Assembly: GCA_900498135.1 (NCBI GenBank)
Contig: LR026961.1
Span: 4,375,552 to 4,439,551, forward strand
DNA length: 64,000 bases
Direction: 5' to 3'
Source of the DNA: an uncultured Desulfatiglans sp.
GTDB taxonomy: Bacteria; Desulfobacterota; DSM-4660; Desulfatiglandales; Desulfatiglandaceae
A program made the translations under genes and the position numbers. Shown here one piece after another: positions 1 to 64,000 of the stretch. The notes below the pieces were generated by a model, which had not been told where the DNA came from, ran no database searches, and saw only the letters and a program-made list of their open reading frames with translations. How positions within the stretch are numbered: position 1 is the stretch's first letter; the number at the start of each line of letters is the position of its first letter.

Positions 1-1661
1 TGCCCAATGCGGGCCCCCATGTGCGCGCCAAGGCCCTGTCGAACCTCCTGAAGATGCCGCTCAACCGCGTGCGGGTCCGCCCCATCAACTCGGGGGGCGC
101 GTTCGGCGGCCGGTCCGAAGTCTCCCCGGGCGATCTCGTCGCTTCTCTTCTCTCCATCAAGTCGGGCAAACCCGTGAAACTGGTCCTCTCGCGCGAAGAA
201 AACGCCACCAGCACCCGACAGGTGCACGAGATGAAGGCCACGATCAAGACCGCCATGAAAAAGGACGGTACGATCCTGGCGAAGGACTACCGGGTCGTAT
301 ACGACGGCGGCGCCTACAGCTCCACCGGCCCGATCGCCACGTCGATCCCCTTCTACGTCTACGAGGAATGCTACCGCCTCCCGAATGTCCGCTACAACGG
401 CTACCGGGTCCTCACCAACAAGGGCATCCGCGGCATGTACGGGTGCCACGGGAGGGCCTTCCTCGCCGGCAACGAGGCCCAGATGGACCTGATGGCGAAG
501 GAACTCGGCCTGGACCCCGTGGAGATCCGCTTGAAAAACGGGCTCAAACCCGGTGAGATGACCGCCACCGAATCCCGGATCTCGAGCTGCGGCTTGAAGG
601 AGACGATCGAGGCTTCAGCCAGGGCCACCGACTTCAAGCGGCGGTGGGGCAAGCCGAAGGATCTGAACGGGATCGGCATGGGCAGCGTGGCCATCATGTG
701 CGGATTCCCGATGGGCTTCCGGTCCGGGTCTTCCTGCTATGTCAAGCTGAACGACGACGGGCAGGCGACGCTCGTGACGGGCCTGGTCGACAACGGGCAG
801 GGAAACGAGTCGATGGTCATCCAGGTCGCCTCCGAGGTCCTTGGAGTCCCCATGCAGGACATCAACCTCGTGAACGCCGATACGGAGGTGACCAATCTCG
901 ACCCCGGCGCCTACTCGCAGGCGGCGGCCTTCGTAGGTGCCAACGCCGTGCGCGTGGCCTGCGAAAACGCCCGCAAACGGCTTATCGCCATCGCCGCGGA
1001 GAAGCTCGGCATTCCCGAAGACGACGTCGACCTCAAAGACCGCCTGGCCTATTCCAAAAAGGACCCGTCCACGAAGATGCCCATCTCCTGGGTCGTGCGA
1101 GAGGCCTTCTTCCGCGGAGACCCGATCGCAGCCACGGGCACGTATTTCCCGAAGATCGATTTCGAGCGCGAATGGGTCTCGCGCCCCCGAGGCCAGATGG
1201 CGGGGACCTTCTCCTTCGGCACATCGGTCGCCGAGGTCAGCATCGATCGCGAAACCGGCCGGATCACGATCCCCCGCTTCACAGCCGCGCACGACTGCGG
1301 CCGCCCGATCAACCCCATGGCCGTGGAAGGGCAGATGGAGGGCTCGATCCAGCAGGCGGGGGTCGCCACCATCATGGAAGAAAACCTCTTCGACAAGGGG
1401 TTCCTGCTGAACCCGGACCTGCTCGAATACAAGGTTCCCCTCGCCTGCGACATGCCCGAGATCGAGACGATCATCGTCAGCTCCGTCGATCCCGAGGGGC
1501 CGTTCGGCGCCAAGGAGGGCGGCCTCACCGTCCGGATGAACGCCTACAGCGCCGTCGCCTCAGCCGTGGCGAACGCCACGGGAGAACTGTTCAGTGAACT
1601 TCCACTCACCCCTGACAGGGTCTTGAGCGCCCTGGAAGGCAAAAAGGGGGGAAAGAAATGA
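1..1661 (+). CDS. hcrA: Molybdenum hydroxylase large subunit, 4-hydroxybenzoyl-CoA reductase alpha-like (5' partial)
   Basis: This is the molybdopterin-binding subunit of a xanthine dehydrogenase-family enzyme. The frame is open to the window edge (reads PNAGPHVRAKALSNLL), so the true start lies upstream and the GTG at 21 is internal. The cofactor motif GGAFGGR is visible near position 100, and the C-terminal EGQMEGSIQQAG and GPFGAKEGG motifs are typical of the family. Its stop overlaps the next start by 4 bp (ATGA), giving the order large-FAD-FeS. The [4Fe-4S] loop in the partner subunit makes a reductive dehydroxylase such as 4-hydroxybenzoyl-CoA reductase (anaerobic phenol/4-hydroxybenzoate degradation) the best guess. 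The exact substrate is inferred. Confidence 0.85.
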   Translation, partial: PNAGPHVRAKALSNLLKMPLNRVRVRPINSGGAFGGRSEVSPGDLVASLLSIKSGKPVKLVLSREENATSTRQVHEMKATIKTAMKKDGTILAKDYRVVYDGGAYSSTGPIATSIPFYVYEECYRLPNVRYNGYRVLTNKGIRGMYGCHGRAFLAGNEAQMDLMAKELGLDPVEIRLKNGLKPGEMTATESRISSCGLKETIEASARATDFKRRWGKPKDLNGIGMGSVAIMCGFPMGFRSGSSCYVKLNDDGQATLVTGLVDNGQGNESMVIQVASEVLGVPMQDINLVNADTEVTNLDPGAYSQAAAFVGANAVRVACENARKRLIAIAAEKLGIPEDDVDLKDRLAYSKKDPSTKMPISWVVREAFFRGDPIAATGTYFPKIDFEREWVSRPRGQMAGTFSFGTSVAEVSIDRETGRITIPRFTAAHDCGRPINPMAVEGQMEGSIQQAGVATIMEENLFDKGFLLNPDLLEYKVPLACDMPEIETIIVSSVDPEGPFGAKEGGLTVRMNAYSAVASAVANATGELFSELPLTPDRVLSALEGKKGGKK

Positions 1662-2602
1662 TCATGCCCAAGTTTGAATACCGGAAGGCGGACAGCGTGA
1701 CCGCGGCGATCGCCCTCTTCGAGGGCTTTAAAGGCCAAGCCTCTTACCTCGCAGGCGGGACGGACCTGGTCCCGCGGGTGAAATCGAGGCTCGCCATGCC
1801 GGCGGCCGTCATCGATCTGAAGGGCATAGAGGCCCTGAAGACCATTTCCCGGCAGGGAGGGGCCCTCGTGATCGGGGCCAACACCACGCTTTTCGAACTC
1901 AAGAACGACGAGACCGTCAAGGAGTACTTCCCGGCGCTCCTGGCCTCGCTCGACGCGACCTCGTGCGAAACCCTCCAGATGCGGGGCACCATCGGCGGAA
2001 ACCTCCTGCAGAATACGCGCTGTCTTTTCTACAACCAGTCGCTCGCCTGGAGAACGGCGCGGGGCCTGTGCTTCAAAATGGGAGGAGATGTCTGCAACGC
2101 CGCCCCCGGCGCGAAGCGATGCTTCTCCAACTACTGCAGCGACAACGCCCTTTCGCTCCTGACCCTTTCGGCAAGCGTCGCGATCGCGGGCCCGCAGGGG
2201 GAGCGCAAGATCAAACTGGAGAAGCTTTTCAGCGGCAAGGGAAAAAACCCGTTCACTCTGCTGCCCGGGGAAATCCTGACGGGGGTCCACATTCCGCTCA
2301 AAACGTCGCAGGGGGCGTACGAAAAGCTGCGCGTCCGCGGCTCCATCGATTATCCCCTGGTCGGCGCGGCGTGCTCGGTCCTCGGCGGCAAAGGGAAGAT
2401 CGCTGTCGGGGGCATCGGCCTCGAACCCCTCGTCTACGACCTGAAAGACCTCGCGGAGGCAACCCTCAAAGAGACCGCCGACAAGGCCTACCAGGACGCG
2501 AAACCGGTGGCGAATGCCGTGCTCACGCCCGCCTATCGCAAGAAAATGGTGCGGGTCCTTGCGCAAAGGGCCATCAGCAAGACCGTGCAGGAGGGAAAGT
2601 GA
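1658..2602 (+). CDS. hcrB: FAD subunit with extra [4Fe-4S] loop, 4-hydroxybenzoyl-CoA reductase beta-like
   Basis: The protein has 314 residues with the CoxM/HcrB FAD-domain pattern (YLAGGTDLVPRVK near residue 30, GGNLLQNTRC near 108-117). Between residues about 117 and 150 it carries Cys residues spaced C-X15-C-X7-C-X8-C, including YNQSLAWR. From memory this is the spacing of the extra [4Fe-4S] insertion of Thauera HcrB, absent from ordinary xanthine dehydrogenases; it lets electrons flow from ferredoxin toward the molybdenum site. The gene overlaps hcrA by 4 bp and hcrC by 1 bp, so the three are translationally coupled. Family assignment is strong; the substrate (4-hydroxybenzoyl-CoA or a related aryl-CoA) is inferred. 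Confidence 0.88.
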   Translation: MIMPKFEYRKADSVTAAIALFEGFKGQASYLAGGTDLVPRVKSRLAMPAAVIDLKGIEALKTISRQGGALVIGANTTLFELKNDETVKEYFPALLASLDATSCETLQMRGTIGGNLLQNTRCLFYNQSLAWRTARGLCFKMGGDVCNAAPGAKRCFSNYCSDNALSLLTLSASVAIAGPQGERKIKLEKLFSGKGKNPFTLLPGEILTGVHIPLKTSQGAYEKLRVRGSIDYPLVGAACSVLGGKGKIAVGGIGLEPLVYDLKDLAEATLKETADKAYQDAKPVANAVLTPAYRKKMVRVLAQRAISKTVQEGK

Positions 2603-3078
2603 TGAAAACCAGGAAAGTAACCTTCGAGATCAATGGCGAGACCTGCACATCACAGGTGAGGCCTTATGAAACGCTGCTCGAAACGCTCAGGGAACGCCTC
2701 GATCTGACCGGAGCGAAAGAGGCCTGCGGGATGGGATCGTGCGGGGCCTGCACCGTCATGATAGACGGCGTGCCCACCCGGAGCTGCCTGGTGCTGACCC
2801 CGGAGGTCGAGGGCTCATCCATTACCACGGTCGAAGGGCTTGCAAAGGGGGAAGAACTCCATCCGCTGCAGGAGGCCTTCATGGAAAAGGGCGCAGTCCA
2901 GTGCGGCTTCTGCACCTCCGGCATGATCATGAACGCCAAGGGACTGCTGGACCGGAATCCGGCCCCGACCAGACAGGACGTGATCCGCACCGTCTCCTCG
3001 AACATCTGCCGCTGCACCGGATACAAAAAGATCGTCGAGGCCGTCCAGGCGGCCGCAAAGGCGCCTGGCGAGTCATAA
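2602..3078 (+). CDS. hcrC: [2Fe-2S] subunit, 4-hydroxybenzoyl-CoA reductase gamma-like
   Basis: A 158-residue iron-sulfur subunit with the plant-type ferredoxin motif CGMGSCGACTV (about residues 42-52) and the C-terminal second-cluster motifs QCGFCTSGM (about 99) and NICRCTGYKKI (about 134). The length matches the family. It begins one base before the previous stop codon ends (TGATG). It carries electrons between the FAD/[4Fe-4S] subunit and the molybdenum subunit. No further gene of the operon follows; a weak GACCC/GGGTC hairpin follows the stop at about 3079-3096. Confidence 0.9.
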   Translation: MKTRKVTFEINGETCTSQVRPYETLLETLRERLDLTGAKEACGMGSCGACTVMIDGVPTRSCLVLTPEVEGSSITTVEGLAKGEELHPLQEAFMEKGAVQCGFCTSGMIMNAKGLLDRNPAPTRQDVIRTVSSNICRCTGYKKIVEAVQAAAKAPGES

Positions 3079-3359
3079 GACCCTTTTCTCGGGTCCTGAA
3101 GCCTTCTCAAGCGCAGGGGGGATGTTCTTTGTACAGCCGCATTCCGGCCGATTGGCGACCGTGCAAGGAGCGTCCCCCGCGCGTTCCAAAACTTGCCGCT
3201 ATTGGATGCCTGCAAAAACATCCCGAAGACAACCTTGCGAGAAACATTCCCCGCACGCCCAGAACCACAAGCTGGAACACACCCCTTCAACTTCATCCGC
3301 TGAAGTGCGTCGCCCGGGCTCCTGAAAAGCCCTCCACCGTTTAGAAATTCCCCGGATGT

Positions 3360-5027
3360 CTATTCCGCGGGTTCGGCCGGCGCGGTCGTGGGGGTCTCCG
3401 CTTTGGACTCGCCCTCCGCTGCGGGCTTCCTCTTGCGCCGCGATTTCTTTCTGGGCTTCTTCGCCGCCGGCTTCGCCGCCTCTTCCTCAGACGCAGGAAA
3501 CGACAACGGCGCCAGTCCAAAGATGCCGCCGGGCTGCGAGGACATGGCAATCCCTTTTCCCCGCGCCGCCGGTTTGCGTTTTTCCGCGGGCTTCGCCGCG
3601 GTCCTCGGCTTCTTGGCGGGTTCTTCGATCGCAGGCTGCTCGACAGCCTCTTCCAGCGCTGCTTCGGGCAACTCCTGGGCCGCTGGCTTCGGCTCAGAAC
3701 GCTTCTCCGGCTTCGGCTCAGAACGCTTCTCAGGTTTTGGCTCAGAACGCTTCTCCGGCTTCGGCTTCTCCTTCCGGGGGCGTTTGGGCCGTCCGCCCTC
3801 GATCCTTACCGGGCCGGCCTCGTCTTTGACAAACCAGTCGTCCTCCGGCCAGAGCACGGGGATCTTGTACCCGAGGATCTCTTCGATGGGCTCGAGGTGG
3901 TAGACGAACTTCTCGCAGGCCAGGGAGATGGCCTTGCCGGTTTTCCCAGCGCGTGCGGTTCGCCCGATCCGATGAACGTAATTTTCGGCATCCTGCGGGA
4001 GATCGTAGTTGATCACGTGGCTGATATCCTCGACATGGATTCCCCGGGAAGCGACATCCGTCGCCACCAGGATCTTCGTCTTGCCGCTCTTGAAGGCCTC
4101 CATCAGGGCCAGGCGCTTTCTTTGCGGAACGTCCCCCGTGATCCCCTGGGCGGGCCAGCCGTTTCCCTTGAGCTTGCGGGTCAGGCGCTCCACCTCCGCC
4201 TTCGTGTTGACGAAGATCAGAAGCCGCTCCCATTCCTCCCGCTTGAGAATCCCCAGAAGAAGTTTGAGCTTTTCCTCCATGCCAACGTGGATCAACGCCT
4301 GGTCGATGCCCTTGACGGTCACCTCGTCCGGCGAGACGTCGATGAACTCGGGCAGGTTCATGTACTCGTAGGTCAACTCGAGGACCCGGAAGCTGAGGGT
4401 CGCGGAGAAGAGCAGCGACTGGCGCTTTTCGTAGCTGGGGAGTTTCTTGAGAATGAACCGCATGTCTTTGGCGAATCCGAGGTCCAGCAACCGGTCCGCC
4501 TCGTCGACCACGACAATCTGAATGGCGTCGGGCTTGAAGATGCCCTGCTTCATATAATCGATCAGGCGGCCGGGCGTGCAGATCACGATATCGACACCGG
4601 CCTTCAGCGTCTGGGCCTGCTTCTGGTAATCGATTCCCCCCACGACCAGCGCCAGCTTGAGGCCCGTATGACCTCCGACAATCCTGGCTTCGTTGTAGAT
4701 TTGCAGCGCCAGTTCCCGCGTGGGCGCGACGATGAGTGCGGACGGCACGCCCGGCACAAAGCGGCTCTCATCTAGGCGGGAAAAGATCGTCACCAGGAAA
4801 GCAGCCGTCTTGCCGGTCCCGGTCTGCGCCTGGCCGGCCACATCGCGTCCTTCCAGCGCCACCGGAAGGACGCGGGCCTGAATGGGCGTGCAGTGCGTGA
4901 AGCCGGCATCCCGGATGCCGGCCAGTACCTTTTCAGGCAGATTGAAGGATTCGAAGGTCTTCTGGGTCAAAAAACGCTGAGGCTCTGAACTGGCGATTGT
5001 CTGATCTGACAGGGATTCGTCGGTCAT
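3360..5027 (-). CDS. DEAD-box RNA helicase, RhlB/RhlE type
   Basis: An ATP-dependent RNA helicase of about 555 residues. It shows the Q motif (FTHCTPIQARVLP), Walker A (AQTGTGKT), PTRELA, DEAD (VVVDEADRLLDLG), SAT (LLFSATL) and motif VI (HRIGRTARAGKTG). The N-terminus resembles E. coli RhlB. The tail after about residue 410 is low-complexity, with PKPEKRSE repeats and the basic block RKKSRRKRK, likely for RNA binding. I chose the ATG at 5027 because homology begins soon after it; an upstream in-frame start at 5087 is possible. The likely role is RNA unwinding in decay or cold adaptation. Confidence 0.88.
   Translation of the reverse strand: MTDESLSDQTIASSEPQRFLTQKTFESFNLPEKVLAGIRDAGFTHCTPIQARVLPVALEGRDVAGQAQTGTGKTAAFLVTIFSRLDESRFVPGVPSALIVAPTRELALQIYNEARIVGGHTGLKLALVVGGIDYQKQAQTLKAGVDIVICTPGRLIDYMKQGIFKPDAIQIVVVDEADRLLDLGFAKDMRFILKKLPSYEKRQSLLFSATLSFRVLELTYEYMNLPEFIDVSPDEVTVKGIDQALIHVGMEEKLKLLLGILKREEWERLLIFVNTKAEVERLTRKLKGNGWPAQGITGDVPQRKRLALMEAFKSGKTKILVATDVASRGIHVEDISHVINYDLPQDAENYVHRIGRTARAGKTGKAISLACEKFVYHLEPIEEILGYKIPVLWPEDDWFVKDEAGPVRIEGGRPKRPRKEKPKPEKRSEPKPEKRSEPKPEKRSEPKPAAQELPEAALEEAVEQPAIEEPAKKPRTAAKPAEKRKPAARGKGIAMSSQPGGIFGLAPLSFPASEEEAAKPAAKKPRKKSRRKRKPAAEGESKAETPTTAPAEPAE
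3685..3771. repeat. 24-bp tandem repeat inside the helicase tail
   Basis: Three 24-bp units (3685, 3709 and 3733) plus a partial fourth encode the 8-residue PKPEKRSE repeat in the C-terminal tail of the RhlB-like helicase. Units 1 and 2 differ only at the last base and unit 3 has a few silent changes. Copy number could vary by slippage. Confidence 0.9.
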
Positions 5028-5616
5028 AAAGGTCTTTTTCTCTTTCTTGCCGTTGTTAAGGATTGATCGTACGCTGATTCGAGGCACCGTCCAGCAGGTT
5101 CACACAGATGCTGAGAATCGTTTACAGGAGCCGGACGTCTCTGGTTCGTTTTCCCATTACAGGAGGCAGTTTAGACCTCTTTACCTGCCTTTGTCAATTT
5201 TGTTTCCAGCTGAGCCCAGCCCTGGAGGTGGAATTCTTGAACCGAAAAGACTCACGCCGACTCCACGGCTGTGGGAAAGCCCACGTTGCCTTCCTTCCCC
5301 GCCGCACGGCACGCGGCCTGCAGAGCGGTCAAAGACCCGGAGACAGACGGCGTTCCCGGCTGCCGCGAGCTCGATCGGGCCGGGAGCACCCAAAGACCCA
5401 TGGGCAGGCGGGCGTTCCGAAGGAGATATCAGTTGACACGATACCACCCTTTGTCTATCGTTGAATCGTCTTCTTTTTTTTCGCCCCCGGCCGGAGACGA
5501 TACACACAGCCCCCTTCGCCTGAAGCCGTGAGGCCTCGAGCTGCGGGGAAAAGGGCGTCGAGGGCCTTTTCATCCCGGACCGATGCAGCTACTTGGACGA
5601 CCAGAGGCACGAGCGG
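5028..5616. other. Divergent intergenic region between helicase and unknown protein
   Basis: About 590 bp separate two divergent genes. Open frames here overlap one another on both strands and none resembles a known protein or has a good ribosome-binding site. The region probably holds the helicase 5' leader (minus strand) and the promoter listed separately at 5433-5461. No other structure is recognised. Confidence 0.5.
5433..5461 (+). promoter_or_regulatory. Sigma-70-type promoter
   Basis: A perfect -35 TTGACA (5433-5438), a 17-bp spacer and a -10 TATCGT (5456-5461, 4 of 6 matches). It reads toward the unknown CDS at 5617, giving a leader of about 150 nt. Confidence 0.5.
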
Positions 5617-6192
5617 ATGCAGAACATCTTGGATCTGAGGGAGAGCGCGCTTGCCCTGAAGGCCGACGAGCGGATGATCGCTTTTGCCGGCTTCAGCCTT
5701 TCCTCCGGCCGCCTCCCGGCCCCGAAGCAAGGGATCTTGAAGATATCCGCTTCCTGCCGTGAAAACGGCAGCGGTTACCTGACCCTCACCTTTCTCGTGG
5801 ACACCGAAGGCGACCCTGCCGATCGAAACACCGTCAAAGACCTGTTCGGGCAGCTATCGGAACAGGCGGTTTCGGCGCGGCTCAACGGTCTGATAGACCT
5901 GTTCGTCAAAGTCCCCCTCGATTTCATGGCTCCTCTGGAGGACTGGTATGTCGAAGAGGTGAACCTCTATTTCAAGGTCCTCGAGGGCCGCGAAAGGTTC
6001 TTGGTTGAAAGACATCTCTTGCCCGCACTGGAATCGATCCTCTCCTGCGCCTTCGCGGTCGTCGAGTGGTGGGCATCCGACGATGCGCCGCCCGCCGGAC
6101 GCAAAGGCAAGGAGGAAAGGCATGGAATGGAGGGCGCTCATACGTTCAGGGATTTATTCCGCCGGCTTTTTGCCGGCGGCGATCGAGACTAG
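5617..6192 (+). CDS. Unknown protein, 191 residues
   Basis: I do not recognise this protein. It is predicted soluble and acidic (MQNILDLRESALALKADERM start; a central segment YLTLTFLVDTEGDP; ending RRLFAGGDRD), with alternating beta/helix-like stretches and no clear motif or membrane span. The ATG at 5617 is chosen because GAGG sits about 9 nt upstream; a TTG at 5593 has none. The stop TAG uses the first G of a MITE-like element. In the reconstructed empty site the stop would have been TAA at the same codon, so the insertion left the protein intact. Confidence 0.65.
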   Translation: MQNILDLRESALALKADERMIAFAGFSLSSGRLPAPKQGILKISASCRENGSGYLTLTFLVDTEGDPADRNTVKDLFGQLSEQAVSARLNGLIDLFVKVPLDFMAPLEDWYVEEVNLYFKVLEGRERFLVERHLLPALESILSCAFAVVEWWASDDAPPAGRKGKEERHGMEGAHTFRDLFRRLFAGGDRD

Positions 6193-6366
6193 TTTCCATC
6201 CGGGAATGGTCTTTTTGGCCAATCTCGGCGTCAATCTGCACGTTTGCTTGTGCGGCGAGCTGCAGGTCGCCTCCGCGCAAGCGCTTGATTTCCTTGATAT
6301 TGGCCAAAAATCCTCATTTCCGGATTGGAAACCGAGTTCTACCGCAAAAACATTTCCGGATGGAGA
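6192..6366 (+). mobile_element. MITE-like element, copy 1, with 8-bp target duplication
   Basis: A 175-bp non-coding element. It starts GTTTCCATCCGGGAATGG, and its right end (CATTTCCGGATGGAGA) is an inverted version. An inner inverted pair, TTTTTGGCCAAT / ATTGGCCAAAAA, sits at about 6211-6222 and 6299-6310. The 8-mer CGAGACTA lies immediately left (6184-6191) and right (6367-6374), as expected for a target-site duplication. The 6192-6332 core aligns at equal length (141 bp) with the copy at 31657. It encodes no transposase, so mobilisation would be in trans. Confidence 0.85.
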
Positions 6367-6408
6367 CGAGACTAAACGCCGACATGGCATCCACATGGAG
6401 ATAGCCGC

Positions 6409-6765
6409 ATGAAACACAAGAAGACACGTTGGGTTCTCCTGACCGTTCTCCTTTTTTTCCTCATCCCGGCGACTTTCGGGACGGCATTTTCAGCTCAATC
6501 GGACGAGTTCTACGTAGAGCCTCAAACCGCTGAAAAGATGCTGCTCGATCTGGCGTTGGTCAGGCCGCTCGGCATCGTCGGGACGGTCCTGGGAAGCGTC
6601 GCCTACGTGGTTTCCTATCCGTTCGCAGCCTGGGGGGGCAACACGGACGAAACGTATCAGTATCTTGTGGCCGATCCAGCCATATATACCTTCCGGAGAC
6701 CCCTGGGGCATTTTGAAAAGGATCTGGCTGAAGAGCAGGATCCCCTTTACAAAAGGGGTGAGTAA
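6409..6765 (+). CDS. Small secreted or membrane-associated unknown protein
   Basis: 118 residues with a lysine-rich n-region, a hydrophobic stretch (VLLTVLLFFLIPATFG) and a likely signal peptidase site near FSA-QSD (residue about 29). A second hydrophobic segment (LGIVGTVLGSVAYVVSYPFAAWGG, about 54-77) precedes a NTDETYQ...YTFRRPLGHFE motif. Small proteins with this pattern are common and uncharacterised in Desulfobacterota. The mature part probably sits at the inner membrane or in the periplasm. It stands alone between a MITE copy and a convergent peptidase gene. Confidence 0.75.
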   Translation: MKHKKTRWVLLTVLLFFLIPATFGTAFSAQSDEFYVEPQTAEKMLLDLALVRPLGIVGTVLGSVAYVVSYPFAAWGGNTDETYQYLVADPAIYTFRRPLGHFEKDLAEEQDPLYKRGE

Positions 6766-6899
6766 TCCCTTCACCCGGCCGGTTGCCTCCCATGCCGCCT
6801 GAACGGACGTGCGCAAGAGGCCCTTGCCAGGACCGCTGTGTGCCCGCTTTTCCTGCCAGAGTCAGGCACGCGCGCGGCGCACTCCAGCCCACATGACGT

Positions 6900-8336
6900 T
6901 CAGACCCCTGTCCCGCACTCGAGAAAGGCCCTGTAGGCACGGTAGGTCATGTACAGGTCGCCTTTGTGGGTGATCTCGAAGGGCGAGTGCATAGACAGGA
7001 TCGGCGGCCCGCAGTCCACGATTTTCACGCCATGGACGGCAAGGTATTTAGCGGCCGTTCCGCCGCCGCCCTCGTCCACCTTTCCCAACTCACCGGTCTG
7101 CCACACGATCCGTCCACGTTTGAAGACCCGCCGCAGCCAGCCCAGGTATTCCGCATCGGCATCGTTTGCACCGACCTTGCCCCGGTGGCCGGTGAACTTG
7201 ACGAAACAGGGTCCATAGCCCAGCCGGGCGGCGTTTCGCTTCTCGTGCACGTCCTGATAGTCCGGGTCGAGTGCGCCCGCTACATCCGCCGAAAGCGCCT
7301 CCGACGCGGCGAGCACCCGCCCGACCGCCCTGGCGGTCGCATCTTCCCCGGCCGCCTCGAGGCAGTCCCCGACCACCGCCTCGAGAAATTTCGATCTGGC
7401 GCTCGTCGCGCCTTCGCTGCCGATCTCTTCCTTGTCGACGAAGAGCACAAGGGCGCTCTTTTCACTCGGGACCATGTCCAGAACAGCCCTGAGGCTCGTA
7501 TAGACGCAGGCCCGGTCGTCCTGTCCATAGGCGCCCACCATGGCGCGGTCCCAGCCGACATCCCGCGCCGGACCCGCCGGAACGACCTCGATCTCAGCGC
7601 TGATAAAATCCTCCTCCAGGAGTCCGAGCGTTTCGTTGAGATGCGCCAGGAGGGCCAGTTTGAATCGGTCCTTCGTCTCGTCATCCCCCAACGGCAGAGC
7701 GCCCGCGATCACGTTGAGCTTCTCCCCCTCGATCGCCTCGCCGAGTTTCTTCTCGTACTGGGATTTCGCGGCCAGATGCGGCAGGAGATCGAGCACGGAG
7801 AAGACCGGATCGTCGGGCTTCTCACCCATGGCAAGGTCAAGCCAGGAACCGTCCGCGCGCAGGATCCGGCCGTGGATCGCCAACGGCCGCGCCAGCCACT
7901 GGTACTTCTTGATTCCGCCGTAGTAATGGGTCTTCAGAAATGCCAGATCCGCCTCTTCGTAAACCGGCCGCTGCTTGAGATCCAGCCGCGGCGAATCCGT
8001 ATGCGAAACGATCACACGCAGGCCCTCCGACAAAGGGGCGCTTCCAGGCCGGACAACCGCCGCCCACTTCCCACGGCGAGAGCGGAAAAAGGGGGCCTTT
8101 CCCCCGCCGGACCCGGGCGCCTCGGCGAACCCATTCTCGAGGGCCAGCCGCCGGATGGTTTCGACCGCTTCACGCTCGGTCTTGGATGCGTCCAGAAAGG
8201 GCTTGTAGGCATCGGCAAACCGAAAAACAGCCTCCCGCTCTTCAAAGCCGATGGCGTCCCACACCAGCGCCGGTTGATAGACAAGCTTGTCCTGAAGCCT
8301 GGCCATTTCTTCCTTGTCAGGCCGTTTCTCTTCCAT
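6900..8336 (-). CDS. M18-family metallo-aminopeptidase
   Basis: A 478-residue peptidase of the aspartyl aminopeptidase (M18, Lap4/ApeA) family, using a two-metal site to remove N-terminal residues from peptides in the cytoplasm. Metal and catalytic motifs visible: IVSHTDSPRLDLK (His/Asp, about 109-121), YGQDDRACVYTSL, VDKEEIGSEGATS (catalytic Glu pair) and the C-terminal SMHSPFEITHKGDLY (His). Length fits the family. The start ATG at 8336 follows a purine-rich stretch. It is transcribed alone, upstream of but well separated from pyrD on the same strand. Confidence 0.9.
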   Translation of the reverse strand: MEEKRPDKEEMARLQDKLVYQPALVWDAIGFEEREAVFRFADAYKPFLDASKTEREAVETIRRLALENGFAEAPGSGGGKAPFFRSRRGKWAAVVRPGSAPLSEGLRVIVSHTDSPRLDLKQRPVYEEADLAFLKTHYYGGIKKYQWLARPLAIHGRILRADGSWLDLAMGEKPDDPVFSVLDLLPHLAAKSQYEKKLGEAIEGEKLNVIAGALPLGDDETKDRFKLALLAHLNETLGLLEEDFISAEIEVVPAGPARDVGWDRAMVGAYGQDDRACVYTSLRAVLDMVPSEKSALVLFVDKEEIGSEGATSARSKFLEAVVGDCLEAAGEDATARAVGRVLAASEALSADVAGALDPDYQDVHEKRNAARLGYGPCFVKFTGHRGKVGANDADAEYLGWLRRVFKRGRIVWQTGELGKVDEGGGGTAAKYLAVHGVKIVDCGPPILSMHSPFEITHKGDLYMTYRAYRAFLECGTGV

Positions 8337-8604
8337 GTCTCTGATCCTTTCACTGTCTCATCCGGGCGACCGCCCAGAGCCTATCCCGGGTAATTCTTCG
8401 ATAGAACAAATATTTACAGTGTTAGCCGCCATCGCTGAACTTAAATTTTACCGCTTGCCGCTGCGCGGGCGACCGGCGGGGAAGACCGTTCCGGGTGCAT
8501 CGGCACTGACCAATGGCCCTCCGGGCTCGCGACCCGGCCGCCGTCCTCGCGCTGAGATGCTGCAGACGGCGGGAAACGCAGCATGAGCGCGACTATCGAG
8601 GGCT

Positions 8605-9528
8605 TCAGACAGCCAGGGTCCCCGAAATGTCCGCCACCCTCCCAATCCCGTGATCGCGGCAGTAAAGCTCGATCCCTGCCACAATCTCGATCGATGCCCT
8701 CGGATCGACGAAATGGGCGGTCCCGACCTGCAGCGCTGTTGCGCCAGTGATCAGGAACTCGAGTGCATCCCTCGCCCCCATGATGCCGCCCATCCCCATC
8801 ACCGGGATATGGACGGCCCGAACCGTCTGATAAAGCATATAAAGCGCGACAGGCTTGATCGCCGGGCCGGAAAGGCCGCCGGAGACATTCCCCAGCAGCG
8901 GCCGCCGGGTTCCGACATCCACCGCCATTCCGGTCAGGGTGTTGATGAGGGAAAGCGCGTCGGCCCCCGCTGCCTCGACCGCCCTGGCGATGACGCGGAT
9001 GTCGGTGACATTCGGTGACAGCTTGACGATGACGGGCTTGTCAGCATGGCGCACAACGCTCTCGGTCACCTTCGCAGCCGCGAGCGGGTCCGTGCCGAAG
9101 GCCAGGCCGCCGCACTCGACGTTCGGGCAGCTGATGTTCACCTCCAGGGCATCGACCGCGTCGACCCCCCGCAAGGCCTTTGCCAGGGCGCCGTATTCCG
9201 CCGACCTGTGCCCGTAGATGTTGACGATGACCGTCGTGTCGAGGGCCTCCAGCAGGGGGACCTTCTCGGCCAGGAAACGGTCGAGCCCGCAATTGGCGAG
9301 CCCGATGGCGTTGAGCATGCCGCAGGGCGTCTCGACGACCCGGGGGGGCGGGTTGCCCTCCCTCGGCTTCAAAGACAACCCCTTGACCACGATGCCTCCA
9401 AGAAGGGACGGATCGACCAGCTCCGCGTATTCTTCACCATAGCCATAGGTCCCGGAGGCCGCCACCACAGGATTCTTGAGCTGCAGCGGACCCAGCGAGA
9501 CCCGCATGTCGACCGGTTCAGCGCCCAT
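8605..9528 (-). CDS. pyrD: Dihydroorotate dehydrogenase catalytic subunit, class 1B
   Basis: A 307-residue TIM-barrel flavoprotein converting dihydroorotate to orotate in pyrimidine synthesis. Class 1 features: catalytic Cys in NISCPNVECGG (about 133-143), FMN-site motifs VVKGLSLKPREGNPPPR and NAIGLANCG, and the phosphate-binding GMGGIMGARDALEFL near the C-terminus. It is class 1B (NAD-linked) because pyrK lies directly upstream, overlapping its start by 11 bp, for an alpha2beta2 complex. The ATG at 9528 is used; an internal ATG at residue 8 (MRVSLGPL) is possible. Confidence 0.95.
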   Translation of the reverse strand: MGAEPVDMRVSLGPLQLKNPVVAASGTYGYGEEYAELVDPSLLGGIVVKGLSLKPREGNPPPRVVETPCGMLNAIGLANCGLDRFLAEKVPLLEALDTTVIVNIYGHRSAEYGALAKALRGVDAVDALEVNISCPNVECGGLAFGTDPLAAAKVTESVVRHADKPVIVKLSPNVTDIRVIARAVEAAGADALSLINTLTGMAVDVGTRRPLLGNVSGGLSGPAIKPVALYMLYQTVRAVHIPVMGMGGIMGARDALEFLITGATALQVGTAHFVDPRASIEIVAGIELYCRDHGIGRVADISGTLAV

Positions 9529-10315
9529 GCGATCGCCCCCAGTCCACTTCTTCTGCGTCGAAAACAGGCCCCTCCCGGCAGACCCTCAGATATCCACCGC
9601 CGGCGCCGGCCGATGCCGCGACGACGCACCCCTGGCACGCGCCCACACCGCAGGCCATCCGGGCCTCGAGGGAGACCTGGCAGGAGACATGCGCCTCCGC
9701 GGCCAGACGCGCAACCTCCCGGAGCATCGGCTGCGGCCCGCAGGCGCAGATCAGGCCGGGGGGCTTCTCTTTTCGGCCGAGGCGCTCCTCGAGCAGGTCT
9801 GTGACCAGGCCCCTCCGGCCGGAGCTTCCGTCATCCGTAATGACACGGATCACCCCGTCAGGCGGCACAAGGGCATCCAGTGGCACAAGCTCCGCGGCCG
9901 TCCTGCACCCGATCAGACATTCGCACGGGCGGCGGTTCAGGGACTGCATCAGGCTCACGAGCGGCGCGATCCCGATCCCGCCCGCCACGGCGACGACCGC
10001 TCCACCGTCCTCCGGCGGGTTGAACCCGCGGCCCAGAGGGCCGAGGCACGGGAGGTCGACCCCCTCCCCCAGACGCGCGAGCAGGGCCGTCCCGCGTCCC
10101 ACGATCCGGTAGAGGATCAGGAGCGTATCCTCGTCCTTACGCCCGCAGATGGAAAAGGGCCTTCGTAGCAGCGGATCAACCCCCTCACCGAGGCCGAGCA
10201 TGACGAACTGCCCGGGGCGCGCCGAGTCAAGGATCGCAGGGGCCTCGAGGCCCATCAGGAAGAGGTCTTTCGCAACCGCTTCGTTGAAACGAACGGCCGC
10301 GCGCATGTCGATCAT
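9518..10315 (-). CDS. pyrK: Dihydroorotate dehydrogenase electron-transfer subunit
   Basis: About 265 residues of the ferredoxin-NADP reductase fold: FAD motif RRPFSICG, NAD-binding AVAGGIGIAPLVSLMQSL and the C-terminal [2Fe-2S] motif ARMACGVGACQGCVV followed by RVCREGPVF (four Cys). It passes electrons from PyrD FMN to NAD. The start is placed at MIDMRAAV (ATG 10315) because longer forms add a poorly conserved N-terminus; ATG 10306 is the alternative. It overlaps pyrD by 11 bp, indicating coupled translation of the pyrK-pyrD pair. Confidence 0.93.
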   Translation of the reverse strand: MIDMRAAVRFNEAVAKDLFLMGLEAPAILDSARPGQFVMLGLGEGVDPLLRRPFSICGRKDEDTLLILYRIVGRGTALLARLGEGVDLPCLGPLGRGFNPPEDGGAVVAVAGGIGIAPLVSLMQSLNRRPCECLIGCRTAAELVPLDALVPPDGVIRVITDDGSSGRRGLVTDLLEERLGRKEKPPGLICACGPQPMLREVARLAAEAHVSCQVSLEARMACGVGACQGCVVAASAGAGGGYLRVCREGPVFDAEEVDWGRSHGR

Positions 10316-10662
10316 CTTGTCATCTCCAGAGCCCTGCCGCATATCGCGCCTCAAAGGCAAACCTCTCCTTCTGTGGCCGATATGCTGGAATCACCCCTCG
10401 CCTCTCATGTGGAATAACCGCTCGCCTCTCATCTTGATCCTCGCTTCGGTGGTTCGATGCGGCGCCGGCAGAGCCCTAAGGCCAAACCGCCGCCCTGATC
10501 CCCTCAGCCCCTCTTTCCACCGGTTGCCATCCGGGAAGGATCTTTTCTGAAGCTCCAGCGAGGCGGATCTTTCAGGAAAACAAGCGGAACCTGCTTGGAA
10601 ATCAAGCCTTATTCTGCTATGCTTCGCGTGCTCAGCCCCAGCGCTTTGCGGTGGGTCCCGGG

Positions 10663-10766
10663 TTGCCCATATCAAGGAAATCCAGCGCTTGCGCGGAGGC
10701 GACCTGGAGGTCGACGCACAAGCGAACGCGCTGATCGGCTGGACAAGGCCCTTTCCGGATGGAAAT
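10663..10766 (-). mobile_element. MITE-like element, copy 2 (partial, reverse orientation)
   Basis: About 104 bp matching the reverse complement of the 6192/31657 element, from the inner ATATCAAGGAAATC segment through GCGCGGAGGCGACCTGG to the terminal TTTCCGGATGGAAA. The outer part of the other end is lost or decayed. It ends 14 bp before the start of the solute-binding protein gene, so it forms part of that gene's leader. A half-similar stretch (CCATCCGGGAAGGATCTTTT) at about 10527 may belong to another decayed end. Confidence 0.75.
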
Positions 10767-10780
10767 CACCATAGCACGAG

Positions 10781-11782
10781 ATGCCGATGGGAAGAAGAAA
10801 AATGCCGTTTCTCCTCCTTGCAGCCCTCCTTTGGGCCCTGCCGGTATGGGCCGCGGAACCCGCTCCCCTCAAGAAGGCCGCCTTCATCCCGCAGTGGGTG
10901 CCTCAGGCCCAGTTCGCCGGCTACTACATGGCGCTCGAAAAAGGCTTCTACCGGGCGCACGGCATCGATCTCACCATCATCTCCGGCGGACCCGCAAACC
11001 CGCCGGCCGATTGCCTCACCAGCGGGCAGGCCCAGTTCGCCACCCTCTGGCTCTGCACCGGACTCGAGATGCGCGACAGCGGCATCCCTGTCGTAAACAT
11101 CGCCCAGATGGTCCAACGCTCCGCCCTCATGCTGGTCGCCAAGAAGTCGAGCGGCATCCGGACCATTCAGGACCTGCAGGGCAGAAAGGTCGGGGTCTGG
11201 GGGCCGATCTTCCAGCTTCAGCCAAGGGCCCTCTTCAAAAAGCTCGGTCTGGACGTCCAATTCATCCGCCAGTCGTACTCCGTGAATCTGTTCCTGCGGG
11301 ACGGTGTGGATGCAGCCTCGGCCATGTGGTACAACGAATACCACACGATCATCAACGCCGGCCTCAATCCCGACGAACTCGTGCCCTTCTTCTTCCATGA
11401 ATACGGGCTGAATTTCCCGGAGGACGGCATCTACGTCCTGGAGCACACCTTGCAGGAGGATCCGGCGCTCTGCTGCGCGTTCATGAAGGCGTCGATCGAG
11501 GGCTGGCTCTACGCCTTCGACCACGTGGAAGAGACGCTCGACGTGGTCATGAAGAACCTGAAGGACGCCCACATTCCTGCCACCCGGGTGCACCAGAAAT
11601 GGATGCTGGAGCGGATGCACGACCTCATGCGGCCCGCCTCCGGCGCCTGGTCCGAAACGGGCCTCCTCCTCAGGGCCGATTATCAGCGTGCAGCCGAAAT
11701 GATGCAGAAAGAGGGCTTCATCGACGCCGTCCCCGAATTCACCTCCTTCCACAAGGATTGCACCCCCGATGCCGCGCCATAA
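10781..11782 (+). CDS. Solute-binding protein, NMT1/SsuA/ThiY-like
   Basis: A 333-residue periplasmic binding protein. The signal peptide has an RRK n-region and core FLLLAALLWALPVWA, cleaved near WA-AEP. The mature part starts AAFIPQWVPQAQFAGYYMALEKGFYRAHGIDL, a hallmark of the NMT1/THI5 family that binds nitrate-, sulfonate- or pyrimidine-type ligands. No permease or ATPase is nearby. Instead its end overlaps by 14 bp a membrane dCache-SpoIIE phosphatase, so a sensory rather than transport role is likely (inference). An alternative ATG at 10802 follows GGGAAGAAG. Ligand unknown. Confidence 0.82.
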   Translation: MPMGRRKMPFLLLAALLWALPVWAAEPAPLKKAAFIPQWVPQAQFAGYYMALEKGFYRAHGIDLTIISGGPANPPADCLTSGQAQFATLWLCTGLEMRDSGIPVVNIAQMVQRSALMLVAKKSSGIRTIQDLQGRKVGVWGPIFQLQPRALFKKLGLDVQFIRQSYSVNLFLRDGVDAASAMWYNEYHTIINAGLNPDELVPFFFHEYGLNFPEDGIYVLEHTLQEDPALCCAFMKASIEGWLYAFDHVEETLDVVMKNLKDAHIPATRVHQKWMLERMHDLMRPASGAWSETGLLLRADYQRAAEMMQKEGFIDAVPEFTSFHKDCTPDAAP

Positions 11783-13715
11783 AGGAATCGCCTTCAAGCT
11801 GGTCTGTCTCATCCTGCTCAGTTGCTGCGTGATCTTCGGCCTGACCTTCTGGTACAACTATGGCGTCTCCCGCCGGCTCATCGCGAAGAACATCGAAAAA
11901 AACGCGGCCGAACTTATGATCGCCACGACCAACCAACTCGACCGCGTCCTCGCGGCCGTGGAAAAAGTCCCCCAGAATCTTGCGTTCTTCCTGGAAAGCG
12001 CCCCGTGCGACGGCGGCCAGATGATGGACATCCTGAAGGCCCTGGTCGAAAACAACCCCGAGATCTATGGCGCCGCCATCGCCTTCGAACCCTACAGCTA
12101 CAACCGGAACACCCTGGCCTTCGCCCCCTACTACTTCAAAAGCTCCGACGGGGTCGTATTCCGATACCTGCCTTCCGAGTATTTTCACAGCGACTGGTAT
12201 CAGATCCCGCACGAACTGCAACGCCCCATCTGGAGCGAACCGTACTACGACGAGGGGGGCGGCGACATCATCATGGCTACCTACTCCGTGCCCTTCTACC
12301 GGGAGGTGCTGGGAAAGCGCCGGATCATGGGCATCGTCACCGCCGACATCTCCCTTGATTGGCTGCAGAAGATCGTGGGGGGCATCCAGATCGCCGAAAC
12401 CGGCTACGCCTTCCTGCTCTCCAAGAACGGGACGTTCGTGACCCACCCGCGACGCGATCTGATCATGAACGAAACCATCTTCAGCCTGGCCGAGGCGCGC
12501 AGCGACCCGGAGCTGAGGGAGGTCGGACGTTCGATGATCGATGAGCAGTCCGGCTACACGCCGTTCTTCTGCACCATGACGAACAAGGCCTGTTGGATGG
12601 GCTACTCGCCGCTCGCATCCAGCGGCTGGTCGCTGGCGGTCCTCTTTCCCCAGAACGAACTGATGGCCGACATCGTCTCCTTGAACCGCACGGTGTGGAC
12701 GCTGGTCCTGGCGGGCTTTCTGGTGCTCCTTTTCGTCATTGCGGGAATCGCCCGTTCGATTACGCGCCCGCTCCGGTCCCTCACGTCGGCCGCCCGGGAC
12801 ATCGCCGGCGGCAACCTGGACGCCCCTCTGCCTGAAAAGCGGTCAGGCGATGAGGTCGGACATCTGGCCGACTCCTTCGCCTATATGCAGCAGGCGCTCA
12901 AACAGTACATCCAGGACCTCACCGAGACCACGGCGGCCAAGGAAAAGATCGAAAGCGAACTCCGCATCGCGCACGAGATCCAGATGGGCATCCTTCCCAA
13001 GGTCTTCCCGCCCTTTCCGGACCACAGCGAGTTCGAGATCTGCGCCGCGCTGGAGCCCGCCAAGGAGGTTGGCGGCGATCTGTACGACTTCTTTTTCCTG
13101 GACGAGCGGCATCTCTGCTTCACCGTCGGCGATGTCAGCGGCAAGGGCGTTCCGGCTTCCCTCTTCATGGCCATCACGCAGACCCTGGTCAAAACCAAGG
13201 CCACCCAGGGGCTCGCCCCCCATGTGGTGCTGGGACGAGTCAACCGCGACCTGTCGCTCGACAACCCCTCCCTCATGTTCGTCACCCTCTTTCTCGGCAT
13301 CCTGGATATCGAGACAGGGGAGATCACCTACGCGAACGGCGGCCATAACCCGCCCTATGTCATGCGCAGCGACGGCTCCGTCACGCAGCTGCCGGGGACG
13401 GACGGCATGGCCCTCGGGGTCATGGAAGACTTCGTTTTCCGCTCGAAAAGCGTCCGGCTGGGCCCCGGAGAGATGTTGTTCCTTTACACGGACGGCGTGA
13501 CGGAGGCGGTGGACGTGAACGAGACGCTGTATTCGGAGGCGCGCCTCGAACAGAAATTGAAGGAAGTAGAAGAAATGCCGATCGATCAGATGGTCCGGAC
13601 GATCATGACAAGCGTGCACACCTTCGCCGGGAAGGCCCCCCAGGCCGACGACATCACCATCCTCGTCCTGCGCTTCAAGGGATTGGGGCAAAAGGGGGCA
13701 GGCGGCGAGGCCTGA
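11769..13715 (+). CDS. Membrane sensor serine phosphatase: dCache-HAMP-SpoIIE
   Basis: 648 residues. One membrane span near residues 8-28, a periplasmic dCache-like sensor (about 30-300; ATYSVPFYRE, DWLQKIVGGIQIAETGYAFLL), a second span (about 303-323; LVLAGFLVLLFVIAGIA), HAMP (SITRPLRSLTSAARDIAGGNLD), a short coiled coil, then a PP2C/SpoIIE domain (about 400-645) with motifs AKEVGGDLYDFF, VGDVSGKGVPASLFMA, TYANGGHNPP and FLYTDGVTEA that hold the metal-binding aspartates. Proteins of this type dephosphorylate anti-sigma-factor antagonists in partner-switching pathways. No such partner lies in this window. Translational coupling to the binding-protein gene suggests the two form one sensing unit. 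Confidence 0.9.
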   Translation: MPRHKGIAFKLVCLILLSCCVIFGLTFWYNYGVSRRLIAKNIEKNAAELMIATTNQLDRVLAAVEKVPQNLAFFLESAPCDGGQMMDILKALVENNPEIYGAAIAFEPYSYNRNTLAFAPYYFKSSDGVVFRYLPSEYFHSDWYQIPHELQRPIWSEPYYDEGGGDIIMATYSVPFYREVLGKRRIMGIVTADISLDWLQKIVGGIQIAETGYAFLLSKNGTFVTHPRRDLIMNETIFSLAEARSDPELREVGRSMIDEQSGYTPFFCTMTNKACWMGYSPLASSGWSLAVLFPQNELMADIVSLNRTVWTLVLAGFLVLLFVIAGIARSITRPLRSLTSAARDIAGGNLDAPLPEKRSGDEVGHLADSFAYMQQALKQYIQDLTETTAAKEKIESELRIAHEIQMGILPKVFPPFPDHSEFEICAALEPAKEVGGDLYDFFFLDERHLCFTVGDVSGKGVPASLFMAITQTLVKTKATQGLAPHVVLGRVNRDLSLDNPSLMFVTLFLGILDIETGEITYANGGHNPPYVMRSDGSVTQLPGTDGMALGVMEDFVFRSKSVRLGPGEMLFLYTDGVTEAVDVNETLYSEARLEQKLKEVEEMPIDQMVRTIMTSVHTFAGKAPQADDITILVLRFKGLGQKGAGGEA

Positions 13716-13739
13716 GCCGGCGGCCGAACATTCATCCGG

Positions 13740-16454
13740 CTATTCGATGAAAACCGGCTCCCGTAAAATCCGCTCGATGGCCGCTTCGGCCCTCAGAGCC
13801 AGTTCGAGATGGGTTTCCCGCAGATTGGCCACCTGGCGCAGGTGATCCGCTGTCCGCATGATCAGGGAGGCCATGTCCCCTTCATCGATTGCCACCCACC
13901 GCAGGAGCTCCTCCCACGGGACCCCGCGCGCCCAGAGATACAGGGCCGCGGCCGGCCAGAAGAGGATCGGAGGGTTCGCGAAGCCCCGCCGCGCCTTCAG
14001 CTCCCGGATGGGATCGATGAGGTCGAGGATCCGGTCGAAGAGCGCCTCCACCCGGTCCAGCCCGATGCCACCGCCCAGCCGAAGCTCCACCTCTTGCACC
14101 CGGTCCCACACGAACGGCGCAAGCGCCCCGGCCAGCAGCTCCGGAGTCACCTCTTCGAGTCCTCTCCTGCGGATCAGTTCGGCAATGAGCAGGGGTTGGT
14201 CGAGCCGCAGCTTGGAGGCCCATTCCCCGTCCGGCGTAAGCCGGTTCGCGGCATCCACGAAGCCAGTTTCCTTGAGGAACCGCAGATGGCGGTTGAAGCT
14301 GAGCCAGAGCCCCCCCTCCATCTCTTCCATGTGCACCGCCAAGGCCTCGAGCTCCCTCAAAAGCTGCCGGATAGGGCCCTTTTTCTCCCGGTGGCAGGCC
14401 TTGCGGTGTTCGCAGCGCTCGCAGGGCAGCGCGCGCAGCTTTTCCCGAATCCTCTCGAGTTCCTCCCCTCCCAGGTCCGCGTCCGAGACCTCCACGTTCA
14501 GGACGGGCAGGTCCTCCGTAGGGACCTCGGCAAAGAAGCGCGCGACCTCTTCCGGGTCGAAGGCCTCGGGCAGTTCCACACGGTAGTCGTACAGGGTCTT
14601 GATCTGGTGAATCGGCACCTTGCGCAGGGGGATCCGCCCTTTGCGCGACCGCGGCAGGCGTTTGAGGTTGTAGGCGGCGCAGACGAGCTGCCGGTGTTCC
14701 CGCTGGGTCCGGAAAACGACATAGACCGCTCCGTTCTTGTGCAGGAAGAGGCGCCCCGGCTTCAAATAGGCCTGGTACAGGGCCGCCAGCGCCTCGTTCC
14801 GCACTAAACGGTCGAGTTTTCGGACATCCTTCTGAAGCTCCGCCGTCTTCTGGATGTTCTCGATGACAGCGAAGGGGTCCGATGTGTCGCAGCGCCCCTC
14901 CGGCAGGACCCGCCTGAGGCGCGAGACCATCGCATCCCAGCGCTGCTGGACACTCGATCCGAAGCGGGATTCCTGGAACGCCGCGAAGGATCGCTCGAGG
15001 AGGGTTTTGATCTCCTCCGGGCCATAGGAGAGGAGCAGGTTCAAGGTCATCGAGAAGTTGATGTGGATCTGGCTGACAAGCGGCTCCGGCGGGGCATCCT
15101 GGAGATCATAGATCAGCTGGGGGTCCAGGTGCCTTCCCGGGACGAGGAGGGCGAAGCCGATGAAGTCCTTCCCGCGCCGGCCGGCCCGGCCGATCATCTG
15201 GTGGAGATCGGTCGAGGTCAGATCGATGAACTCGCGGCCGTTGTACCGGTCGCTCTGGAGCAGAACCACCGTCCGCGCGGGGAAATTGACGCCCGCCGCC
15301 ACGGTCGAGGTGGAAAAGATGGCATCGAGCCAGCCCCGGTTCATCATCTTTTCGACGAGCAGCTTCCAATAGGGGAGCTGCCCTCCGTGGTGCGAAGCGA
15401 CGCGCGACTCCACGAGGGAGCCCATCTGACGGTGCCCGCGCAGGTGGGGGTATTGCGCGAGAAAGGCCTCGATCTCCGCCTCCATCTCCGAACGTGTGTC
15501 CTCCGCGTGTTCGACCGGCGGACAGGTCAGGATGGCCCGGTCGCAATCCGCCCGCGATTTCAGGAAGAAGATCGCCGGGAGCAGACGGTACTCCCGCAGC
15601 GCGGAGATGACCGCCCCGAAATCCATCCGGCCGCTGTCTCTGCGTCCTTTGGCCCCCGGCGACTGCATGAACTTCCTGATCCGCGGGCTCAGCCCCTTGG
15701 CCCCGCCAAGCGGCCCGATGAAGGAATCCGGGAAGAGAAAGAGCATCTCGAGCGGCACGGGGCGGTCGGCGGCCCGCACGACCCGATTCTCCGACTGCCG
15801 CACCTCTTTCAGCCAGGCGCAGACCTCCCGGGCGTTCGACACGGTGGCCGAGAGGAGCAGGAGCCGCACCCGGGAGGGGAGGTAGATCAGGACCTCCTCC
15901 CAAACGACGCCCCGGTCGGGGTCGCTAAGGTAGTGGGCCTCGTCCAGAACGACCAGGTCGGCCCGCACCTGGGTGCCTTCGTGCATGGCGTCGTAGAGCT
16001 GGTTGCGAAGGATCTCCGTCGTCCCGACGATCACGGAGGCATCGGCGTTCTCCTTGCGGTCCCCCGTCAGGATGCCGCAGTTCGAGCCCCCGAACTCCTG
16101 GATGAACTCCTGGTAGATGGCATTCGAAAGGGCCTTGAGGGGAGAGGCATACCAGGTGCGGCGGCCCTCGGCCAGGGCGGCGTGAATCGCCTGGACGGCG
16201 ATCCAGGTCTTGCCGGCGCCCGTGGGAGCGCTCACCAGAACATCATAATCACGGATCAGCGCGAGGGCCTCCAACTGGAAGGGGTCCGGCTGGAACGGGG
16301 CCGGCTCGGGCACACCGATCTTCGCGAACACGGGCCTCAGGCTCTTGTCCAAACGGGTGCGCAGCGCGGGCGGGGTCCTTTTCTCCCGGACCGTCCGCGC
16401 GGGAGGTCGTCCCTTTCGAGGAGGACGTCTCCGATATGGTCTTTTCCTTTCCAT
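13740..16454 (-). CDS. Ski2-like DExH-box RNA helicase
   Basis: A helicase of about 904 residues. After a basic proline-rich N-terminus it shows PFQLEALALI (Q-like), Walker A SAPTGAGKT, DExH-box VVLDEAHYL, SAT (LLLLSATVSNA) and motifs V/VI STSTVAAGVNFPARTVVL and QMIGRAGRRG. This is the Ski2/Mtr4 superfamily pattern. The C-terminal region has a four-Cys cluster (LPCERCEHRKACHREKKG, about residue 683) of unknown function. GTG 16457 and ATG 16454 are adjacent; I use the ATG. It lies 37 bp after the acyl-CoA dehydrogenase gene on the same strand, probably co-transcribed. Role likely RNA processing or decay. Confidence 0.88.
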   Translation of the reverse strand: MERKRPYRRRPPRKGRPPARTVREKRTPPALRTRLDKSLRPVFAKIGVPEPAPFQPDPFQLEALALIRDYDVLVSAPTGAGKTWIAVQAIHAALAEGRRTWYASPLKALSNAIYQEFIQEFGGSNCGILTGDRKENADASVIVGTTEILRNQLYDAMHEGTQVRADLVVLDEAHYLSDPDRGVVWEEVLIYLPSRVRLLLLSATVSNAREVCAWLKEVRQSENRVVRAADRPVPLEMLFLFPDSFIGPLGGAKGLSPRIRKFMQSPGAKGRRDSGRMDFGAVISALREYRLLPAIFFLKSRADCDRAILTCPPVEHAEDTRSEMEAEIEAFLAQYPHLRGHRQMGSLVESRVASHHGGQLPYWKLLVEKMMNRGWLDAIFSTSTVAAGVNFPARTVVLLQSDRYNGREFIDLTSTDLHQMIGRAGRRGKDFIGFALLVPGRHLDPQLIYDLQDAPPEPLVSQIHINFSMTLNLLLSYGPEEIKTLLERSFAAFQESRFGSSVQQRWDAMVSRLRRVLPEGRCDTSDPFAVIENIQKTAELQKDVRKLDRLVRNEALAALYQAYLKPGRLFLHKNGAVYVVFRTQREHRQLVCAAYNLKRLPRSRKGRIPLRKVPIHQIKTLYDYRVELPEAFDPEEVARFFAEVPTEDLPVLNVEVSDADLGGEELERIREKLRALPCERCEHRKACHREKKGPIRQLLRELEALAVHMEEMEGGLWLSFNRHLRFLKETGFVDAANRLTPDGEWASKLRLDQPLLIAELIRRRGLEEVTPELLAGALAPFVWDRVQEVELRLGGGIGLDRVEALFDRILDLIDPIRELKARRGFANPPILFWPAAALYLWARGVPWEELLRWVAIDEGDMASLIMRTADHLRQVANLRETHLELALRAEAAIERILREPVFIE

Positions 16455-16491
16455 CACCTGCGCCGCACCCGTTCCCTCATTCGCGCGGATC

Positions 16492-18114
16492 TCAAGCCAC
16501 CAGTTCCGCCGCCACCAGATCCATGTCCCTCAGCATCCCCTGCAGGCACTCGGCCAGCGGCAGGGCCGAAAGCACCCCCATCAACGCGGGCAGAGGCTCG
16601 TCGCCCGCGCCCTGCGAGAGCCGAAGCCCTTTGGTATAAACGGTTTCGAGGGCCTCGCATACGAAGAGCCTCGCCGCCGCCTCCAGGTAATCCTTCGAGT
16701 ACCGCCGGTCGCCCGAATCCTCAGCGGCCTTCCGGCAGAGAGCGAAGGCCACCTCGCACCAGGTGATCATGTCCGCCAGCAGGAACATGACGATCTGGTG
16801 GCGCGTGAGCTTCGCCTTCCGGGCCCCGAGGATCAGTTCGTTCAGGACTTTCAAGGCATCGGACAACTGGGGGCCGCCGGTCGAAACAGGCAGCTCGAGC
16901 GCCCGGGCGGCCATTTGCTCATAGAAGCCGCCCTTCGAGCGCACCGTCTCCCGCATGCGGAACATGGAGATAATGCTGCGCTGGATCTCGCTCGTCCCCT
17001 CATAGATCGTCAGGATCTTCACATCGCGCTTGATCTTCTCGACCTCGTACTCCCGGATGTAGCCGTACCCCCCGAAGGCCTGGATGCCGTCGTTGGCCAT
17101 GGCGTCGCCGGCTTCCGTGGCGAAATACTTCGCGATGGAACCCTCGACCTGCAGATCCTCATCGACCGTGTCCAGACGCCGGCCGACCCACTCGATGTAG
17201 GCCCGAGCCGCCTCGAGCTGCACGGCGTGCGGAACGAGGAGCCGGTGGGTGTACCCCTGCTTTTCACAGAGCGGCCCGCCGAACTGAATGCGCTCCTTAG
17301 AGTAGCGGATCGCACGCTCGAGGGAAGCCATCCCGCCGCCAAGGCCGAAGGTCGCCACCATGAGGCGCGTATACCCGAAGACCTGATTGGCCTGCTTCAG
17401 CCCCTGTCCCTCGACGCCGCCGAGAAGATTCTCCACCGGGACGAACAGGTCTTCCAGGGTCAGAGGGCAGGTGTCGGAGGCCCGGATGCCGTGCTTGTCT
17501 TCGTGCTTACCCGGGACGAGCCCCTTCGCCCCGCCTTCCACGACAAAGAACGACGGCCCCTCGGGCGTGTCGGCGAGGATCGTGTAGAGATCCGCCACCC
17601 CGCCGTTCGTGATGAACTGCTTCTGGCCGTTCAGCCGGTAGCCGGTGATCTGGCCCGCATCGTCCAGCACCCGTTCGGCCTTCGTCTTCAACGCCTGGAC
17701 ATTGGACCCCGCATCGGGCTCGGTCACCCCATAGGCGACGATCAGGCCTTCCTCGGCGATCTTCGTGATGTACTTGGCCTTCTGCTCGGGCGTCCCTCCC
17801 ACCCGGATCGGGTCCATACCGAGGCAGATCGCCAGAAAGGAGGTCGCAATGGCCAGATCCATCCTGGCCATCCGCTCGCTCACGAGGGCGATCTCGGTGG
17901 CGCCGGCCCCCAGACCGCCGTATTCCTCGGGGATGAAGATCAGGTGAAGCGCTACCTCCGGCCCCAACATGAACCGGATGAGGTCCATGGGAAAGTCCCC
18001 GGCCTGATCCAGGGCCAGTCTCGTTTCGAGGGGGAGGCGCTCCCGCTCCAGTTTCGCGATGGTCTCCATCACCATGGACAGCGTTTCGGGGTCCATTTTC
18101 GATTGTTCTGTCAT
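16492..18114 (-). CDS. Acyl-CoA dehydrogenase
   Basis: A 540-residue FAD enzyme that oxidises acyl-CoA to enoyl-CoA. Signature segments: YGVTEPDAGSNVQALKTKA, ITNGGVADLYTILA, the ATFGLGGGMASLERAIRYSKERIQFGGPL helix, QAFGGYGYIREYEVEKIKRDVKILTIYEGTSEIQR with the usual catalytic Glu context. The C-terminal extension of about 130 residues is helical and longer than in the roughly 380-residue canonical enzymes. A GGAGG sits 8 nt before ATG 18114. Substrate not determinable; fatty- or aromatic-derived acyl-CoA fits the window. Confidence 0.9.
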   Translation of the reverse strand: MTEQSKMDPETLSMVMETIAKLERERLPLETRLALDQAGDFPMDLIRFMLGPEVALHLIFIPEEYGGLGAGATEIALVSERMARMDLAIATSFLAICLGMDPIRVGGTPEQKAKYITKIAEEGLIVAYGVTEPDAGSNVQALKTKAERVLDDAGQITGYRLNGQKQFITNGGVADLYTILADTPEGPSFFVVEGGAKGLVPGKHEDKHGIRASDTCPLTLEDLFVPVENLLGGVEGQGLKQANQVFGYTRLMVATFGLGGGMASLERAIRYSKERIQFGGPLCEKQGYTHRLLVPHAVQLEAARAYIEWVGRRLDTVDEDLQVEGSIAKYFATEAGDAMANDGIQAFGGYGYIREYEVEKIKRDVKILTIYEGTSEIQRSIISMFRMRETVRSKGGFYEQMAARALELPVSTGGPQLSDALKVLNELILGARKAKLTRHQIVMFLLADMITWCEVAFALCRKAAEDSGDRRYSKDYLEAAARLFVCEALETVYTKGLRLSQGAGDEPLPALMGVLSALPLAECLQGMLRDMDLVAAELVA

Positions 18115-18275
18115 GCAACAGCCTCCTTCAAGGATTTCGATATCAAAACTTGCGCCCTTTCCCGAACCACCTGCCGGGCAAAGGTGAATGCCGGAATCTC
18201 ATCCGTCCCCGGGCGGTTCCGTGTCACGGATTCGGATCACCTGGCCACGGATCCTCCCCTGAAAGCGCCTGAGAA

Positions 18276-18710
18276 TCATCTCAGATCCCACAAAAAGAGG
18301 TCCGTCTCCGGATCGAATGTCCGCTCCAGCACCGCCCCTTCGAAGGCCTGGATGACGAACTCGCAGGCGAAAACGACGTTCCCCGTCGTGAGATGCCCCC
18401 CGAAGGCCTTGCCTTCCCTGTCCGCCAGGGTCATGTGGGCGTGTACCATCGGGCGCCCGTCCTTCAGGGAGATGTTCCCCATGAGGGAGGTCACCTCCAG
18501 GTTTCGATCCAGATCCAGATAGCGATAGGTCCTCTTTTTCTGATCATAATAGCCGAGCCTCGCCTTTTGCAAAGCCCCGAGGGCCTCCACGCGCCCGAGC
18601 GTAATCCCCTTTTCGATGCAGAACCGCTCGAGCGCCTCGAGGAGGTCGCAGTCTTTCGAAAGCCGGCCCATGTAGTAACCGGCGTGCCGAACCTCTTTGG
18701 ACGTCGCCAT
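18276..18710 (-). CDS. PPC-domain (DUF296) protein
   Basis: 144 residues forming a single PPC (plant and prokaryote conserved) domain: LLEALERFCIEKGITLGRVEALGALQKARLGYYD, MVHAHMTLADREGKAFGGHLTTGNVVFACEFVI with the conserved H-A-H and GGHL residues thought to bind metal in this trimeric fold. The start at ATG 18710 is decided by GGAGGGA immediately upstream; a longer open frame to 19013 lacks support. It precedes the acyl-CoA dehydrogenase by 161 bp. Biological role unknown, although some family members bind DNA. Confidence 0.85.
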   Translation of the reverse strand: MATSKEVRHAGYYMGRLSKDCDLLEALERFCIEKGITLGRVEALGALQKARLGYYDQKKRTYRYLDLDRNLEVTSLMGNISLKDGRPMVHAHMTLADREGKAFGGHLTTGNVVFACEFVIQAFEGAVLERTFDPETDLFLWDLR

Positions 18711-19128
18711 GATTCCCTCCTCTAACGGCTTACAGCCGGATGTTTCAAGAAAAAGCGCCCCCGAAATGCGCCTGGCCGGCAGGGTCCGTGCAACGCCCAT
18801 TCGAGCGTGAGGGCAGCTTCCCCTGAGCGGGCGGCTGTAGAACCCGGTTTCCAATCCAGCACCGATCGACCGCCATCCCCGCGAAGCGCACCGTCTTCGA
18901 GCCGTCCGCGGAAGGCCGCCAGGGAAGTCGACGCTCAGCGACGGGGAAGATATAGCACAGAAGCCGTCAAATAACCAGATGGCTGAACAGCGCTCACGAA
19001 AATCGGATCCCACTCAAGCGCCGCTCATGGAGGCGGTCGGATCATCCGCACGGGCATTGCCTCGTGCTGCCGCCGCTTACCTCCTCCCCGAAAAATTTCC
19101 TTGGGGGATCTCCAATCACCGTCTTTCG
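18711..19128. other. Non-coding stretch
   Basis: About 420 bp between an RseC-like gene and the PPC gene, both on the minus strand. No convincing gene, RNA or terminator is visible. Near 18850 a short GTTTCCAATCC matches only the tip of the MITE-like element and could be chance. Confidence 0.4.
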
Positions 19129-19602
19129 TCAACAACGGGGTCCGTCCGGACCGGATCGCTCCTGAGGCGGTGGCGCCTTTTTGAGCACCCTGTCGATGGC
19201 AAAACCGCCGCCCCGGCCGCTTCGGCGCAGGAAAAAGGCCGCGACGGCGGCCCCCGGGACGAGGGCCAGCCACCACACCAGCGCCCCGGCATAGGCGCTG
19301 AAGGCCCACTGATTGTCCACCAGGCGGAAGATCAGCAACCCGAGCAGGCCGCCGATCGCAATCAGGCCCACAAACGGCAGGAAATGATGTGTGCCGGCCC
19401 TGTCGGGGGCCACGAGCAGCACGGTGTCGCCTACCTCGGCCCCGACCGTGTTCGCGACCTCGAAAACGGCGGGATCGTCCCGAACGGCAAAATCCGGGTC
19501 CTGCGCCCCAACATGGTTCCCTTTCAAGGGTTGAGGCCGAACTGCTACTTTGACCTTGCCCTCCCTGGGAACATCGACCACGATCCCGTCACGGATTCTC
19601 AT
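19129..19602 (-). CDS. RseC/MucC-like membrane protein
   Basis: 157 residues. The N-terminal soluble part (RIRDGIVVDVPREGKVKVAV, then EVGDTVLLVAPD) matches the RseC/MucC beta-domain pattern, and two membrane spans follow (LPFVGLIAIGGLLGLLIF and AYAGALVWWLALVPGAAVAAFF). The Cys cluster common in RseC proteins is missing. RseC proteins are linked to sigma-E control and to Rnf-type redox proteins. The start at ATG 19602 follows AAAGGGGAG; an ATG at 19623 would add seven residues. It stands alone here. Confidence 0.7.
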   Translation of the reverse strand: MRIRDGIVVDVPREGKVKVAVRPQPLKGNHVGAQDPDFAVRDDPAVFEVANTVGAEVGDTVLLVAPDRAGTHHFLPFVGLIAIGGLLGLLIFRLVDNQWAFSAYAGALVWWLALVPGAAVAAFFLRRSGRGGGFAIDRVLKKAPPPQERSGPDGPRC

Positions 19603-19885
19603 GAAACTCCCCTTTCCTGTCATCCTTCAAGGGACCTCTTCACTCTTCCAGGCCTCGGCCGGCCCTGCAGCAGCCTCGTTCCCAGCGGCCTCTTCATGAA
19701 GCGCGCCGCTTCCAAGCCGCTGGTTTTCCGAGGGCCGATCGGAACATCCGAGGCTTGATTTCCTTTTCAGCCTACCCTATGCTTCGGAAAAAGGCCATGA
19801 GATTGGCGGAGGCACCGCGCGGGAAACCCATCGTCCCGCCCTCTTCCCAAACGGTCTTTCAATCCCATCCCCGGGAGGCGACACC

Positions 19886-20635
19886 ATGGATGCGCTCTTG
19901 AGCAAAGGCAGAACCCTCATCGAGCAGGCCCGAAGGATCCTGGTCTTCAGCGGCGCGGGTCTCAGCACCGAATCCGGCATCCCCGACTTCAGGAGTCCGG
20001 GCGGCATCTGGAGCCGATATGACCCGTCCGATTTCTATTTCCACAAGATCATCTCGGACGAAGGCGCACGGGAAGCCTACTGGCGCATGAGCTCGGAATA
20101 CTGGATCACCATGCGGGATGCCCTTCCCAACCCCGCCCATCTGGCGGTCAAGCGGCTCGAGGACGCGGGGAAGCTCGAGGCGGTCGTCACACAAAACATC
20201 GATCGCCTGCATCACAAGGCGGGGAACTCCCCGGAGAGGATCATCGAGATCCACGGCACCGCCTTCACGGTCTCCTGCCTCACCTGCGGCAAGCCGTATG
20301 ACCGGGAAGCCATCGAGGCCTTGCTGCATAGCGGCGTCAAGGCCCCCTATTGCGAGGCGTGCGGCGGCATCCTCAAACCGGACACCATTTCCTTCGGCCA
20401 GAGCATGCCCATGGACAAAATGGAACGGGCCATGCACCTCGCAGCGGCCTGCGACTTATGCATAGTCCTCGGCTCTTCCCTGGTCGTCTACCCGGCCGCG
20501 TCCGTCCCGGAAGAAGTCCTGCGCAACGGCTCCAGGCTCATCATTGTCAATCGCGATCCCACTCACCTGGATCAAAGCGCCGACCTGGTCATCCATGAAT
20601 CCATCGGCGGGGTGCTGCAGGGCATGGTCGAGTGA
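19886..20635 (+). CDS. cobB: NAD-dependent protein deacylase, sirtuin family
   Basis: 249 residues with the complete Sir2 signature: NAD-binding FSGAGLSTESGIPDFRSPGG, TQNIDRLHHKAG, catalytic His in EIHGT, the zinc tetrad CLTCG...CEACGG, LGSSLVVYPAA and IIVNRDPTHLD. It removes acyl groups from lysines (for example on acyl-CoA synthetases) using NAD. The start ATG 19886 follows GGGAGGCGACACC. It is monocistronic, with a decayed MITE copy directly after it. Confidence 0.95.
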   Translation: MDALLSKGRTLIEQARRILVFSGAGLSTESGIPDFRSPGGIWSRYDPSDFYFHKIISDEGAREAYWRMSSEYWITMRDALPNPAHLAVKRLEDAGKLEAVVTQNIDRLHHKAGNSPERIIEIHGTAFTVSCLTCGKPYDREAIEALLHSGVKAPYCEACGGILKPDTISFGQSMPMDKMERAMHLAAACDLCIVLGSSLVVYPAASVPEEVLRNGSRLIIVNRDPTHLDQSADLVIHESIGGVLQGMVE

Positions 20636-20646
20636 GAAGCCCGGTA

Positions 20647-20811
20647 GTTTCCAACCTGGAAACGGCCTTTGCTGGCAGTCTCGGTGTCAATCCGCCCCTT
20701 TCGTGCACCGGCTTCAGGCCGCCTGCGCACCAGCGATCTCTTTCCTTGATATGTACAGACCGCGAACCCGCCGCGAGGGCCTGGGAGAGAGGACCCGATG
20801 GGGGTGAAGAA
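20647..20811 (+). mobile_element. MITE-like element, copy 3 (decayed)
   Basis: Begins GTTTCCAACCTGGAAACGG and follows the order of the intact copies: TCTCGGTGTCAATC, CGTGCACC, GCGCACC, TTTCCTTGATAT. The inner GGCCAAT arms are degraded. GCCCGGTA at 20639-20646 and GCCCGGAA at 20812-20819 (7 of 8) may be the remains of a target duplication, which would put the right end at 20811. The copy starts 11 bp after the cobB stop. Confidence 0.6.
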
Positions 20812-21001
20812 GCCCGGAAACCCGCCGCGAGGGGATGGGACTGAGCACGCGGAGCGTGTGAAGGAACAAAACTCCCTTTCCGCATTGGAGGCCAGGGTGC
20901 AGCGGGAAGCCTTTTCCGCGCCCGTTTGACGCCCATGGGCGCCGCACGCTCCAGCTCGTGCCAAAGACGCCATCCCGCGAAGAAGAAATGTTGCGAGCAG
21001 G

Positions 21002-21029
21002 TTGACAACCGCACAAAGATGGTTATTAA
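21002..21029 (+). promoter_or_regulatory. Sigma-70-type promoter for hsp20
   Basis: A perfect TTGACA (21002-21007), 16-bp spacer and TATTAA (21024-21029). A second TATAAT-like run at 21060-21065 lacks a good -35. No CIRCE inverted repeat and no full sigma-32 site is seen; CTTGAA at about 21074 is only a half match. Confidence 0.5.
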
Positions 21030-21108
21030 ATAAATGAAATCTAAGCTGGCGACAGGTGTTATAATATATAAAACTTGAACCTGCCTGCCAAAGAAAGGGG
21101 GTGTCGTA

Positions 21109-21555
21109 ATGACAACGGAACTGGTTAAAAGGACTCGTAGGCCGTCATGGATGACGCCCTTCGGGCGCGAAGGTTGGGGAGACGTCTTCTTCGATCGTTT
21201 GTGGCCCGAGTGGATGAGGGACATGGGTGAAGAGTGGACTCCGAGTGTTGACCTGAGCGAAAAGGAAGGGAAGTATTTGCTGAAGGCAGAACTTCCCGGG
21301 ATGACCAAGGACGACATCAGCGTAACTTACGAAGACGGCGTTGTGACGATCACCGGAAAAAAGGAAACCAAAAAGGAAGAGGAAGGCGCAGATTACTACG
21401 TGAAGGAGTCCCGTTATGGTTCCTTCACCAGGAGTTTCCGCCTCCCCACAGGAATCGATGAATCCAAGGTGGATGCCCAGTTCAAGGACGGCGTCCTGAC
21501 GGTAGCAATGCCTAAGAAAGAAGGCGAGAAATCCAGGAAGATCGACATTAAATAG
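21109..21555 (+). CDS. Small heat-shock protein, Hsp20 family
   Basis: 148 residues, an ATP-independent holdase chaperone. The alpha-crystallin domain runs from about residue 43 (WTPSVDLSEKEGKYLLKAELPG) to about 140, with DDISVTYEDGVVTITGKK, SRYGSFTRSFRLP and the signature FKDGVLTVAMPK. The N-terminal arm carries MTPFGREGWGDVFFDRL. The start follows AAAGGGGG. It is a single gene with its own promoter and terminator and is less GC-rich than its neighbours. Confidence 0.95.
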   Translation: MTTELVKRTRRPSWMTPFGREGWGDVFFDRLWPEWMRDMGEEWTPSVDLSEKEGKYLLKAELPGMTKDDISVTYEDGVVTITGKKETKKEEEGADYYVKESRYGSFTRSFRLPTGIDESKVDAQFKDGVLTVAMPKKEGEKSRKIDIK

Positions 21556-21594
21556 CCTAAACCATCCACTTATCAATTCATGATGAACGCGCCA

Positions 21595-21632
21595 GGGCCG
21601 GGCCTCCCCAAGAGGCCTGGCCCTCTTATTTC
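21595..21632 (+). terminator. Rho-independent terminator after hsp20
   Basis: A 12-bp stem with one mismatch (GGGCCGGGCCTC against GAGGCCTGGCCC), a short CCCCAA-type loop, then TCTTATTTCTC. It lies 40 bp after the hsp20 stop. Confidence 0.8.
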
Positions 21633-21951
21633 TCAGAGATGCAGTCTCAGAGCCCCCGTCGGCAGTTCATGAAGAGGTCGGCGCAGGTGTCCACAATTTA
21701 ACAGGCAAACGGGGTGATCGCACCCAAACAGGTCTTGCAATCCAGATGCCGTTCCGTTATCATTTTTCAATTAAGTGCTGTTTGCTCCGCCGATAAAAGC
21801 CTCCTGCCGATGCATCCCCACCGATCCACGGCGTGGAGGCTTTGCTGCCTTTACATCCGGTTGACGGCCCCCTTCCAGAACAGCCATTCCAGGCCGCGGC
21901 GCGCCCTTTTCCCGGGCAGCCGCGCCGATCGAAACACCGAGGAGACCATTT

Positions 21952-24165
21952 TTGCAGGCTTCTTACCGATTTTATGCAACGGCGCCGAAGGGCATGGGCG
22001 GCCTTCTCGCGGAAGAGCTCAAGGCTCTCAACGCCCACAAGATCGTACCCGGGCGCGCCGGGGTGGCCTTTGAGGACCATCTGGAAAGCGCATACCGCGT
22101 CTGTTTGTGGTCCCGCCTGGCAAACCGCGTCCTGATGCCTATCACGAGTTTTCCCGCGGCTTCGCCCGAGGCGCTCTACGAAGGAATCCGGACGATCGAC
22201 TGGTCGCAGCATCTCGGGCCTTCGGACACCCTCGCTGTCGACTGCAAGATTGAGCAATCCGCCATCACGCATTCCAGGTATGCCGCACTCAAGATCAAGG
22301 ATGCCATCGTCGACCAGTTCAGGGATGCAGGCGGTGTCCGCCCCTCGGTTGACCTGCTGCAGCCTTCCGTGCGAGTCAATGCCTACATCAAGAAAGACCG
22401 CGTCATGGTGAGCCTCGACCTGGCCGGATCGAGCCTCCATCTCCGGGGCTACCGCGAAGAGCGCGTCTTCGCACCCATGAAGGAGAACCTGGCCGCAGCG
22501 GTGCTCGCCTTCTCGGGCTGGCCCGAAATCGCTGCACGGGGCGGCCCGCTCGCCGACCCTCTGTGCGGTTCGGGTACCCTTCTGATCGAAGCGGCCCTCA
22601 TGGCCGCCGACGCTGCGCCCGGCCTCCTCAGACCCTACTACGGATTCCTCGGGTGGCGGGGCCACGACCCACGCCTCTGGGAAAGGCTCCTCAAAGAGGC
22701 CCGGGAAAGGCGCGAGGCCGGGATTCAGAGACTGCCTCTCATCATGGGCTGGGACAAGGACCCTGCGGCGGTTTCGGTGAGTCTTGCCAATGCGGCGCGG
22801 GCCGGGTTCCAGGGAAGGATTCGGGTGGAAGCCTGTGCAATCGCCCATGCCATGCCATCGAGAGATTTGCCTGCCGGACTTTTCGTGACCAATCCCCCTT
22901 ATGGCGAGCGCATCGGGGAGGAAACGGCCCTGATCCCGCTTTACGGTGAAATCGGCCACATCCTCAAGACGCGCTTCGGCGGGTGGAAGGCGGCCGTCTT
23001 CACGGGCAACCCACGTCTCGGGAGGGAAATCGGGATCCGCCCCGACAGGACCCATGTATTCTACAACGGGCCGCTGCGCTGTGAACTGCTGACCTTCGAG
23101 ATCCCGTCCGGGAGGCGTGTGCGCCGCATACCCGGCAGCGGGCGCCTCGAGCCCCCTCGGACGGAGGCCCCCAAGCCGCCCGCCCCGGAGATCGGCCCGG
23201 GCGGTGAGATGCTCGGCAACCGCCTCAAAAAGAACCTGAAGGTGCTTTCACGCTGGGCCCGCAGCGTAGGGGTCGACTGCTTCCGCGTCTACGACGCGGA
23301 CCTCCCCGAGTACAATTTCGCGATCGATCTGTACCGGGGCGAATCCCTCTGGGCCCACGTGCAGGAATACGAGGCCCCGCTCACGGTAAGTCCTCGCAGG
23401 GCGGAGGAGCGGCGCGCCGAGGCCCTGGCGGTCATTCCCTCCGTTCTCGACATCCCGCCGGACCACCTTTTCTTCAAGGTCCGGCAGCGTCAGAGAGGGG
23501 CCGGGCAGTATGGGAAACAGGACGACCTCGGCCGCTTCACCATCGTCAAGGAAGGCCCCTGCCGCTTCTGGGTGAACCTGACGGACTATATCGATACGGG
23601 GCTTTTCCTGGACCATCGCATTACGCGGGACCTCATCCGGACCATGGCCAACGGAAAACGTTTTCTCAACCTCTTCGGCTACACAGGAACCGCCACGGTC
23701 CACGCGCTCGCGGGCGGCGCCAGGAGCACCACCACTGTGGACCTCTCCGCCACCTATCTCGATTGGGCGCGGCGCAACATCGAGCTGAATGGCTTCGATG
23801 CGGCGGAACAGGAACTGATCCAGGCCGACTGCCTTCAATGGCTTGCCGAGGCCTCTGCGGAAAGCCCGCCCTCACGCCAGTATGACCTGATCTTCCTCGA
23901 TGCCCCCACATTCTCCAATTCCAAGCGGATGAAAGAGAGTTTCGACATCCAACGCGACCATCCGGAACTGCTCGCCCAGGCCTTGGAGCTGCTTGCACCG
24001 GAAGGGGACCTGATCTTTTCCACCAACCGGCGAAGCTTCAAACTGAACGAGCAGCTCCTGAGCTCCTGCAGCATCAGGGACATCACGCGCGCGACCCTGC
24101 CGAAGGATTTCGCGAGGCATGAAAACATCCACCACTGCTGGCACCTGACGAAGGAGCCGGCTTGA
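21952..24165 (+). CDS. rlmL: Bifunctional 23S rRNA methyltransferase RlmL/RlmK
   Basis: 737 residues fusing two methyltransferases that modify 23S rRNA G2445 (RlmL half) and G2069 (RlmK half). N-terminal THUMP region (about 50-165), RlmL SAM motif DPLCGSGTLLIEAALMA (about 203) and catalytic TNPPYGER (about 313), then the RlmK half with NRLKKNLKVLSRWA, FLNLFGYTGTATVHALAGGA (about 572) and LDAPTFSNSKRM (about 650). The start is a TTG at 21952, chosen because GGAG lies 8 nt upstream and the family N-terminus (FYATAPKGMGGLLAEEL) follows at once. The next gene begins 27 bp later. Confidence 0.93.
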   Translation: MQASYRFYATAPKGMGGLLAEELKALNAHKIVPGRAGVAFEDHLESAYRVCLWSRLANRVLMPITSFPAASPEALYEGIRTIDWSQHLGPSDTLAVDCKIEQSAITHSRYAALKIKDAIVDQFRDAGGVRPSVDLLQPSVRVNAYIKKDRVMVSLDLAGSSLHLRGYREERVFAPMKENLAAAVLAFSGWPEIAARGGPLADPLCGSGTLLIEAALMAADAAPGLLRPYYGFLGWRGHDPRLWERLLKEARERREAGIQRLPLIMGWDKDPAAVSVSLANAARAGFQGRIRVEACAIAHAMPSRDLPAGLFVTNPPYGERIGEETALIPLYGEIGHILKTRFGGWKAAVFTGNPRLGREIGIRPDRTHVFYNGPLRCELLTFEIPSGRRVRRIPGSGRLEPPRTEAPKPPAPEIGPGGEMLGNRLKKNLKVLSRWARSVGVDCFRVYDADLPEYNFAIDLYRGESLWAHVQEYEAPLTVSPRRAEERRAEALAVIPSVLDIPPDHLFFKVRQRQRGAGQYGKQDDLGRFTIVKEGPCRFWVNLTDYIDTGLFLDHRITRDLIRTMANGKRFLNLFGYTGTATVHALAGGARSTTTVDLSATYLDWARRNIELNGFDAAEQELIQADCLQWLAEASAESPPSRQYDLIFLDAPTFSNSKRMKESFDIQRDHPELLAQALELLAPEGDLIFSTNRRSFKLNEQLLSSCSIRDITRATLPKDFARHENIHHCWHLTKEPA

Positions 24166-24192
24166 ACCCCGAACAACAGGAGGCAGATACGG

Positions 24193-25308
24193 ATGCCCGA
24201 TCTTTTCGAAACCACGACCATCGCGGGGCTCACCCTTCGCAACCGCTTTGTGCGCTCCGCCACCTGGGAAGGCCTTGCCGCCGAGACGGGCGGCTGCACC
24301 CCGCAACTCAATGCCATGATGGCCGATCTGGCCAAGGGCGGCGTCGGCCTGATCATCTCGGGACACGCCTACGTCAGCCTTGAAGGGCAGGCCGGCCCCA
24401 GGCAGCTCGGGGTCTACAGCGACGACCTGCTCCCGGGCCTGAGGGGCATGGCCGAGGCCGTCCACAAGGCGGGCGGGGTCATCGTCCTGCAACTGGCCCA
24501 TGCCGGCAACCAGGCCGCCACCTCCTTGAGCGGTCTCCCGGCGGCCGGACCGAGCCCCTTCGCCCTGCCCAAAGGCGAACCCTGCCGGGAAATGGACGCC
24601 GGCGACCTCGCGGCTGTCGTCGACGCCTTCGCCAAGGCTGCAAATCGGGCGAAACAGGCCGGGTTCGACGGCGTCCAAATCCATGCCGCCCATGGATACC
24701 TGTTGAGCCAGTTCCTCTCACCCTATTTCAACCAGCGCACAGACCTCTACGGTGGGACGCTCGAAAACCGCTCGCGCCTCCTCTTCGAGGTCTACCGGGC
24801 CATCCGCGACGCGGTGGGAAACGGTTTTCCCATCATGGTCAAACTGAACTCCGAGGACTTTCTCGAGCCGGGCCTGACGCAGGACGACATGCTCCAGGTG
24901 TCCGCCGAACTCGAGACCGTGGGCATGGATGCGGTGGAACTGAGCGGAGGCACCGGTTTTTCAGGGAAATTCCATCCCATCCGGAAAGGCAGGATCGAAG
25001 GCCCGGATGGGGAGGGATATTATCTTCAGGCAGCCCGCCGTTTCAAGGCGCGGATGAAGATGCCGCTGATGCTCGTCGGTGGGATTCGATCCTATGAGAC
25101 AGCGGAAAGGATCGTAAAGGAAGGCTCCGCCGACTACATCTCGCTCTGCCGTCCGCTGATCCGCGAACCGCATCTGATCAAACGCTGGAAGGAAGGAGAC
25201 AGACGCCCATCCACCTGCCTTTCGGACAACCTTTGCCTCAAGGCGACCCGAACGGGTGAAGGGCTTCATTGCGTGGTTGAAAAGTCCCTGCAAGAGCGGG
25301 AGGACTGA
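24193..25308 (+). CDS. NADH:flavin oxidoreductase, old yellow enzyme family
   Basis: A 371-residue FMN TIM barrel. Typical motifs: LRNRFVRSATWEG (about 15-27), QLAHAGNQ, FDGVQIHAAHGYLLSQFLSPYFNQRTDLYGG (substrate-binding HAAHGY), NRSRLLFEVYRAIR, LVGGIRSYETAERIV and YISLCRPLIREP. There is no C-terminal second flavin domain, so it is the short OYE-like class that reduces activated C=C bonds. The C-terminus has a CLSDNLC pair. It is the second gene after rlmL, in the same direction. Substrate unknown. Confidence 0.9.
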   Translation: MPDLFETTTIAGLTLRNRFVRSATWEGLAAETGGCTPQLNAMMADLAKGGVGLIISGHAYVSLEGQAGPRQLGVYSDDLLPGLRGMAEAVHKAGGVIVLQLAHAGNQAATSLSGLPAAGPSPFALPKGEPCREMDAGDLAAVVDAFAKAANRAKQAGFDGVQIHAAHGYLLSQFLSPYFNQRTDLYGGTLENRSRLLFEVYRAIRDAVGNGFPIMVKLNSEDFLEPGLTQDDMLQVSAELETVGMDAVELSGGTGFSGKFHPIRKGRIEGPDGEGYYLQAARRFKARMKMPLMLVGGIRSYETAERIVKEGSADYISLCRPLIREPHLIKRWKEGDRRPSTCLSDNLCLKATRTGEGLHCVVEKSLQERED

Positions 25309-25911
25309 TCATCCGGACCCTTGTCCGAGTCCGGCAGCGAGGAAGGCGATGATGCCTTTGCGCACGATCATGACCGCAATGGCAGCCAGGAGGAGGCTCG
25401 AGATCTTCGAGGCCGTTCGCGCCCCGGTCTGGCCGAGAAGACGGTTGATCGCCGGGGCGAACCAGAACACCGCACCGGCCAGACAGATATTGCTCACGAG
25501 CGCCAGGGCCGTCGGAAAAGCCCCGTATTCATTGCTGAGCAGAAGGGTGGTGGTGAGCACCGCGGGCCCTGCGATCAGGGGCACGCCGAGGGGAACCGCC
25601 CCGAGGCTCTCGCCGTCCGGCTTGCGCAGCCGTTTTTTCGTGGTCAGGAGATCCCCCAGGGAGATCCCGAAAAGCAGAACCCCGCCGGCCACCATGAAAT
25701 CCGCCACAGTGATCCCGAGCAGGCGCATGAGCGCGCTCCCGCCGCCAAGGAAACCCAGCGCGACCAGGGCGGCGGTGATCACCGACTGCCGGATCGTGCG
25801 GCGGATCTGCTTTCCCCCCATCCCTTCGGTAAGCCCTAGGAATATGGGAAAGAGCCCTATAGCGTCGACCGCCACGAACAGTGGAACGAAACAGAGCCAG
25901 AACGACTTCAT
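25309..25911 (-). CDS. MarC-family integral membrane protein
   Basis: 200 residues with six predicted membrane spans (for example FWLCFVPLFVAVDAIGLFPIF, VITAALVALGFLGGG, FMVAGGVLLFGISL, GAVPLGVPLIAGPAVLTTTLLL). The PLGVPLIAGPA loop and N-terminal VAVDAIGLFPIF are characteristic of the MarC family, often annotated as NAAT transporters but without an established substrate. It converges on the OYE gene with no gap between stop codons (25308/25309). Confidence 0.88.
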   Translation of the reverse strand: MKSFWLCFVPLFVAVDAIGLFPIFLGLTEGMGGKQIRRTIRQSVITAALVALGFLGGGSALMRLLGITVADFMVAGGVLLFGISLGDLLTTKKRLRKPDGESLGAVPLGVPLIAGPAVLTTTLLLSNEYGAFPTALALVSNICLAGAVFWFAPAINRLLGQTGARTASKISSLLLAAIAVMIVRKGIIAFLAAGLGQGSG

Positions 25912-25979
25912 GTCGGAACATCCTTTCCGCTGCTCTTCAGGTGCCGTGTGGAAAAAACACCGCGGCGGGTCACGGTTTA

Positions 25980-26092
25980 GTCAATATCAAGGGAATCAAT
26001 CGTTTGCGCGGAGGCGACCTGCAGGTCACCGTACAAGCAAACGTGCAGATTGACGCAGAGATTGACCAAGAAGACCATTTCCGGATGGAAAT
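25980..26092 (-). mobile_element. MITE-like element, copy 4 (partial, reverse orientation)
   Basis: About 113 bp matching the reverse complement of the intact element, from TCAATATCAAGGGAATC through TTGCGCGGAGGCGACCTG, AAACGTGCAGATTGACGC and CCATTTCCGGATGGAAAT. The far terminus is missing and no clear direct repeat flanks it. Translation of this region gives the [13 protein letters not shown]-type peptide typical of spurious reading frames from this repeat. Confidence 0.75.
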
Positions 26093-26228
26093 CTATCCTA
26101 TACCTGCTGCCGGGAAGGCTTCATCTTCCAAACCCGGATAAAATCATTTCATCGGCCTACGTTTCAGCGGGATCTGCGCCGCGCTGGTCCCGAGACGCAT
26201 GCCGCTCCCAAATTGCTCACCACGCTTC

Positions 26229-26275
26229 AACGCGAACCGGCGCTGATTTGAAAAAAATCAGCGCCGGTTCGCGTT
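26229..26275. terminator. Perfect 21-bp inverted repeat (terminator or palindromic element)
   Basis: AACGCGAACCGGCGCTGATTT is followed after a 5-base A-rich loop by its exact complement. It stands in an otherwise empty 600-bp interval between the 25980 MITE copy and mucR. The 3' flank (TGTGGCGG) lacks a T-run, so classical termination is uncertain; a protein-binding palindrome or mobile-element scar is possible. Confidence 0.5.
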
Positions 26276-26707
26276 TGTGGCGGAGCCGTCTTCCAGCCTC
26301 GCAGCCATTCTCTTTCAGCACGAATCTCCATTCACTTGGATGATCTGTAGAGAGCGGTCCTACGCGTTCCGTTCATGGATCATGAAGGGCAAAAAGCCAT
26401 CTTCGAGCATAAAATACACGCGGACCAGGCTGAGGCGACGGCGGATCACATGGCCCGTAGGCCCAGGGCTAATCGGGGCTTCTAAATAACCAGACAGGAA
26501 AAATCCTCGTCATCCTTGCATGTGAGGACCGCCCAATTCCCTATTCGGCGAAGGCCCCGGTGGGGCTTCCAGCAGAGGCACGACCAACGTGCCCCCATCC
26601 GTTGGACCTCAAAGATTCCCTTTCGTGCGGAAGCAAGAGACCGCCGTCTCGGCGGTCTGGAAGAGATCGGCTTCGAGGTCCGGCTTAACGGACGATGCTG
26701 GACTGGA

Positions 26708-27157
26708 TCAAGCCTTCTTGTTCTTGGCGCGAAACTTCTTCAGCCGTTCACCCAGGCCCAGATCCTTCGCAGTCTTCCTGCGCTTCGCGGTCAGGCTTTT
26801 GGCGGCGAGTGCCTGGCGCGCCGGGAAACCCCATTTCTTGCGGTATTCCTTGGCATCCAGTCCATGATCCTTCAAATGCCGGTTGGTGATCTGTTTGAAC
26901 TCCTTCCCGCACTCGAGGCAAATAACCTTGTTTCGCTGAATGGACTTCTTAGGGTCCATTCCTTCGAATGCGGCTCCCGCCTCTTTCTCGGCGAATACGG
27001 GAGCCTCGCCGGCAGCACCCTGCTCCGTGGATTCCATGTCTTTCAAGACACTGAAGGTCTTTCTGAGGAAATCCTGAATCTCCTCCGCGGACATTGTCGC
27101 GTGGGATGACTGCGCGGTCGCAATATCGACCGCCATCTCGGTGAGTGTTTTTGACAT
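26708..27157 (-). CDS. MucR/Ros-family zinc-finger transcriptional regulator
   Basis: 149 residues. The C-terminal half holds the prokaryotic zinc finger: CLECGKEFKQITNRHLKDHGL, with two Cys and two His, then EYRKKWGFP and a basic tail (RKTAKDLGLGERLKKFRAKNKKA). The N-terminus (LTEMAVDIATAQSSHATMSAEEIQDFLRKTF) matches the oligomerisation part of MucR. These proteins are H-NS-like silencers binding AT-rich DNA. A strong AAGGAGGA lies before the start at 27157, and a roughly 250-bp AT-rich region upstream could be an autoregulatory target. Confidence 0.92.
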   Translation of the reverse strand: MSKTLTEMAVDIATAQSSHATMSAEEIQDFLRKTFSVLKDMESTEQGAAGEAPVFAEKEAGAAFEGMDPKKSIQRNKVICLECGKEFKQITNRHLKDHGLDAKEYRKKWGFPARQALAAKSLTAKRRKTAKDLGLGERLKKFRAKNKKA

Positions 27158-27216
27158 ACTATAGTCCTCCTTTCATTTAGCCGCTGGTGTTTATCTTACA
27201 ATAGGCATTTCAAAAA

Positions 27217-27245
27217 ACGATAATCAATAATCAGTTATGAGTCAA
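27217..27245 (-). promoter_or_regulatory. Sigma-70-type promoter for mucR
   Basis: Reading on the minus strand: TTGACT (27245-27240), 17-bp spacer, TATCGT (27222-27217). It lies about 60 bp upstream of the mucR start inside AT-rich DNA suited to MucR binding. Confidence 0.5.
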
Positions 27246-27889
27246 TAGATTTATTTCATATTGAGATTAAAAAATTCAGCACCAATCAAAAATCCCGTCC
27301 CAATTTCAGAAAGCGCTTCGCCCATTCACTTTTATTAGAGTACCGGCGCATGGCCCCATTCCGATAAAAGATAACGTTCTATTATTGAACAATATATACA
27401 AAATCGATCGACTTTTTCAACCGATATCCGTCGGTAAAACTGCTCCCTGGACCGTCTGAAAAACTGTAGAGATTTGTTCTATCCATCTACGCACAAGAGC
27501 GGGTGTTTATCCTGAGCAACCTTTTCTTTCCCGAGTCGGCCAAGGATCAGTGCGACAGCGCGAAAAAAGATGCGTGAGAATACGTCCCGATTGTTATAAT
27601 ATGAGGTAAGGGCAGGATTGAGGGTTGCAGAAATCGTCTCCTTCGCCCAAACATGACCGAACACATTTTTCCCGGCCAGCCACGGCCGATCGGCGTAGAG
27701 GGATTCTTCGTCCTCGGGTTTCAGTCGTCGCGCCGGTCTTGGGTCAAGCAGGAAGAAAACGCTTCCGGGAAGTCTCAGCCGTCCATTTGCATGCTAAAGG
27801 ATAAGGACATCGGACCTGATGGCTGTGGTGCTTCTGCCGATAGCCTGATGTTGGCTGGGAGGCCCGCTTGTCGAGCGGGGCGGGTCCCG
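27246..27889. other. AT-rich then mixed non-coding region
   Basis: The first 180 bp are markedly AT-rich compared with the rest of the window; the remainder returns to normal composition. Short open frames (27479-27664 minus, 27653-27964 plus) have no recognisable product and no good ribosome-binding site. No RNA gene is recognised. Confidence 0.4.
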
Positions 27890-28005
27890 TTTTGGCCAAG
27901 CCCAGAGAAATCAAGCGGGCGGAGGCGACCTGGTGGCCGCCGTACAAGCAAGGACGCAGATTGACGAACAAATTGGGAAAAAGGACCATTTCCCGACCGA
28001 AATTG
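27890..28005 (-). mobile_element. MITE-like element, copy 5 (diverged, reverse orientation)
   Basis: About 116 bp from TTTTGGCCAAGCCC through AAATCAAGCGGGCGGAGG, GACCTGGTGGCC, CAGATTGACG and CATTTCCCGACCGAAATT. The order and spacing match the reverse complement of the intact copies with many substitutions. It lies 48 bp before the YvlD-like gene and so within its leader. Confidence 0.65.
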
Positions 28006-28052
28006 AATGAGATCAGCGGCGACGGATCACACCATGAGAGCAGGAGGAAGGC

Positions 28053-28448
28053 ATGAAAGGCATTCTGGTGCGATGGCTGGTGCTCACCATCGCGATTCTC
28101 GTGACGGCTTATCTGATCGAAGGCATCCATGTGAGCGGTTTTTTTAGTGCTTTTTTCACGGCGGCGATCCTGGGCATCCTGAATGCCTTCCTACGGCCTG
28201 TTCTGATTCTTTTGACACTTCCCATCAACGTTCTTACACTTGGGCTTTTCACGTTCGTCATCAACGCCTTTTTGTTGATGATGGCTTCCGGCGCCGTTTC
28301 CGGTTTTATTGTGGAAAGTTTTGGATATGCCTTGCTCGGTTCACTGGTCATCAGCATCTTCAACTGGGTGTTGAGCAGTTTCATCACAGACCGGGGACAA
28401 ATCACCACCATCAAAATGCGCAGACGCGACGGCGACCGTTGGGAATAG
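28053..28448 (+). CDS. YvlD-like (phage holin family, DUF360-type) membrane protein
   Basis: 131 residues with four hydrophobic spans: LVRWLVLTIAILVTAYLIEGI, FFSAFFTAAILGILNAFLRPVL, the TLPINVLTLGLFTFVINAFLLMMAS segment and LLGSLVISIFNWVLSSFI. The FLRPVL...LPINVLTLGLFTFVINA motif is the signature of the YvlD family (often labelled phage holin family, although not phage-encoded). The short C-terminus is basic. AGGAGGA precedes ATG 28053. Function unknown; some relatives are linked to envelope stress. Confidence 0.85.
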   Translation: MKGILVRWLVLTIAILVTAYLIEGIHVSGFFSAFFTAAILGILNAFLRPVLILLTLPINVLTLGLFTFVINAFLLMMASGAVSGFIVESFGYALLGSLVISIFNWVLSSFITDRGQITTIKMRRRDGDRWE

Positions 28449-28490
28449 CCCATCGAGCCGGTTGCCTCGCACGAAGGAGGAGCATCTGTC

Positions 28491-29756
28491 ATGCCATCGG
28501 ATCAACTTGAAACCCCAACAACGGGGAACACCATCACGTGGGATTCCCAGGGCCGCCCCATCGTTCCTGACACCCCCATCATCCCCTTCATCGAAGGAGA
28601 CGGCACCGGCCCCGACATCTGGCGCGCGGCGCGCCCGGTCATCGACACAGCGGTCCGAAAGGCCTACGACGGCAAAAAGGCGGTCCTCTGGCTGGAACTC
28701 CTGGCGGGCGCGAAGGCGCAGGACGTTCTGGGCTGCGAGTGCCTCCTGCCCGAAGAGACCCTCGAGGCCCTGACCCGCTACGGCATTGCCATCAAGGGAC
28801 CCCTCACCACCCCGGTCGGGGGCGGCTTCCGCTCCCTGAACGTCACCCTCCGCCAGAGGCTCGATCTGTATGCCTGTATCCGGCCCGTCCGTTACGTACC
28901 CGGGATCCCGGCCCCTGTCCGGCACCCTGAAAAGGTCGATCTGGTGATCTTCCGCGAGAATACGGAGGATGTCTACGCCGGGGTCGAGTGGGAGGCGGAA
29001 TCACCGGCCGCCCGAGAGATCCTCGAACAGATCAATGCCAGACTTTCATTCGAAGGCAAACCCCTCCTGCCGATCGACAGCGCCGTCGGCATCAAGCCCA
29101 TGAGCCGGCGCAACACGCAGCGCCTCGTGGCGCGGGCGATCCAGTATGCCGCTGATCACCACTATGACAGCGTCACCCTGGTACACAAAGGAAACATCAT
29201 GAAATACACGGAGGGGGCCTTCCGTGACTGGGGCTACCAGACGGCGCGAGAGCGGTTCGGCGACCTTACCCTCACCGAGGAGGAGCTTTTCGCGGATTTC
29301 GGCGGAAAGGCACCGGCCGGCAGGATCGTGATCAAGGACCGGATCGCTGACGCGATGTTCCAGCAACTGCTCCTGCGCCCGGAGGAATACGGCGTCCTGG
29401 CGACGCCCAATCTGAACGGGGATTACCTGTCGGACGCGGCGGCGGCGCAGGTGGGTGGGCTCGGCATGGCCCCGGGCGCCAACGTCGGAGACCGGTGCGC
29501 CGTGTTCGAGGCGACCCATGGATCGGCCCCGAAATACGCGGGTCTGGACAAGGTCAATCCCGGGTCACTGATTCTTTCAGGGGTCGAGATGCTGCGCTTC
29601 ATGGGCTGGGACGAGGCGGCCGATCTCATCCTGAAAGGTCTTCGAAACACCATCGCAGACGGCATCGTGACCTATGACCTGGCGCGCCAGATGGAGAACG
29701 CCAGGGAGGTCTCCTGCTCGGCCTTCGGCGCTGCGATCGAGAGCCGCATGGGCTAG
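28491..29756 (+). CDS. icd: Isocitrate dehydrogenase (NADP type)
   Basis: 421 residues, same length class as E. coli Icd. Motifs: [47 protein letters not shown] (substrate Ser/Asn/Arg residues), [15 protein letters not shown], the [18 protein letters not shown] catalytic region, [27 protein letters not shown] and [11 protein letters not shown]. It converts isocitrate to 2-oxoglutarate, the expected substrate of the KorDABC enzyme 5 kb downstream. Its TAG stop overlaps the convergent mnmG stop by three bases, so there is no room for a terminator between them. Confidence 0.95.
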
Positions 29757-31633
29757 CAGGACGCGCCGGAGCGTTTCAGATGGACCTGGATGGCCATCAG
29801 GGCCGCGGGGGTTACGCCGGATATCCGGGATGCCTGTCCCATCGAGGAAGGGCGGACGCGGCTGAGCTTCTCCCGCACCTCTGTCGTGAGGCCATGGACG
29901 GCACGGTAATCCAGGTCCTCCGGCAGGCGCGTGTTTTCCATCTTCCGAAGCCTTTCCACCTGCTGCTCCTGCCGTTCGATATAGCCTTCATACTTGACAC
30001 GCGTCTCGACCTCGGCGGCGATCGGCTCCTCGATCCCGTCGAGCTCCGCATCGAAGGCCTTCAGATCCTCGAAGACGACCTCGCTCCGCCTGAGCAACTG
30101 CGCCAGGGAGATCGGATGCTTGATCGGCGCGGAACCGATCGCCCTCAGGCGATCCTGGGTCGAGGGCTCCGGCTTCAGCAACACGTGCCTCAGGCGGTCC
30201 AGGGTTCCTTCGATCCGCTCGCGCCGGCGCCGGAACGCAGAATACACGTCGTCGGAGACGAGGCCAAGCCGCCGTCCAATCTCCGTCAAGCGAAAGTCGG
30301 CGTTGTCTTCGCGGAGCAGCAGCCGGTATTCCGCCCGCGAAGTGAACATCCGGTAGGGCTCCCGTGTCCCCTTCGTGACCAGATCGTCGATCAATACCCC
30401 AGTGTAGGCCTGGTCGCGCCCCAGGATCAGAGGCTCCTCCCCGCGCACCTGCAAAACGGCGTTGACCCCCGCCATCAGCCCCTGTGCCGCGGCTTCCTCG
30501 TAGCCGGACGTGCCGTTGATCTGCCCCGCGTGGAAAAGACCGGCGATGGACTTGGTTTCGAGGCTCGGCTTCAACTGGATCGGATCGACGTAGTCGTATT
30601 CGATGGCATAGCCCGGCCGGAGGATCTCGGCCCGCTCGAGGCCGGGGATGGAACGGACCATGCGGAGTTGGATATCGATGGGCAGGCTGGTGGCGAGGCC
30701 ATTCGGGTAAACCTCGACCGTATCGAGCCCCTCGGGCTCGAGGAAGATCTGGTGGCGCTCCTTCTCGGCGAACCGGACGACTTTGTCCTCGATCGAGGGG
30801 CAGTAGCGCGCCCCCACGCCCTTGATGACGCCCGAAAAGAGCGGCGAGCGGTCCAGGCCCGAACGGATCACGGCATGGGTCTCGGAGGTGGTGTAGGTCA
30901 TGTGGCAGGGAACCTGGGGCAGGGTGATCCCGCGTGTGCGAAATGAGAAGGGCTTCGGAACCGGGTCCCCCGGCTGGGGCGTCAGGCCTTCGTAGTCGAT
31001 GCTGCGGGCGTTCAAGCGGGGCGTCGTTCCGGTCTTGAGCCGGTCGACCTGAAGGCCAAGCTCTGCCAGTTGCTCCGAGAGCTTCAGCGACGGCGGATCC
31101 CCCATTCGGCCGGCCGGGAACCGGTTGAGGCCGATGTGGATCAGCCCTCCCAGGAAGGTGCCCGTCGTCAGGATCACGGTCCGGCCGCGGATCTCTTCGT
31201 GGAGATGGGTCTCGATGCCCTCCACGCGGCCGGTCTGGACCATCAGGCGGTCGACCATCGCCTGGCGGACATCCAGGCGCGGCTGGCCTTCCACGACCTG
31301 TTTCATGCGCTTGCGGTAAAGGTCCCGGTCGTTCTGAGAGCGCGACCCCTGGACCGCCAGACCTTTGCGGGTGTTGAGGCGCCGGAACTGGATCCCGGTG
31401 GCATCGGCGTTCAGGGCCATCTCCCCGCCGAGGGCATCGATCTCCTTGACCAGATGGCCCTTGGCCAGGCCGCCGATGGCCGGGTTGCAGCTCATAGCGG
31501 CTACGTGGTCCAGGTTGATGGTCAGCAGCAGCGTGCGGTGGCCCATGCGGGCCGCAGCCAGGGCAGCCTCGCACCCGGCATGCCCGGCCCCGACCACGAT
31601 GACGTCGTAGGGTTCTGAATCGGAATGGAACAT
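29753..31633 (-). CDS. mnmG: tRNA uridine-5-carboxymethylaminomethyl modification enzyme MnmG
   Basis: About 626 residues. FAD motif [19 protein letters not shown] at the N-terminus, [43 protein letters not shown], the catalytic-Cys region [22 protein letters not shown], and [26 protein letters not shown]. With MnmE it modifies U34 of several tRNAs. I use ATG 31633 ([18 protein letters not shown]). The open frame runs 22 codons further up, but that part is translated MITE-like repeat ([13 protein letters not shown]). Confidence 0.95.
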
Positions 31634-31656
31634 CGAGGCCGCACCGAAACTAGATC

Positions 31657-31830
31657 GTTTCCATCCGGAAATGGTCTTTTTGGCCAATCTCGGCGTCAAT
31701 CTGCACGTTCGCTTGTGCGGCGACCACCAGGTCGCCTCCGCGCAAACGCTTGATTTCCTTGATATTGGCCAAAAATCCTCATTTCCGGATTGGAAACTGA
31801 GTCCTACCGAGAAATCATTTCGGCATGAAT
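31657..31830 (+). mobile_element. MITE-like element, copy 6, with 8-bp target duplication
   Basis: A 174-bp element starting GTTTCCATCCGGAAATGG, with inner arms TTTTTGGCCAAT / ATTGGCCAAAAA and a diverged right end (ATTTCGGCATGAAT). ACTAGATC occurs exactly at 31649-31656 and again at 31831-31838. The 141-bp core to 31797 is the same length as the core of the 6192 copy. It occupies the mnmG upstream region and could affect mnmG expression. Confidence 0.85.
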
Positions 31831-31933
31831 ACTAGATCATATGAAACGAGGTCCTACCGGGATACCCTCTCCGGATGGACGCGGGACCGGCAAATTCTTC
31901 AATCAGCGGAGGCCGGTTCCCGCAAAACCCCTG

Positions 31934-33241
<1,308 letters not shown>

Positions 33242-33257
33242 TCACAGCAGATCATTT

Positions 33258-33330
33258 CGGCCCGGGAACGGTCTTGCAGCCTATTCCGGCAAACCCCTGC
33301 ACGTCCGCGGGCACGGTGTATCGGCAACCC
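33258..33330 (+). mobile_element. Possible degenerate MITE-like fragment
   Basis: CCCGGGAACGGTCTT, then GCC, CGGC and CTGCACGTCCGC appear in the order of the intact element, but identity is low and there is no terminus or direct repeat. Listed as a possible fossil copy only. Confidence 0.3.
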
Positions 33331-33601
33331 GACCGAAGCGCCGCCGGACCTCCATCCCATCCGATGCAGAGGCGGCGGTGCAATCCACGGGGGAACCTAG
33401 CGGAAACCTACCGGCATGTCAACCATTTTGGTCCGGGGCCCCCCGGCGGCCGCCGGGGCCCCTGAACCGGGTGGACCTTTTCCTTCGGGCCTCACTTGCG
33501 CCAAAGGAACGGAAGGGCGTCCACCGCACATCGCCGGGACACCCCCTTCAAAATGGCGGGGGTGTCCTGCACCAGTCCAAAAATCAGCGTCTCCAATTAC
33601 C

Positions 33602-33629
33602 TTGACATGCCAGGACATCAGCCTATAAT
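33602..33629 (+). promoter_or_regulatory. Consensus sigma-70 promoter of the kor-hdr cluster
   Basis: TTGACA (33602-33607) and TATAAT (33624-33629) separated by 16 bp, both perfect matches. A start near 33636 gives a roughly 48-nt leader to the ferredoxin gene. Just upstream (about 33431-33465) lies a GC palindrome built on GGGGCC/CCGCCGG that could insulate the divergent purA side. Confidence 0.75.
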
Positions 33630-33683
33630 GGCTCCCATTGAATTCCGCATCCATCCCCGGAACGCTTTTATCAGGGAAATCCC

Positions 33684-33944
33684 ATGGCTTTTTGGCGGGC
33701 CCCTCTCGATGCCGGCGATATCCAAGTGACGCGCGGCATCGTTTACATCCTCGAAGACCGATGCAAAGGCTGCGGCTACTGCATCGAGTTCTGCCCCAAA
33801 GGAATCCTCGAATTCTCCAGGAGCTTCAATAAGAAAGGATACCACCCGCCTGTCGTTTCAGACAAGGAGCAGTGCGTCAACTGCCATTTTTGCGAGATCA
33901 TCTGCCCCGAATTCGCCATCTACTCGGTGGAAGCCCCGTCCTGA
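33684..33944 (+). CDS. korD: 2-oxoacid:ferredoxin oxidoreductase delta (ferredoxin) subunit
   Basis: 86 residues with two [4Fe-4S] motifs: CKGCGYCIEFCPKG (about 27-40) and CVNCHFCEIICPEF (about 64-77). This is the polyferredoxin-type delta subunit of four-subunit 2-oxoglutarate/2-oxoacid oxidoreductases. AGGGA lies 7 nt before ATG 33684. It is first in the order D-A-B-C directly behind a consensus promoter, and receives electrons from the TPP subunits. Confidence 0.9.
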   Translation: MAFWRAPLDAGDIQVTRGIVYILEDRCKGCGYCIEFCPKGILEFSRSFNKKGYHPPVVSDKEQCVNCHFCEIICPEFAIYSVEAPS

Positions 33945-34004
33945 AAACGCCCTCGCCTCGATTCCGGAGGAAGGTCCGGGGAAAAATGATAGGGAACCGA
34001 CCTC

Positions 34005-35162
34005 ATGAAACCAGCCGTTCTAACAGGTGAGCACTTTATGACCGGGGACGTGGCCTGCGCCGAAGGCGCCCTGGCCGCGGGCTGCCTCTTTTTCGGGGGT
34101 TATCCGATCACGCCGGCGACCGAGATCGCCGAACATATGTCGGAACGGCTTCCGGAGGTCGGGGGCACCTTCATCCAGATGGAGGACGAGATCGCCGCCA
34201 TGGCCTCCGTCCTCGGAGCGAGCTGCGCCGGTGTCAAAAGCATGACCGCCACCTCCGGCCCGGGCTTCAGTTTGATGATGGAAAACATCGGCCTCGCGGT
34301 CTGCACCGAGACGCCCTGCGTCGTCGTCAATGTCCAGCGTGCCGGCCCTTCGACGGGGCTTCCAACCCTGGGCGCTCAAGCCGATATGATGCAGGCGCGC
34401 TGGGGGTCCCACGGACATTACGAGATCATCGCCCTCGCCCCCTCTTCGCCTCAGGAGATCTTCTACCAGACCATCACCGCCTTCAACCTGGCCGAGCGCT
34501 ACCGCGTCCCGGTCCTCGTCATGACCGACGAATTCGTGGGGCACTTGAGCGAGCGCGTCGTCATCCCCGAGCCGCAAGATATCCGCCTCGCCGGACGCCC
34601 TGTGCCGAAAGGGCGCAAGGACCGGTTCAAGCCTTTCAGGGCGGGGCCCGACGGCATCGCCCCGATGGCCTCCGCGGGCGAAGGGTATCGCATCCACGTG
34701 ACCGGCCTGACGCACGACGAGCGCGGCTACCCGACCATGACCGTCGACGCCCAGACCGAGATGATGGAGCGGCTCGTCGGGAAGATCCGCAGACACGAAG
34801 AGGAGATCATCCTGACCGACGGGTACCGCCTGGACGACGCCGAGATCGTCGTCGTCTCCTACGGGGTTTCGGCGCGCACGGCCTACGCCGCCGTGGACGA
34901 GGCCCGCCGGTCCGGCATCAAGGCCGGCCTTTTCAGGCTCCTCACCGTCTGGCCGTTTCCGGAGCGCCGCATCCGGCAGCTCGCGGAGCGTGTCAAGGCC
35001 TTCGTGACCGTGGAAATCAATCTCGGCCAGATCCACCTCGAGGTTGAACGCTGTGCGGCCGGCAAGGCGCCGACCCTGCTCGTGGGCCATCCCGGAGGCG
35101 CCATCATCCCCCCGGAGCAAGTCATCGAAGCCATGCAGACCATCGCCAAAGAGGGTCAATGA
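34005..35162 (+). CDS. korA: 2-oxoglutarate:ferredoxin oxidoreductase alpha subunit
   Basis: 385 residues containing domains I/II of the oxidoreductase: FFGGYPITPATEIAEHM (near 28), QMEDEIAAMASVLGASCAG, TATSGPGFSLMMENIGLAV, QRAGPSTGLPTLGAQADMMQARWGSHG and a C-terminal transketolase-like domain (VVVSYGVSARTAYAAVDEARRSGIKAGLFRLLTVWPFPE). The GLPTLGAQADMMQARWG stretch favours KorA (2-oxoglutarate) over PorA/VorA. Substrate specificity is not proven. It overlaps korB by 4 bp. Confidence 0.9.
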   Translation: MKPAVLTGEHFMTGDVACAEGALAAGCLFFGGYPITPATEIAEHMSERLPEVGGTFIQMEDEIAAMASVLGASCAGVKSMTATSGPGFSLMMENIGLAVCTETPCVVVNVQRAGPSTGLPTLGAQADMMQARWGSHGHYEIIALAPSSPQEIFYQTITAFNLAERYRVPVLVMTDEFVGHLSERVVIPEPQDIRLAGRPVPKGRKDRFKPFRAGPDGIAPMASAGEGYRIHVTGLTHDERGYPTMTVDAQTEMMERLVGKIRRHEEEIILTDGYRLDDAEIVVVSYGVSARTAYAAVDEARRSGIKAGLFRLLTVWPFPERRIRQLAERVKAFVTVEINLGQIHLEVERCAAGKAPTLLVGHPGGAIIPPEQVIEAMQTIAKEGQ

Positions 35163-36028
35163 TCATGAAAAAAGCCGCCGCCCCGCCGCCCCACCCGCTC
35201 GAGGATCTCATCCGCACCGATCGCATCCCGCACATCTGGTGTCCGGGGTGCGGCATCGGCACCGTCTTTTCAGCCTCCCTCTACGCCATGAAGACGAGCG
35301 GCATCGACCTCGAGAAGACCGTCATGGTCTCAGGGATCGGGTGCTCAGGCCGCGGTGCGGGGTATGTCAACCTGGACTCCTATCACACCACGCATGGACG
35401 CGCGATCCCCTTCGCGACGGGGATGAAACTGGCCAATCCGGAGCTGAACGTCGTGGTCTTCAGCGGGGACGGGGATCTGTTCGCGATCGGGGGCAACCAC
35501 TTCATCCATGCGGCCCGGCGCAACGTGGATCTCACCGTCATCTGCGTCAACAATTTCAACTACGGCATGACCGGCGGCCAGGTGGCGGCGACCACCCCGC
35601 TGAGGGCCCGCACCACCACCACCCCGTATGGCAACCCGGAGACGCCCTTCAACCTCCCGCTCCTGGCCTTCGCCTCCGGCGCGACCTATGTGGCGCGATG
35701 GACCATCCTGCACACCAGGGATCTGACGGAATCCATCGCCGAGGCCCTCCTCCGCCCGGGCTTTTCCTTCGTCGAAGTGCTGGCGCCTTGCCCCATCAAC
35801 TACGGACGCCGAAACCGCGAAAAGCCGCTGGAGACCTTGCGCCTTTACCAGGAAAAGACGATCGTCCGGAACGATGCGCATCCCACGGAGTTGGAGGTCG
35901 ACTTCGAAAAGGGCGTGATCCTCGGCAAGTTCGTCGATGTCCACCGCCCCACGTGCAGCGACCATTACGATCAGATCTGCCGGCCGAAGGACCTTGTCGA
36001 AAACGCCCAGGCCGAGGCCGGGGCATGA
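35159..36028 (+). CDS. korB: 2-oxoglutarate:ferredoxin oxidoreductase beta (TPP) subunit
   Basis: 289 residues. HIWCPGCGIGTVFSASL (Fe-S and TPP region, about 22-38), SGIGCSGRGAGYVNLDSYHTTHGRAIPFATG, and the TPP/Mg motif GDGDLFAIGGNHFIHAARRN ending in VNNFNYGMTGGQ. A later Cys in APCPINYG probably completes the proximal [4Fe-4S]. It starts within the korA stop (ATGA) and forms the catalytic core with KorA. Confidence 0.93.
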   Translation: MIMKKAAAPPPHPLEDLIRTDRIPHIWCPGCGIGTVFSASLYAMKTSGIDLEKTVMVSGIGCSGRGAGYVNLDSYHTTHGRAIPFATGMKLANPELNVVVFSGDGDLFAIGGNHFIHAARRNVDLTVICVNNFNYGMTGGQVAATTPLRARTTTTPYGNPETPFNLPLLAFASGATYVARWTILHTRDLTESIAEALLRPGFSFVEVLAPCPINYGRRNREKPLETLRLYQEKTIVRNDAHPTELEVDFEKGVILGKFVDVHRPTCSDHYDQICRPKDLVENAQAEAGA

Positions 36029-36118
36029 GGGCGATCGCGCCACCCGGGGCGGCCGCCAACCCTGCAGGCGGACAACGCTTACGCCCATGAACCGCATTCA
36101 AACCTACAGGTGCCTCCT

Positions 36119-36715
36119 ATGAAAATGGACCAGGGTCCAGGCGCTCAAACGGAAATCATCTTCACCGGCTTCGGGGGCCAGGGGATCGTTCTTGCGGGAA
36201 AGATCCTCGGCGAGGCCGTCGCCCTGGGAGACCACAAGGAGAGCACCCTCGTGCAATCCTACGGACCCGAGGCCCGGGGAGGAGCCTGCAGCGCCCAGGT
36301 CATCATCTCGGAGCGAACGATCCACTACCCGTATGTCCGGCAGGCGGACATCCTCGTCTGCATGTCCCAGGGCGGCCTCGAAAAGTTCATCGAACTGCTG
36401 AGGCCCGAGGGGATCCTGATCCTCGATTCCGATCTGGTGCAGCCCCGCGGGCTCGACCGCGCACACTTCGATATACCGGCCACCCGCCTGGCCGAAGAGC
36501 TCGGGCGTAAGATGATGGCCAACATCATCATGCTCGGTTTCTTCACCGCCGTCACTGAAGCCGTCTCCTTCGAGGCGGCCTCCGAAACCGTGGCCGCCTC
36601 GGTGCCCAAAGGAACGGAAACCACGAATCTCAAAGCCTTTTCCAAGGGCTGGGATTACGGCCGCGCCTTGTTGAAGGGGCGTCAGAAGAAGGCCGAAGGA
36701 AGGACAGGGGCCTGA
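36119..36715 (+). CDS. korC: 2-oxoglutarate:ferredoxin oxidoreductase gamma subunit
   Basis: About 198 residues of the CoA-binding gamma domain: IIFTGFGGQGIVLAGKILGEAV (near 12), STLVQSYGPEARGGACSAQVIIS, ILILDSDLV and a KMMANIIMLGFFTAV segment. It completes the KorDABC enzyme that forms succinyl-CoA and reduced ferredoxin from 2-oxoglutarate (or runs in reverse). ATG 36119 is used; a GTG at 36110 would add three residues. It is followed after 7 bp by the large flavoprotein, supporting co-transcription. Confidence 0.92.
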   Translation: MKMDQGPGAQTEIIFTGFGGQGIVLAGKILGEAVALGDHKESTLVQSYGPEARGGACSAQVIISERTIHYPYVRQADILVCMSQGGLEKFIELLRPEGILILDSDLVQPRGLDRAHFDIPATRLAEELGRKMMANIIMLGFFTAVTEAVSFEAASETVAASVPKGTETTNLKAFSKGWDYGRALLKGRQKKAEGRTGA

Positions 36716-36722
36716 TCGCATC

Positions 36723-39700
36723 ATGACCAGGAATAAAGAGCGTCTATATAAAGTCATCGTGATCGGGGCCAATCCTGCCGGCATTTTGGCGACCAACAAA
36801 CTGGCCGAAATGGGGATCCCGGTCACCCTGGTGGACCGGGAGGCGGACCTGGACGGAAAGCTTTCGTCCGAACATTGGCGCCTGCCCTGCGGCGTGCCCT
36901 TGAACTTCGCGCACCGGCCCGGTCTGCTCCGCATCCTCCGAAACCAGGCGATCCAGTGCCTCCTCCCCGCCGAGGTCGTCTCCCTCAAGCACACTCCGCA
37001 GGGTTTCAAGGCCCATCTGCGCCTCGAAGCCACCTACACGGACCCGGCGCGATGCACCCTCTGCGGGCGCTGTGCCGAGGTCTGTCCGGTACTCGTCCCG
37101 GACGGTGCGAGGCCGATCCGCTTCACCGGGCGTAACATGCTCCCGGGCCGCATCCTCATCGAGAAGCGGCAGACGCCGCGCTGCCAGATCCATTGTCCTC
37201 TCGGCGTCAACGCCCAGGCCTACATCGCCCTGGCGGCGGCGGGCCGCTATGCCGAGGCCCTGCAGGTCGTCCGGGATGAAAACGTGCTTCCGGGGATCTG
37301 CGGCCGGGTGTGCACCCACCCCTGCGAAGAGGCCTGTCGCCGCGGCGAATTGGACGAGCCGATCGCCATCCGCGACATCAAGCGTTTTCTGGCCGACTAT
37401 GAAATTGCTGCGGGCACGATGCCCGCCCCGCACCGGAGCGACGGGAGCAGCGGGAGGGTCGCCGTGGTCGGGTCCGGACCGGCCGGCCTGGCGGCCGCCG
37501 CAGAGGCCGCCCGCCTGGACTACGAGGTCACTGTCTTCGAGCGCGAACCGGAACCCGGCGGCCTGCTCCGGTACGGCATCGGCCCCCATCGCCTGCCGCG
37601 CGCCATCCTCGATTATGAACTGGACTACATCCGGCGGATGGGCGTCGTCTTCGAAACCACACGACCCGTGGCATTCGAAGACGGACTCGCCGAACTCCGG
37701 ACCGCCTTCGACGGGGTTATCGTCGCGGCAGGGTCCTGGAACGACCGGAGCCTCGGCGTACCGGGAGAGGACCTCGAAGGGGTCGAAGGCTGCCTTGCCT
37801 TCCTCCAGCGGGCCTACCGGCGCGGGATCACCGCCTTCGAGGATCGCGCAGCCGTTGTAGGCGACGGCAACGCGGCCTTCGATCTGGCCAGGGTGCTCCG
37901 GCGGATGGGCGCCGAGGTCACGCTGCTCTCCTGGTTCCCGAAAGAACTCATCCCTGCCGACCCACGCGAGGTCGAAGCGGCCGCAGAAGAAGGGGTGCAA
38001 ATCCTCGACCGCCTCCAGGTGACGGCGTTCGAGGGCAGCGACGGGAAGCTCCACGTGCTCCGGTGCCGCCCCACCGAACCAGGGAAACCGGACCCGCAGG
38101 GCATCCCGTGGCCGGTGATCGTCCCGGATGCCGAACCCGTTCTCCTGCCCTTCGATCGGGCCTTTATCGCGATCGGGCAGAAGGGGGGCTTCCCGGAACA
38201 CTCGCCGGCCGGAGAACAAGGCTCCGGCCTCCCCATCCTCGAAACGACCCCCGCCGGTCTGATCGCGGCGGACCCGTCAGCCCGCACATCGATCCCTTTT
38301 GTGTACGCTGCGGGGGATGCCGTTGCGAGCCCCGGATCGGTCGTCTCCGCCATGGCCGCCGGCAAAACGGCCGCCAGAACGCTGCATCTCGATCTGAAAG
38401 GCAAGGACGCCGCACCGCATCGGACCGCGCGCCCGGAAGACCTGGACTACCGGCCGATACCGCCCGAGATCCCTTCGCTTGCCCGCCCCACCATGCCGGA
38501 GAGGCAGCCGGCCGCTCGCAGCAAGAGCTTCGATGAGGTGGCGCTGGGCTTGAGCGCCGAGCAGGCTGCCTCCGAGGCAGGCCGCTGTCTTCAGTGCGGG
38601 CTTTGCTCGGAATGCCTCCTGTGCGTGGAGGCCTGCCGGGGAATCGACGCGATCCGGCACGGCCAAAGGGCCGAGGACCTGGTCGAACAGGCCGGCGCGG
38701 TGATTTTAGCGGACCCCGACATGGTCCCGGAGGTCAAGGGCTTGGACGTCATCCGGGCCTATGGCCCGAAGTCGGCGCGCCCGAACGTCTTCGACATGAT
38801 GACCCGGGGCTTCGATGCCGCGGCCCAGGCCGTCCTTTTGCTGAGCAGCTCGGCCCGCTCGCTCCGGGGACGGGGTTTGAGCTTCTCGCCTCCAGACCCT
38901 GAGCTTGCACGCGACGTGCGCATCGGGGTCTTCGTATGCCGTTGCAACGGGAGCCTCGGCTGGCTTCCCGAGATGGACCGGTTCGTGCTCGAACTCCCCG
39001 AGCGGGAGAACGTCGTCTTCAGCACGCTGATCGATTCGGCCTGCGTGCCGGAGGGAGGCGCGGAGATCGTTCACACCATCCGCGAGAAGGGGATCACCCG
39101 GGTCGTGCTCGCCTCCTGCGTCTGCTGCCCCCTCAACTTCGTCTGCAGCGCGTGCACCGATCAGCGCACCCGCCTCAAGCAGGCCCTTTTCGACGGGACC
39201 GGCATCAGCCGCTCGATGGTCGAGACCTGCAACCTGCGCGGCGAGGCCCTGCGGTTCCTGAAGCAGAACGACCTAGAGACCGCCTTCGAGCGCTTTCAGG
39301 GCCTTCTCGACCGCTCCATCCACCGCGCGGCGCGTCTGAAGGCCCTCCCGGCGCCCGCCAGGCATTACAATTTTGCGACCGCCGTCGTGGGCGAGTCGGA
39401 GGCGGCCTTTCAAAGCGCCAGGATCCTGGCCGATTCAGGCCTGGAGGTCTTCATGTTCGGGAGCATGGAGAGCCCGCTCTCGGATCGGGCCATCCACCCG
39501 AACATCCACTGGTTCAAGGGCTCCCGCGTGACCGGATTGACCGGCAGCCTCGGGAACTTCCAGCTTTTTGTCGCCACCGACGGATTCGAGAAGACGCTTC
39601 AGGTCGGAGCCGTCATCCTGGGGGAAAAATCGCGCCGCATGATCCCCTATGTCCCTCAGAAAGGGCTCCCCCATCGCATGGTGCAGTCCTCCATGCAGAG

Positions 39701-40124
39701 CGAAGCCGGTGCGGATCTCCCGTTTCTCTACCCCGGCGCAACCTCCGTTTCAGGACTCTTCCTGGCCAATCCGCCGGATATCCGCGTTTCGGAGCGGAAA
39801 AAGGGGGCGGCGGCCGCGGTGCTCGCCGCCGCCGTCATGCCCCGCGGCCCTCGTGCCAGCCGCGGATACACCGTCATGGTCCACAAGGATTACTGCCGCG
39901 GTTGCGGGCGCTGCCTCGATGTGTGCCCGCATCAGGCCATCCATTTTGAGGCGAACCTGGTCGGAGGCCGGCACGCTGTCGTCGATGAGGCCCTGTGCAA
40001 GGGATGCGGCCTGTGCATCTCCGTCTGCCCGTCTCAGGCCGCCGACAGCCCCTACCGGGACCACGGCTACCTCGTCCAGTTGTTGGAAGAGGTCCTGACA
40101 CAGGAAAAAACCACCTCGGTTTAA
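36723..40124 (+). CDS. Giant multidomain Fe-S flavoprotein (GltD-like plus HdrA-like domains)
   Basis: 1133 residues, soluble. In order: an FAD-type Rossmann region (VIGANPAGILATNKLAEMG, 11-29) with ferredoxin motif CTLCGRCAEVCP (about 110); a GltD/DPYD-type Fe-S domain (CQIHCPLGVN, about 154; ICGRVCTHPCEEACRRG, about 198); FAD (VAVVGSGPAGLAAAAEAARL, about 244) and NAD(P) (VVGDGNAAFDLARVL, about 379) sites; CLQCGLCSECLLCVEAC (about 622); an HdrA-like region (GVFVCRCNGSLGW, about 735; SCVCCPLNFVCSACTDQR); and a C-terminal 2x[4Fe-4S] ferredoxin (CRGCGRCLDVCP, CKGCGLCISVCP; about 1059-1105). It could link ferredoxin from KorDABC with NAD(P)H and Hdr modules. The exact reaction is inferred. BamE-like proteins are distant analogues. 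Confidence 0.85.
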   Translation: MTRNKERLYKVIVIGANPAGILATNKLAEMGIPVTLVDREADLDGKLSSEHWRLPCGVPLNFAHRPGLLRILRNQAIQCLLPAEVVSLKHTPQGFKAHLRLEATYTDPARCTLCGRCAEVCPVLVPDGARPIRFTGRNMLPGRILIEKRQTPRCQIHCPLGVNAQAYIALAAAGRYAEALQVVRDENVLPGICGRVCTHPCEEACRRGELDEPIAIRDIKRFLADYEIAAGTMPAPHRSDGSSGRVAVVGSGPAGLAAAAEAARLDYEVTVFEREPEPGGLLRYGIGPHRLPRAILDYELDYIRRMGVVFETTRPVAFEDGLAELRTAFDGVIVAAGSWNDRSLGVPGEDLEGVEGCLAFLQRAYRRGITAFEDRAAVVGDGNAAFDLARVLRRMGAEVTLLSWFPKELIPADPREVEAAAEEGVQILDRLQVTAFEGSDGKLHVLRCRPTEPGKPDPQGIPWPVIVPDAEPVLLPFDRAFIAIGQKGGFPEHSPAGEQGSGLPILETTPAGLIAADPSARTSIPFVYAAGDAVASPGSVVSAMAAGKTAARTLHLDLKGKDAAPHRTARPEDLDYRPIPPEIPSLARPTMPERQPAARSKSFDEVALGLSAEQAASEAGRCLQCGLCSECLLCVEACRGIDAIRHGQRAEDLVEQAGAVILADPDMVPEVKGLDVIRAYGPKSARPNVFDMMTRGFDAAAQAVLLLSSSARSLRGRGLSFSPPDPELARDVRIGVFVCRCNGSLGWLPEMDRFVLELPERENVVFSTLIDSACVPEGGAEIVHTIREKGITRVVLASCVCCPLNFVCSACTDQRTRLKQALFDGTGISRSMVETCNLRGEALRFLKQNDLETAFERFQGLLDRSIHRAARLKALPAPARHYNFATAVVGESEAAFQSARILADSGLEVFMFGSMESPLSDRAIHPNIHWFKGSRVTGLTGSLGNFQLFVATDGFEKTLQVGAVILGEKSRRMIPYVPQKGLPHRMVQSSMQSEAGADLPFLYPGATSVSGLFLANPPDIRVSERKKGAAAAVLAAAVMPRGPRASRGYTVMVHKDYCRGCGRCLDVCPHQAIHFEANLVGGRHAVVDEALCKGCGLCISVCPSQAADSPYRDHGYLVQLLEEVLTQEKTTSV

Positions 40125-40164
40125 GGCGGCCGACGATCGCCGAGCGCCGGGAAAGCGAGCTTCG

Positions 40165-41793
40165 ATGAACGGAAAACCCCAGATAGAATCGCGCGCCACA
40201 CCCGTGCCGGGTCCAGCGCGCAGCATCATCCTTTTCCTCTGCAGTTGGGGGCCGCACGCCGCTTTCCAGCGTCTTCAGGACGAATGCGCCCCGATTCCCG
40301 AAGCCGTCAAGATGGTCCGAATTCCCTGCACGGGGCGGATCACCAAGGCGCTTCTGTTCAAACCCTTCGAGATGGGCGCCGACGGGGTCGCGCTCATCGG
40401 GTGCCACGAAGGAACATGCCGATACGGAAGCGGGACGAAGGCCGCACGGGCCAACGTCCGTGACACCTGCGAGATCCTGGATCTCCTCGGCCTCGGGGCC
40501 ACCCGGCTCCGCCTGGGGCTCTTTCTGCCCGACGACTCCGCCGGGTTGCTCCAATTCCTCCGGCAGTTTTCAGACGATATCCAGTCTCTCGACAAGAGCC
40601 CGGTGGCGCCCAATCCCCTCCCGGTGGTGCAGGGCGATCCGACCCCCGCCCTCAACCAGGTTCTTCGGGAATACGACGTCTACGCCTGCCAGGACTGCGG
40701 CAAGTGCTCCTCGGCCTGCCCCCTGACCCTGGCCGGAAAGACCTTTTCACCTCGCTCCACCGCCAACGCCCTGATTGCAGGCCAATGGGACGATGAGGGT
40801 GTCCGCCGCGACATCTGGTCCTGCCTGACCTGTGGACTGTGCTCGGACCGCTGCCCTTCGGCCGTCAACTTTCCGGGGTTCGTCCGGGAAGTCCGCCGGA
40901 TACTCCTCGCCCACGGGCTCGGAGGACACGAAGCCCACGGGGGCTTCTTCCAATCCCTGAGCCGCACCATGACCAGCCCGGAACTCCGGATCCGTCACTG
41001 GAGCTGGCTTCCGAACGACATCCAGACGGATCCGCAAAGCAAGGTCCTGTTTTTCGGGGGATGCGCGCCCTACTTCGACATCTTTTTCCGTACCCACCTC
41101 GGGGTGACGACCCGTGATATCCTCGTGGACAGCCTCCGGCTCCTGAACTTCTTCGACATCCACCCGGCGCTCCTGGATGCGGAGAGGTGCTGCGGGCACG
41201 ACCTGTACTGGAGCGGAGACCAGGAGAACTTTCTGAAGCTCGCCCGCCTGAACGTCGATGCCATCCGCGCCGCCGGGGTGGAAGAAGTCATTGTCTGCTG
41301 TCCCGAAGGGTACCGGACCTTCTCCCATGACTACCCCACCAACGGTGTGGAAACCCCCTTCAAAGTCACCCTGCTGATGGACTTCCTGGAGCGCGAGATC
41401 GACAAGGGAGCAGTGGGGTTCAAGCGGCTCAACCGGAGCCTCACTTTTCAGGATCCCTGCCGCCTGAGCCGCTTCGAGAAGAAGAGCGCCCTGCCCCGCA
41501 AGCTGATCGGACGTCTGGACTCCGCCGGCTTCGGAGAAATGCAGGAGCACGGCGGAGGGGCCATCTGCTGCGGCAACACCGCCTGGACCGGCTGCGACGC
41601 CTTCAGCAAGGCCCTGCAGGTCCACCGCCTGAGGCAGGCCCGTGCCACCGGCGCCGACCTGCTGGTGACGGCCTGCCCCAAGTGCCAGATCCATCTCCGC
41701 TGCGCCATGCAGGATCCCTTCGTAGGAGAATCCCTCGAGATGGAAACCGTGGATCTGACGACGCTGCTGGCACGAACCATCCGGTGGGAATGA
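40165..41793 (+). CDS. MvhD-HdrC-HdrB-like fusion, Fe-S electron-transfer protein
   Basis: 542 residues. An N-terminal MvhD-like domain (ILFLCSWGPHAAFQRL; IPCTGRITKALLFKPFEMGADGVALIGCHEGTCRYG, about 25-150); a HdrC-like pair of [4Fe-4S] motifs, CQDCGKCSSACP (about 175) and CLTCGLCSDRCPSAVNF (about 220); and a HdrB/HdrD-like part with two CCG-type repeats (ERCCGHD near 341 with VCCPEGY; GAICCGNTAW near 468 with ACPKCQ). Only the second repeat has the canonical CX2C end. In the MvhD domain the usual CNWC is CSWG, so one ligand is missing. It likely receives electrons from the adjacent HdrA; a disulfide or another acceptor is possible. Confidence 0.85.
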   Translation: MNGKPQIESRATPVPGPARSIILFLCSWGPHAAFQRLQDECAPIPEAVKMVRIPCTGRITKALLFKPFEMGADGVALIGCHEGTCRYGSGTKAARANVRDTCEILDLLGLGATRLRLGLFLPDDSAGLLQFLRQFSDDIQSLDKSPVAPNPLPVVQGDPTPALNQVLREYDVYACQDCGKCSSACPLTLAGKTFSPRSTANALIAGQWDDEGVRRDIWSCLTCGLCSDRCPSAVNFPGFVREVRRILLAHGLGGHEAHGGFFQSLSRTMTSPELRIRHWSWLPNDIQTDPQSKVLFFGGCAPYFDIFFRTHLGVTTRDILVDSLRLLNFFDIHPALLDAERCCGHDLYWSGDQENFLKLARLNVDAIRAAGVEEVIVCCPEGYRTFSHDYPTNGVETPFKVTLLMDFLEREIDKGAVGFKRLNRSLTFQDPCRLSRFEKKSALPRKLIGRLDSAGFGEMQEHGGGAICCGNTAWTGCDAFSKALQVHRLRQARATGADLLVTACPKCQIHLRCAMQDPFVGESLEMETVDLTTLLARTIRWE

Positions 41794-41875
41794 CAAACGC
41801 CCGTGTAGCGCGGCCTCGAAACCCGTGAGACATCCACGCAGCAAGTACTGAAACAACATAAGGACTGCCCGGAAT

Positions 41876-44023
41876 ATGGAAAACACTCTGGAAGCACGAA
41901 TGAAGGAAACGCCCGGAGGCAAACCGCGCATCGGCGTTTATGTCTGCCACTGCGGCCTCAACATCGCCCAGACGGTCGACTGCGGCCAGGTGGCCGAGGA
42001 AGCGGCGGCATGGGACGGCGTGGTCCTCGCCAAGGACATCGCTTACGCCTGCTCGGAGCCTGGACAGCAGCAGATCAAGACCGACATCCTCGAAAATGGA
42101 CTCGACCGGCTGGTGGTGGCATCCTGCTCTCCCAGGCTCCACGAGCCGACCTTCCGGCAAATGCTCCAGTCGATCGGGATCAACCCCTACCTGCTCGAGA
42201 TGGCGAATCTCCGCGAGCAGTGCAGTTGGGTGCACATGGGAGAGCGGCCGGCGGCCACGGCCAAGGCAATGGACCTCGTCAGGATGGCTGTCTCGCGTGT
42301 GCGCGAACTCGAACCGCTGACCGGCGAAACCCTGCCGCTGACCCGGCGCGCGCTCGTGATCGGCGGCGGCGTCGCCGGCATTCAGACGGCCCTCGACTTG
42401 GCCGACAATGACTTCGACGTGGTGCTGGTGGAAAAGCGGGGCTCGATCGGCGGGACCATGGCGCAACTCGACAAGACCTTTCCAACGATGGACTGTTCGA
42501 TCTGAATTCTCGGTCCGAAGATGACGGATGTCGGTCGACATCCCCGGATCACCCTCCACACCCTCAGTGAAGTCGTTGAGGTCAAAGGCTCCGTCGGAAA
42601 CTTCGACGTCAAAATCCTGAAAAAGGCCCGCTACGTCAACGAGAAGGAGTGCACCGCCTGCGGGGACTGCGCGAAGGTCTGCCCCGTGGTCCGCCCGGAT
42701 GAGTTCAACCTAGGCCTCTCCTCCCGCAAGGCCATCTTCTCGCCTTTTCCACAGGCCGTCCCGTCCGCTTACATGATCAATGTCAACGAGTGCCTCGGGC
42801 ACAACCCGGCCGTGTGCTCCAAATGCGTGGAGGCCTGCGTCAAGCACTGCATTGATTTCCGCATGTCGGACGAGGAGCGGGTGGAGCGCGTCGGCGCCAT
42901 CGTGGTGGCCACCGGACTCGAGGTCTATGACCCCACCGAGATGGATGAATATGGCTACACCCGCTTCGAAAACGTCTTGACGAGCCTTGAATTCGAACGG
43001 CTGGTGAATGCCGGCGGTCCGACCAAAGGCGAATTGATCCGCCCTACGGACCGGCGGCACCCGAAAACGATCGGCTTCATCCAGTGCGTCGGCTCGCGCT
43101 CCCTCAACAAAGGCGCCGGTTACTGCTCCAACATCTGCTGCATGAACACGATCAAGAGCACCCTCCTCATCAAGGAGCACGACCCCGAAGTGGAGGTCAA
43201 GGTCTTCTATATCGATATCCGCGCGTTTGGGAAGGGGTTCGAAGACCTTTACCGCCGCAGCCGGCGACTGGGTGTACAATACATCCGCGGACTTCCCGGA
43301 ACCGTGGAGGAAACCGAAGACCGGAGCCTCCGGGTGGCGGTCGAAAACACCGTGACGAGCCGGCTCGAGGTCCACGAACTCGACATGCTGGTCCTGGCCC
43401 TGGGGGTGAAACCCGCCACCAGCACGCAGCGGCTTCAGGAGATGCTCGGGCTTCAGCTGACGCCGGACGGCTTCTTCCTGGAGGCCCACCCGAAGCTTCA
43501 GCCGGTGGACGCCGCCACCCGCGGGGTCTTTTACGCGGGGTGCGCCGAGGGGCCGAAAGACATCAAGGAAAGCGTTACCCAGGCATCCGCCGCGGCCGCC
43601 CGGGCGATCCGTCTCCTGCACCGCGGTGAAATCACGACCGAACCCATCACATCGTTCATCCTCGCGGAGCAATGCAAGGCCTGCGGCCGCTGCGCCGAGG
43701 TCTGCCCCTACAACGCCATTACCGTCGATCCGAAGAAGAAGGCCCCGGCCGTGGTGAATACGGCGGCCTGCGCGGGGTGCGGCACCTGTGCGGCGGAATG
43801 CCCTTTCGACGCGATCGACATGAACCACTTCAGCGACCGGCAGATCACGGCCCAGATCGACACGCTGCTTGAAGCCGAGCCCTCCAACAAGATCCTGGTC
43901 TTCGCCTGCAACTGGTGCTCTTATGTGGGGGCAGATTTTGCAGGCGAAGCACAAAATGATTTCACCGGGATCTTGTTCAAGAATAGCGTCTATTTGAACA
44001 AGATCCCGGTGAAATCATTTTGA
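41876..44023 (+). CDS. hdrA: HdrA-like flavin subunit with in-frame UGA (selenocysteine)
   Basis: One 715-residue frame read through TGA at 42503-42505 (residue 210). The motif TMDCSI-U-ILGPKM has Cys at the U position in most HdrA proteins, and both halves are in the same frame. Features: GVYVCHCGLNIA at the start, FAD site VIGGGVAGIQTALDLADNDF (about 161), CTACGDCAKVCPVV (about 259), CVGSRSLNKGAGYCSNICCMN (about 404), CKACGRCAEVCP and CAGCGTCAAECP (about 600-645). HdrA is the flavin-based bifurcating subunit of heterodisulfide reductase-type complexes. The end (FACNWCSYVGADFAG then an unrelated tail) is the start of an MvhD domain cut by the 43901-44150 repeat. Confidence 0.88.
42503..42543 (+). 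promoter_or_regulatory. Selenocysteine UGA codon and candidate bacterial SECIS hairpin
   Basis: TGA at 42503-42505 is followed by a perfect 7-bp stem, GGATGTC (42526-42532) and GACATCC (42537-42543), closing a GGTC loop. The loop starts 27 nt after the UGA. A GGUC-containing apical loop a few tens of nucleotides after the codon resembles the E. coli fdhF SECIS recognised by SelB. Confidence 0.75.
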
Positions 44024-44150
44024 TCTTCGCCTGCAACTGGTGCTCTTATGTGGGGGCAGATTTTGCAGGCGAAGCACAAAATGATTTCACCGGGATCTTG
44101 TTCAAGAATAGCGTCTATTTGAACAAGATCCCGGTGAAATCATTTTGATC
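43901..44150. repeat. Two tandem 125-bp units with 43-bp fold-back arms, splitting hdrA-mvhD
   Basis: TTCGCCTGCAACTGGTGCTC starts at 43901, 44026 and 44151, an exact 125-bp period. Within a unit, 43938-43980 is the reverse complement of 43994-44036 apart from a 2-3 base mismatch, with a 13-bp spacer, so each unit can fold into a long hairpin. The sequence left of the arms ends ...YVGADFAG and that on the right reads RLFEQDPGEIILIFACNWCSYAGADYAG, so the two sides look like two slightly different MvhD-containing genes. Confidence 0.9.
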
Positions 44151-44591
44151 TTCGCCTGCAACTGGTGCTCCTATGCCGGGGCCGATTACGCCGGCGTGTC
44201 GCGGCTCCAGTATCCTTCCAACGTCAGGCTGATCCGCACCATGTGTTCGGGCCGCGTAGATGAGGATTTCATCTGGCGGGGGTTTCGCGCCGGCGCCCCG
44301 GTGATCCTCGTCAGCGGTTGCCATATCGGAGATTGTCATTATATTGATGCTAATCACTGGACGCTCAAACGGATCGAGAAGGTCCAGAAAAAGATGGCCC
44401 GCCTCGGGATCCGACCCGAAAGACTTCAACTCGAATGGATCAGTGCCGCCGAAGGGATCCGGTTCGCAGAGGTGATGCGGCGCATGGAATCCCTGCGGCG
44501 GACTGTAACGGCCGAAGAGATCTTTGCGACCATCGAGACCCTGAGCAAACCACGGGGCAAAGGGCAGTCGAGGCCGTTGCCGCCGCAATGA
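44145..44591 (+). CDS. MvhD-like [2Fe-2S] domain, detached from HdrA
   Basis: 148 residues: FACNWCSYAGADYAGVSRLQYP, IRTMCSGRVDEDF and SGCHIGDCHYIDANH hold the Cys ligands of the MvhD (methyl-viologen-reducing hydrogenase delta) domain that feeds electrons into HdrA. In many Desulfobacterota this domain is fused to the HdrA C-terminus, and the preceding hdrA frame ends inside the same motif. Here the only start is a TTG at 44145 inside a hairpin with no clear ribosome-binding site, and TAG blocks the frame at 44109. It may be a separately translated subunit, a broken fusion or an assembly artefact. Confidence 0.65.
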   Translation: MIFACNWCSYAGADYAGVSRLQYPSNVRLIRTMCSGRVDEDFIWRGFRAGAPVILVSGCHIGDCHYIDANHWTLKRIEKVQKKMARLGIRPERLQLEWISAAEGIRFAEVMRRMESLRRTVTAEEIFATIETLSKPRGKGQSRPLPPQ

Positions 44592-45532
44592 CCGGCTCCA
44601 TTCGTTTCTTCAATGTTTGTTCCGCCGCTGAATGCTGCGAGTTTTATACGAAGAGGTATCACAACGACATGATCAACGTCACTTGCCAGGAAACCGGAAC
44701 CGGCTCCCCCGTCGTCCGTGAGGCGATCGTAAAAGGAATCACCGTCGAAAACCTGCGGCGCATTGTCCAGGTCAATCTCCCGTTCCGCCTCTTTATCGAC
44801 GGGTACGGCGAAAGCTTCATTCAACAGGGCCTCAACCCGGAGATCGGCCTCGATGCCGCCGCCCTCGACCGCTTTCAACCGCGCGACTGCCTGCCGCTGG
44901 TACGGAAGCTTCAGGAGGCCGGTCGCACGATTACCTTGCACGCCCCGTTTACCGATCTGTCGCCCGGGTCGCCCGACGAAGCGATCCGCGATGTCACCCG
45001 CCGTCGATTCAGACAAATCCTCGAGTGGGTGGCGGTGTTCGAACCGAAGACCCTCGTCGCGCACGCAAATTACGACGTAACGCGCTACGGCCCTTTCAAG
45101 TGGGGCTGGCTCAAGCGAAGCGTCTCCTTCTGGAGGGCCCTTGCCGACAGGCTGAAAGGATCGCCCACCCGTTTGGTACTCGAAAACGTCTACGAGTGGA
45201 CCCCTGAAAACATGAAGCACATCTTCGAAGCCATCGATCACCCCGAGATCGGATTCTGCCTCGATGTCGGGCACCAGTCGGCTTTCGGGCACGCCCCTCT
45301 CGAACGCTGGGTGGACGTCATGGCCCCTTTCATCAGGCAGCTTCACCTTCACGACAATGACGGCCGAACCGACCAGCATCTTGCGATCGGGGCCGGCACC
45401 ATCGACTTCCCGGCCTTCTTCAAACTGTTGTCCAGTCTGCTCGCAACTCCTCCGGTGATCACCCTCGAGCCCCACCGCGAAGGCGATCTCGAACCGGCCC
45501 TTGAAGCGCTGAGCGTCCTTTGGCCCTGGTGA
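44588..45532 (+). CDS. Sugar phosphate isomerase/epimerase-like TIM barrel protein
   Basis: Up to 314 residues; the xylose-isomerase/AP-endonuclease-2 barrel begins near QVNLPFRLFIDGYGE. Metal-binding and family segments: LNPEIGLDAAALDRF, TLHAPFTDLSPGSP, LVAHANYD, LVLENVYEWTPENMKHIFEAI, IGFCLDVGHQSAFG, HLHDNDGRTDQHLAIGAGTIDFPAFF and TLEPHREGD. The ATG at 44588 overlaps the mvhD stop (ATGA), but the first roughly 55 residues (with several Cys) are not typical of the family, and ATG 44669 is an alternative. Substrate unknown. Confidence 0.8.
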   Translation: MTGSIRFFNVCSAAECCEFYTKRYHNDMINVTCQETGTGSPVVREAIVKGITVENLRRIVQVNLPFRLFIDGYGESFIQQGLNPEIGLDAAALDRFQPRDCLPLVRKLQEAGRTITLHAPFTDLSPGSPDEAIRDVTRRRFRQILEWVAVFEPKTLVAHANYDVTRYGPFKWGWLKRSVSFWRALADRLKGSPTRLVLENVYEWTPENMKHIFEAIDHPEIGFCLDVGHQSAFGHAPLERWVDVMAPFIRQLHLHDNDGRTDQHLAIGAGTIDFPAFFKLLSSLLATPPVITLEPHREGDLEPALEALSVLWPW

Positions 45533-45843
45533 GGGGAATCCGCCGCCGAAACTCCGCGGACGTTGAATTGACGGGGCGCATCTGTTAGACTGGAGCCGAC
45601 TCGGAAGCGCTCTTCCAGCGGCAGCCTGCGAAGTTTCGATCACAGGTCTGCGGGCGGGTTTTCTCTCCGACCGGGTTCGCCCCGTGCCTTCACTTTCTCT
45701 CGAAGAATGACGTGGGTTCCTGAACCCGTCGACTCACAGGGGCGCGTCCGAAAAGGGATCGGACGAGAGTGCAAAATATCCGGAAACCTCATTCCCCGGT
45801 TGTACCTGCCGCCGTTCCGGATATGTGAGGAGACAAAGGAACC
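45533..45843. other. Intergenic region with candidate promoter
   Basis: 311 bp before the DHH gene. A candidate sigma-70 site TTGAAT (45563-45568), 17 bp, TAGACT (45586-45591; 4 of 6 in each box) reads rightward. No RNA or repeat is recognised. Confidence 0.4.
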
Positions 45844-46878
45844 ATGCCGGAAAATGAGAGCACAGCAACTGCGGCCTGGATGGATCATCCTTTTCCGAAA
45901 TCCACCCCATTGGCTGAAAAAGTAAAACGCCTTCAGGAAGTCGTGAACCCTGAAGACAGCCTCGCCATCCTGATCAACGCCGACCCGGACGCGATGTCGG
46001 CCGCCATGGCCCTCAAGCGTTTTTTTTGGCGGAAGGCACGCAAGATCAAGGTTTTTCATGTCAACACGATCCAACGGCCCGACAATCTGGCGATGGTCAA
46101 ACTCCTCAAGATCGACCAGCGGCACATCCGGCGTCTCAAGGTCTCCGAATTCACCCGGTGGGCGATCGTCGACTCTCAACCGCATCACCACGAGTCCTTC
46201 GGAACGCGCAATTTCGATATCATCATCGACCACCACCCGCATTGTGAAGGCTGCAGGGCCCAATTCATGGACATCCGGGAAACCTACGGCGCTACAGCCA
46301 CCATGATGACCGAATACCTGCGGGCGGCGAAAATCCAACCATCGCCGCGGCTCGCAACCGCCCTGTTCTTCGGCATCAAAAACGACACGGCCAACTTCAT
46401 CCGGGACTCCCTGCCGAACGACCTCAACGCCTTCCGCTACCTTTACTCTTTCGCGAATCTGAACATTGTCAAAAAAATCGAGTCCTCCGAGATGACGAAG
46501 AAGATCCTCTCAAGTTACAAACAGGCCCTGGACAATGTCGTCATCACCAAAAACAGGGCCTACGTCCATATGGGAGCCGTCAAGAATCCGGATACCTTGG
46601 TCATCATCGCCGATTTTTTCATGCGGCTTGCCGAAGTCACCTGGAGCTTTGCCTCAGGCGTCTATCAGGACAAGCTGATCGTCATCCTGCGCAACGCCGG
46701 TTTCCGGGCCAATGCTGGGAAGACCGCACAGCGGCTTTTCGGCCCTCTGGGTGCATCGGCCGGCGGACACCGCTCGGCGGCGCGGGCCGAGATCCCCATG
46801 GAGAACATCGTCAAGGAGGCGAAGGGAGTCAAACAAATAGAGCGATTCATCCTCAAAATTCTAAAGGGCTCGAAGTAG
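45844..46878 (+). CDS. DHH-family phosphoesterase (NrnA-like)
   Basis: 344 residues. The DHH domain shows INADPDAMSAAMAL (about 39-52), IVDSQPHHH and the namesake IIDHHPH (about 128-134); the DHHA1 domain has GGHRSAARAEIP (about 307). Proteins with this layout hydrolyse short oligoribonucleotides, cyclic dinucleotide products or pAp using Mn ions. Longer than NrnA of B. subtilis (about 313), with a 20-residue N-terminal extension. It is followed 24 bp later by mgtE. Confidence 0.87.
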   Translation: MPENESTATAAWMDHPFPKSTPLAEKVKRLQEVVNPEDSLAILINADPDAMSAAMALKRFFWRKARKIKVFHVNTIQRPDNLAMVKLLKIDQRHIRRLKVSEFTRWAIVDSQPHHHESFGTRNFDIIIDHHPHCEGCRAQFMDIRETYGATATMMTEYLRAAKIQPSPRLATALFFGIKNDTANFIRDSLPNDLNAFRYLYSFANLNIVKKIESSEMTKKILSSYKQALDNVVITKNRAYVHMGAVKNPDTLVIIADFFMRLAEVTWSFASGVYQDKLIVILRNAGFRANAGKTAQRLFGPLGASAGGHRSAARAEIPMENIVKEAKGVKQIERFILKILKGSK

Positions 46879-46902
46879 CTTCGAGGACTGAAGGGAAGAC
46901 CT

Positions 46903-48270
46903 TTGGCGACTTATAGTACGGACATCGACCACAATCTTGTCGAACGGGTGGAACATTTCATCAGTGCTGCGGATGCAGACAGCCTCCTTAAGCTGATCGA
47001 CGAGATGCGCCCGGCCGACGCCGCCGATCTAATCGAGCACCTGGACCCTGAGGAGCGGCTTTTTATCTTCAAACTCCTCGAACCCCAGGATGCCGGCGAA
47101 GTCTTGATCGAAATGGAATCGCCGGCCCAGGACCTGCTGCTTCGGGACCTGGACGATCAGACCATCTCGGAGATCGTCCAGGAACTCGATTCGGATGATG
47201 CTGCGGACCTGGTCGGCGACCTGCCGGAGGACCGCGCCAGAAACATTCTCGAAACCTTGGAGGACGATGTATCCGACGAATTGGCGAAACTGCTCCCATA
47301 CCCCGAAGATTCGGCCGGCGGCATCATGGCCCTCGAATTCATTGCCGTCCGGGCCGGTTTCACCGTGCAGGATGCCATCGATTCCATCCGTCAGCGACGG
47401 GAAGAGGTCGAAAATGTTTATTTCATCTGGGTGGTGGATGACTTCGATCGTCTGGTAGGGGTCGTGTCTCTGAAAGACCTCGTGCTTGAACCCCCTGACT
47501 GCAAAATAAGCGATATCATGAACACGGAGGTGATTTCCGTAAACGTCCGCACCGATCAGGAAGAGGTGGCGCGCCTCGTCACCAAGTACGACCTGGTCAG
47601 CATCCCGGTCGTAGACGACTATCACCGTCTGGTGGGGCGCATCACCCATGACGACATCATCGACGTCATCGAGGAGGAGGTGGACGAAGACATCGCACGT
47701 ATGGCCGGTGTCATGCCGCAGGAGATCGCCGAAGAGTCCAGCCTCAAGATCTCCCGGGCCCGCCTCCCCTGGCTCATCGCCGGCGTCTTCGGCGGCATTC
47801 TGGCCGCTGCCGTCATTCATCAGTTCGAAACCTCCCTCGAGCGAATCATCGCCCTTTCCTTCTTTTTTCCGGTCATCATGGCCATGGGCGGCAACACCGG
47901 GACCCAGGCGGCCACCGTGGTGGTGCGCGGACTCGCCACCGGGGACATCACCATGTTCGCTATTCACAGGCGGCTTCTGATGGAGCTGCGCGTCGCCCTC
48001 ATCAATGGGATCATCTGCGGCATCCTGGTCGGTTCGATCGTCGCTGTTTGGCTTGCAGACACGCAACTGGGGACCGTCGTGGCCCTCGCCGCCTGCCTGA
48101 TCGTTCTGAACTCCGCGTTCATCGGCTCCGCGGTGCCGTTCGCCCTGAAAAAGTTCAATATCGACCCCGCGCTGGCCACGGGCCCATTCGTCACCACATC
48201 GAACGACATCCTTGGCCTCCTGATCTACCTTGGCCTCGTCAGCTTGTACTTAGGGGTCGGACCAAGATAA
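46903..48270 (+). CDS. mgtE: Magnesium transporter MgtE
   Basis: 455 residues. MgtE N-domain (about 10-130; MRPADAADLIEHLDPEERLFIFKLL and repeated DAADLV...LPEDRARNIL), two CBS domains (about 135-260; DIMNTEVISVNVRTDQEEVARLVTKYDLVSIPVVDD), and five membrane spans with the Mg-selective pore motif AMGGNTGTQAATVVVRGLATGD (about 332). The start is a TTG with AAGGGA upstream. The last codons (LGVGPR-stop) and the stop come from the GGGGTCGGACCAAG repeat; only the extreme C-terminus appears replaced, so function is probably kept. Confidence 0.92.
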   Translation: MATYSTDIDHNLVERVEHFISAADADSLLKLIDEMRPADAADLIEHLDPEERLFIFKLLEPQDAGEVLIEMESPAQDLLLRDLDDQTISEIVQELDSDDAADLVGDLPEDRARNILETLEDDVSDELAKLLPYPEDSAGGIMALEFIAVRAGFTVQDAIDSIRQRREEVENVYFIWVVDDFDRLVGVVSLKDLVLEPPDCKISDIMNTEVISVNVRTDQEEVARLVTKYDLVSIPVVDDYHRLVGRITHDDIIDVIEEEVDEDIARMAGVMPQEIAEESSLKISRARLPWLIAGVFGGILAAAVIHQFETSLERIIALSFFFPVIMAMGGNTGTQAATVVVRGLATGDITMFAIHRRLLMELRVALINGIICGILVGSIVAVWLADTQLGTVVALAACLIVLNSAFIGSAVPFALKKFNIDPALATGPFVTTSNDILGLLIYLGLVSLYLGVGPR

Positions 48271-48397
48271 CAACCTGTAAAAACGGCAAAATTGGCTTTT
48301 TACGGCGGTTTTTATTGGCTTAAATGGACTATTTCGACCATAAAAAGTCTATTCTAAGCGAGGTGAACCGTCCTCGAGAACTCACTCGAGGACGAAA
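48248..48397 (+). repeat. GGGGTCGGACCAAG-headed repeat, copy A
   Basis: 150 bp starting ACTTAGGGGTCGGACCAAG and ending with a CGTCCTCGAG/CTCGAGGACG hairpin (10-bp perfect stem). It is repeated as copy B 183 bp later at equal length. It overlaps the end of mgtE and provides its stop. The head is shared, in opposite orientation, with copies C and D. A short extra head (GACTTAGGGGTCGGACCATTA) lies at 48410-48430. Confidence 0.85.
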
Positions 48398-48430
48398 TAA
48401 GACTTAAGACTTAGGGGTCGGACCATTAAG

Positions 48431-48580
48431 ACTTAGGGGTCGGACCAAGATAACAATCTGTAAAAATGGCAAAATTGGCTTTTTACGGCGGTTTTTGTTT
48501 GCTTAAAGGGACTATTTCGACCATAAAAAGTCTATTCTAAGCGAGGTGAACCGTCCTCGAGAACTTACTTGAGGACGAAA
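48431..48580 (+). repeat. GGGGTCGGACCAAG-headed repeat, copy B
   Basis: 150 bp, nearly identical to copy A, differing at only a few positions. The terminal stem keeps pairing through a G-T wobble (CGTCCTCGAG against CTTGAGGACG), hinting that the hairpin matters. No transposase is encoded nearby. Confidence 0.85.
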
Positions 48581-48785
48581 CGGATAAGAGTCTTGTTTTG
48601 GTTTACCCGAAAAGTCAAAATCCGGGTCCACGGGACGGCTGCAGATAGATGCATTCGGAGATGATTGTCTAGTGTTGCGCGACTTCTAATCCGGAAGTGA
48701 GGGATTTCTTCACATGCTTGGCAGTGGAACCCGGTTTTTTGTACGCTTCGCGCGCTCCGTCCCCCGGGCCGCCGGTTTGGCAGTG

Positions 48786-48840
48786 AAATCAAACGTTCGA
48801 TCTGATTCGACGTGAACTCGCCACGCAGGCAAACGTGCAG
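48786..48840 (-). mobile_element. MITE-like fragment, copy 7 (decayed)
   Basis: GAAATCAAACGTTCG through CTCGCCACGCAGG and CAAACGTGCAGA matches the inner part of the reverse-complemented MITE-like element. Both ends are lost. It lies between the A/B and C/D repeats in a roughly 300-bp gap with no recognisable gene. Confidence 0.5.
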
Positions 48841-48894
48841 AGAGAGGAGAAACTAATAACAATATTCTCGTGTTGGAAGCTGATCTATCCAAAT

Positions 48895-49057
48895 CCGTCA
48901 AGTTCTTTCGAAGAGTAAAAATTGAGCCTCAATTAAAACGATATTGCTTAGAAAGGCAATTTGATGCCCCAAAACCTCCTTTTAAGGGGAAAAAGGGGCG
49001 GTTTTTTCAGTGCTATTATAGTAATATTAAACAAATAGCTTGGTCCGACCCCATTTA
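48895..49057 (-). repeat. GGGGTCGGACC-headed repeat, copy C
   Basis: About 163 bp, AT-rich, from CCGTCAAGTTCTTTCGAA to CTTGGTCCGACCCCATTT on the plus strand; in reverse it starts AAATGGGGTCGGACCAAG. It repeats as copy D with a 174-bp period. An open frame runs through C and D into the next gene, but the peptide is simply the repeat translated twice and is unlikely to be real. Confidence 0.85.
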
Positions 49058-49068
49058 CACATTTACAA

Positions 49069-49230
49069 CCGTCAAGTTCTTTCGAAAAGTAAAAACTGAC
49101 CCTCAATTAAAACGATATTGCTTAGAAAGGCGATTTGATGCCCCAAAACCTCCTTCTAAGGGGAAAAAGGGGCGGTTTTTGGAGTGCTATTACAGTAATA
49201 TCAAACAAATAGCTTGGTCCGACCCCATTT
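49069..49230 (-). repeat. GGGGTCGGACC-headed repeat, copy D
   Basis: About 162 bp, closely similar to copy C (substitutions only). It ends at CTTGGTCCGACCCCATTTA, directly before the ribosome-binding site (AAGGAA) of the gene at 49245, so the repeat forms that gene's promoter region. Confidence 0.85.
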
Positions 49231-49244
49231 ATAAGGAATTCGAT

Positions 49245-50072
49245 ATGAAGCAGGCTGTTCTTTTTCCTCATTGCGTATTGGCTGAGGGTGATCTCGAAGC
49301 GGTGCTCAGAACCTGCGAGAGCCTGACGGCGGGAATCCCCTGGTACATGGAACCACCACGGATCGGCGATCCGGCCCTGATGAAACGGTTGAAATGCGTT
49401 TACCCCCCTCAAGACCTCAGGCCCGAGGGTGATTTCAGCGCCGTCCTGGCCGAGTACCAAACCTGGATCGGAGGCCATCCGGAGCGCGGATACCAAGGCT
49501 TCATCAAGGCTTATATGGCCCGACAGGATGAAGACTCCCCGGCATGGCTGATTCGCCAGGAGATCAAAGTCGGGAGCGAAGCCGCTGCATCCCCGCGCGC
49601 GGCGACGCTGCGCCGCCACCTGATCCTGCACATGTCCACTCAGGTCGAATTGAACGGCCGGGAAGCCGACACACTCTTAGACGAGGCCAAGGGTCGCGGC
49701 CCGCTCTTGGCCGATGCCCTGGAAGAGGCGCCCCCGCCCGATCCTTTCTTCAACCAGTTGAGCGGCGGCGGTTACCGTTATTTGACCCGGGAGCAGACGG
49801 CATCCGCGATCGAAGCCTGGCTGTGGCTTTTCGGCAAGGCGGTTGCCCCGGAAGCGCCCTTTCTCACGCTGAACCCCGAGGTGCCGAACCTCGCGAAGGA
49901 CCTTTGCGAGGAGCGGGGGCTCACCTTGACTGTACGGCAGGACTTTCTCACGGAAGGTTCTGAAAGGGCCGAAGTGAGCGTTCTCGAAATGCAGCCGCCG
50001 GCCCGTGAAGCGCAGGGGCATCCACTCCTCGATGCCCTATCGCACCGGGTCCTCTTGTACTGGGAAGGGTAG
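49245..50072 (+). CDS. Unknown conserved-looking protein, 275 residues
   Basis: I do not recognise a characterised family. The protein is soluble, with a Cys-containing start (MKQAVLFPHCVLAEGDLEAV), a KRLKCVYPPQDLRPEGDFSAVLAEYQTWIGGHPERG segment and a helical C-terminal half (REQTASAIEAWLWLFGKAVAPEAPFLTLNPEV). ATG 49245 is chosen because AAGGAA lies 8 nt upstream; the longer frame from 48870 only adds translated repeats. It is followed 65 bp later by the BASS transporter gene and may share its transcript. Confidence 0.7.
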   Translation: MKQAVLFPHCVLAEGDLEAVLRTCESLTAGIPWYMEPPRIGDPALMKRLKCVYPPQDLRPEGDFSAVLAEYQTWIGGHPERGYQGFIKAYMARQDEDSPAWLIRQEIKVGSEAAASPRAATLRRHLILHMSTQVELNGREADTLLDEAKGRGPLLADALEEAPPPDPFFNQLSGGGYRYLTREQTASAIEAWLWLFGKAVAPEAPFLTLNPEVPNLAKDLCEERGLTLTVRQDFLTEGSERAEVSVLEMQPPAREAQGHPLLDALSHRVLLYWEG

Positions 50073-50137
50073 CCGCAGCTCGGACCCCGGAAGAAAACAC
50101 CCTCCAAAACAACTGCGTCAGAGGAGACTGGCCATCC

Positions 50138-51061
50138 ATGTTCCGCTTGAACGACCTCATCCTTCTGCTGGTGGTGTTCTCTTCCATGGCGGTCGGCATT
50201 CTTGCACCGGGGCCGTGCGCCTTCTTTCAACCCTACCCGCTCTACCTGATGATGTTTCTGCTCTACCTGAGCTTTCTCTCCATCCGGGTCGAGACGGTTC
50301 TGGGGACCGTGCGCAAGATCAAGATCACGGTCCTGTGGCTCTGCGCAGCCAAACTCGTCATCCTGCCGCTCATCCTGTACTTCGCCTGCCGGATGATCTA
50401 CCCGGAGTACGCCCTCGCCGTCCTGCTCCTCGCCGGGGTGTCGACGGGCGTGGTGGCGCCCTTCATTGCCGGACTGCTCGATGCGGACATGCCCATCGTC
50501 CTCGCGATGGTGGTGCTCACCTCACCGCTCGTACCCATCACGCTGCCCGTGCTCGTCCGGTTCCTGCCGGGCCAGGAATTCCATGTTCCGTTCGGACCGA
50601 TGTTCCGCATGCTGGTCTTGACCGTTTTCATCCCCATCGCAGCGGTGGAATTGAGCCGGCGCCTCCTCCCCAAGCTGACCGCCGCTCTCATGAAGCGTCG
50701 CTTCCCGATATCCCTCGTGATCTTCGCCTTGATCAACTTCGGGGTCTTTTCGAAGTACGCCGTTTTTTTTCAGCAGAATCCGGGGACGCTCCTGGAAGCG
50801 ACGCTCGTCGCGATCATCCTGGCCCTGATCCTTCTGGCAGCCGGCATCCTGACGGCATTCCGGAGAACCCTGCCGCAACAGGTGGGCGCCGCCGTCTCTT
50901 TCGGCAACATGAACAACGTCCTGATCATCGTCTTCGCCGCTCAGTTCTTCGGGCCCCTTGAACCGACCCTGGCCGCCGTCTACATGATCCCCTTCTTCGG
51001 CCTCATCCTTCCCCTGCGGGCCTATCGCCAGATAAGGGAAAAGGGGGCTGCCCATTCATAG
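50138..51061 (+). CDS. Bile acid:sodium symporter (BASS) family transporter
   Basis: 307 residues with nine or ten predicted membrane spans (LILLLVVFSSMAVGIL, YPLYLMMFLLYLSFLSI, ITVLWLCAAKLVILPLILYFACRM, YALAVLLLAGVSTGVVAPFIAGLL, and later spans). The AGVSTGVVAPFIAG and AAVSFGNMNNVLIIVFAAQFFGP segments correspond to the two crossover regions of the fold. The transported organic anion cannot be inferred. Confidence 0.85.
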   Translation: MFRLNDLILLLVVFSSMAVGILAPGPCAFFQPYPLYLMMFLLYLSFLSIRVETVLGTVRKIKITVLWLCAAKLVILPLILYFACRMIYPEYALAVLLLAGVSTGVVAPFIAGLLDADMPIVLAMVVLTSPLVPITLPVLVRFLPGQEFHVPFGPMFRMLVLTVFIPIAAVELSRRLLPKLTAALMKRRFPISLVIFALINFGVFSKYAVFFQQNPGTLLEATLVAIILALILLAAGILTAFRRTLPQQVGAAVSFGNMNNVLIIVFAAQFFGPLEPTLAAVYMIPFFGLILPLRAYRQIREKGAAHS

Positions 51062-51148
51062 ACCTCCCGGCAACATACTCATTTGCGTTGTGAGACAGTC
51101 ATAAGTAAGATAATATAATTGGTTCGTTTCCCATCAAGGAGGTCCGCG

Positions 51149-51844
51149 ATGCAACCCGAGTTCATCCAGGCCCGCGACCTGCCGGACGCGTGGTTCCAAT
51201 GTGTATACCGTCTGCTCGAAACGGGGCATGAATACACCATCGAGCGCGGGAGCTACGAGGGACAGAAGCGGCTCGAGTTCGACTATGTCACCGTCCACAT
51301 CCGATTTCCGGGAACCCGGCCCCTTTTGCCGGACATCCCGCCGGCCCTGGGCATCCCGAACCCTGTCGCAGAAGGCTATCTCGAAAGCTACCTCCCCTAT
51401 CTCATGACAGCCGTAAAGCAGCCAGGAGAGGATTACACCTACGGGTCCTACCTGGAGATGCAGATACAGGAGGTCATCCGTATGTACCGGGAGGATGGCT
51501 TCGGCACCAATCAGGCCTATATGACGGTGGGAAACCCGGAGGCCATTTTTCTCAAGGACCCGCCTTGTCTGCGAGGCATCGACACCCGTATCCGAGACGG
51601 AAAACTCCATTTCGTGGTCTATTTCCGGTCGTGGGACCTCTGGAACGGCTTTCCGGCCAACCTTGGAGCCATCCAACTCCTGAAGGAGTACATGGCCGGG
51701 GAGATCGGCGTCGGCGACGGCGAGATCATCGCCGCCAGCAAGGGGCTTCACCTGTACGACTACGTGTGGGAACTCGCGAAACTGCGCACCATGTGCCCCA
51801 ACCCTCAGGCCCTCAGCAAAGGAGAATGCCGGACCGATGATTGA
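51149..51844 (+). CDS. Thymidylate synthase-like protein
   Basis: 231 residues. The C-terminal half matches the thymidylate synthase fold: QAYMTVGNPEAIFLKDPPCLRGIDTRIRDGKLHFVVYFRSWDLWNGFPANLGAIQLLKEYM, with the nucleophile Cys in PPCLRGID and the phosphate/substrate motif RSWDLWNGFPANL. This resembles the short archaeal-type enzymes more than E. coli ThyA. ATG 51149 is fixed by AAGGAGG. A -35/-10 candidate (TTGTGA at 51088, TAATAT at 51111) lies upstream. It overlaps rlmN by 8 bp. dUMP methylation is probable but unproven. Confidence 0.78.
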   Translation: MQPEFIQARDLPDAWFQCVYRLLETGHEYTIERGSYEGQKRLEFDYVTVHIRFPGTRPLLPDIPPALGIPNPVAEGYLESYLPYLMTAVKQPGEDYTYGSYLEMQIQEVIRMYREDGFGTNQAYMTVGNPEAIFLKDPPCLRGIDTRIRDGKLHFVVYFRSWDLWNGFPANLGAIQLLKEYMAGEIGVGDGEIIAASKGLHLYDYVWELAKLRTMCPNPQALSKGECRTDD

Positions 51845-52907
51845 GATCTCCGGAATGGACAGCCGCGAAACGGAGGCCTGCGCCGAGGTCCTCGCCATCA
51901 AGCCCTATCGGGCAAGACAGGTGCGCCACTGGATCTTCAAGCGCCTCGCGCGCGGATTCGACGAAATGACCAGTCTGCCGAAGGACCTGCGCGCACGCCT
52001 CGCCGGCGAATGCCGGTTTTCGAGCCTCAAGACCGCCGATCTTCAGGTTTCCCGGGACACCACCCGCAAGGTCCTCTTCAGGCTCAGCGACGGATTCTTC
52101 ATCGAGTCGGTCCTGATCCCCGAGCGAGATCACTGGACCTTGTGCATCTCCTCGCAGGCGGGGTGTGCCATGGGCTGCCGCTTTTGCCTGACCGCCCGGC
52201 AGGGGTTCCACCGGAATCTTTCGCCCGCCGAGATCGTGGATCAGGTCCTCGAGGTCAAACGCTCCATGGAGGATCCGGACCAGCTCACCAACCTGGTGCT
52301 GATGGGGATGGGCGAGCCTTTGGCCAATTATGAAAACGTCAAAAAGGCCGTTGGCATCCTGACGGCGGATGAAGGCCTCAATTTTTCGCACCGCAAGGTG
52401 ACGCTTTCGACCTGCGGGCTCGTCCCTGTGATGCGCCGACTCGGGCGGGAGATGACCGTCAACCTGGCCGTATCCTTGAACGCCGCCGACCCGGAGACCC
52501 GCGATTTTCTGATGCCTGTCAACCGGCGCTATCCCCTTCCCGAACTTCTCGCCGCCTGCCGGGAATTCCCCCTGCCGAATCGCCGGATGATCACCTTCGA
52601 GTACATCCTCATGGAAGGAGTCAACGATTCGGACCGGGACGCGGAGCGTCTGGCGTCCCTCCTCCGCGGGATTCGCGCCAAGATCAACCTGATCCCCCTC
52701 AACCCGCACCCGGAATCGCCCTTCAAACCGTCCTCCATGGAGAGGATCCTGCAATTTCAAGAAGTTCTCATTCAGCGCCGTTACACGGCCATCATCCGCA
52801 AAAGCAAAGGGCAGGACATCCTCGCCGCCTGCGGTCAGTTGAGCGGGCAGTACGAAGAGCATGAAGCCCGATCAGGGAGCGGACCGGATCAAATCCTGCA
52901 GGCTTGA
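51837..52907 (+). CDS. rlmN: Dual-specificity 23S rRNA A2503/tRNA A37 methyltransferase RlmN
   Basis: 356 residues, a radical SAM enzyme. N-terminal helical domain (IKPYRARQVRHWIFKRLARGFDEMTSLPKDLR), the CX3CX2C cluster in QAGCAMGCRFCLTARQGFHRNLSPAEIVDQV (about 110-125), LMGMGEPLANYENV, TLSTCGLVPVMRRL, SLNAADPETRDFLMPVNRRYPL and the C-terminal catalytic Cys in DILAACGQLSGQY. It makes m2A2503 in 23S rRNA. It starts inside the preceding thymidylate synthase-like gene. Confidence 0.96.
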   Translation: MIEISGMDSRETEACAEVLAIKPYRARQVRHWIFKRLARGFDEMTSLPKDLRARLAGECRFSSLKTADLQVSRDTTRKVLFRLSDGFFIESVLIPERDHWTLCISSQAGCAMGCRFCLTARQGFHRNLSPAEIVDQVLEVKRSMEDPDQLTNLVLMGMGEPLANYENVKKAVGILTADEGLNFSHRKVTLSTCGLVPVMRRLGREMTVNLAVSLNAADPETRDFLMPVNRRYPLPELLAACREFPLPNRRMITFEYILMEGVNDSDRDAERLASLLRGIRAKINLIPLNPHPESPFKPSSMERILQFQEVLIQRRYTAIIRKSKGQDILAACGQLSGQYEEHEARSGSGPDQILQA

Positions 52908-53475
52908 AAAGCTCTTACCACGCAAAAATGTTTTCCGCTATGATCTGATTTTTCCCGCGCCCCTTCAGCACCCAAAAAACCGTCAAGCCTCACAAGACAA
53001 GGAAGGCAACTCCGCAATGCGCCTGGCCCGACACCCTATGCGGCAGGATAGTTGCTGTCTGAAGGGTGACGGAAAGATGGAGACCCATGGGAAGGCCACC
53101 CGGGCGGCTCCGCCCAACTGATGCGCCGAAACCGTTGTTTCGCAAAGGAGGTGAAATACGGGTTGCACCGGCGACGCCTTCAATGTTATTTTAATTGTTT
53201 GGAATCCGGCCGGTTCCCGTTTTCGGACCTACGGATATTTTTATCGAGGAGAGGGTGACAACACCCGCTGCACTTCACGGGACCGGCCGACCCGCGGCAG
53301 ATGCTTCGGCCGGATGGAAACCGGCGGCTGCAGGAGCCAGCCGGCCGGCACAGCAGTCCGCTTCCACTGGTGCAATCCCCGCAGACTGACGGACGTCCAT
53401 TTCTTTCCCTCCCGGAATAGAAAGGGAGGCCTCGGGGTTCCCGCCGGATGAAAACCCGATACCAAAGGACCCGCT
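52908..53475. other. Leader/intergenic region before hisI
   Basis: 568 bp without a recognised gene. At 53144-53152 a strong AAGGAGGTG precedes a possible 31-codon frame (TTG at about 53163). From about 53240 to 53470 the DNA is GC-rich with several local hairpins (CCGGCCGA/TCGGCCGG; GGCGGCT/AGCC) and a CCTCCC/GGGAGG stem near 53415-53440, suggesting a structured hisI leader. It does not match a riboswitch class I can name. Confidence 0.4.
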
Positions 53476-53859
53476 ATGACCATCAAATTGAATTTTTCGA
53501 AAGGAAACGGCCTTCTTCCCGCGATCGCCCAGGATCATCGCTCGGGCAAGGTCCTGATGCTCGCCTACATCAATCAGGAAGCCTGGGACATGACTCTCAA
53601 GACGGGGGAAGTCCATTACTGGAGCCGCTCCCGCCAAGAGCTCTGGCACAAGGGCGGCACCTCCGGCCATGTGCAGAAGGTGAAGGAGATTTACGCGGAC
53701 TGCGACAACGACACGGTCCTTTTCCGCGTCGAACAGGTCGGGGGCGCCGCCTGCCACACCGGCTATGACACCTGCTTCCATCAGCAGGTCGATGCATTCG
53801 GCAACGTCACTATCGTAGGAAAGAAGATATTCGATCCTGAAAAGGTATATGGAAAATGA
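53476..53859 (+). CDS. hisI: Phosphoribosyl-AMP cyclohydrolase
   Basis: 127 residues catalysing the third step of histidine synthesis, opening the adenine ring of PR-AMP. Motifs: [35 protein letters not shown], and the Mg/Zn site [11 protein letters not shown] with [12 protein letters not shown]. There is no HisE domain, so it is the single-function form. It overlaps hisG by 4 bp. Confidence 0.95.
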
Positions 53860-54728
53860 GCACGCTCAAACTCGGCATCCCCAAGGGGAGCCTCCAGAAC
53901 GCTACGATCAATTTGTTCGAAAAGTCGGGATGGAAGATCAATGTAAACGATCGCAGCTACTTCCCCGACATTAATGACGAAACCATCGCCTGCAGCATCT
54001 GCCGTGCGCAGGAGATGTCCCGCTATGTCGAAAGCGGCACCATCGATGCCGGACTGACCGGCAAGGACTGGATAGAGGAAAACGAATCCGACGTCGTGGT
54101 CGTGGATGATCTGGTCTATTCGAAGGTGAGCGCCAATCCTGCCCGGTGGGTCCTGGCCGTGCCGGCGGACTCCGACATCCGCCGCCTCGAAGACCTAGAA
54201 GGCAAGAAGATCGCCACCGAACTGGTCAACTTCACCCGCCGTTTCTTCGAACAGCACGGCATCAATGTCAAGGTCTCCTTCTCCTGGGGCGCCACCGAGG
54301 CGAAGGTCGTCTCGGGCCTCGCCGACGCGATCGTGGAGGTCACCGAGACCGGCTCGACCATCCGCGCCCACGGGCTGAAGATCATCCACGAACTCATGCA
54401 GACCAACACGCGGTTCATCGCCAACCGGGAAAGCTACGCGGACCCGTGGAAGCGCGCCAAAATCGAGCAGATCATCCTGCTTCTCAAGGGCGCCCTGCGG
54501 GCCGAACACCTGGTCGGCCTGAAGATGAACCTCCCGTTGGACAAGAAGGAGGCCGTCATCGCCCTTCTGCCCAGTCTGAACGCCCCGACGATCGCCGGGC
54601 TCCACAACACCGACTGGGTCTCGGTCGAGACGGTGGTGGATACCCGCACCGTGCGGGATCTCATCCCCCGGCTGTTGCAGGCGGGCGCCCAGGGGATCAT
54701 CGAATACAATCTGAACAAGGTCATCTGA
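53856..54728 (+). CDS. hisG: ATP phosphoribosyltransferase, long form
   Basis: 290 residues catalysing the first committed step of histidine synthesis. [21 protein letters not shown] at the N-terminus, [17 protein letters not shown], the PRPP-binding region [33 protein letters not shown], and a C-terminal roughly 75-residue domain ([26 protein letters not shown]) that in long-form HisG binds histidine for feedback inhibition. No HisZ is needed. It is coupled to hisI (ATGA). Confidence 0.95.
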
Positions 54729-54910
54729 CGGCTATAGACGGAACCACCCAGGCACGCCGGAGGCCCTTTTTGCCCGAGCAAAGCGAACGCGCCGCGACGA
54801 AAGGCTTCACGGCTCAACGGAGGTCAACTCTCGAACAGGCTGTGAACAGACAGCAGGCGCGGGGCCCCACCACGGGCTCAGATACCCGACGGATCCGTCA
54901 AGGAGGCGAC

Positions 54911-56056
54911 ATGGCGCGCATCAGCAGGCGCACCCTCGACATACCGCCCTTCATCGTCATGGACATCCTGGAAAAGGCCCAGCAGATGGAAAAGGCCGGC
55001 CGGGACATCGTCCATCTCGAGATAGGCGAACCCGACTTCACGACGCCTCCGTGCATCTGCGACGCAGCCGTCAAAGCCATAGCCCGGGGAGAAACGCACT
55101 ACACGCACAGTCTGGGCCTCCTGGTCCTCCGGGAGGCCATCTGCCGCCACCACCTGCAGGCCTACGGCGTTTCGGTGACCCCGGAGCAGATCCTCGTCAC
55201 ATCCGGGACTTCTCCTGCCCTCTTCATGATCTTTGCGGCGCTCCTCGAACCAGGCGATGAGATCATCCTGTCCGACCCTCACTACCCCTGCTATCCGAAC
55301 TTCGCCCGGTTCATCGGGGCGGAGCCGGTCTTCGTGCGCTGCTCCGAGGAGGATGGCTTTCAACTGCGCGCGGACGCCATTCAAAAGGCCGTCACCCGAA
55401 GGACCCGCGCCGTTCTCATCAACTCCCCGGCCAACCCGACCGGCAACCTTCTCGACTCGGACCGGATGAAAGAGATCGCCGGTCTCGGACTGCCCATCGT
55501 CTCGGATGAGATCTACCACGGCCTGGTTTACGGCCATCCGGCTCACTCGATCCTGGAGTTCACCCGCAACGCCTTCGTCCTGAACGGCTTTTCCAAGCGC
55601 TACGCCATGACCGGGTGGCGCCTCGGCTACATCATCGCACCACCCGAGTTCATCCGTCCACTCCAGAAGGTTCAGCAGAACCTCTTCATCTCAGCTGGCA
55701 GCATCTCCCAGTGGGCAGGGGTGGCGGCGTTGGAAGAGGCTGCAGCGGACGTCCAGAGGATGGTCGAGATCTATGACGAGCGTCGGCGCTACATGATCGA
55801 CCGGATCCAGAAAATGGGGTTCCGTCTTCCCGTCGAGCCTGCAGGCGCCTTTTATCTCCTGGTCAACGCCCGGCACCTCGGAGAGAAATCCTATGACCTG
55901 GCCTTTGAAATCCTCGAGAAGGCAGGGGTGGGCGTTACACCCGGGATCGACTTTGGAGCCAACGTAGAGGGGTATTTACGCTTTTCCTACGCCAACCACC
56001 TGGACCGCATCAAGGAAGGGCTGGATCGGCTCGAACGCTTCATCGAGACCCGTTGA
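54911..56056 (+). CDS. PLP-dependent class I/II aminotransferase
   Basis: 381 residues of fold type I. Motifs: HLEIGEPDFTTPPCICDAA, YTHSLGLLVLREAI, VTSGTSPALFMIFAALLEPGDEIILSDPHYPCY, NSPANPTGNLL, VSDEIYHGLVYG and the PLP lysine in NGFSKRYAMTGWRLGY (Lys about 235). The ATG at 54911 is fixed by AAGGAGG; the open frame extending upstream overlaps hisG and is spurious. It sits 182 bp after hisG and 1 bp before engB. Substrate (aspartate, aromatic or histidinol-phosphate-like) is undetermined. Confidence 0.9.
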   Translation: MARISRRTLDIPPFIVMDILEKAQQMEKAGRDIVHLEIGEPDFTTPPCICDAAVKAIARGETHYTHSLGLLVLREAICRHHLQAYGVSVTPEQILVTSGTSPALFMIFAALLEPGDEIILSDPHYPCYPNFARFIGAEPVFVRCSEEDGFQLRADAIQKAVTRRTRAVLINSPANPTGNLLDSDRMKEIAGLGLPIVSDEIYHGLVYGHPAHSILEFTRNAFVLNGFSKRYAMTGWRLGYIIAPPEFIRPLQKVQQNLFISAGSISQWAGVAALEEAAADVQRMVEIYDERRRYMIDRIQKMGFRLPVEPAGAFYLLVNARHLGEKSYDLAFEILEKAGVGVTPGIDFGANVEGYLRFSYANHLDRIKEGLDRLERFIETR

Positions 56057-56057
56057 T

Positions 56058-56678
56058 ATGGATGCCGCTTTCGTCAAGGCCGCCTACCGGAAAGATCAAT
56101 TTCCCCCGCCCGACCGGCCCGAAGTCGCGTTCGCGGGGCGATCCAACGTGGGCAAATCATCCCTCATCAACGTCCTCGTCAACCGGCGCGGGCTCGCCCG
56201 CACGAGCGCAAGCCCAGGCCGCACCCAGGCCATCAACTTCTTTCGGCTCGACGACGCCTTCTATCTCGTGGATCTGCCCGGCTACGGCTTCGCGAAGGTC
56301 CCGCTTTCGGTCAAAGAATCCTGGCGGCGGATGGTGGAGGAATACCTGCTGAACCGCAGCAATCTGGCGGCTGTGGTAGTCATTCTGGATATACGGCGGG
56401 ACCCTGCCCCAGGGGACAAGGAGCTCCTGGAATGGTTGGAAGCCTATGGGATTCCGGCGCTCCCGGTCCTGACCAAGGCTGACAAGCTCTCCAGAAACCA
56501 GGCCCAGGGGCGCCTGCGGGACATCGCCACGAGTTTGTCAGGGCTCCTCCCCATGCCGCCCATCTTGTTTTCGGCCAAAACCCGCCAAGGCCGCGATGAG
56601 ATCTGGAAGGCGATTCATTCCCTCGCTGCAGGCCCGCGCGACTATTCGTCTTTGAACCGCCCGTCGTCCAACCCGTAG
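56058..56678 (+). CDS. engB: Ribosome-biogenesis GTPase EngB (YsxC/YihA)
   Basis: 206 residues of a TRAFAC GTPase: G1 FAGRSNVGKSSLIN (about 26-39), G2 SASPGRTQAINFF, G3 LVDLPGYGFAKVP, G4 LTKADKLSR and G5 FSAKTRQG. Length is normal. It acts in 50S subunit assembly. Its last 37 bp overlap the convergent regulator gene, so the C-terminus (RDYSSLNRPSSNP) shares DNA with that gene's end. Confidence 0.95.
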   Translation: MDAAFVKAAYRKDQFPPPDRPEVAFAGRSNVGKSSLINVLVNRRGLARTSASPGRTQAINFFRLDDAFYLVDLPGYGFAKVPLSVKESWRRMVEEYLLNRSNLAAVVVILDIRRDPAPGDKELLEWLEAYGIPALPVLTKADKLSRNQAQGRLRDIATSLSGLLPMPPILFSAKTRQGRDEIWKAIHSLAAGPRDYSSLNRPSSNP

Positions 56679-58021
56679 GCCTTGATCTTCCGGTGAAGGT
56701 TGCTTCGCTCGATCCCGATCGCCTCGGCTGTCTGGGAGATGTTCCAGTTGCATTCCCGCAGCTTGCTCTCGATGTAGGACTTTTCGAACGCGCTTCTGGC
56801 CTCTTTGAGGGTACCGGCCTGGATAGCCTCCGGCGCCTCTTCGGCCCCCGCCCGGGAGCGGTTGTTGTAGGGCGGAGGAACGTCCTTCTCCTCGATGACG
56901 GTCTCCGGAGTCATGATCATCAGACGTTCAACGAGGTTTTTCAGTTCGCGCACGTTGCCCGGCCACTCGTACTGCCCGAGAACCGCCAACGCCTCCGGGC
57001 TGATCTCCTTCGGCTCGGTGTTCATAGCGGCGGCGAAATCCCTGATGAACTCCCCCACGAGTTCCGGGATGTCCTCCCGGCGCTCCCTGAGCGGTGGAAC
57101 CCGCATGGGGATGACGTTCAAACGGAAGTAAAGGTCCTCCCGAAATCGGCCCTTTTCGATCTCCGCCTCCAGGTCCTTGTTGGTTGCGGCGATCACACGG
57201 ACATCCACACTGATGGTCTTCGATCCGCCCACCCGCTCGAATTTCTGCTCCTGCAGGATGCGCAGGATCTTGGCCTGGGTCTTGAGGCTCATGTCCCCGA
57301 TCTCGTCCAGAAACAGCGTCCCTTCATGCGCCAGGTCGAACTTGCCTTTCCGCATAGTCGAAGCGCCTGTAAACGCCCCCTTTTCGTGCCCGAAGAGTTC
57401 GCTTTCGATCAGTTCCTCGGGAATCGCGGCGCAATTGACCTCCACCATAGGCTTTCTGCTTCGCTTGCTCAACCGATGAATCGTGTGGGCCACCAGTTCC
57501 TTGCCAGTGCCGTTTTCCCCGGAGATCAGAATCCAGGCGTTGGTCGGGGCGACGATGCGGATCTGCTCCCTCAACTGCGTGATCGCCTTGCTCTCCCCCG
57601 TGATCCGGTAACGCCCTCTCTGCGCATCCCTCAGGAGGGAAATCTCCTCTTCCAGGCGGTTGTAATCGAGGGCATTGTTGACGGCAAGCAGCAGCTTTTC
57701 GAGCGAGAGGGGCTTTTCGATGAAATCGTAGGCGCCCAGGCGGGTCGCCTTGACAGCGGTCTCGATGTTGCCGTGCCCGGACATCATGATCACCTGCAGC
57801 GTTGGGCAGTGCTCCTTGATCTTGACCAGGGTCTCGATCCCGTCGAGGCCCGGCATCCAGATATCCAGGAGGACCAGATCCGGGACGCTTTCCTCGATTC
57901 GTTCCAAGGCCTCGGCGCCGCTCATCGCCCGCATGACGTCGAATCCCTCGTCGCTCAGAATACCCTCGACGGACTGGAGGATGCTCTCCTCGTCGTCCAC
58001 CACCAGAATGCTTCTAGCCAT
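56642..58021 (-). CDS. Sigma-54-dependent response regulator, NtrX-like
   Basis: 459 residues. Receiver domain (1-120; ILVVDDEESILQSVEGIL, phospho-Asp in LVLLDIWMPGLDGIE, Lys in FIEKPLSLEKLL), AAA+ activator (about 140-375; GENGTGKELVAHTIHR, sigma-54 loop ELFGHEKGAFTGA, GTLFLDEIGDM, WPGNVRELKNLVERL) and a Fis-type HTH (NWNISQTAEAIGIERSNLHRKIKAYGL). The FIEKPLSLEKLL receiver and the HTH end resemble NtrX. It starts 3 bp after lpxB and so lies at the end of the lpx operon; no partner kinase is visible. Confidence 0.92.
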   Translation of the reverse strand: MARSILVVDDEESILQSVEGILSDEGFDVMRAMSGAEALERIEESVPDLVLLDIWMPGLDGIETLVKIKEHCPTLQVIMMSGHGNIETAVKATRLGAYDFIEKPLSLEKLLLAVNNALDYNRLEEEISLLRDAQRGRYRITGESKAITQLREQIRIVAPTNAWILISGENGTGKELVAHTIHRLSKRSRKPMVEVNCAAIPEELIESELFGHEKGAFTGASTMRKGKFDLAHEGTLFLDEIGDMSLKTQAKILRILQEQKFERVGGSKTISVDVRVIAATNKDLEAEIEKGRFREDLYFRLNVIPMRVPPLRERREDIPELVGEFIRDFAAAMNTEPKEISPEALAVLGQYEWPGNVRELKNLVERLMIMTPETVIEEKDVPPPYNNRSRAGAEEAPEAIQAGTLKEARSAFEKSYIESKLRECNWNISQTAEAIGIERSNLHRKIKAYGLDDGRFKDE

Positions 58022-58024
58022 TTC

Positions 58025-59209
58025 CTAACCGTTGACGCTTTGTCTGTGCAGCATGTCGATTGCGATCAGCGCGGCGCGCTCGGAGGCGCCTCCTTCACCG
58101 AGCAGACACCTCACCTCGTTCAGGCCCTGCAGCATGGCGCGCCTGTAAGGCGGATCTTCGAGCAGCCGGCCAATCTCCCGGGCAAGGTTCGCCGCCGTCG
58201 CCTCGTGCTGAATCAGTTCCCGCACGACGCCCCTGCCGGCCACCAGGTTGACCAGGCTGATGAACGGCACCTTGATCAGGAGACGCCCCGCCCAGTAGCT
58301 GACAGCCGAGAGCTGATAGGCCACTACCATAGGCACCCCCGCGATAGCGGTTTCGAGGGTTGCCGTTCCCGAAGTGACCATCGCAGCGTGGCAGCGTCCA
58401 AGGACCCGTGGAAGGCCCTCCGGGGAAATCTCCAGGGGGACGGGGCTGCCGCCGGCAATCTCCCGGATAGTGGCTTCCTTCACGGACGATGCAAGCGGGA
58501 TGAGGGCGCGCAGCCCTGGGAACCGCCCCCTCAGCATCCCGGCCGCCTCCATCATGATAGGCAGGAGATGCCGAATCTCTTCCTCCCGGCTGCCGGGTAC
58601 GATTCCGACCACGGGGGCATCCCCGGTTCGGGGCCAGTCGAGCGCCGCCGCGTGCTCGACCAACTGGGAAGGTACGGTGTCCATCAAGGGATGGCCCACG
58701 TAATCGACCGCCACACCGTGGCGCCGATAGAAGGCCTCTTCGAATGGAAGGATGACCGCCATACGCTCGATGCGCCGCCAGATCTTCCGGATGCGGCCCT
58801 TGCGCCACGCCCAGACCTGCGGGCTGATGTAGTAAAGCACCGGGATGCCGCAACGCCTGGCGGTGCCCGCCACATGGATATTGAAGTCGGGGTAGTCGAT
58901 CAGGATCAACAGGGAAGGGGGCTCGCGACGGAGGATGCGCTTGACCTCCCGCAGGGCCCTCAAGAGGACCCGGCCCTTGCGAAACACCTCGGTCAAACCG
59001 ACAACGGCCATCCGGCTAGCCTGCTCGAGGAGCCGTACTCCGGCCTGCTCCATATTCGCCCCGCCGATGCCGACAAAGGCGACCCCTGGCTCATGCCGCT
59101 GAATCGCCTCGACAAGCTTCGCGCCATGCAGATCGCCCGATGCCTCTCCGGCAAGGATCATCACCGTCTCTGGACGGTGCTTCTCAGCGGATGCGCTTGA
59201 AATGGTCAC
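58025..59209 (-). CDS. lpxB: Lipid-A-disaccharide synthase
   Basis: About 394 residues, a GT19 glycosyltransferase joining UDP-diacylglucosamine and lipid X. Motifs: MILAGEASGDLHGAKLVEAI, GIGGANMEQAGV, LLILIDYPDFNIHVA, PVLYYISPQVWAWRKGRI, FYRRHGVAVDYVGHPLMD, IVPGSREEEIRHLLP and TSGTATLETAIAGVPMVVAY. The start is uncertain: GTG 59209 has GAGGG just upstream and overlaps the preceding gene by 26 bp; ATG 59161 (MILAGEASGD) would trim 16 residues. Confidence 0.93.
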   Translation of the reverse strand: MTISSASAEKHRPETVMILAGEASGDLHGAKLVEAIQRHEPGVAFVGIGGANMEQAGVRLLEQASRMAVVGLTEVFRKGRVLLRALREVKRILRREPPSLLILIDYPDFNIHVAGTARRCGIPVLYYISPQVWAWRKGRIRKIWRRIERMAVILPFEEAFYRRHGVAVDYVGHPLMDTVPSQLVEHAAALDWPRTGDAPVVGIVPGSREEEIRHLLPIMMEAAGMLRGRFPGLRALIPLASSVKEATIREIAGGSPVPLEISPEGLPRVLGRCHAAMVTSGTATLETAIAGVPMVVAYQLSAVSYWAGRLLIKVPFISLVNLVAGRGVVRELIQHEATAANLAREIGRLLEDPPYRRAMLQGLNEVRCLLGEGGASERAALIAIDMLHRQSVNG

Positions 59210-60152
59210 AGCCCTCTTTGATCTGATCGATGATGGCAAGCGCCACCTGAAGCGCCCTGCGCCCATCCCGGCCGCTCACGACAGGCGCGCCCCCCCCGCG
59301 CACCGCCTTCACGAAGGACGCGATCTGATCGGCGAGCGGATCACTCCCCGGAAAGCTCTTCTTCCGTGTGACGATCTGGGGGAAGCCGTCGGTCCCCTTT
59401 TGCTCGCGGTCAAGCTCCGTACGGCTGATCTCGCGCTTGGCGCAGTTTACCGAGATGTAAGCGTCCGGCTGAAAGATCCGGATCTTCCGGAGCATATTGT
59501 TCGAGACCCGGCTGGCGGTCAGATTCCCGACCGTTCCGTTGTCGAAGATGATCCGGACGTTGGCGATGTCCGTCTGCGGCGTGATGACGGCAAGCCCGAC
59601 GGCGTGGACCTCCCGCACCTCCGCCGGCACCATGTGCAGAATGATATCGAGGTCATGGATCATGAGGTCCAGGACCACGTCCACATCCGTCCCACGCGTC
59701 GTGAAAAGGTTCATCCTGTGGGACTCGATGAAAATGGGTCGATCGAGCATCCCGCTCATCTCGACGACCGCCGGGTTGAACCGCTCGACGTGCCCGACCT
59801 GCAGGACCAGACCCGCTTCGTCCGCCAGTGCGATCAGTTCGTCGGCATGCGCCAGATCATACGTGATCGGCTTTTCGATCAAGACGTGCACCCCCGCCTT
59901 CAGGATGCGCCGTCCGACCTCATGATGGTGCTCCGTCGGGACGGCAAGACTCGCCGCATCGACGCGCCCGAGGAGATCGCCCAGATCGTCATAACGCATC
60001 GTTCCGTAGCGGCGGGAGATTTCCTCTGCGCGGCCCGCGTCGGCATCGACCACGCCGACCAGTTCCGCCTCGGGCAGAGCTGTATACTTCTGCACGTGAT
60101 ACTCGCCGAGATGCCCCACGCCGATGACAGCCACCCGCACTCTTTCATGCAT
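59184..60152 (-). CDS. Gfo/Idh/MocA-family NAD-dependent dehydrogenase (GnnA-like?)
   Basis: About 322 residues. The Rossmann domain starts VRVAVIGVGHLGEYHVQKY, then VDADAGRAEEISRRYG, VPTEHHHEVGRRILKAGVHVLIEKP (EKP motif with the catalytic Lys) and VGHVERFNPAV; the C-terminal domain includes DLMIHDLDIILHMVP. Being embedded between lpxI and lpxB suggests action on a UDP-sugar of lipid A, as GnnA oxidises UDP-GlcNAc at C3 for the 3-amino sugar. No GnnB transaminase is visible in the window, so this is inference. ATG 60152 is used; GTG 60155 is adjacent. Confidence 0.85.
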   Translation of the reverse strand: MHERVRVAVIGVGHLGEYHVQKYTALPEAELVGVVDADAGRAEEISRRYGTMRYDDLGDLLGRVDAASLAVPTEHHHEVGRRILKAGVHVLIEKPITYDLAHADELIALADEAGLVLQVGHVERFNPAVVEMSGMLDRPIFIESHRMNLFTTRGTDVDVVLDLMIHDLDIILHMVPAEVREVHAVGLAVITPQTDIANVRIIFDNGTVGNLTASRVSNNMLRKIRIFQPDAYISVNCAKREISRTELDREQKGTDGFPQIVTRKKSFPGSDPLADQIASFVKAVRGGGAPVVSGRDGRRALQVALAIIDQIKEGCDHFKRIR

Positions 60153-60234
60153 CACGATGAGACGAGCCTCCCTTCCATCTTATGCGCAACGCGGTCGCGA
60201 GGAGACCGCCACCAGGCGTCCAGACGCGGCGGGA

Positions 60235-61074
60235 TCACGCCTGGTCCATCTCCCCGGCCTCTAACGAAACGATCTTGATACCCGCCTTCTCCGCCTTTGC
60301 AATCATCGCCTCACGGTCGAACATCAAGGTCTTCCCCGCCTCCACCGCCAGGACGGCCGCCCGGACTTCAACCATCAGCTCGACCGTCTGAAGCCCCACC
60401 GTCGGCATATCGAAGCGCAGATCCTGCGTGGGCTTGGAGACCTTCACCACCACCGCCTTCTCCCCGGCGATCGCCCCTCCCCGGCGGATCGTGGCATCCG
60501 TCCCATCGATGGCCTCGACCGCCAGAACGGCCTTTTCCCTCACCACCACACACTGGCCGATATCGAGCCTCCCGAGCTCCTTGGCGATCCGCCATCCGCA
60601 GCGCACGTCTTCGAGTTCCCCCCGGGAGAGCTTCCGGCGCGTCAGACAGCCGCCCGGCGCCACCAATCCCGGCAGAAATGTGGTCGAAGGCACGATCTCG
60701 ATGCCGTCCTTCGCAAACTCGCGCGACACCGCCCGCAGGATGTCGTCGTCGTGAAAGAGGGCGAGCTTTGAGGCAAGCGCCAGGCCGCGAAGGTCGGGCC
60801 TGATCCCCTCGAACATCCGCCGTTTGGTGATCGTGCCGGCCATCAGGGCCTGCCGCACACCGTGCCGCTTCAAGGCCTTGATGACCTGACCGAGCTGACC
60901 GAGCTTCACCCAGACGATCTCGTCCGCCGCGGACTCGAGTGCCGGCTCCGTCTCGCCCAAGTGGGCGACGGCAACCACCTTCAACCCTTTTTCCCTGGCG
61001 GCTGCGGCGGCCATGATCGGAAACCGCCCGCCCCCGGCGATGATCCCGATCACCGAGACGGGTTCTTCGCTCAT
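60235..61074 (-). CDS. lpxI: UDP-2,3-diacylglucosamine pyrophosphatase LpxI
   Basis: 279 residues (DUF1009 family). IGIIAGGGRFPIMAAAAAREKG at the N-terminus, LGQLGQVIKALKRHGVRQALMAGTITKRRMF, LPGLVAPGGCLTRRKLS, VVREKAVLAVEAIDGTDATIRRGG and KVSKPTQDLRFDMPTVGLQTVELM are family hallmarks. LpxI hydrolyses UDP-diacylglucosamine to lipid X and replaces LpxH in many non-enteric bacteria. ATG 61074 is chosen because GGAGAGG lies 6 nt upstream. Order lpxA-lpxI-dehydrogenase-lpxB. Confidence 0.95.
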   Translation of the reverse strand: MSEEPVSVIGIIAGGGRFPIMAAAAAREKGLKVVAVAHLGETEPALESAADEIVWVKLGQLGQVIKALKRHGVRQALMAGTITKRRMFEGIRPDLRGLALASKLALFHDDDILRAVSREFAKDGIEIVPSTTFLPGLVAPGGCLTRRKLSRGELEDVRCGWRIAKELGRLDIGQCVVVREKAVLAVEAIDGTDATIRRGGAIAGEKAVVVKVSKPTQDLRFDMPTVGLQTVELMVEVRAAVLAVEAGKTLMFDREAMIAKAEKAGIKIVSLEAGEMDQA

Positions 61075-61171
61075 GGTCATCCTCTCCAAAGTCGAACGCC
61101 GCTCGCGCCCAACTCCCCGAAACCCGTTACCGAGTCTTCCTCCTTTTCCTCGAAACGCCTGCGATCCAGGC

Positions 61172-61945
61172 TCAACGCAAAATACCCCGCTTGGAGCCCT
61201 CGAAGAAATTCAGCAACATCTCCAGCTCCGGGAAGGAAGGAATCTGTTCACGGACCGCCCGAATCCCCTCCTCGAACCTGCGCTTCTCCCGCCAGATGAT
61301 CTGATAGGCCTTCTTGAGGCCGTCGATCACCTCGCGGCTGAACCCCATCCGCGCCAGCCCCTTGCGGTTGATCCCATAGAGGCGGGCGCGCTCGCCGGCA
61401 GTGATCATGAACGGCGGGACGTCACGGTCGATGCCCGATTTGCCGCCCAGAAACGCATAGTCCCCGATCCTCACGAACTGGTGCACCGCAACCAGCCCGC
61501 CCAGGATGGCGTGATCCCCTACCGTGATATGCCCTGCCAGGGTGGCGACGTTGGACATGATCACATTGTTCCCGAGAATGCAGTCATGGGCGATGTGCGC
61601 ATAGGCCATCACATAGTTCTGGTCCCCGAGGATCGTTTCCCAGTGCTGCTTGGTGGTCGCCCGGTGGATCGTCACATATTCGCGGATGACATTCTTGTCG
61701 CCGATATTGAGGCGGGTGTCCTCCCCCCGGTACCCGATATCCTGGGGTGCTGTCCCGATGGAGGAAAAGGGATAGATCCGGTTGTCCCGGCCGATGTACG
61801 TATGACCCTCGATGACCACATGGGCTCCGATCTCGGTCCTGTCATCGACGACGACATGCGGCCCAATCGTGGAATAGGGGCCGACCGACACATCGGTTCC
61901 CAGCTCGGCCCCCGCGCTTATGACTGCGGTAGAATGTATATTCAT
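61172..61945 (-). CDS. lpxA: UDP-N-acetylglucosamine acyltransferase
   Basis: 257 residues, left-handed beta-helix hexapeptide repeats (ISAGAELGTDVSVGPYSTIGPHVVV and on) with the catalytic His in YAHIAHDCILGNN (about 120), HQFVRIGDYAFLGGKSG and a helical C-terminal domain (FSREVIDGLKKAYQIIWREKRRF). It performs the first acylation of lipid A synthesis. The start is ATG 61945 (MNIHSTAVISAGAELG); the upstream open frame is not family-like. 67 bp after fabZ. Confidence 0.95.
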   Translation of the reverse strand: MNIHSTAVISAGAELGTDVSVGPYSTIGPHVVVDDRTEIGAHVVIEGHTYIGRDNRIYPFSSIGTAPQDIGYRGEDTRLNIGDKNVIREYVTIHRATTKQHWETILGDQNYVMAYAHIAHDCILGNNVIMSNVATLAGHITVGDHAILGGLVAVHQFVRIGDYAFLGGKSGIDRDVPPFMITAGERARLYGINRKGLARMGFSREVIDGLKKAYQIIWREKRRFEEGIRAVREQIPSFPELEMLLNFFEGSKRGILR

Positions 61946-62012
61946 GAGAATTCTTTTCTTCCACCCCTCCTGAAGCGATGATGTCTTCCTTTTCCAGTCC
62001 GGCCCCTCGGCC

Positions 62013-62459
62013 TCATCCGACACTCGCCGTCATCTCCGCCTCGGCCGCCAGGACCTCACCGACAAAGGCCTTTCCCGCCAGCTTCCAAACGCGCGAACCG
62101 GCCCGCAGGGCCTCCACCTCGAAGCGCAGTTGATCCCCCGGAACCACCGGGCGACGGAACTTCACCTTGTCGAGGGCCATAAAGAAGACCTGATCGAACC
62201 CCTTTGCCGCTCCTTTGTCTGCGGCAGAACATCCGGCAAGTACACCGCCGGTCTGGGCCATGGCCTCCACGATCAGCACGCCCGGCATGATCGGCTTGCC
62301 CGGGAAATGCCCCTGAAAAAACGGCTCGTTGGCCGTCACGTTCTTGTAGCCCACGATCCGCTTGCCTGGCTCGAGTTCCGTGACCCGGTCCACAAGCAGG
62401 AACGGATAGCGATGCGGCAAAATCCGGATGATGTCCTCGTAGACGAGTGGCAAATCCAT
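62013..62459 (-). CDS. fabZ: 3-hydroxyacyl-ACP dehydratase FabZ
   Basis: 148 residues, hotdog fold. Catalytic His in [14 protein letters not shown] (about 16) and Glu in [18 protein letters not shown] (about 65), with [14 protein letters not shown]. It dehydrates 3-hydroxyacyl-ACP in fatty acid synthesis and competes with LpxA/LpxD for that substrate, which explains its place between lpxD (3-bp gap) and lpxA. Confidence 0.96.
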
Positions 62460-62462
62460 CGA

Positions 62463-63500
62463 TCATGTCCTCTCTTTCACGGACGGAGCAAGCTCCTCGA
62501 TCATTTTTTCGAGCCTCTTGACGCGCTCATTCAGTTGAGGCAGCCGCGCCGTCAAGGCCGCCATCCGCATGAACTGCCGGTGCGGCACCGCCGGCCCTCC
62601 GCTGACAGCCTCGCCCGCCTCGATGGACCGCATGACACCGCTCTGGGAGGCCACTTTGGCGCCGTCTCCGATCTCGAGATGGTCCGCGATCCCGACCTGT
62701 CCGCCAAGGACGACGCCTCTCCCGATCTTCACGCTGCCGGAGATCCCCGTCTGGGCCACCACAAGGCTCTCTTCCCCGATCACCACGTTGTGCGCGATCT
62801 GCACCAGGTTATCGGTCCTGACGCCCCGTTGGATCCAGGTCCTTCCCAAGGCTGCACGGTCGATACAATTATTGGCCCCGATCTCCACATCATCATCTAT
62901 CTGCACGATGCCTATCTGCGGCCTCTTAACAGACCTCGTTCCCTCCTTGACATAGCCGAAGCCGTCGCTCCCGATCACCGTTCCGGCATGCACGATCACG
63001 TCGTTCCCGATAATGCAGTCATGCAGAACACTGACATTCGGATGCAGAACGGTCCGAGCCCCGATGCGCGCCCGCGCCCCGACGTAGACCCCGGGAAAGA
63101 GCACCGCATCCTCCCCGACGACGGCCTCTTCCCCGACGAAAACAAGCGGGTGGATGGATGCCCCGGGTCCGATTTGCGCAGACGAATGGATGCAGGCATC
63201 CGGGCTGACGCCGGGATGCCGGGGCAGCGGCCTCTGAAACAGCGACGCGACCATGGCGTAAGCCACCTGCGGATTCGCGACGATGACCTGAGGTCCTTCG
63301 AATCCGGCCGCCTCTTCGCGCACGATGACCGCCGCCGCCCTGGTATGGGCAAGCGCATCGGCATAGCGGGCGTCGGCAAAGAAGCTGATGTCGCCTTCTT
63401 TCGCCGCATCGAGAGACTGGATCCCCGTAACGACACGCGCACCATCCCCGCAGACGCGCCCTCCTACCCGGCGCGCAATCTCGTTGACCTCTATCTCCAA
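62463..63500 (-). CDS. lpxD: UDP-3-O-acylglucosamine N-acyltransferase
   Basis: 345 residues. N-terminal uridine-binding domain (VVTGIQSLDAAKEGDISFFADARYADAL), hexapeptide-repeat beta-helix (about 100-290) with VIGSDGFGYV, VEIGANNCIDRAALG and the catalytic His in LVQIAHNVVIGE, and a C-terminal coiled coil (LNERVKRLEKMIEEL). It adds the N-linked acyl chain. The start is a TTG at 63500 supported by AGGAG 7 nt upstream; the nearby ATG is out of frame. Confidence 0.95.
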   Translation of the reverse strand: MEIEVNEIARRVGGRVCGDGARVVTGIQSLDAAKEGDISFFADARYADALAHTRAAAVIVREEAAGFEGPQVIVANPQVAYAMVASLFQRPLPRHPGVSPDACIHSSAQIGPGASIHPLVFVGEEAVVGEDAVLFPGVYVGARARIGARTVLHPNVSVLHDCIIGNDVIVHAGTVIGSDGFGYVKEGTRSVKRPQIGIVQIDDDVEIGANNCIDRAALGRTWIQRGVRTDNLVQIAHNVVIGEESLVVAQTGISGSVKIGRGVVLGGQVGIADHLEIGDGAKVASQSGVMRSIEAGEAVSGGPAVPHRQFMRMAALTARLPQLNERVKRLEKMIEELAPSVKERT

Positions 63501-63645
63501 ATCGCCGCTCCTGTCCGCATGTTGTCCTCAAATACCCTTCGCTGAACGTCCGGGCCACCCCCGGACCGTCGCCCCGGCCGAAAAACCCCAACCAGCACCG
63601 ACAAACGCCGAAGCAACCGTTTCCGGCCGGCATCCGATGCGTCTA

Positions 63646-64000
63646 TCACCTCATCTGGTTATAGGCCTTGATGACTTCATCCGTGATATCGATGGCGTTG
63701 TCGATAAACATGATGCCGGAGCTGCGCCTCTCGAAGATCACCTGATATTTATCGTTCTCCCCTATCCGCGTTACGACCGTTTCCAGATCCTGGAGGATGT
63801 CCTTCTTGGCCTCGGCTTCGGCCTTCCTCATCTCTTCGCTCAAATCGTCATACATATACTTGAATTCCCGCCCTTTGCGGTCGAATTCCTTCTGCTTGTC
63901 CTCCTTGGCATCCACGCTCAGCATCATGCTTTGCTTTTCGAGCTCTTCCTTCAACCGCAAGAGTTCGTCCTGCTTCTCGTCCAGACGCCTCTGCATCTCG
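63646..64000 (-). CDS. OmpH/Skp-family periplasmic chaperone (5' partial)
   Basis: The last 118 or so codons of an OmpH/Skp-like protein; the N-terminus with signal peptide lies beyond the window. The long charged coiled coil (RRLDEKQDELLRLKEELEKQSMML ... FDRKGREFKYMYDDLSEEMRKAEAEAKKDIL) and the C-terminal VFERRSSGIMFIDNAIDITDEVIKAYN strand are typical. The chaperone carries outer-membrane proteins across the periplasm, and skp-lpxD-fabZ-lpxA is a classic order, usually preceded by bamA. 145 bp separate it from lpxD. Confidence 0.9.
   Translation of the reverse strand, partial: EMQRRLDEKQDELLRLKEELEKQSMMLSVDAKEDKQKEFDRKGREFKYMYDDLSEEMRKAEAEAKKDILQDLETVVTRIGENDKYQVIFERRSSGIMFIDNAIDITDEVIKAYNQMR

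Follow-up and report, generated by a model that had tools for sequence, protein, structure and literature searches.

A short MITE with a conserved hairpin as cargo, probably mobilised by an ISNCY-family (ISDol1-like) transposase

NEMIS/Correia, ERIC and REP/BIME sequences are mobile or dispersed palindromic repeats whose transcripts can form long hairpins. Bacterial MITEs, as reviewed in PMC10969869, are short, lack a transposase gene, have terminal inverted repeats and duplicate their target; they reach high copy numbers and have the same ends as a resident insertion sequence (IS). ISDol1 is listed as a subfamily of ISNCY in PMC8147514. In Geobacter metallireducens, “24 predicted short RNA elements” have been noted, and G. 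sulfurreducens, G. uraniireducens and Desulfotalea psychrophila are named alongside them (PMC2700814).

We analysed a stretch of 64,000 nucleotides (the window), which corresponds to C1:4375552-4439551 in G000, a closed genome of 4.8 Mb. The element found at position 6192 has all the listed properties of bacterial MITEs. We consider it highly likely that it is a 176-bp MITE that is mobilised by an ISNCY (ISDol1-like) transposase and carries a conserved hairpin as cargo.

The element at position 6192 and its target sites

The features of the locus, and a second copy in the window, are as follows.

5593-6192, forward strand: upstream gene, 199 aa from a TTG start within an open frame of 222 codons; no Pfam match
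6185-6191: left target-site duplication, GAGACTA (from the family-wide duplication analysis and the empty site of the sister species)
6190-6192, forward strand: stop codon TAG of the upstream gene; TA comes from the target and G is the element's first base (TAA in the sister empty site)
6192-6367, forward strand: MITE, GTTTCCATCC...GGATGGAGAC, 176 bp
6192-6208, forward strand: left terminal inverted repeat, common to the 3′ end (relative to the transposase) of the candidate parent IS
6351-6367, reverse strand: right terminal inverted repeat, matching the left repeat at 15 of 17 positions
6368-6374: right target-site duplication, GAGACTA (same evidence as the left)
6409-6765, forward strand: downstream gene of 118 aa whose start resembles a signal peptide; no Pfam match
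31657-31832, forward strand: second full-length MITE copy, with the 6-bp duplication TAGATC; not in the sister species

A sequence-only reading had proposed a 175-bp MITE with imperfect inverted ends and 8-bp target duplications. The insert is flanked by CGAGACTA at 6184-6191 and again at 6367-6374, and its ends are indeed imperfect inverted repeats (GTTTCCATCCGGGAATG / GTCTCCATCCGGAAATG). The boundaries seen across the family give a length of 176 bp instead of 175 (GTTTCC...GGAGAC), which is the best reading of the element, and this sequence contains no transposase gene. The proposed flanking repeats are real, and only their size had to be revised. The left one reads as 8 bp once the preceding C at 6184 is counted, and the apparent 8-bp repeat arises because a terminal C belongs to the element at any target, and this particular target also supplies one. 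Of 43 insertions whose flanking repeats are identical, 33 have a duplication of 6 bp, eight one of 7 bp and two one of 5 bp (thus 6-7 bp in 41). None has 8 bp, so that 8 bp at position 6192 was dropped for 7 bp.

The same 43 insertions give the target consensus C|TANNTA|G, and the element itself begins with G and ends with C. In an 864-kb sample, flanking repeats of at least 5 bp were seen 19 times, compared with about 0.3 for randomly shifted flanks. Copies without direct repeats had been named as evidence that would count against a MITE; instead, 43 insertions in the sampled sequence have exact repeats of 5-7 bp. A BLAST search of the element's own genome, which had also been proposed, gave at least 41 near-full-length matches at 92-100% identity (40 candidates were scored). 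The exact 14-bp end motif TCCATCCGGAAATG occurs 287 times in this genome, whereas the reversed control does not occur.

The nearest available relative is a sister species of the same genus (G001). Both genes that surround the window insert are present there at 93-94% identity, and the insert is absent. The empty site reads ...GGCGATCGAGACTAAACGCC with a single CGAGACTA, which is the stretch of eight bases by which the left and right parts of the query overlap. This is exactly the empty site that had been reconstructed from the window alone, and the upstream gene ends GDRD-TAA in the sister species where the window has TAG at the same codon, as had been predicted. Seamless empty sites were found there for seven copies (333832, 975684, 2359458, 2419696, 3590664, 4407211 and 4381746); the second window copy is one of the six further copies whose target is single in the sister species. 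Some of the remaining copies are common to both species or are altered in the sister. The seamless empty sites imply that the family has moved since the two species split and, with the duplications and an IS that has the same ends, they support the proposed transposition of a MITE.

The upstream gene is present in only two of 46 genomes of the family, namely this genome and the sister species. Between these two, its dN is 0.032 and its dS is 0.146 (dN/dS about 0.22), and the corresponding values for the downstream gene are 0.019 and 0.185. Since dN is far below dS in both, the genes are real and under purifying selection. The earlier suggestion that gene function was preserved therefore holds in the sense that the coding sequence is kept, with its exact C-terminus and a stop codon.

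TAA becomes TAG automatically, since the TA that closes the target joins the G that opens the element; to judge from this anatomy, a gene that is struck in its TAA or TAG stop thus keeps an in-frame stop. An adaptive version of this observation is that insertion prefers stop codons as a harmless way to enter genes. In three of about 38 insertions with duplications, a long frame does stop precisely where target and element meet (the window copy with 222 codons, 2359458 with 256 codons and 1370445 with at least 499 codons), and all three have a stop codon both before and after the insertion. However, chance places three of 55 non-coding YTANNTAR sites in 864 kb at stop codons, so three of about 38 is no excess over motif-matched sites, and the effect on the stop codon follows from the TA-rich target and the element's first base. 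We rejected this preference, which we regard as very improbable.

Some copies in the genome stand in head-to-tail arrays, 12 bases apart (3+6+3), at C1:2312545-2313131, 293077, 2291784 and 2195744. These arrays apparently reflect repeated insertion into a regenerated target site: C and G again border each copy of the target, which could therefore take another element, and this would explain the recurrent 12-base spacing.

A candidate parent insertion sequence

A full-length parent IS with the same ends had been suggested as something to look for, and a candidate was found. We screened the 20 loci of this genome with PF01609 matches for the ends of the MITE. Three of them (L073, L076 and L077) have these ends at their boundaries, and the other 17 were set aside as unrelated. 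The three IS are 1693-1698 bp long, have ends GTTTCCATCCGGAAA and share a frame of 455 aa, which is uninterrupted in L073 and L076 and has one premature TGA in L077. The predicted transposase contains the domains DDE_Tnp_1 and DUF772, and it scores 445.8 bits (L073) and 438.9 bits (L076) with the NCBIfam model of the ISNCY family, NF033593, whose cut-off is 325.

L076 is flanked by an exact 6-bp duplication, TAAATA, and L073 lacks matching flanking repeats. A 1698-bp relative in another genus (L141 in G016) has a transposase 66% identical to this one and the duplication TAATTA, so that its target, too, is of the TANNTA kind seen for the MITE. The 3′ end of this relative includes an exact stretch of 18 bases that is common to the MITE copies of genus g5. 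We take NF033593 to represent the ISDol1 group, for which the recorded duplication is presumably 6-7 bp long; the duplications TAAATA and TAATTA are compatible with that length.

The flanks of L077 (C1, near 2157340-2159050) read TAGGTA/TACCTA and are inverted rather than direct repeats, perhaps as a result of recombination between copies. The lack of direct flanking repeats in two of the three IS copies, and the premature TGA in L077, count against the proposed parent. Nested ends at 1112684-1114236 resembled an IS at first, but the segment holds only MITEs and host genes.

Because the ends and the duplication are common to the IS and the MITE, mobilisation in trans is the best explanation, and the ISNCY transposase is most likely what moves the MITE. 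We propose that the transposase of the resident 1.69-kb IS recognises GTTTCCATCCGGAAA-type ends and, through a staggered cut of 6-7 bp that would duplicate the target, places the element into palindromic sites resembling CTANNTAG. With G at its start and C at its end, the element would rebuild the target motif at each junction. What the IS and the MITE share is limited to the terminal 15-18 bp or so. The interior of the MITE is therefore of other origin and not simply an internal deletion of these IS. In the proposed scheme, it would be a structured hairpin that already existed throughout the phylum and is now carried as cargo.

The hairpin and its occurrence outside the element

Most of the element folds into a single long hairpin on the reverse strand, a feature that the sequence-only reading had not described.

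6192-6334, reverse strand: conserved long hairpin, 143 nt (covariance-model match of 150.8 bits, E = 9.6e-34)
6315-6332, reverse strand: end-like repeat CATTTCCGGATTGGAAAC within the element, which supplies the partner arm for the base of the long hairpin
6254-6271, reverse strand: terminal stem-loop GGCGACCTGCAGCTCGCC, which changes with compensation between genera

The favoured strand carries GCGGAGGC...GCCGCAC, and two internal loops are conserved, CAAGGNNNUCAAGG / GACGCNGAG and GCGGAGGC / GCCGCACAA. Copies are found in many other genera, some of them in a second family of the order, and the whole elements align with hardly a gap. These copies keep the ends and a TANNTA duplication, and their inner arms change together. 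In the reverse-strand alignment, 17 of 50 pairs show compensatory double changes. Double-change cells number 106, compared with 30.9 in shuffles, and the share of paired cells is 96.8%, compared with 37-47% when the partners are slid.

In some relatives, the hairpin at the tip has been swapped for an unrelated GC-rich one (L243 and L239), and others have gained additional hairpins of about 19-28 nt (L241, L057, L236 and L238). Such exchanges point to selection on shape. We rejected the idea that the interior is coding. Several frames are open in the window copy, but in other genera the tip differs in length by 1 nt and contains stop codons, and entire hairpins have been exchanged or added.

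With a covariance model built for the 143-nt hairpin, matches were found in 51 of the 85 genomes from the class and in 81 of the 395 genomes sampled from the phylum. Several genomes match over the inner 118-120 nt alone and lack the transposon ends; such copies in other genera, without terminal inverted repeats (TIR), correspond to model positions 14-133. The window itself has partial or degenerate matches to the model at 25977-26069 (79 bits), 10667-10748 (45 bits) and 27866-28003 (44 bits). No family of Rfam 15 reaches its gathering threshold over the element, either in the window or in the relatives. The central palindrome known from the short RNAs of G. metallireducens, GRCGTAGCGCTGCTACGCC, occurs exactly in four TIR-less loci (L297, L300, L302 and L308). 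The window copy has a diverged tip, and it is the covariance model that places it in that family.

Two near-identical loci (L298 in G361 and L301 in G146) have a TIR-less hairpin that adjoins a sub-threshold Rfam match to the TPP riboswitch; on these model matches, the hairpin has apparently been inserted into a peripheral stem of the riboswitch. A search of plasmid and phage collections for the element gave no match. One viral contig (L320, IMGVR_UViG_3300009082_000856) ends in a copy of the hairpin (7847-7957, 85.9 bits), which could possibly reflect a route between hosts or a mis-binned contig.

Differences between the strands bear on whether the hairpin acts as RNA or as DNA. Under single-strand folding, the consensus reaches -62.5 kcal/mol when the window copy's reverse strand is used, compared with -29.6 kcal/mol for its forward strand. 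We also compared G-U pairs with A-C mismatches in 39 clusters from across the phylum, separated at less than 85% identity. At strand-neutral pairs, G-U occupies 73 cells and A-C 30. G-U exceeds A-C in 25 clusters, with the opposite in five (p = 0.0003), and at 25 pairs, with the opposite at seven (p = 0.002), these p-values being optimistic in that the sequences lack full independence and the reverse-strand model had guided the alignment. At pairs chosen to have no G-U on either strand, the cells number 33 versus 11, yet only 10 pairs versus five. The bias favours RNA from the reverse strand, and the hairpin is probably an RNA read from that strand. A DNA-level role, in which a cruciform or single-strand hairpin aids transposition or replication, has in its favour that the base of the hairpin consists of the left end and the internal end-like repeat, and DNA secondary structure is often used by MITEs and IS. 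We nevertheless find it unlikely, given that the fold is so much better on one strand and that a double-stranded cruciform would show no excess of G-U such as that in 25 of the 30 informative clusters.

An RNA role for the hairpin also invites the reading that this is primarily a family of dispersed regulatory or structural RNAs (or DNA hairpins), comparable to REP/BIME or to repeats of short RNAs, in which the transposon ends are incidental. The TIR-less occurrence in other genera, the strong covariation with its G-U bias and the G. metallireducens palindrome in four TIR-less loci all fit this idea. Yet defined ends, 5-7-bp duplications and clean empty sites in this genome and across the class are the marks of transposition. 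Moreover, the copies are oriented at random with respect to their neighbours (19 of 48 are co-directional with the upstream gene and 27 of 48 with the downstream gene), which therefore indicates no cis-regulatory role for them. We accordingly doubt that the ends are incidental, and we retain the view of a MITE with hairpin cargo. A compatible and quite possible refinement, which we hold only tentatively, is a conserved structured RNA module that exists throughout the phylum, free-standing as well as inside a MITE. ISNCY-type ends would then be one of its vehicles; the fold would be under selection and the mobile element would be its carrier or parasite.

Comparison with known systems

The MITE itself is ordinary, and its class is already known. 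Its documentation is unusually full, with empty sites in the sister species, a resident IS that has its ends, and one simple rule that accounts for both the stop codon and the arrays. What appears to be new, as judged from sequence, is that an element flanked by TIR carries a conserved hairpin with covariation. Unlike the bacterial MITEs described in PMC10969869, its interior is no remnant of an IS and instead shows compensatory changes throughout the phylum. That the shape of the hairpin is maintained in this way in dozens of genera, both with transposon ends and in their absence, and together with an RNA-like strand bias, is not what is expected of selfish filler DNA.

The resident 1.69-kb IS agrees with the ISNCY model NF033593 in its 455-aa transposase, which scores well above the cut-off, in its domains DDE_Tnp_1 and DUF772 and in its 6-bp duplication. 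The NEMIS/Correia, ERIC and REP/BIME repeats, to judge by their general descriptions, differ from the element in their ends, target duplication and hosts.

The hairpin resembles the short RNAs of G. metallireducens (PMC2700814) in being multi-copy and intergenic, and its TIR-less relatives have the same central palindrome; it is on this palindrome that the likeness in sequence rests. The available part of that report mentions neither transposon ends nor mobility for the short RNAs, whereas the form in the window is TIR-flanked. Short RNAs predicted in Geobacter in 2009 are now tied to a mobile element, and the role of the hairpin becomes a testable question.
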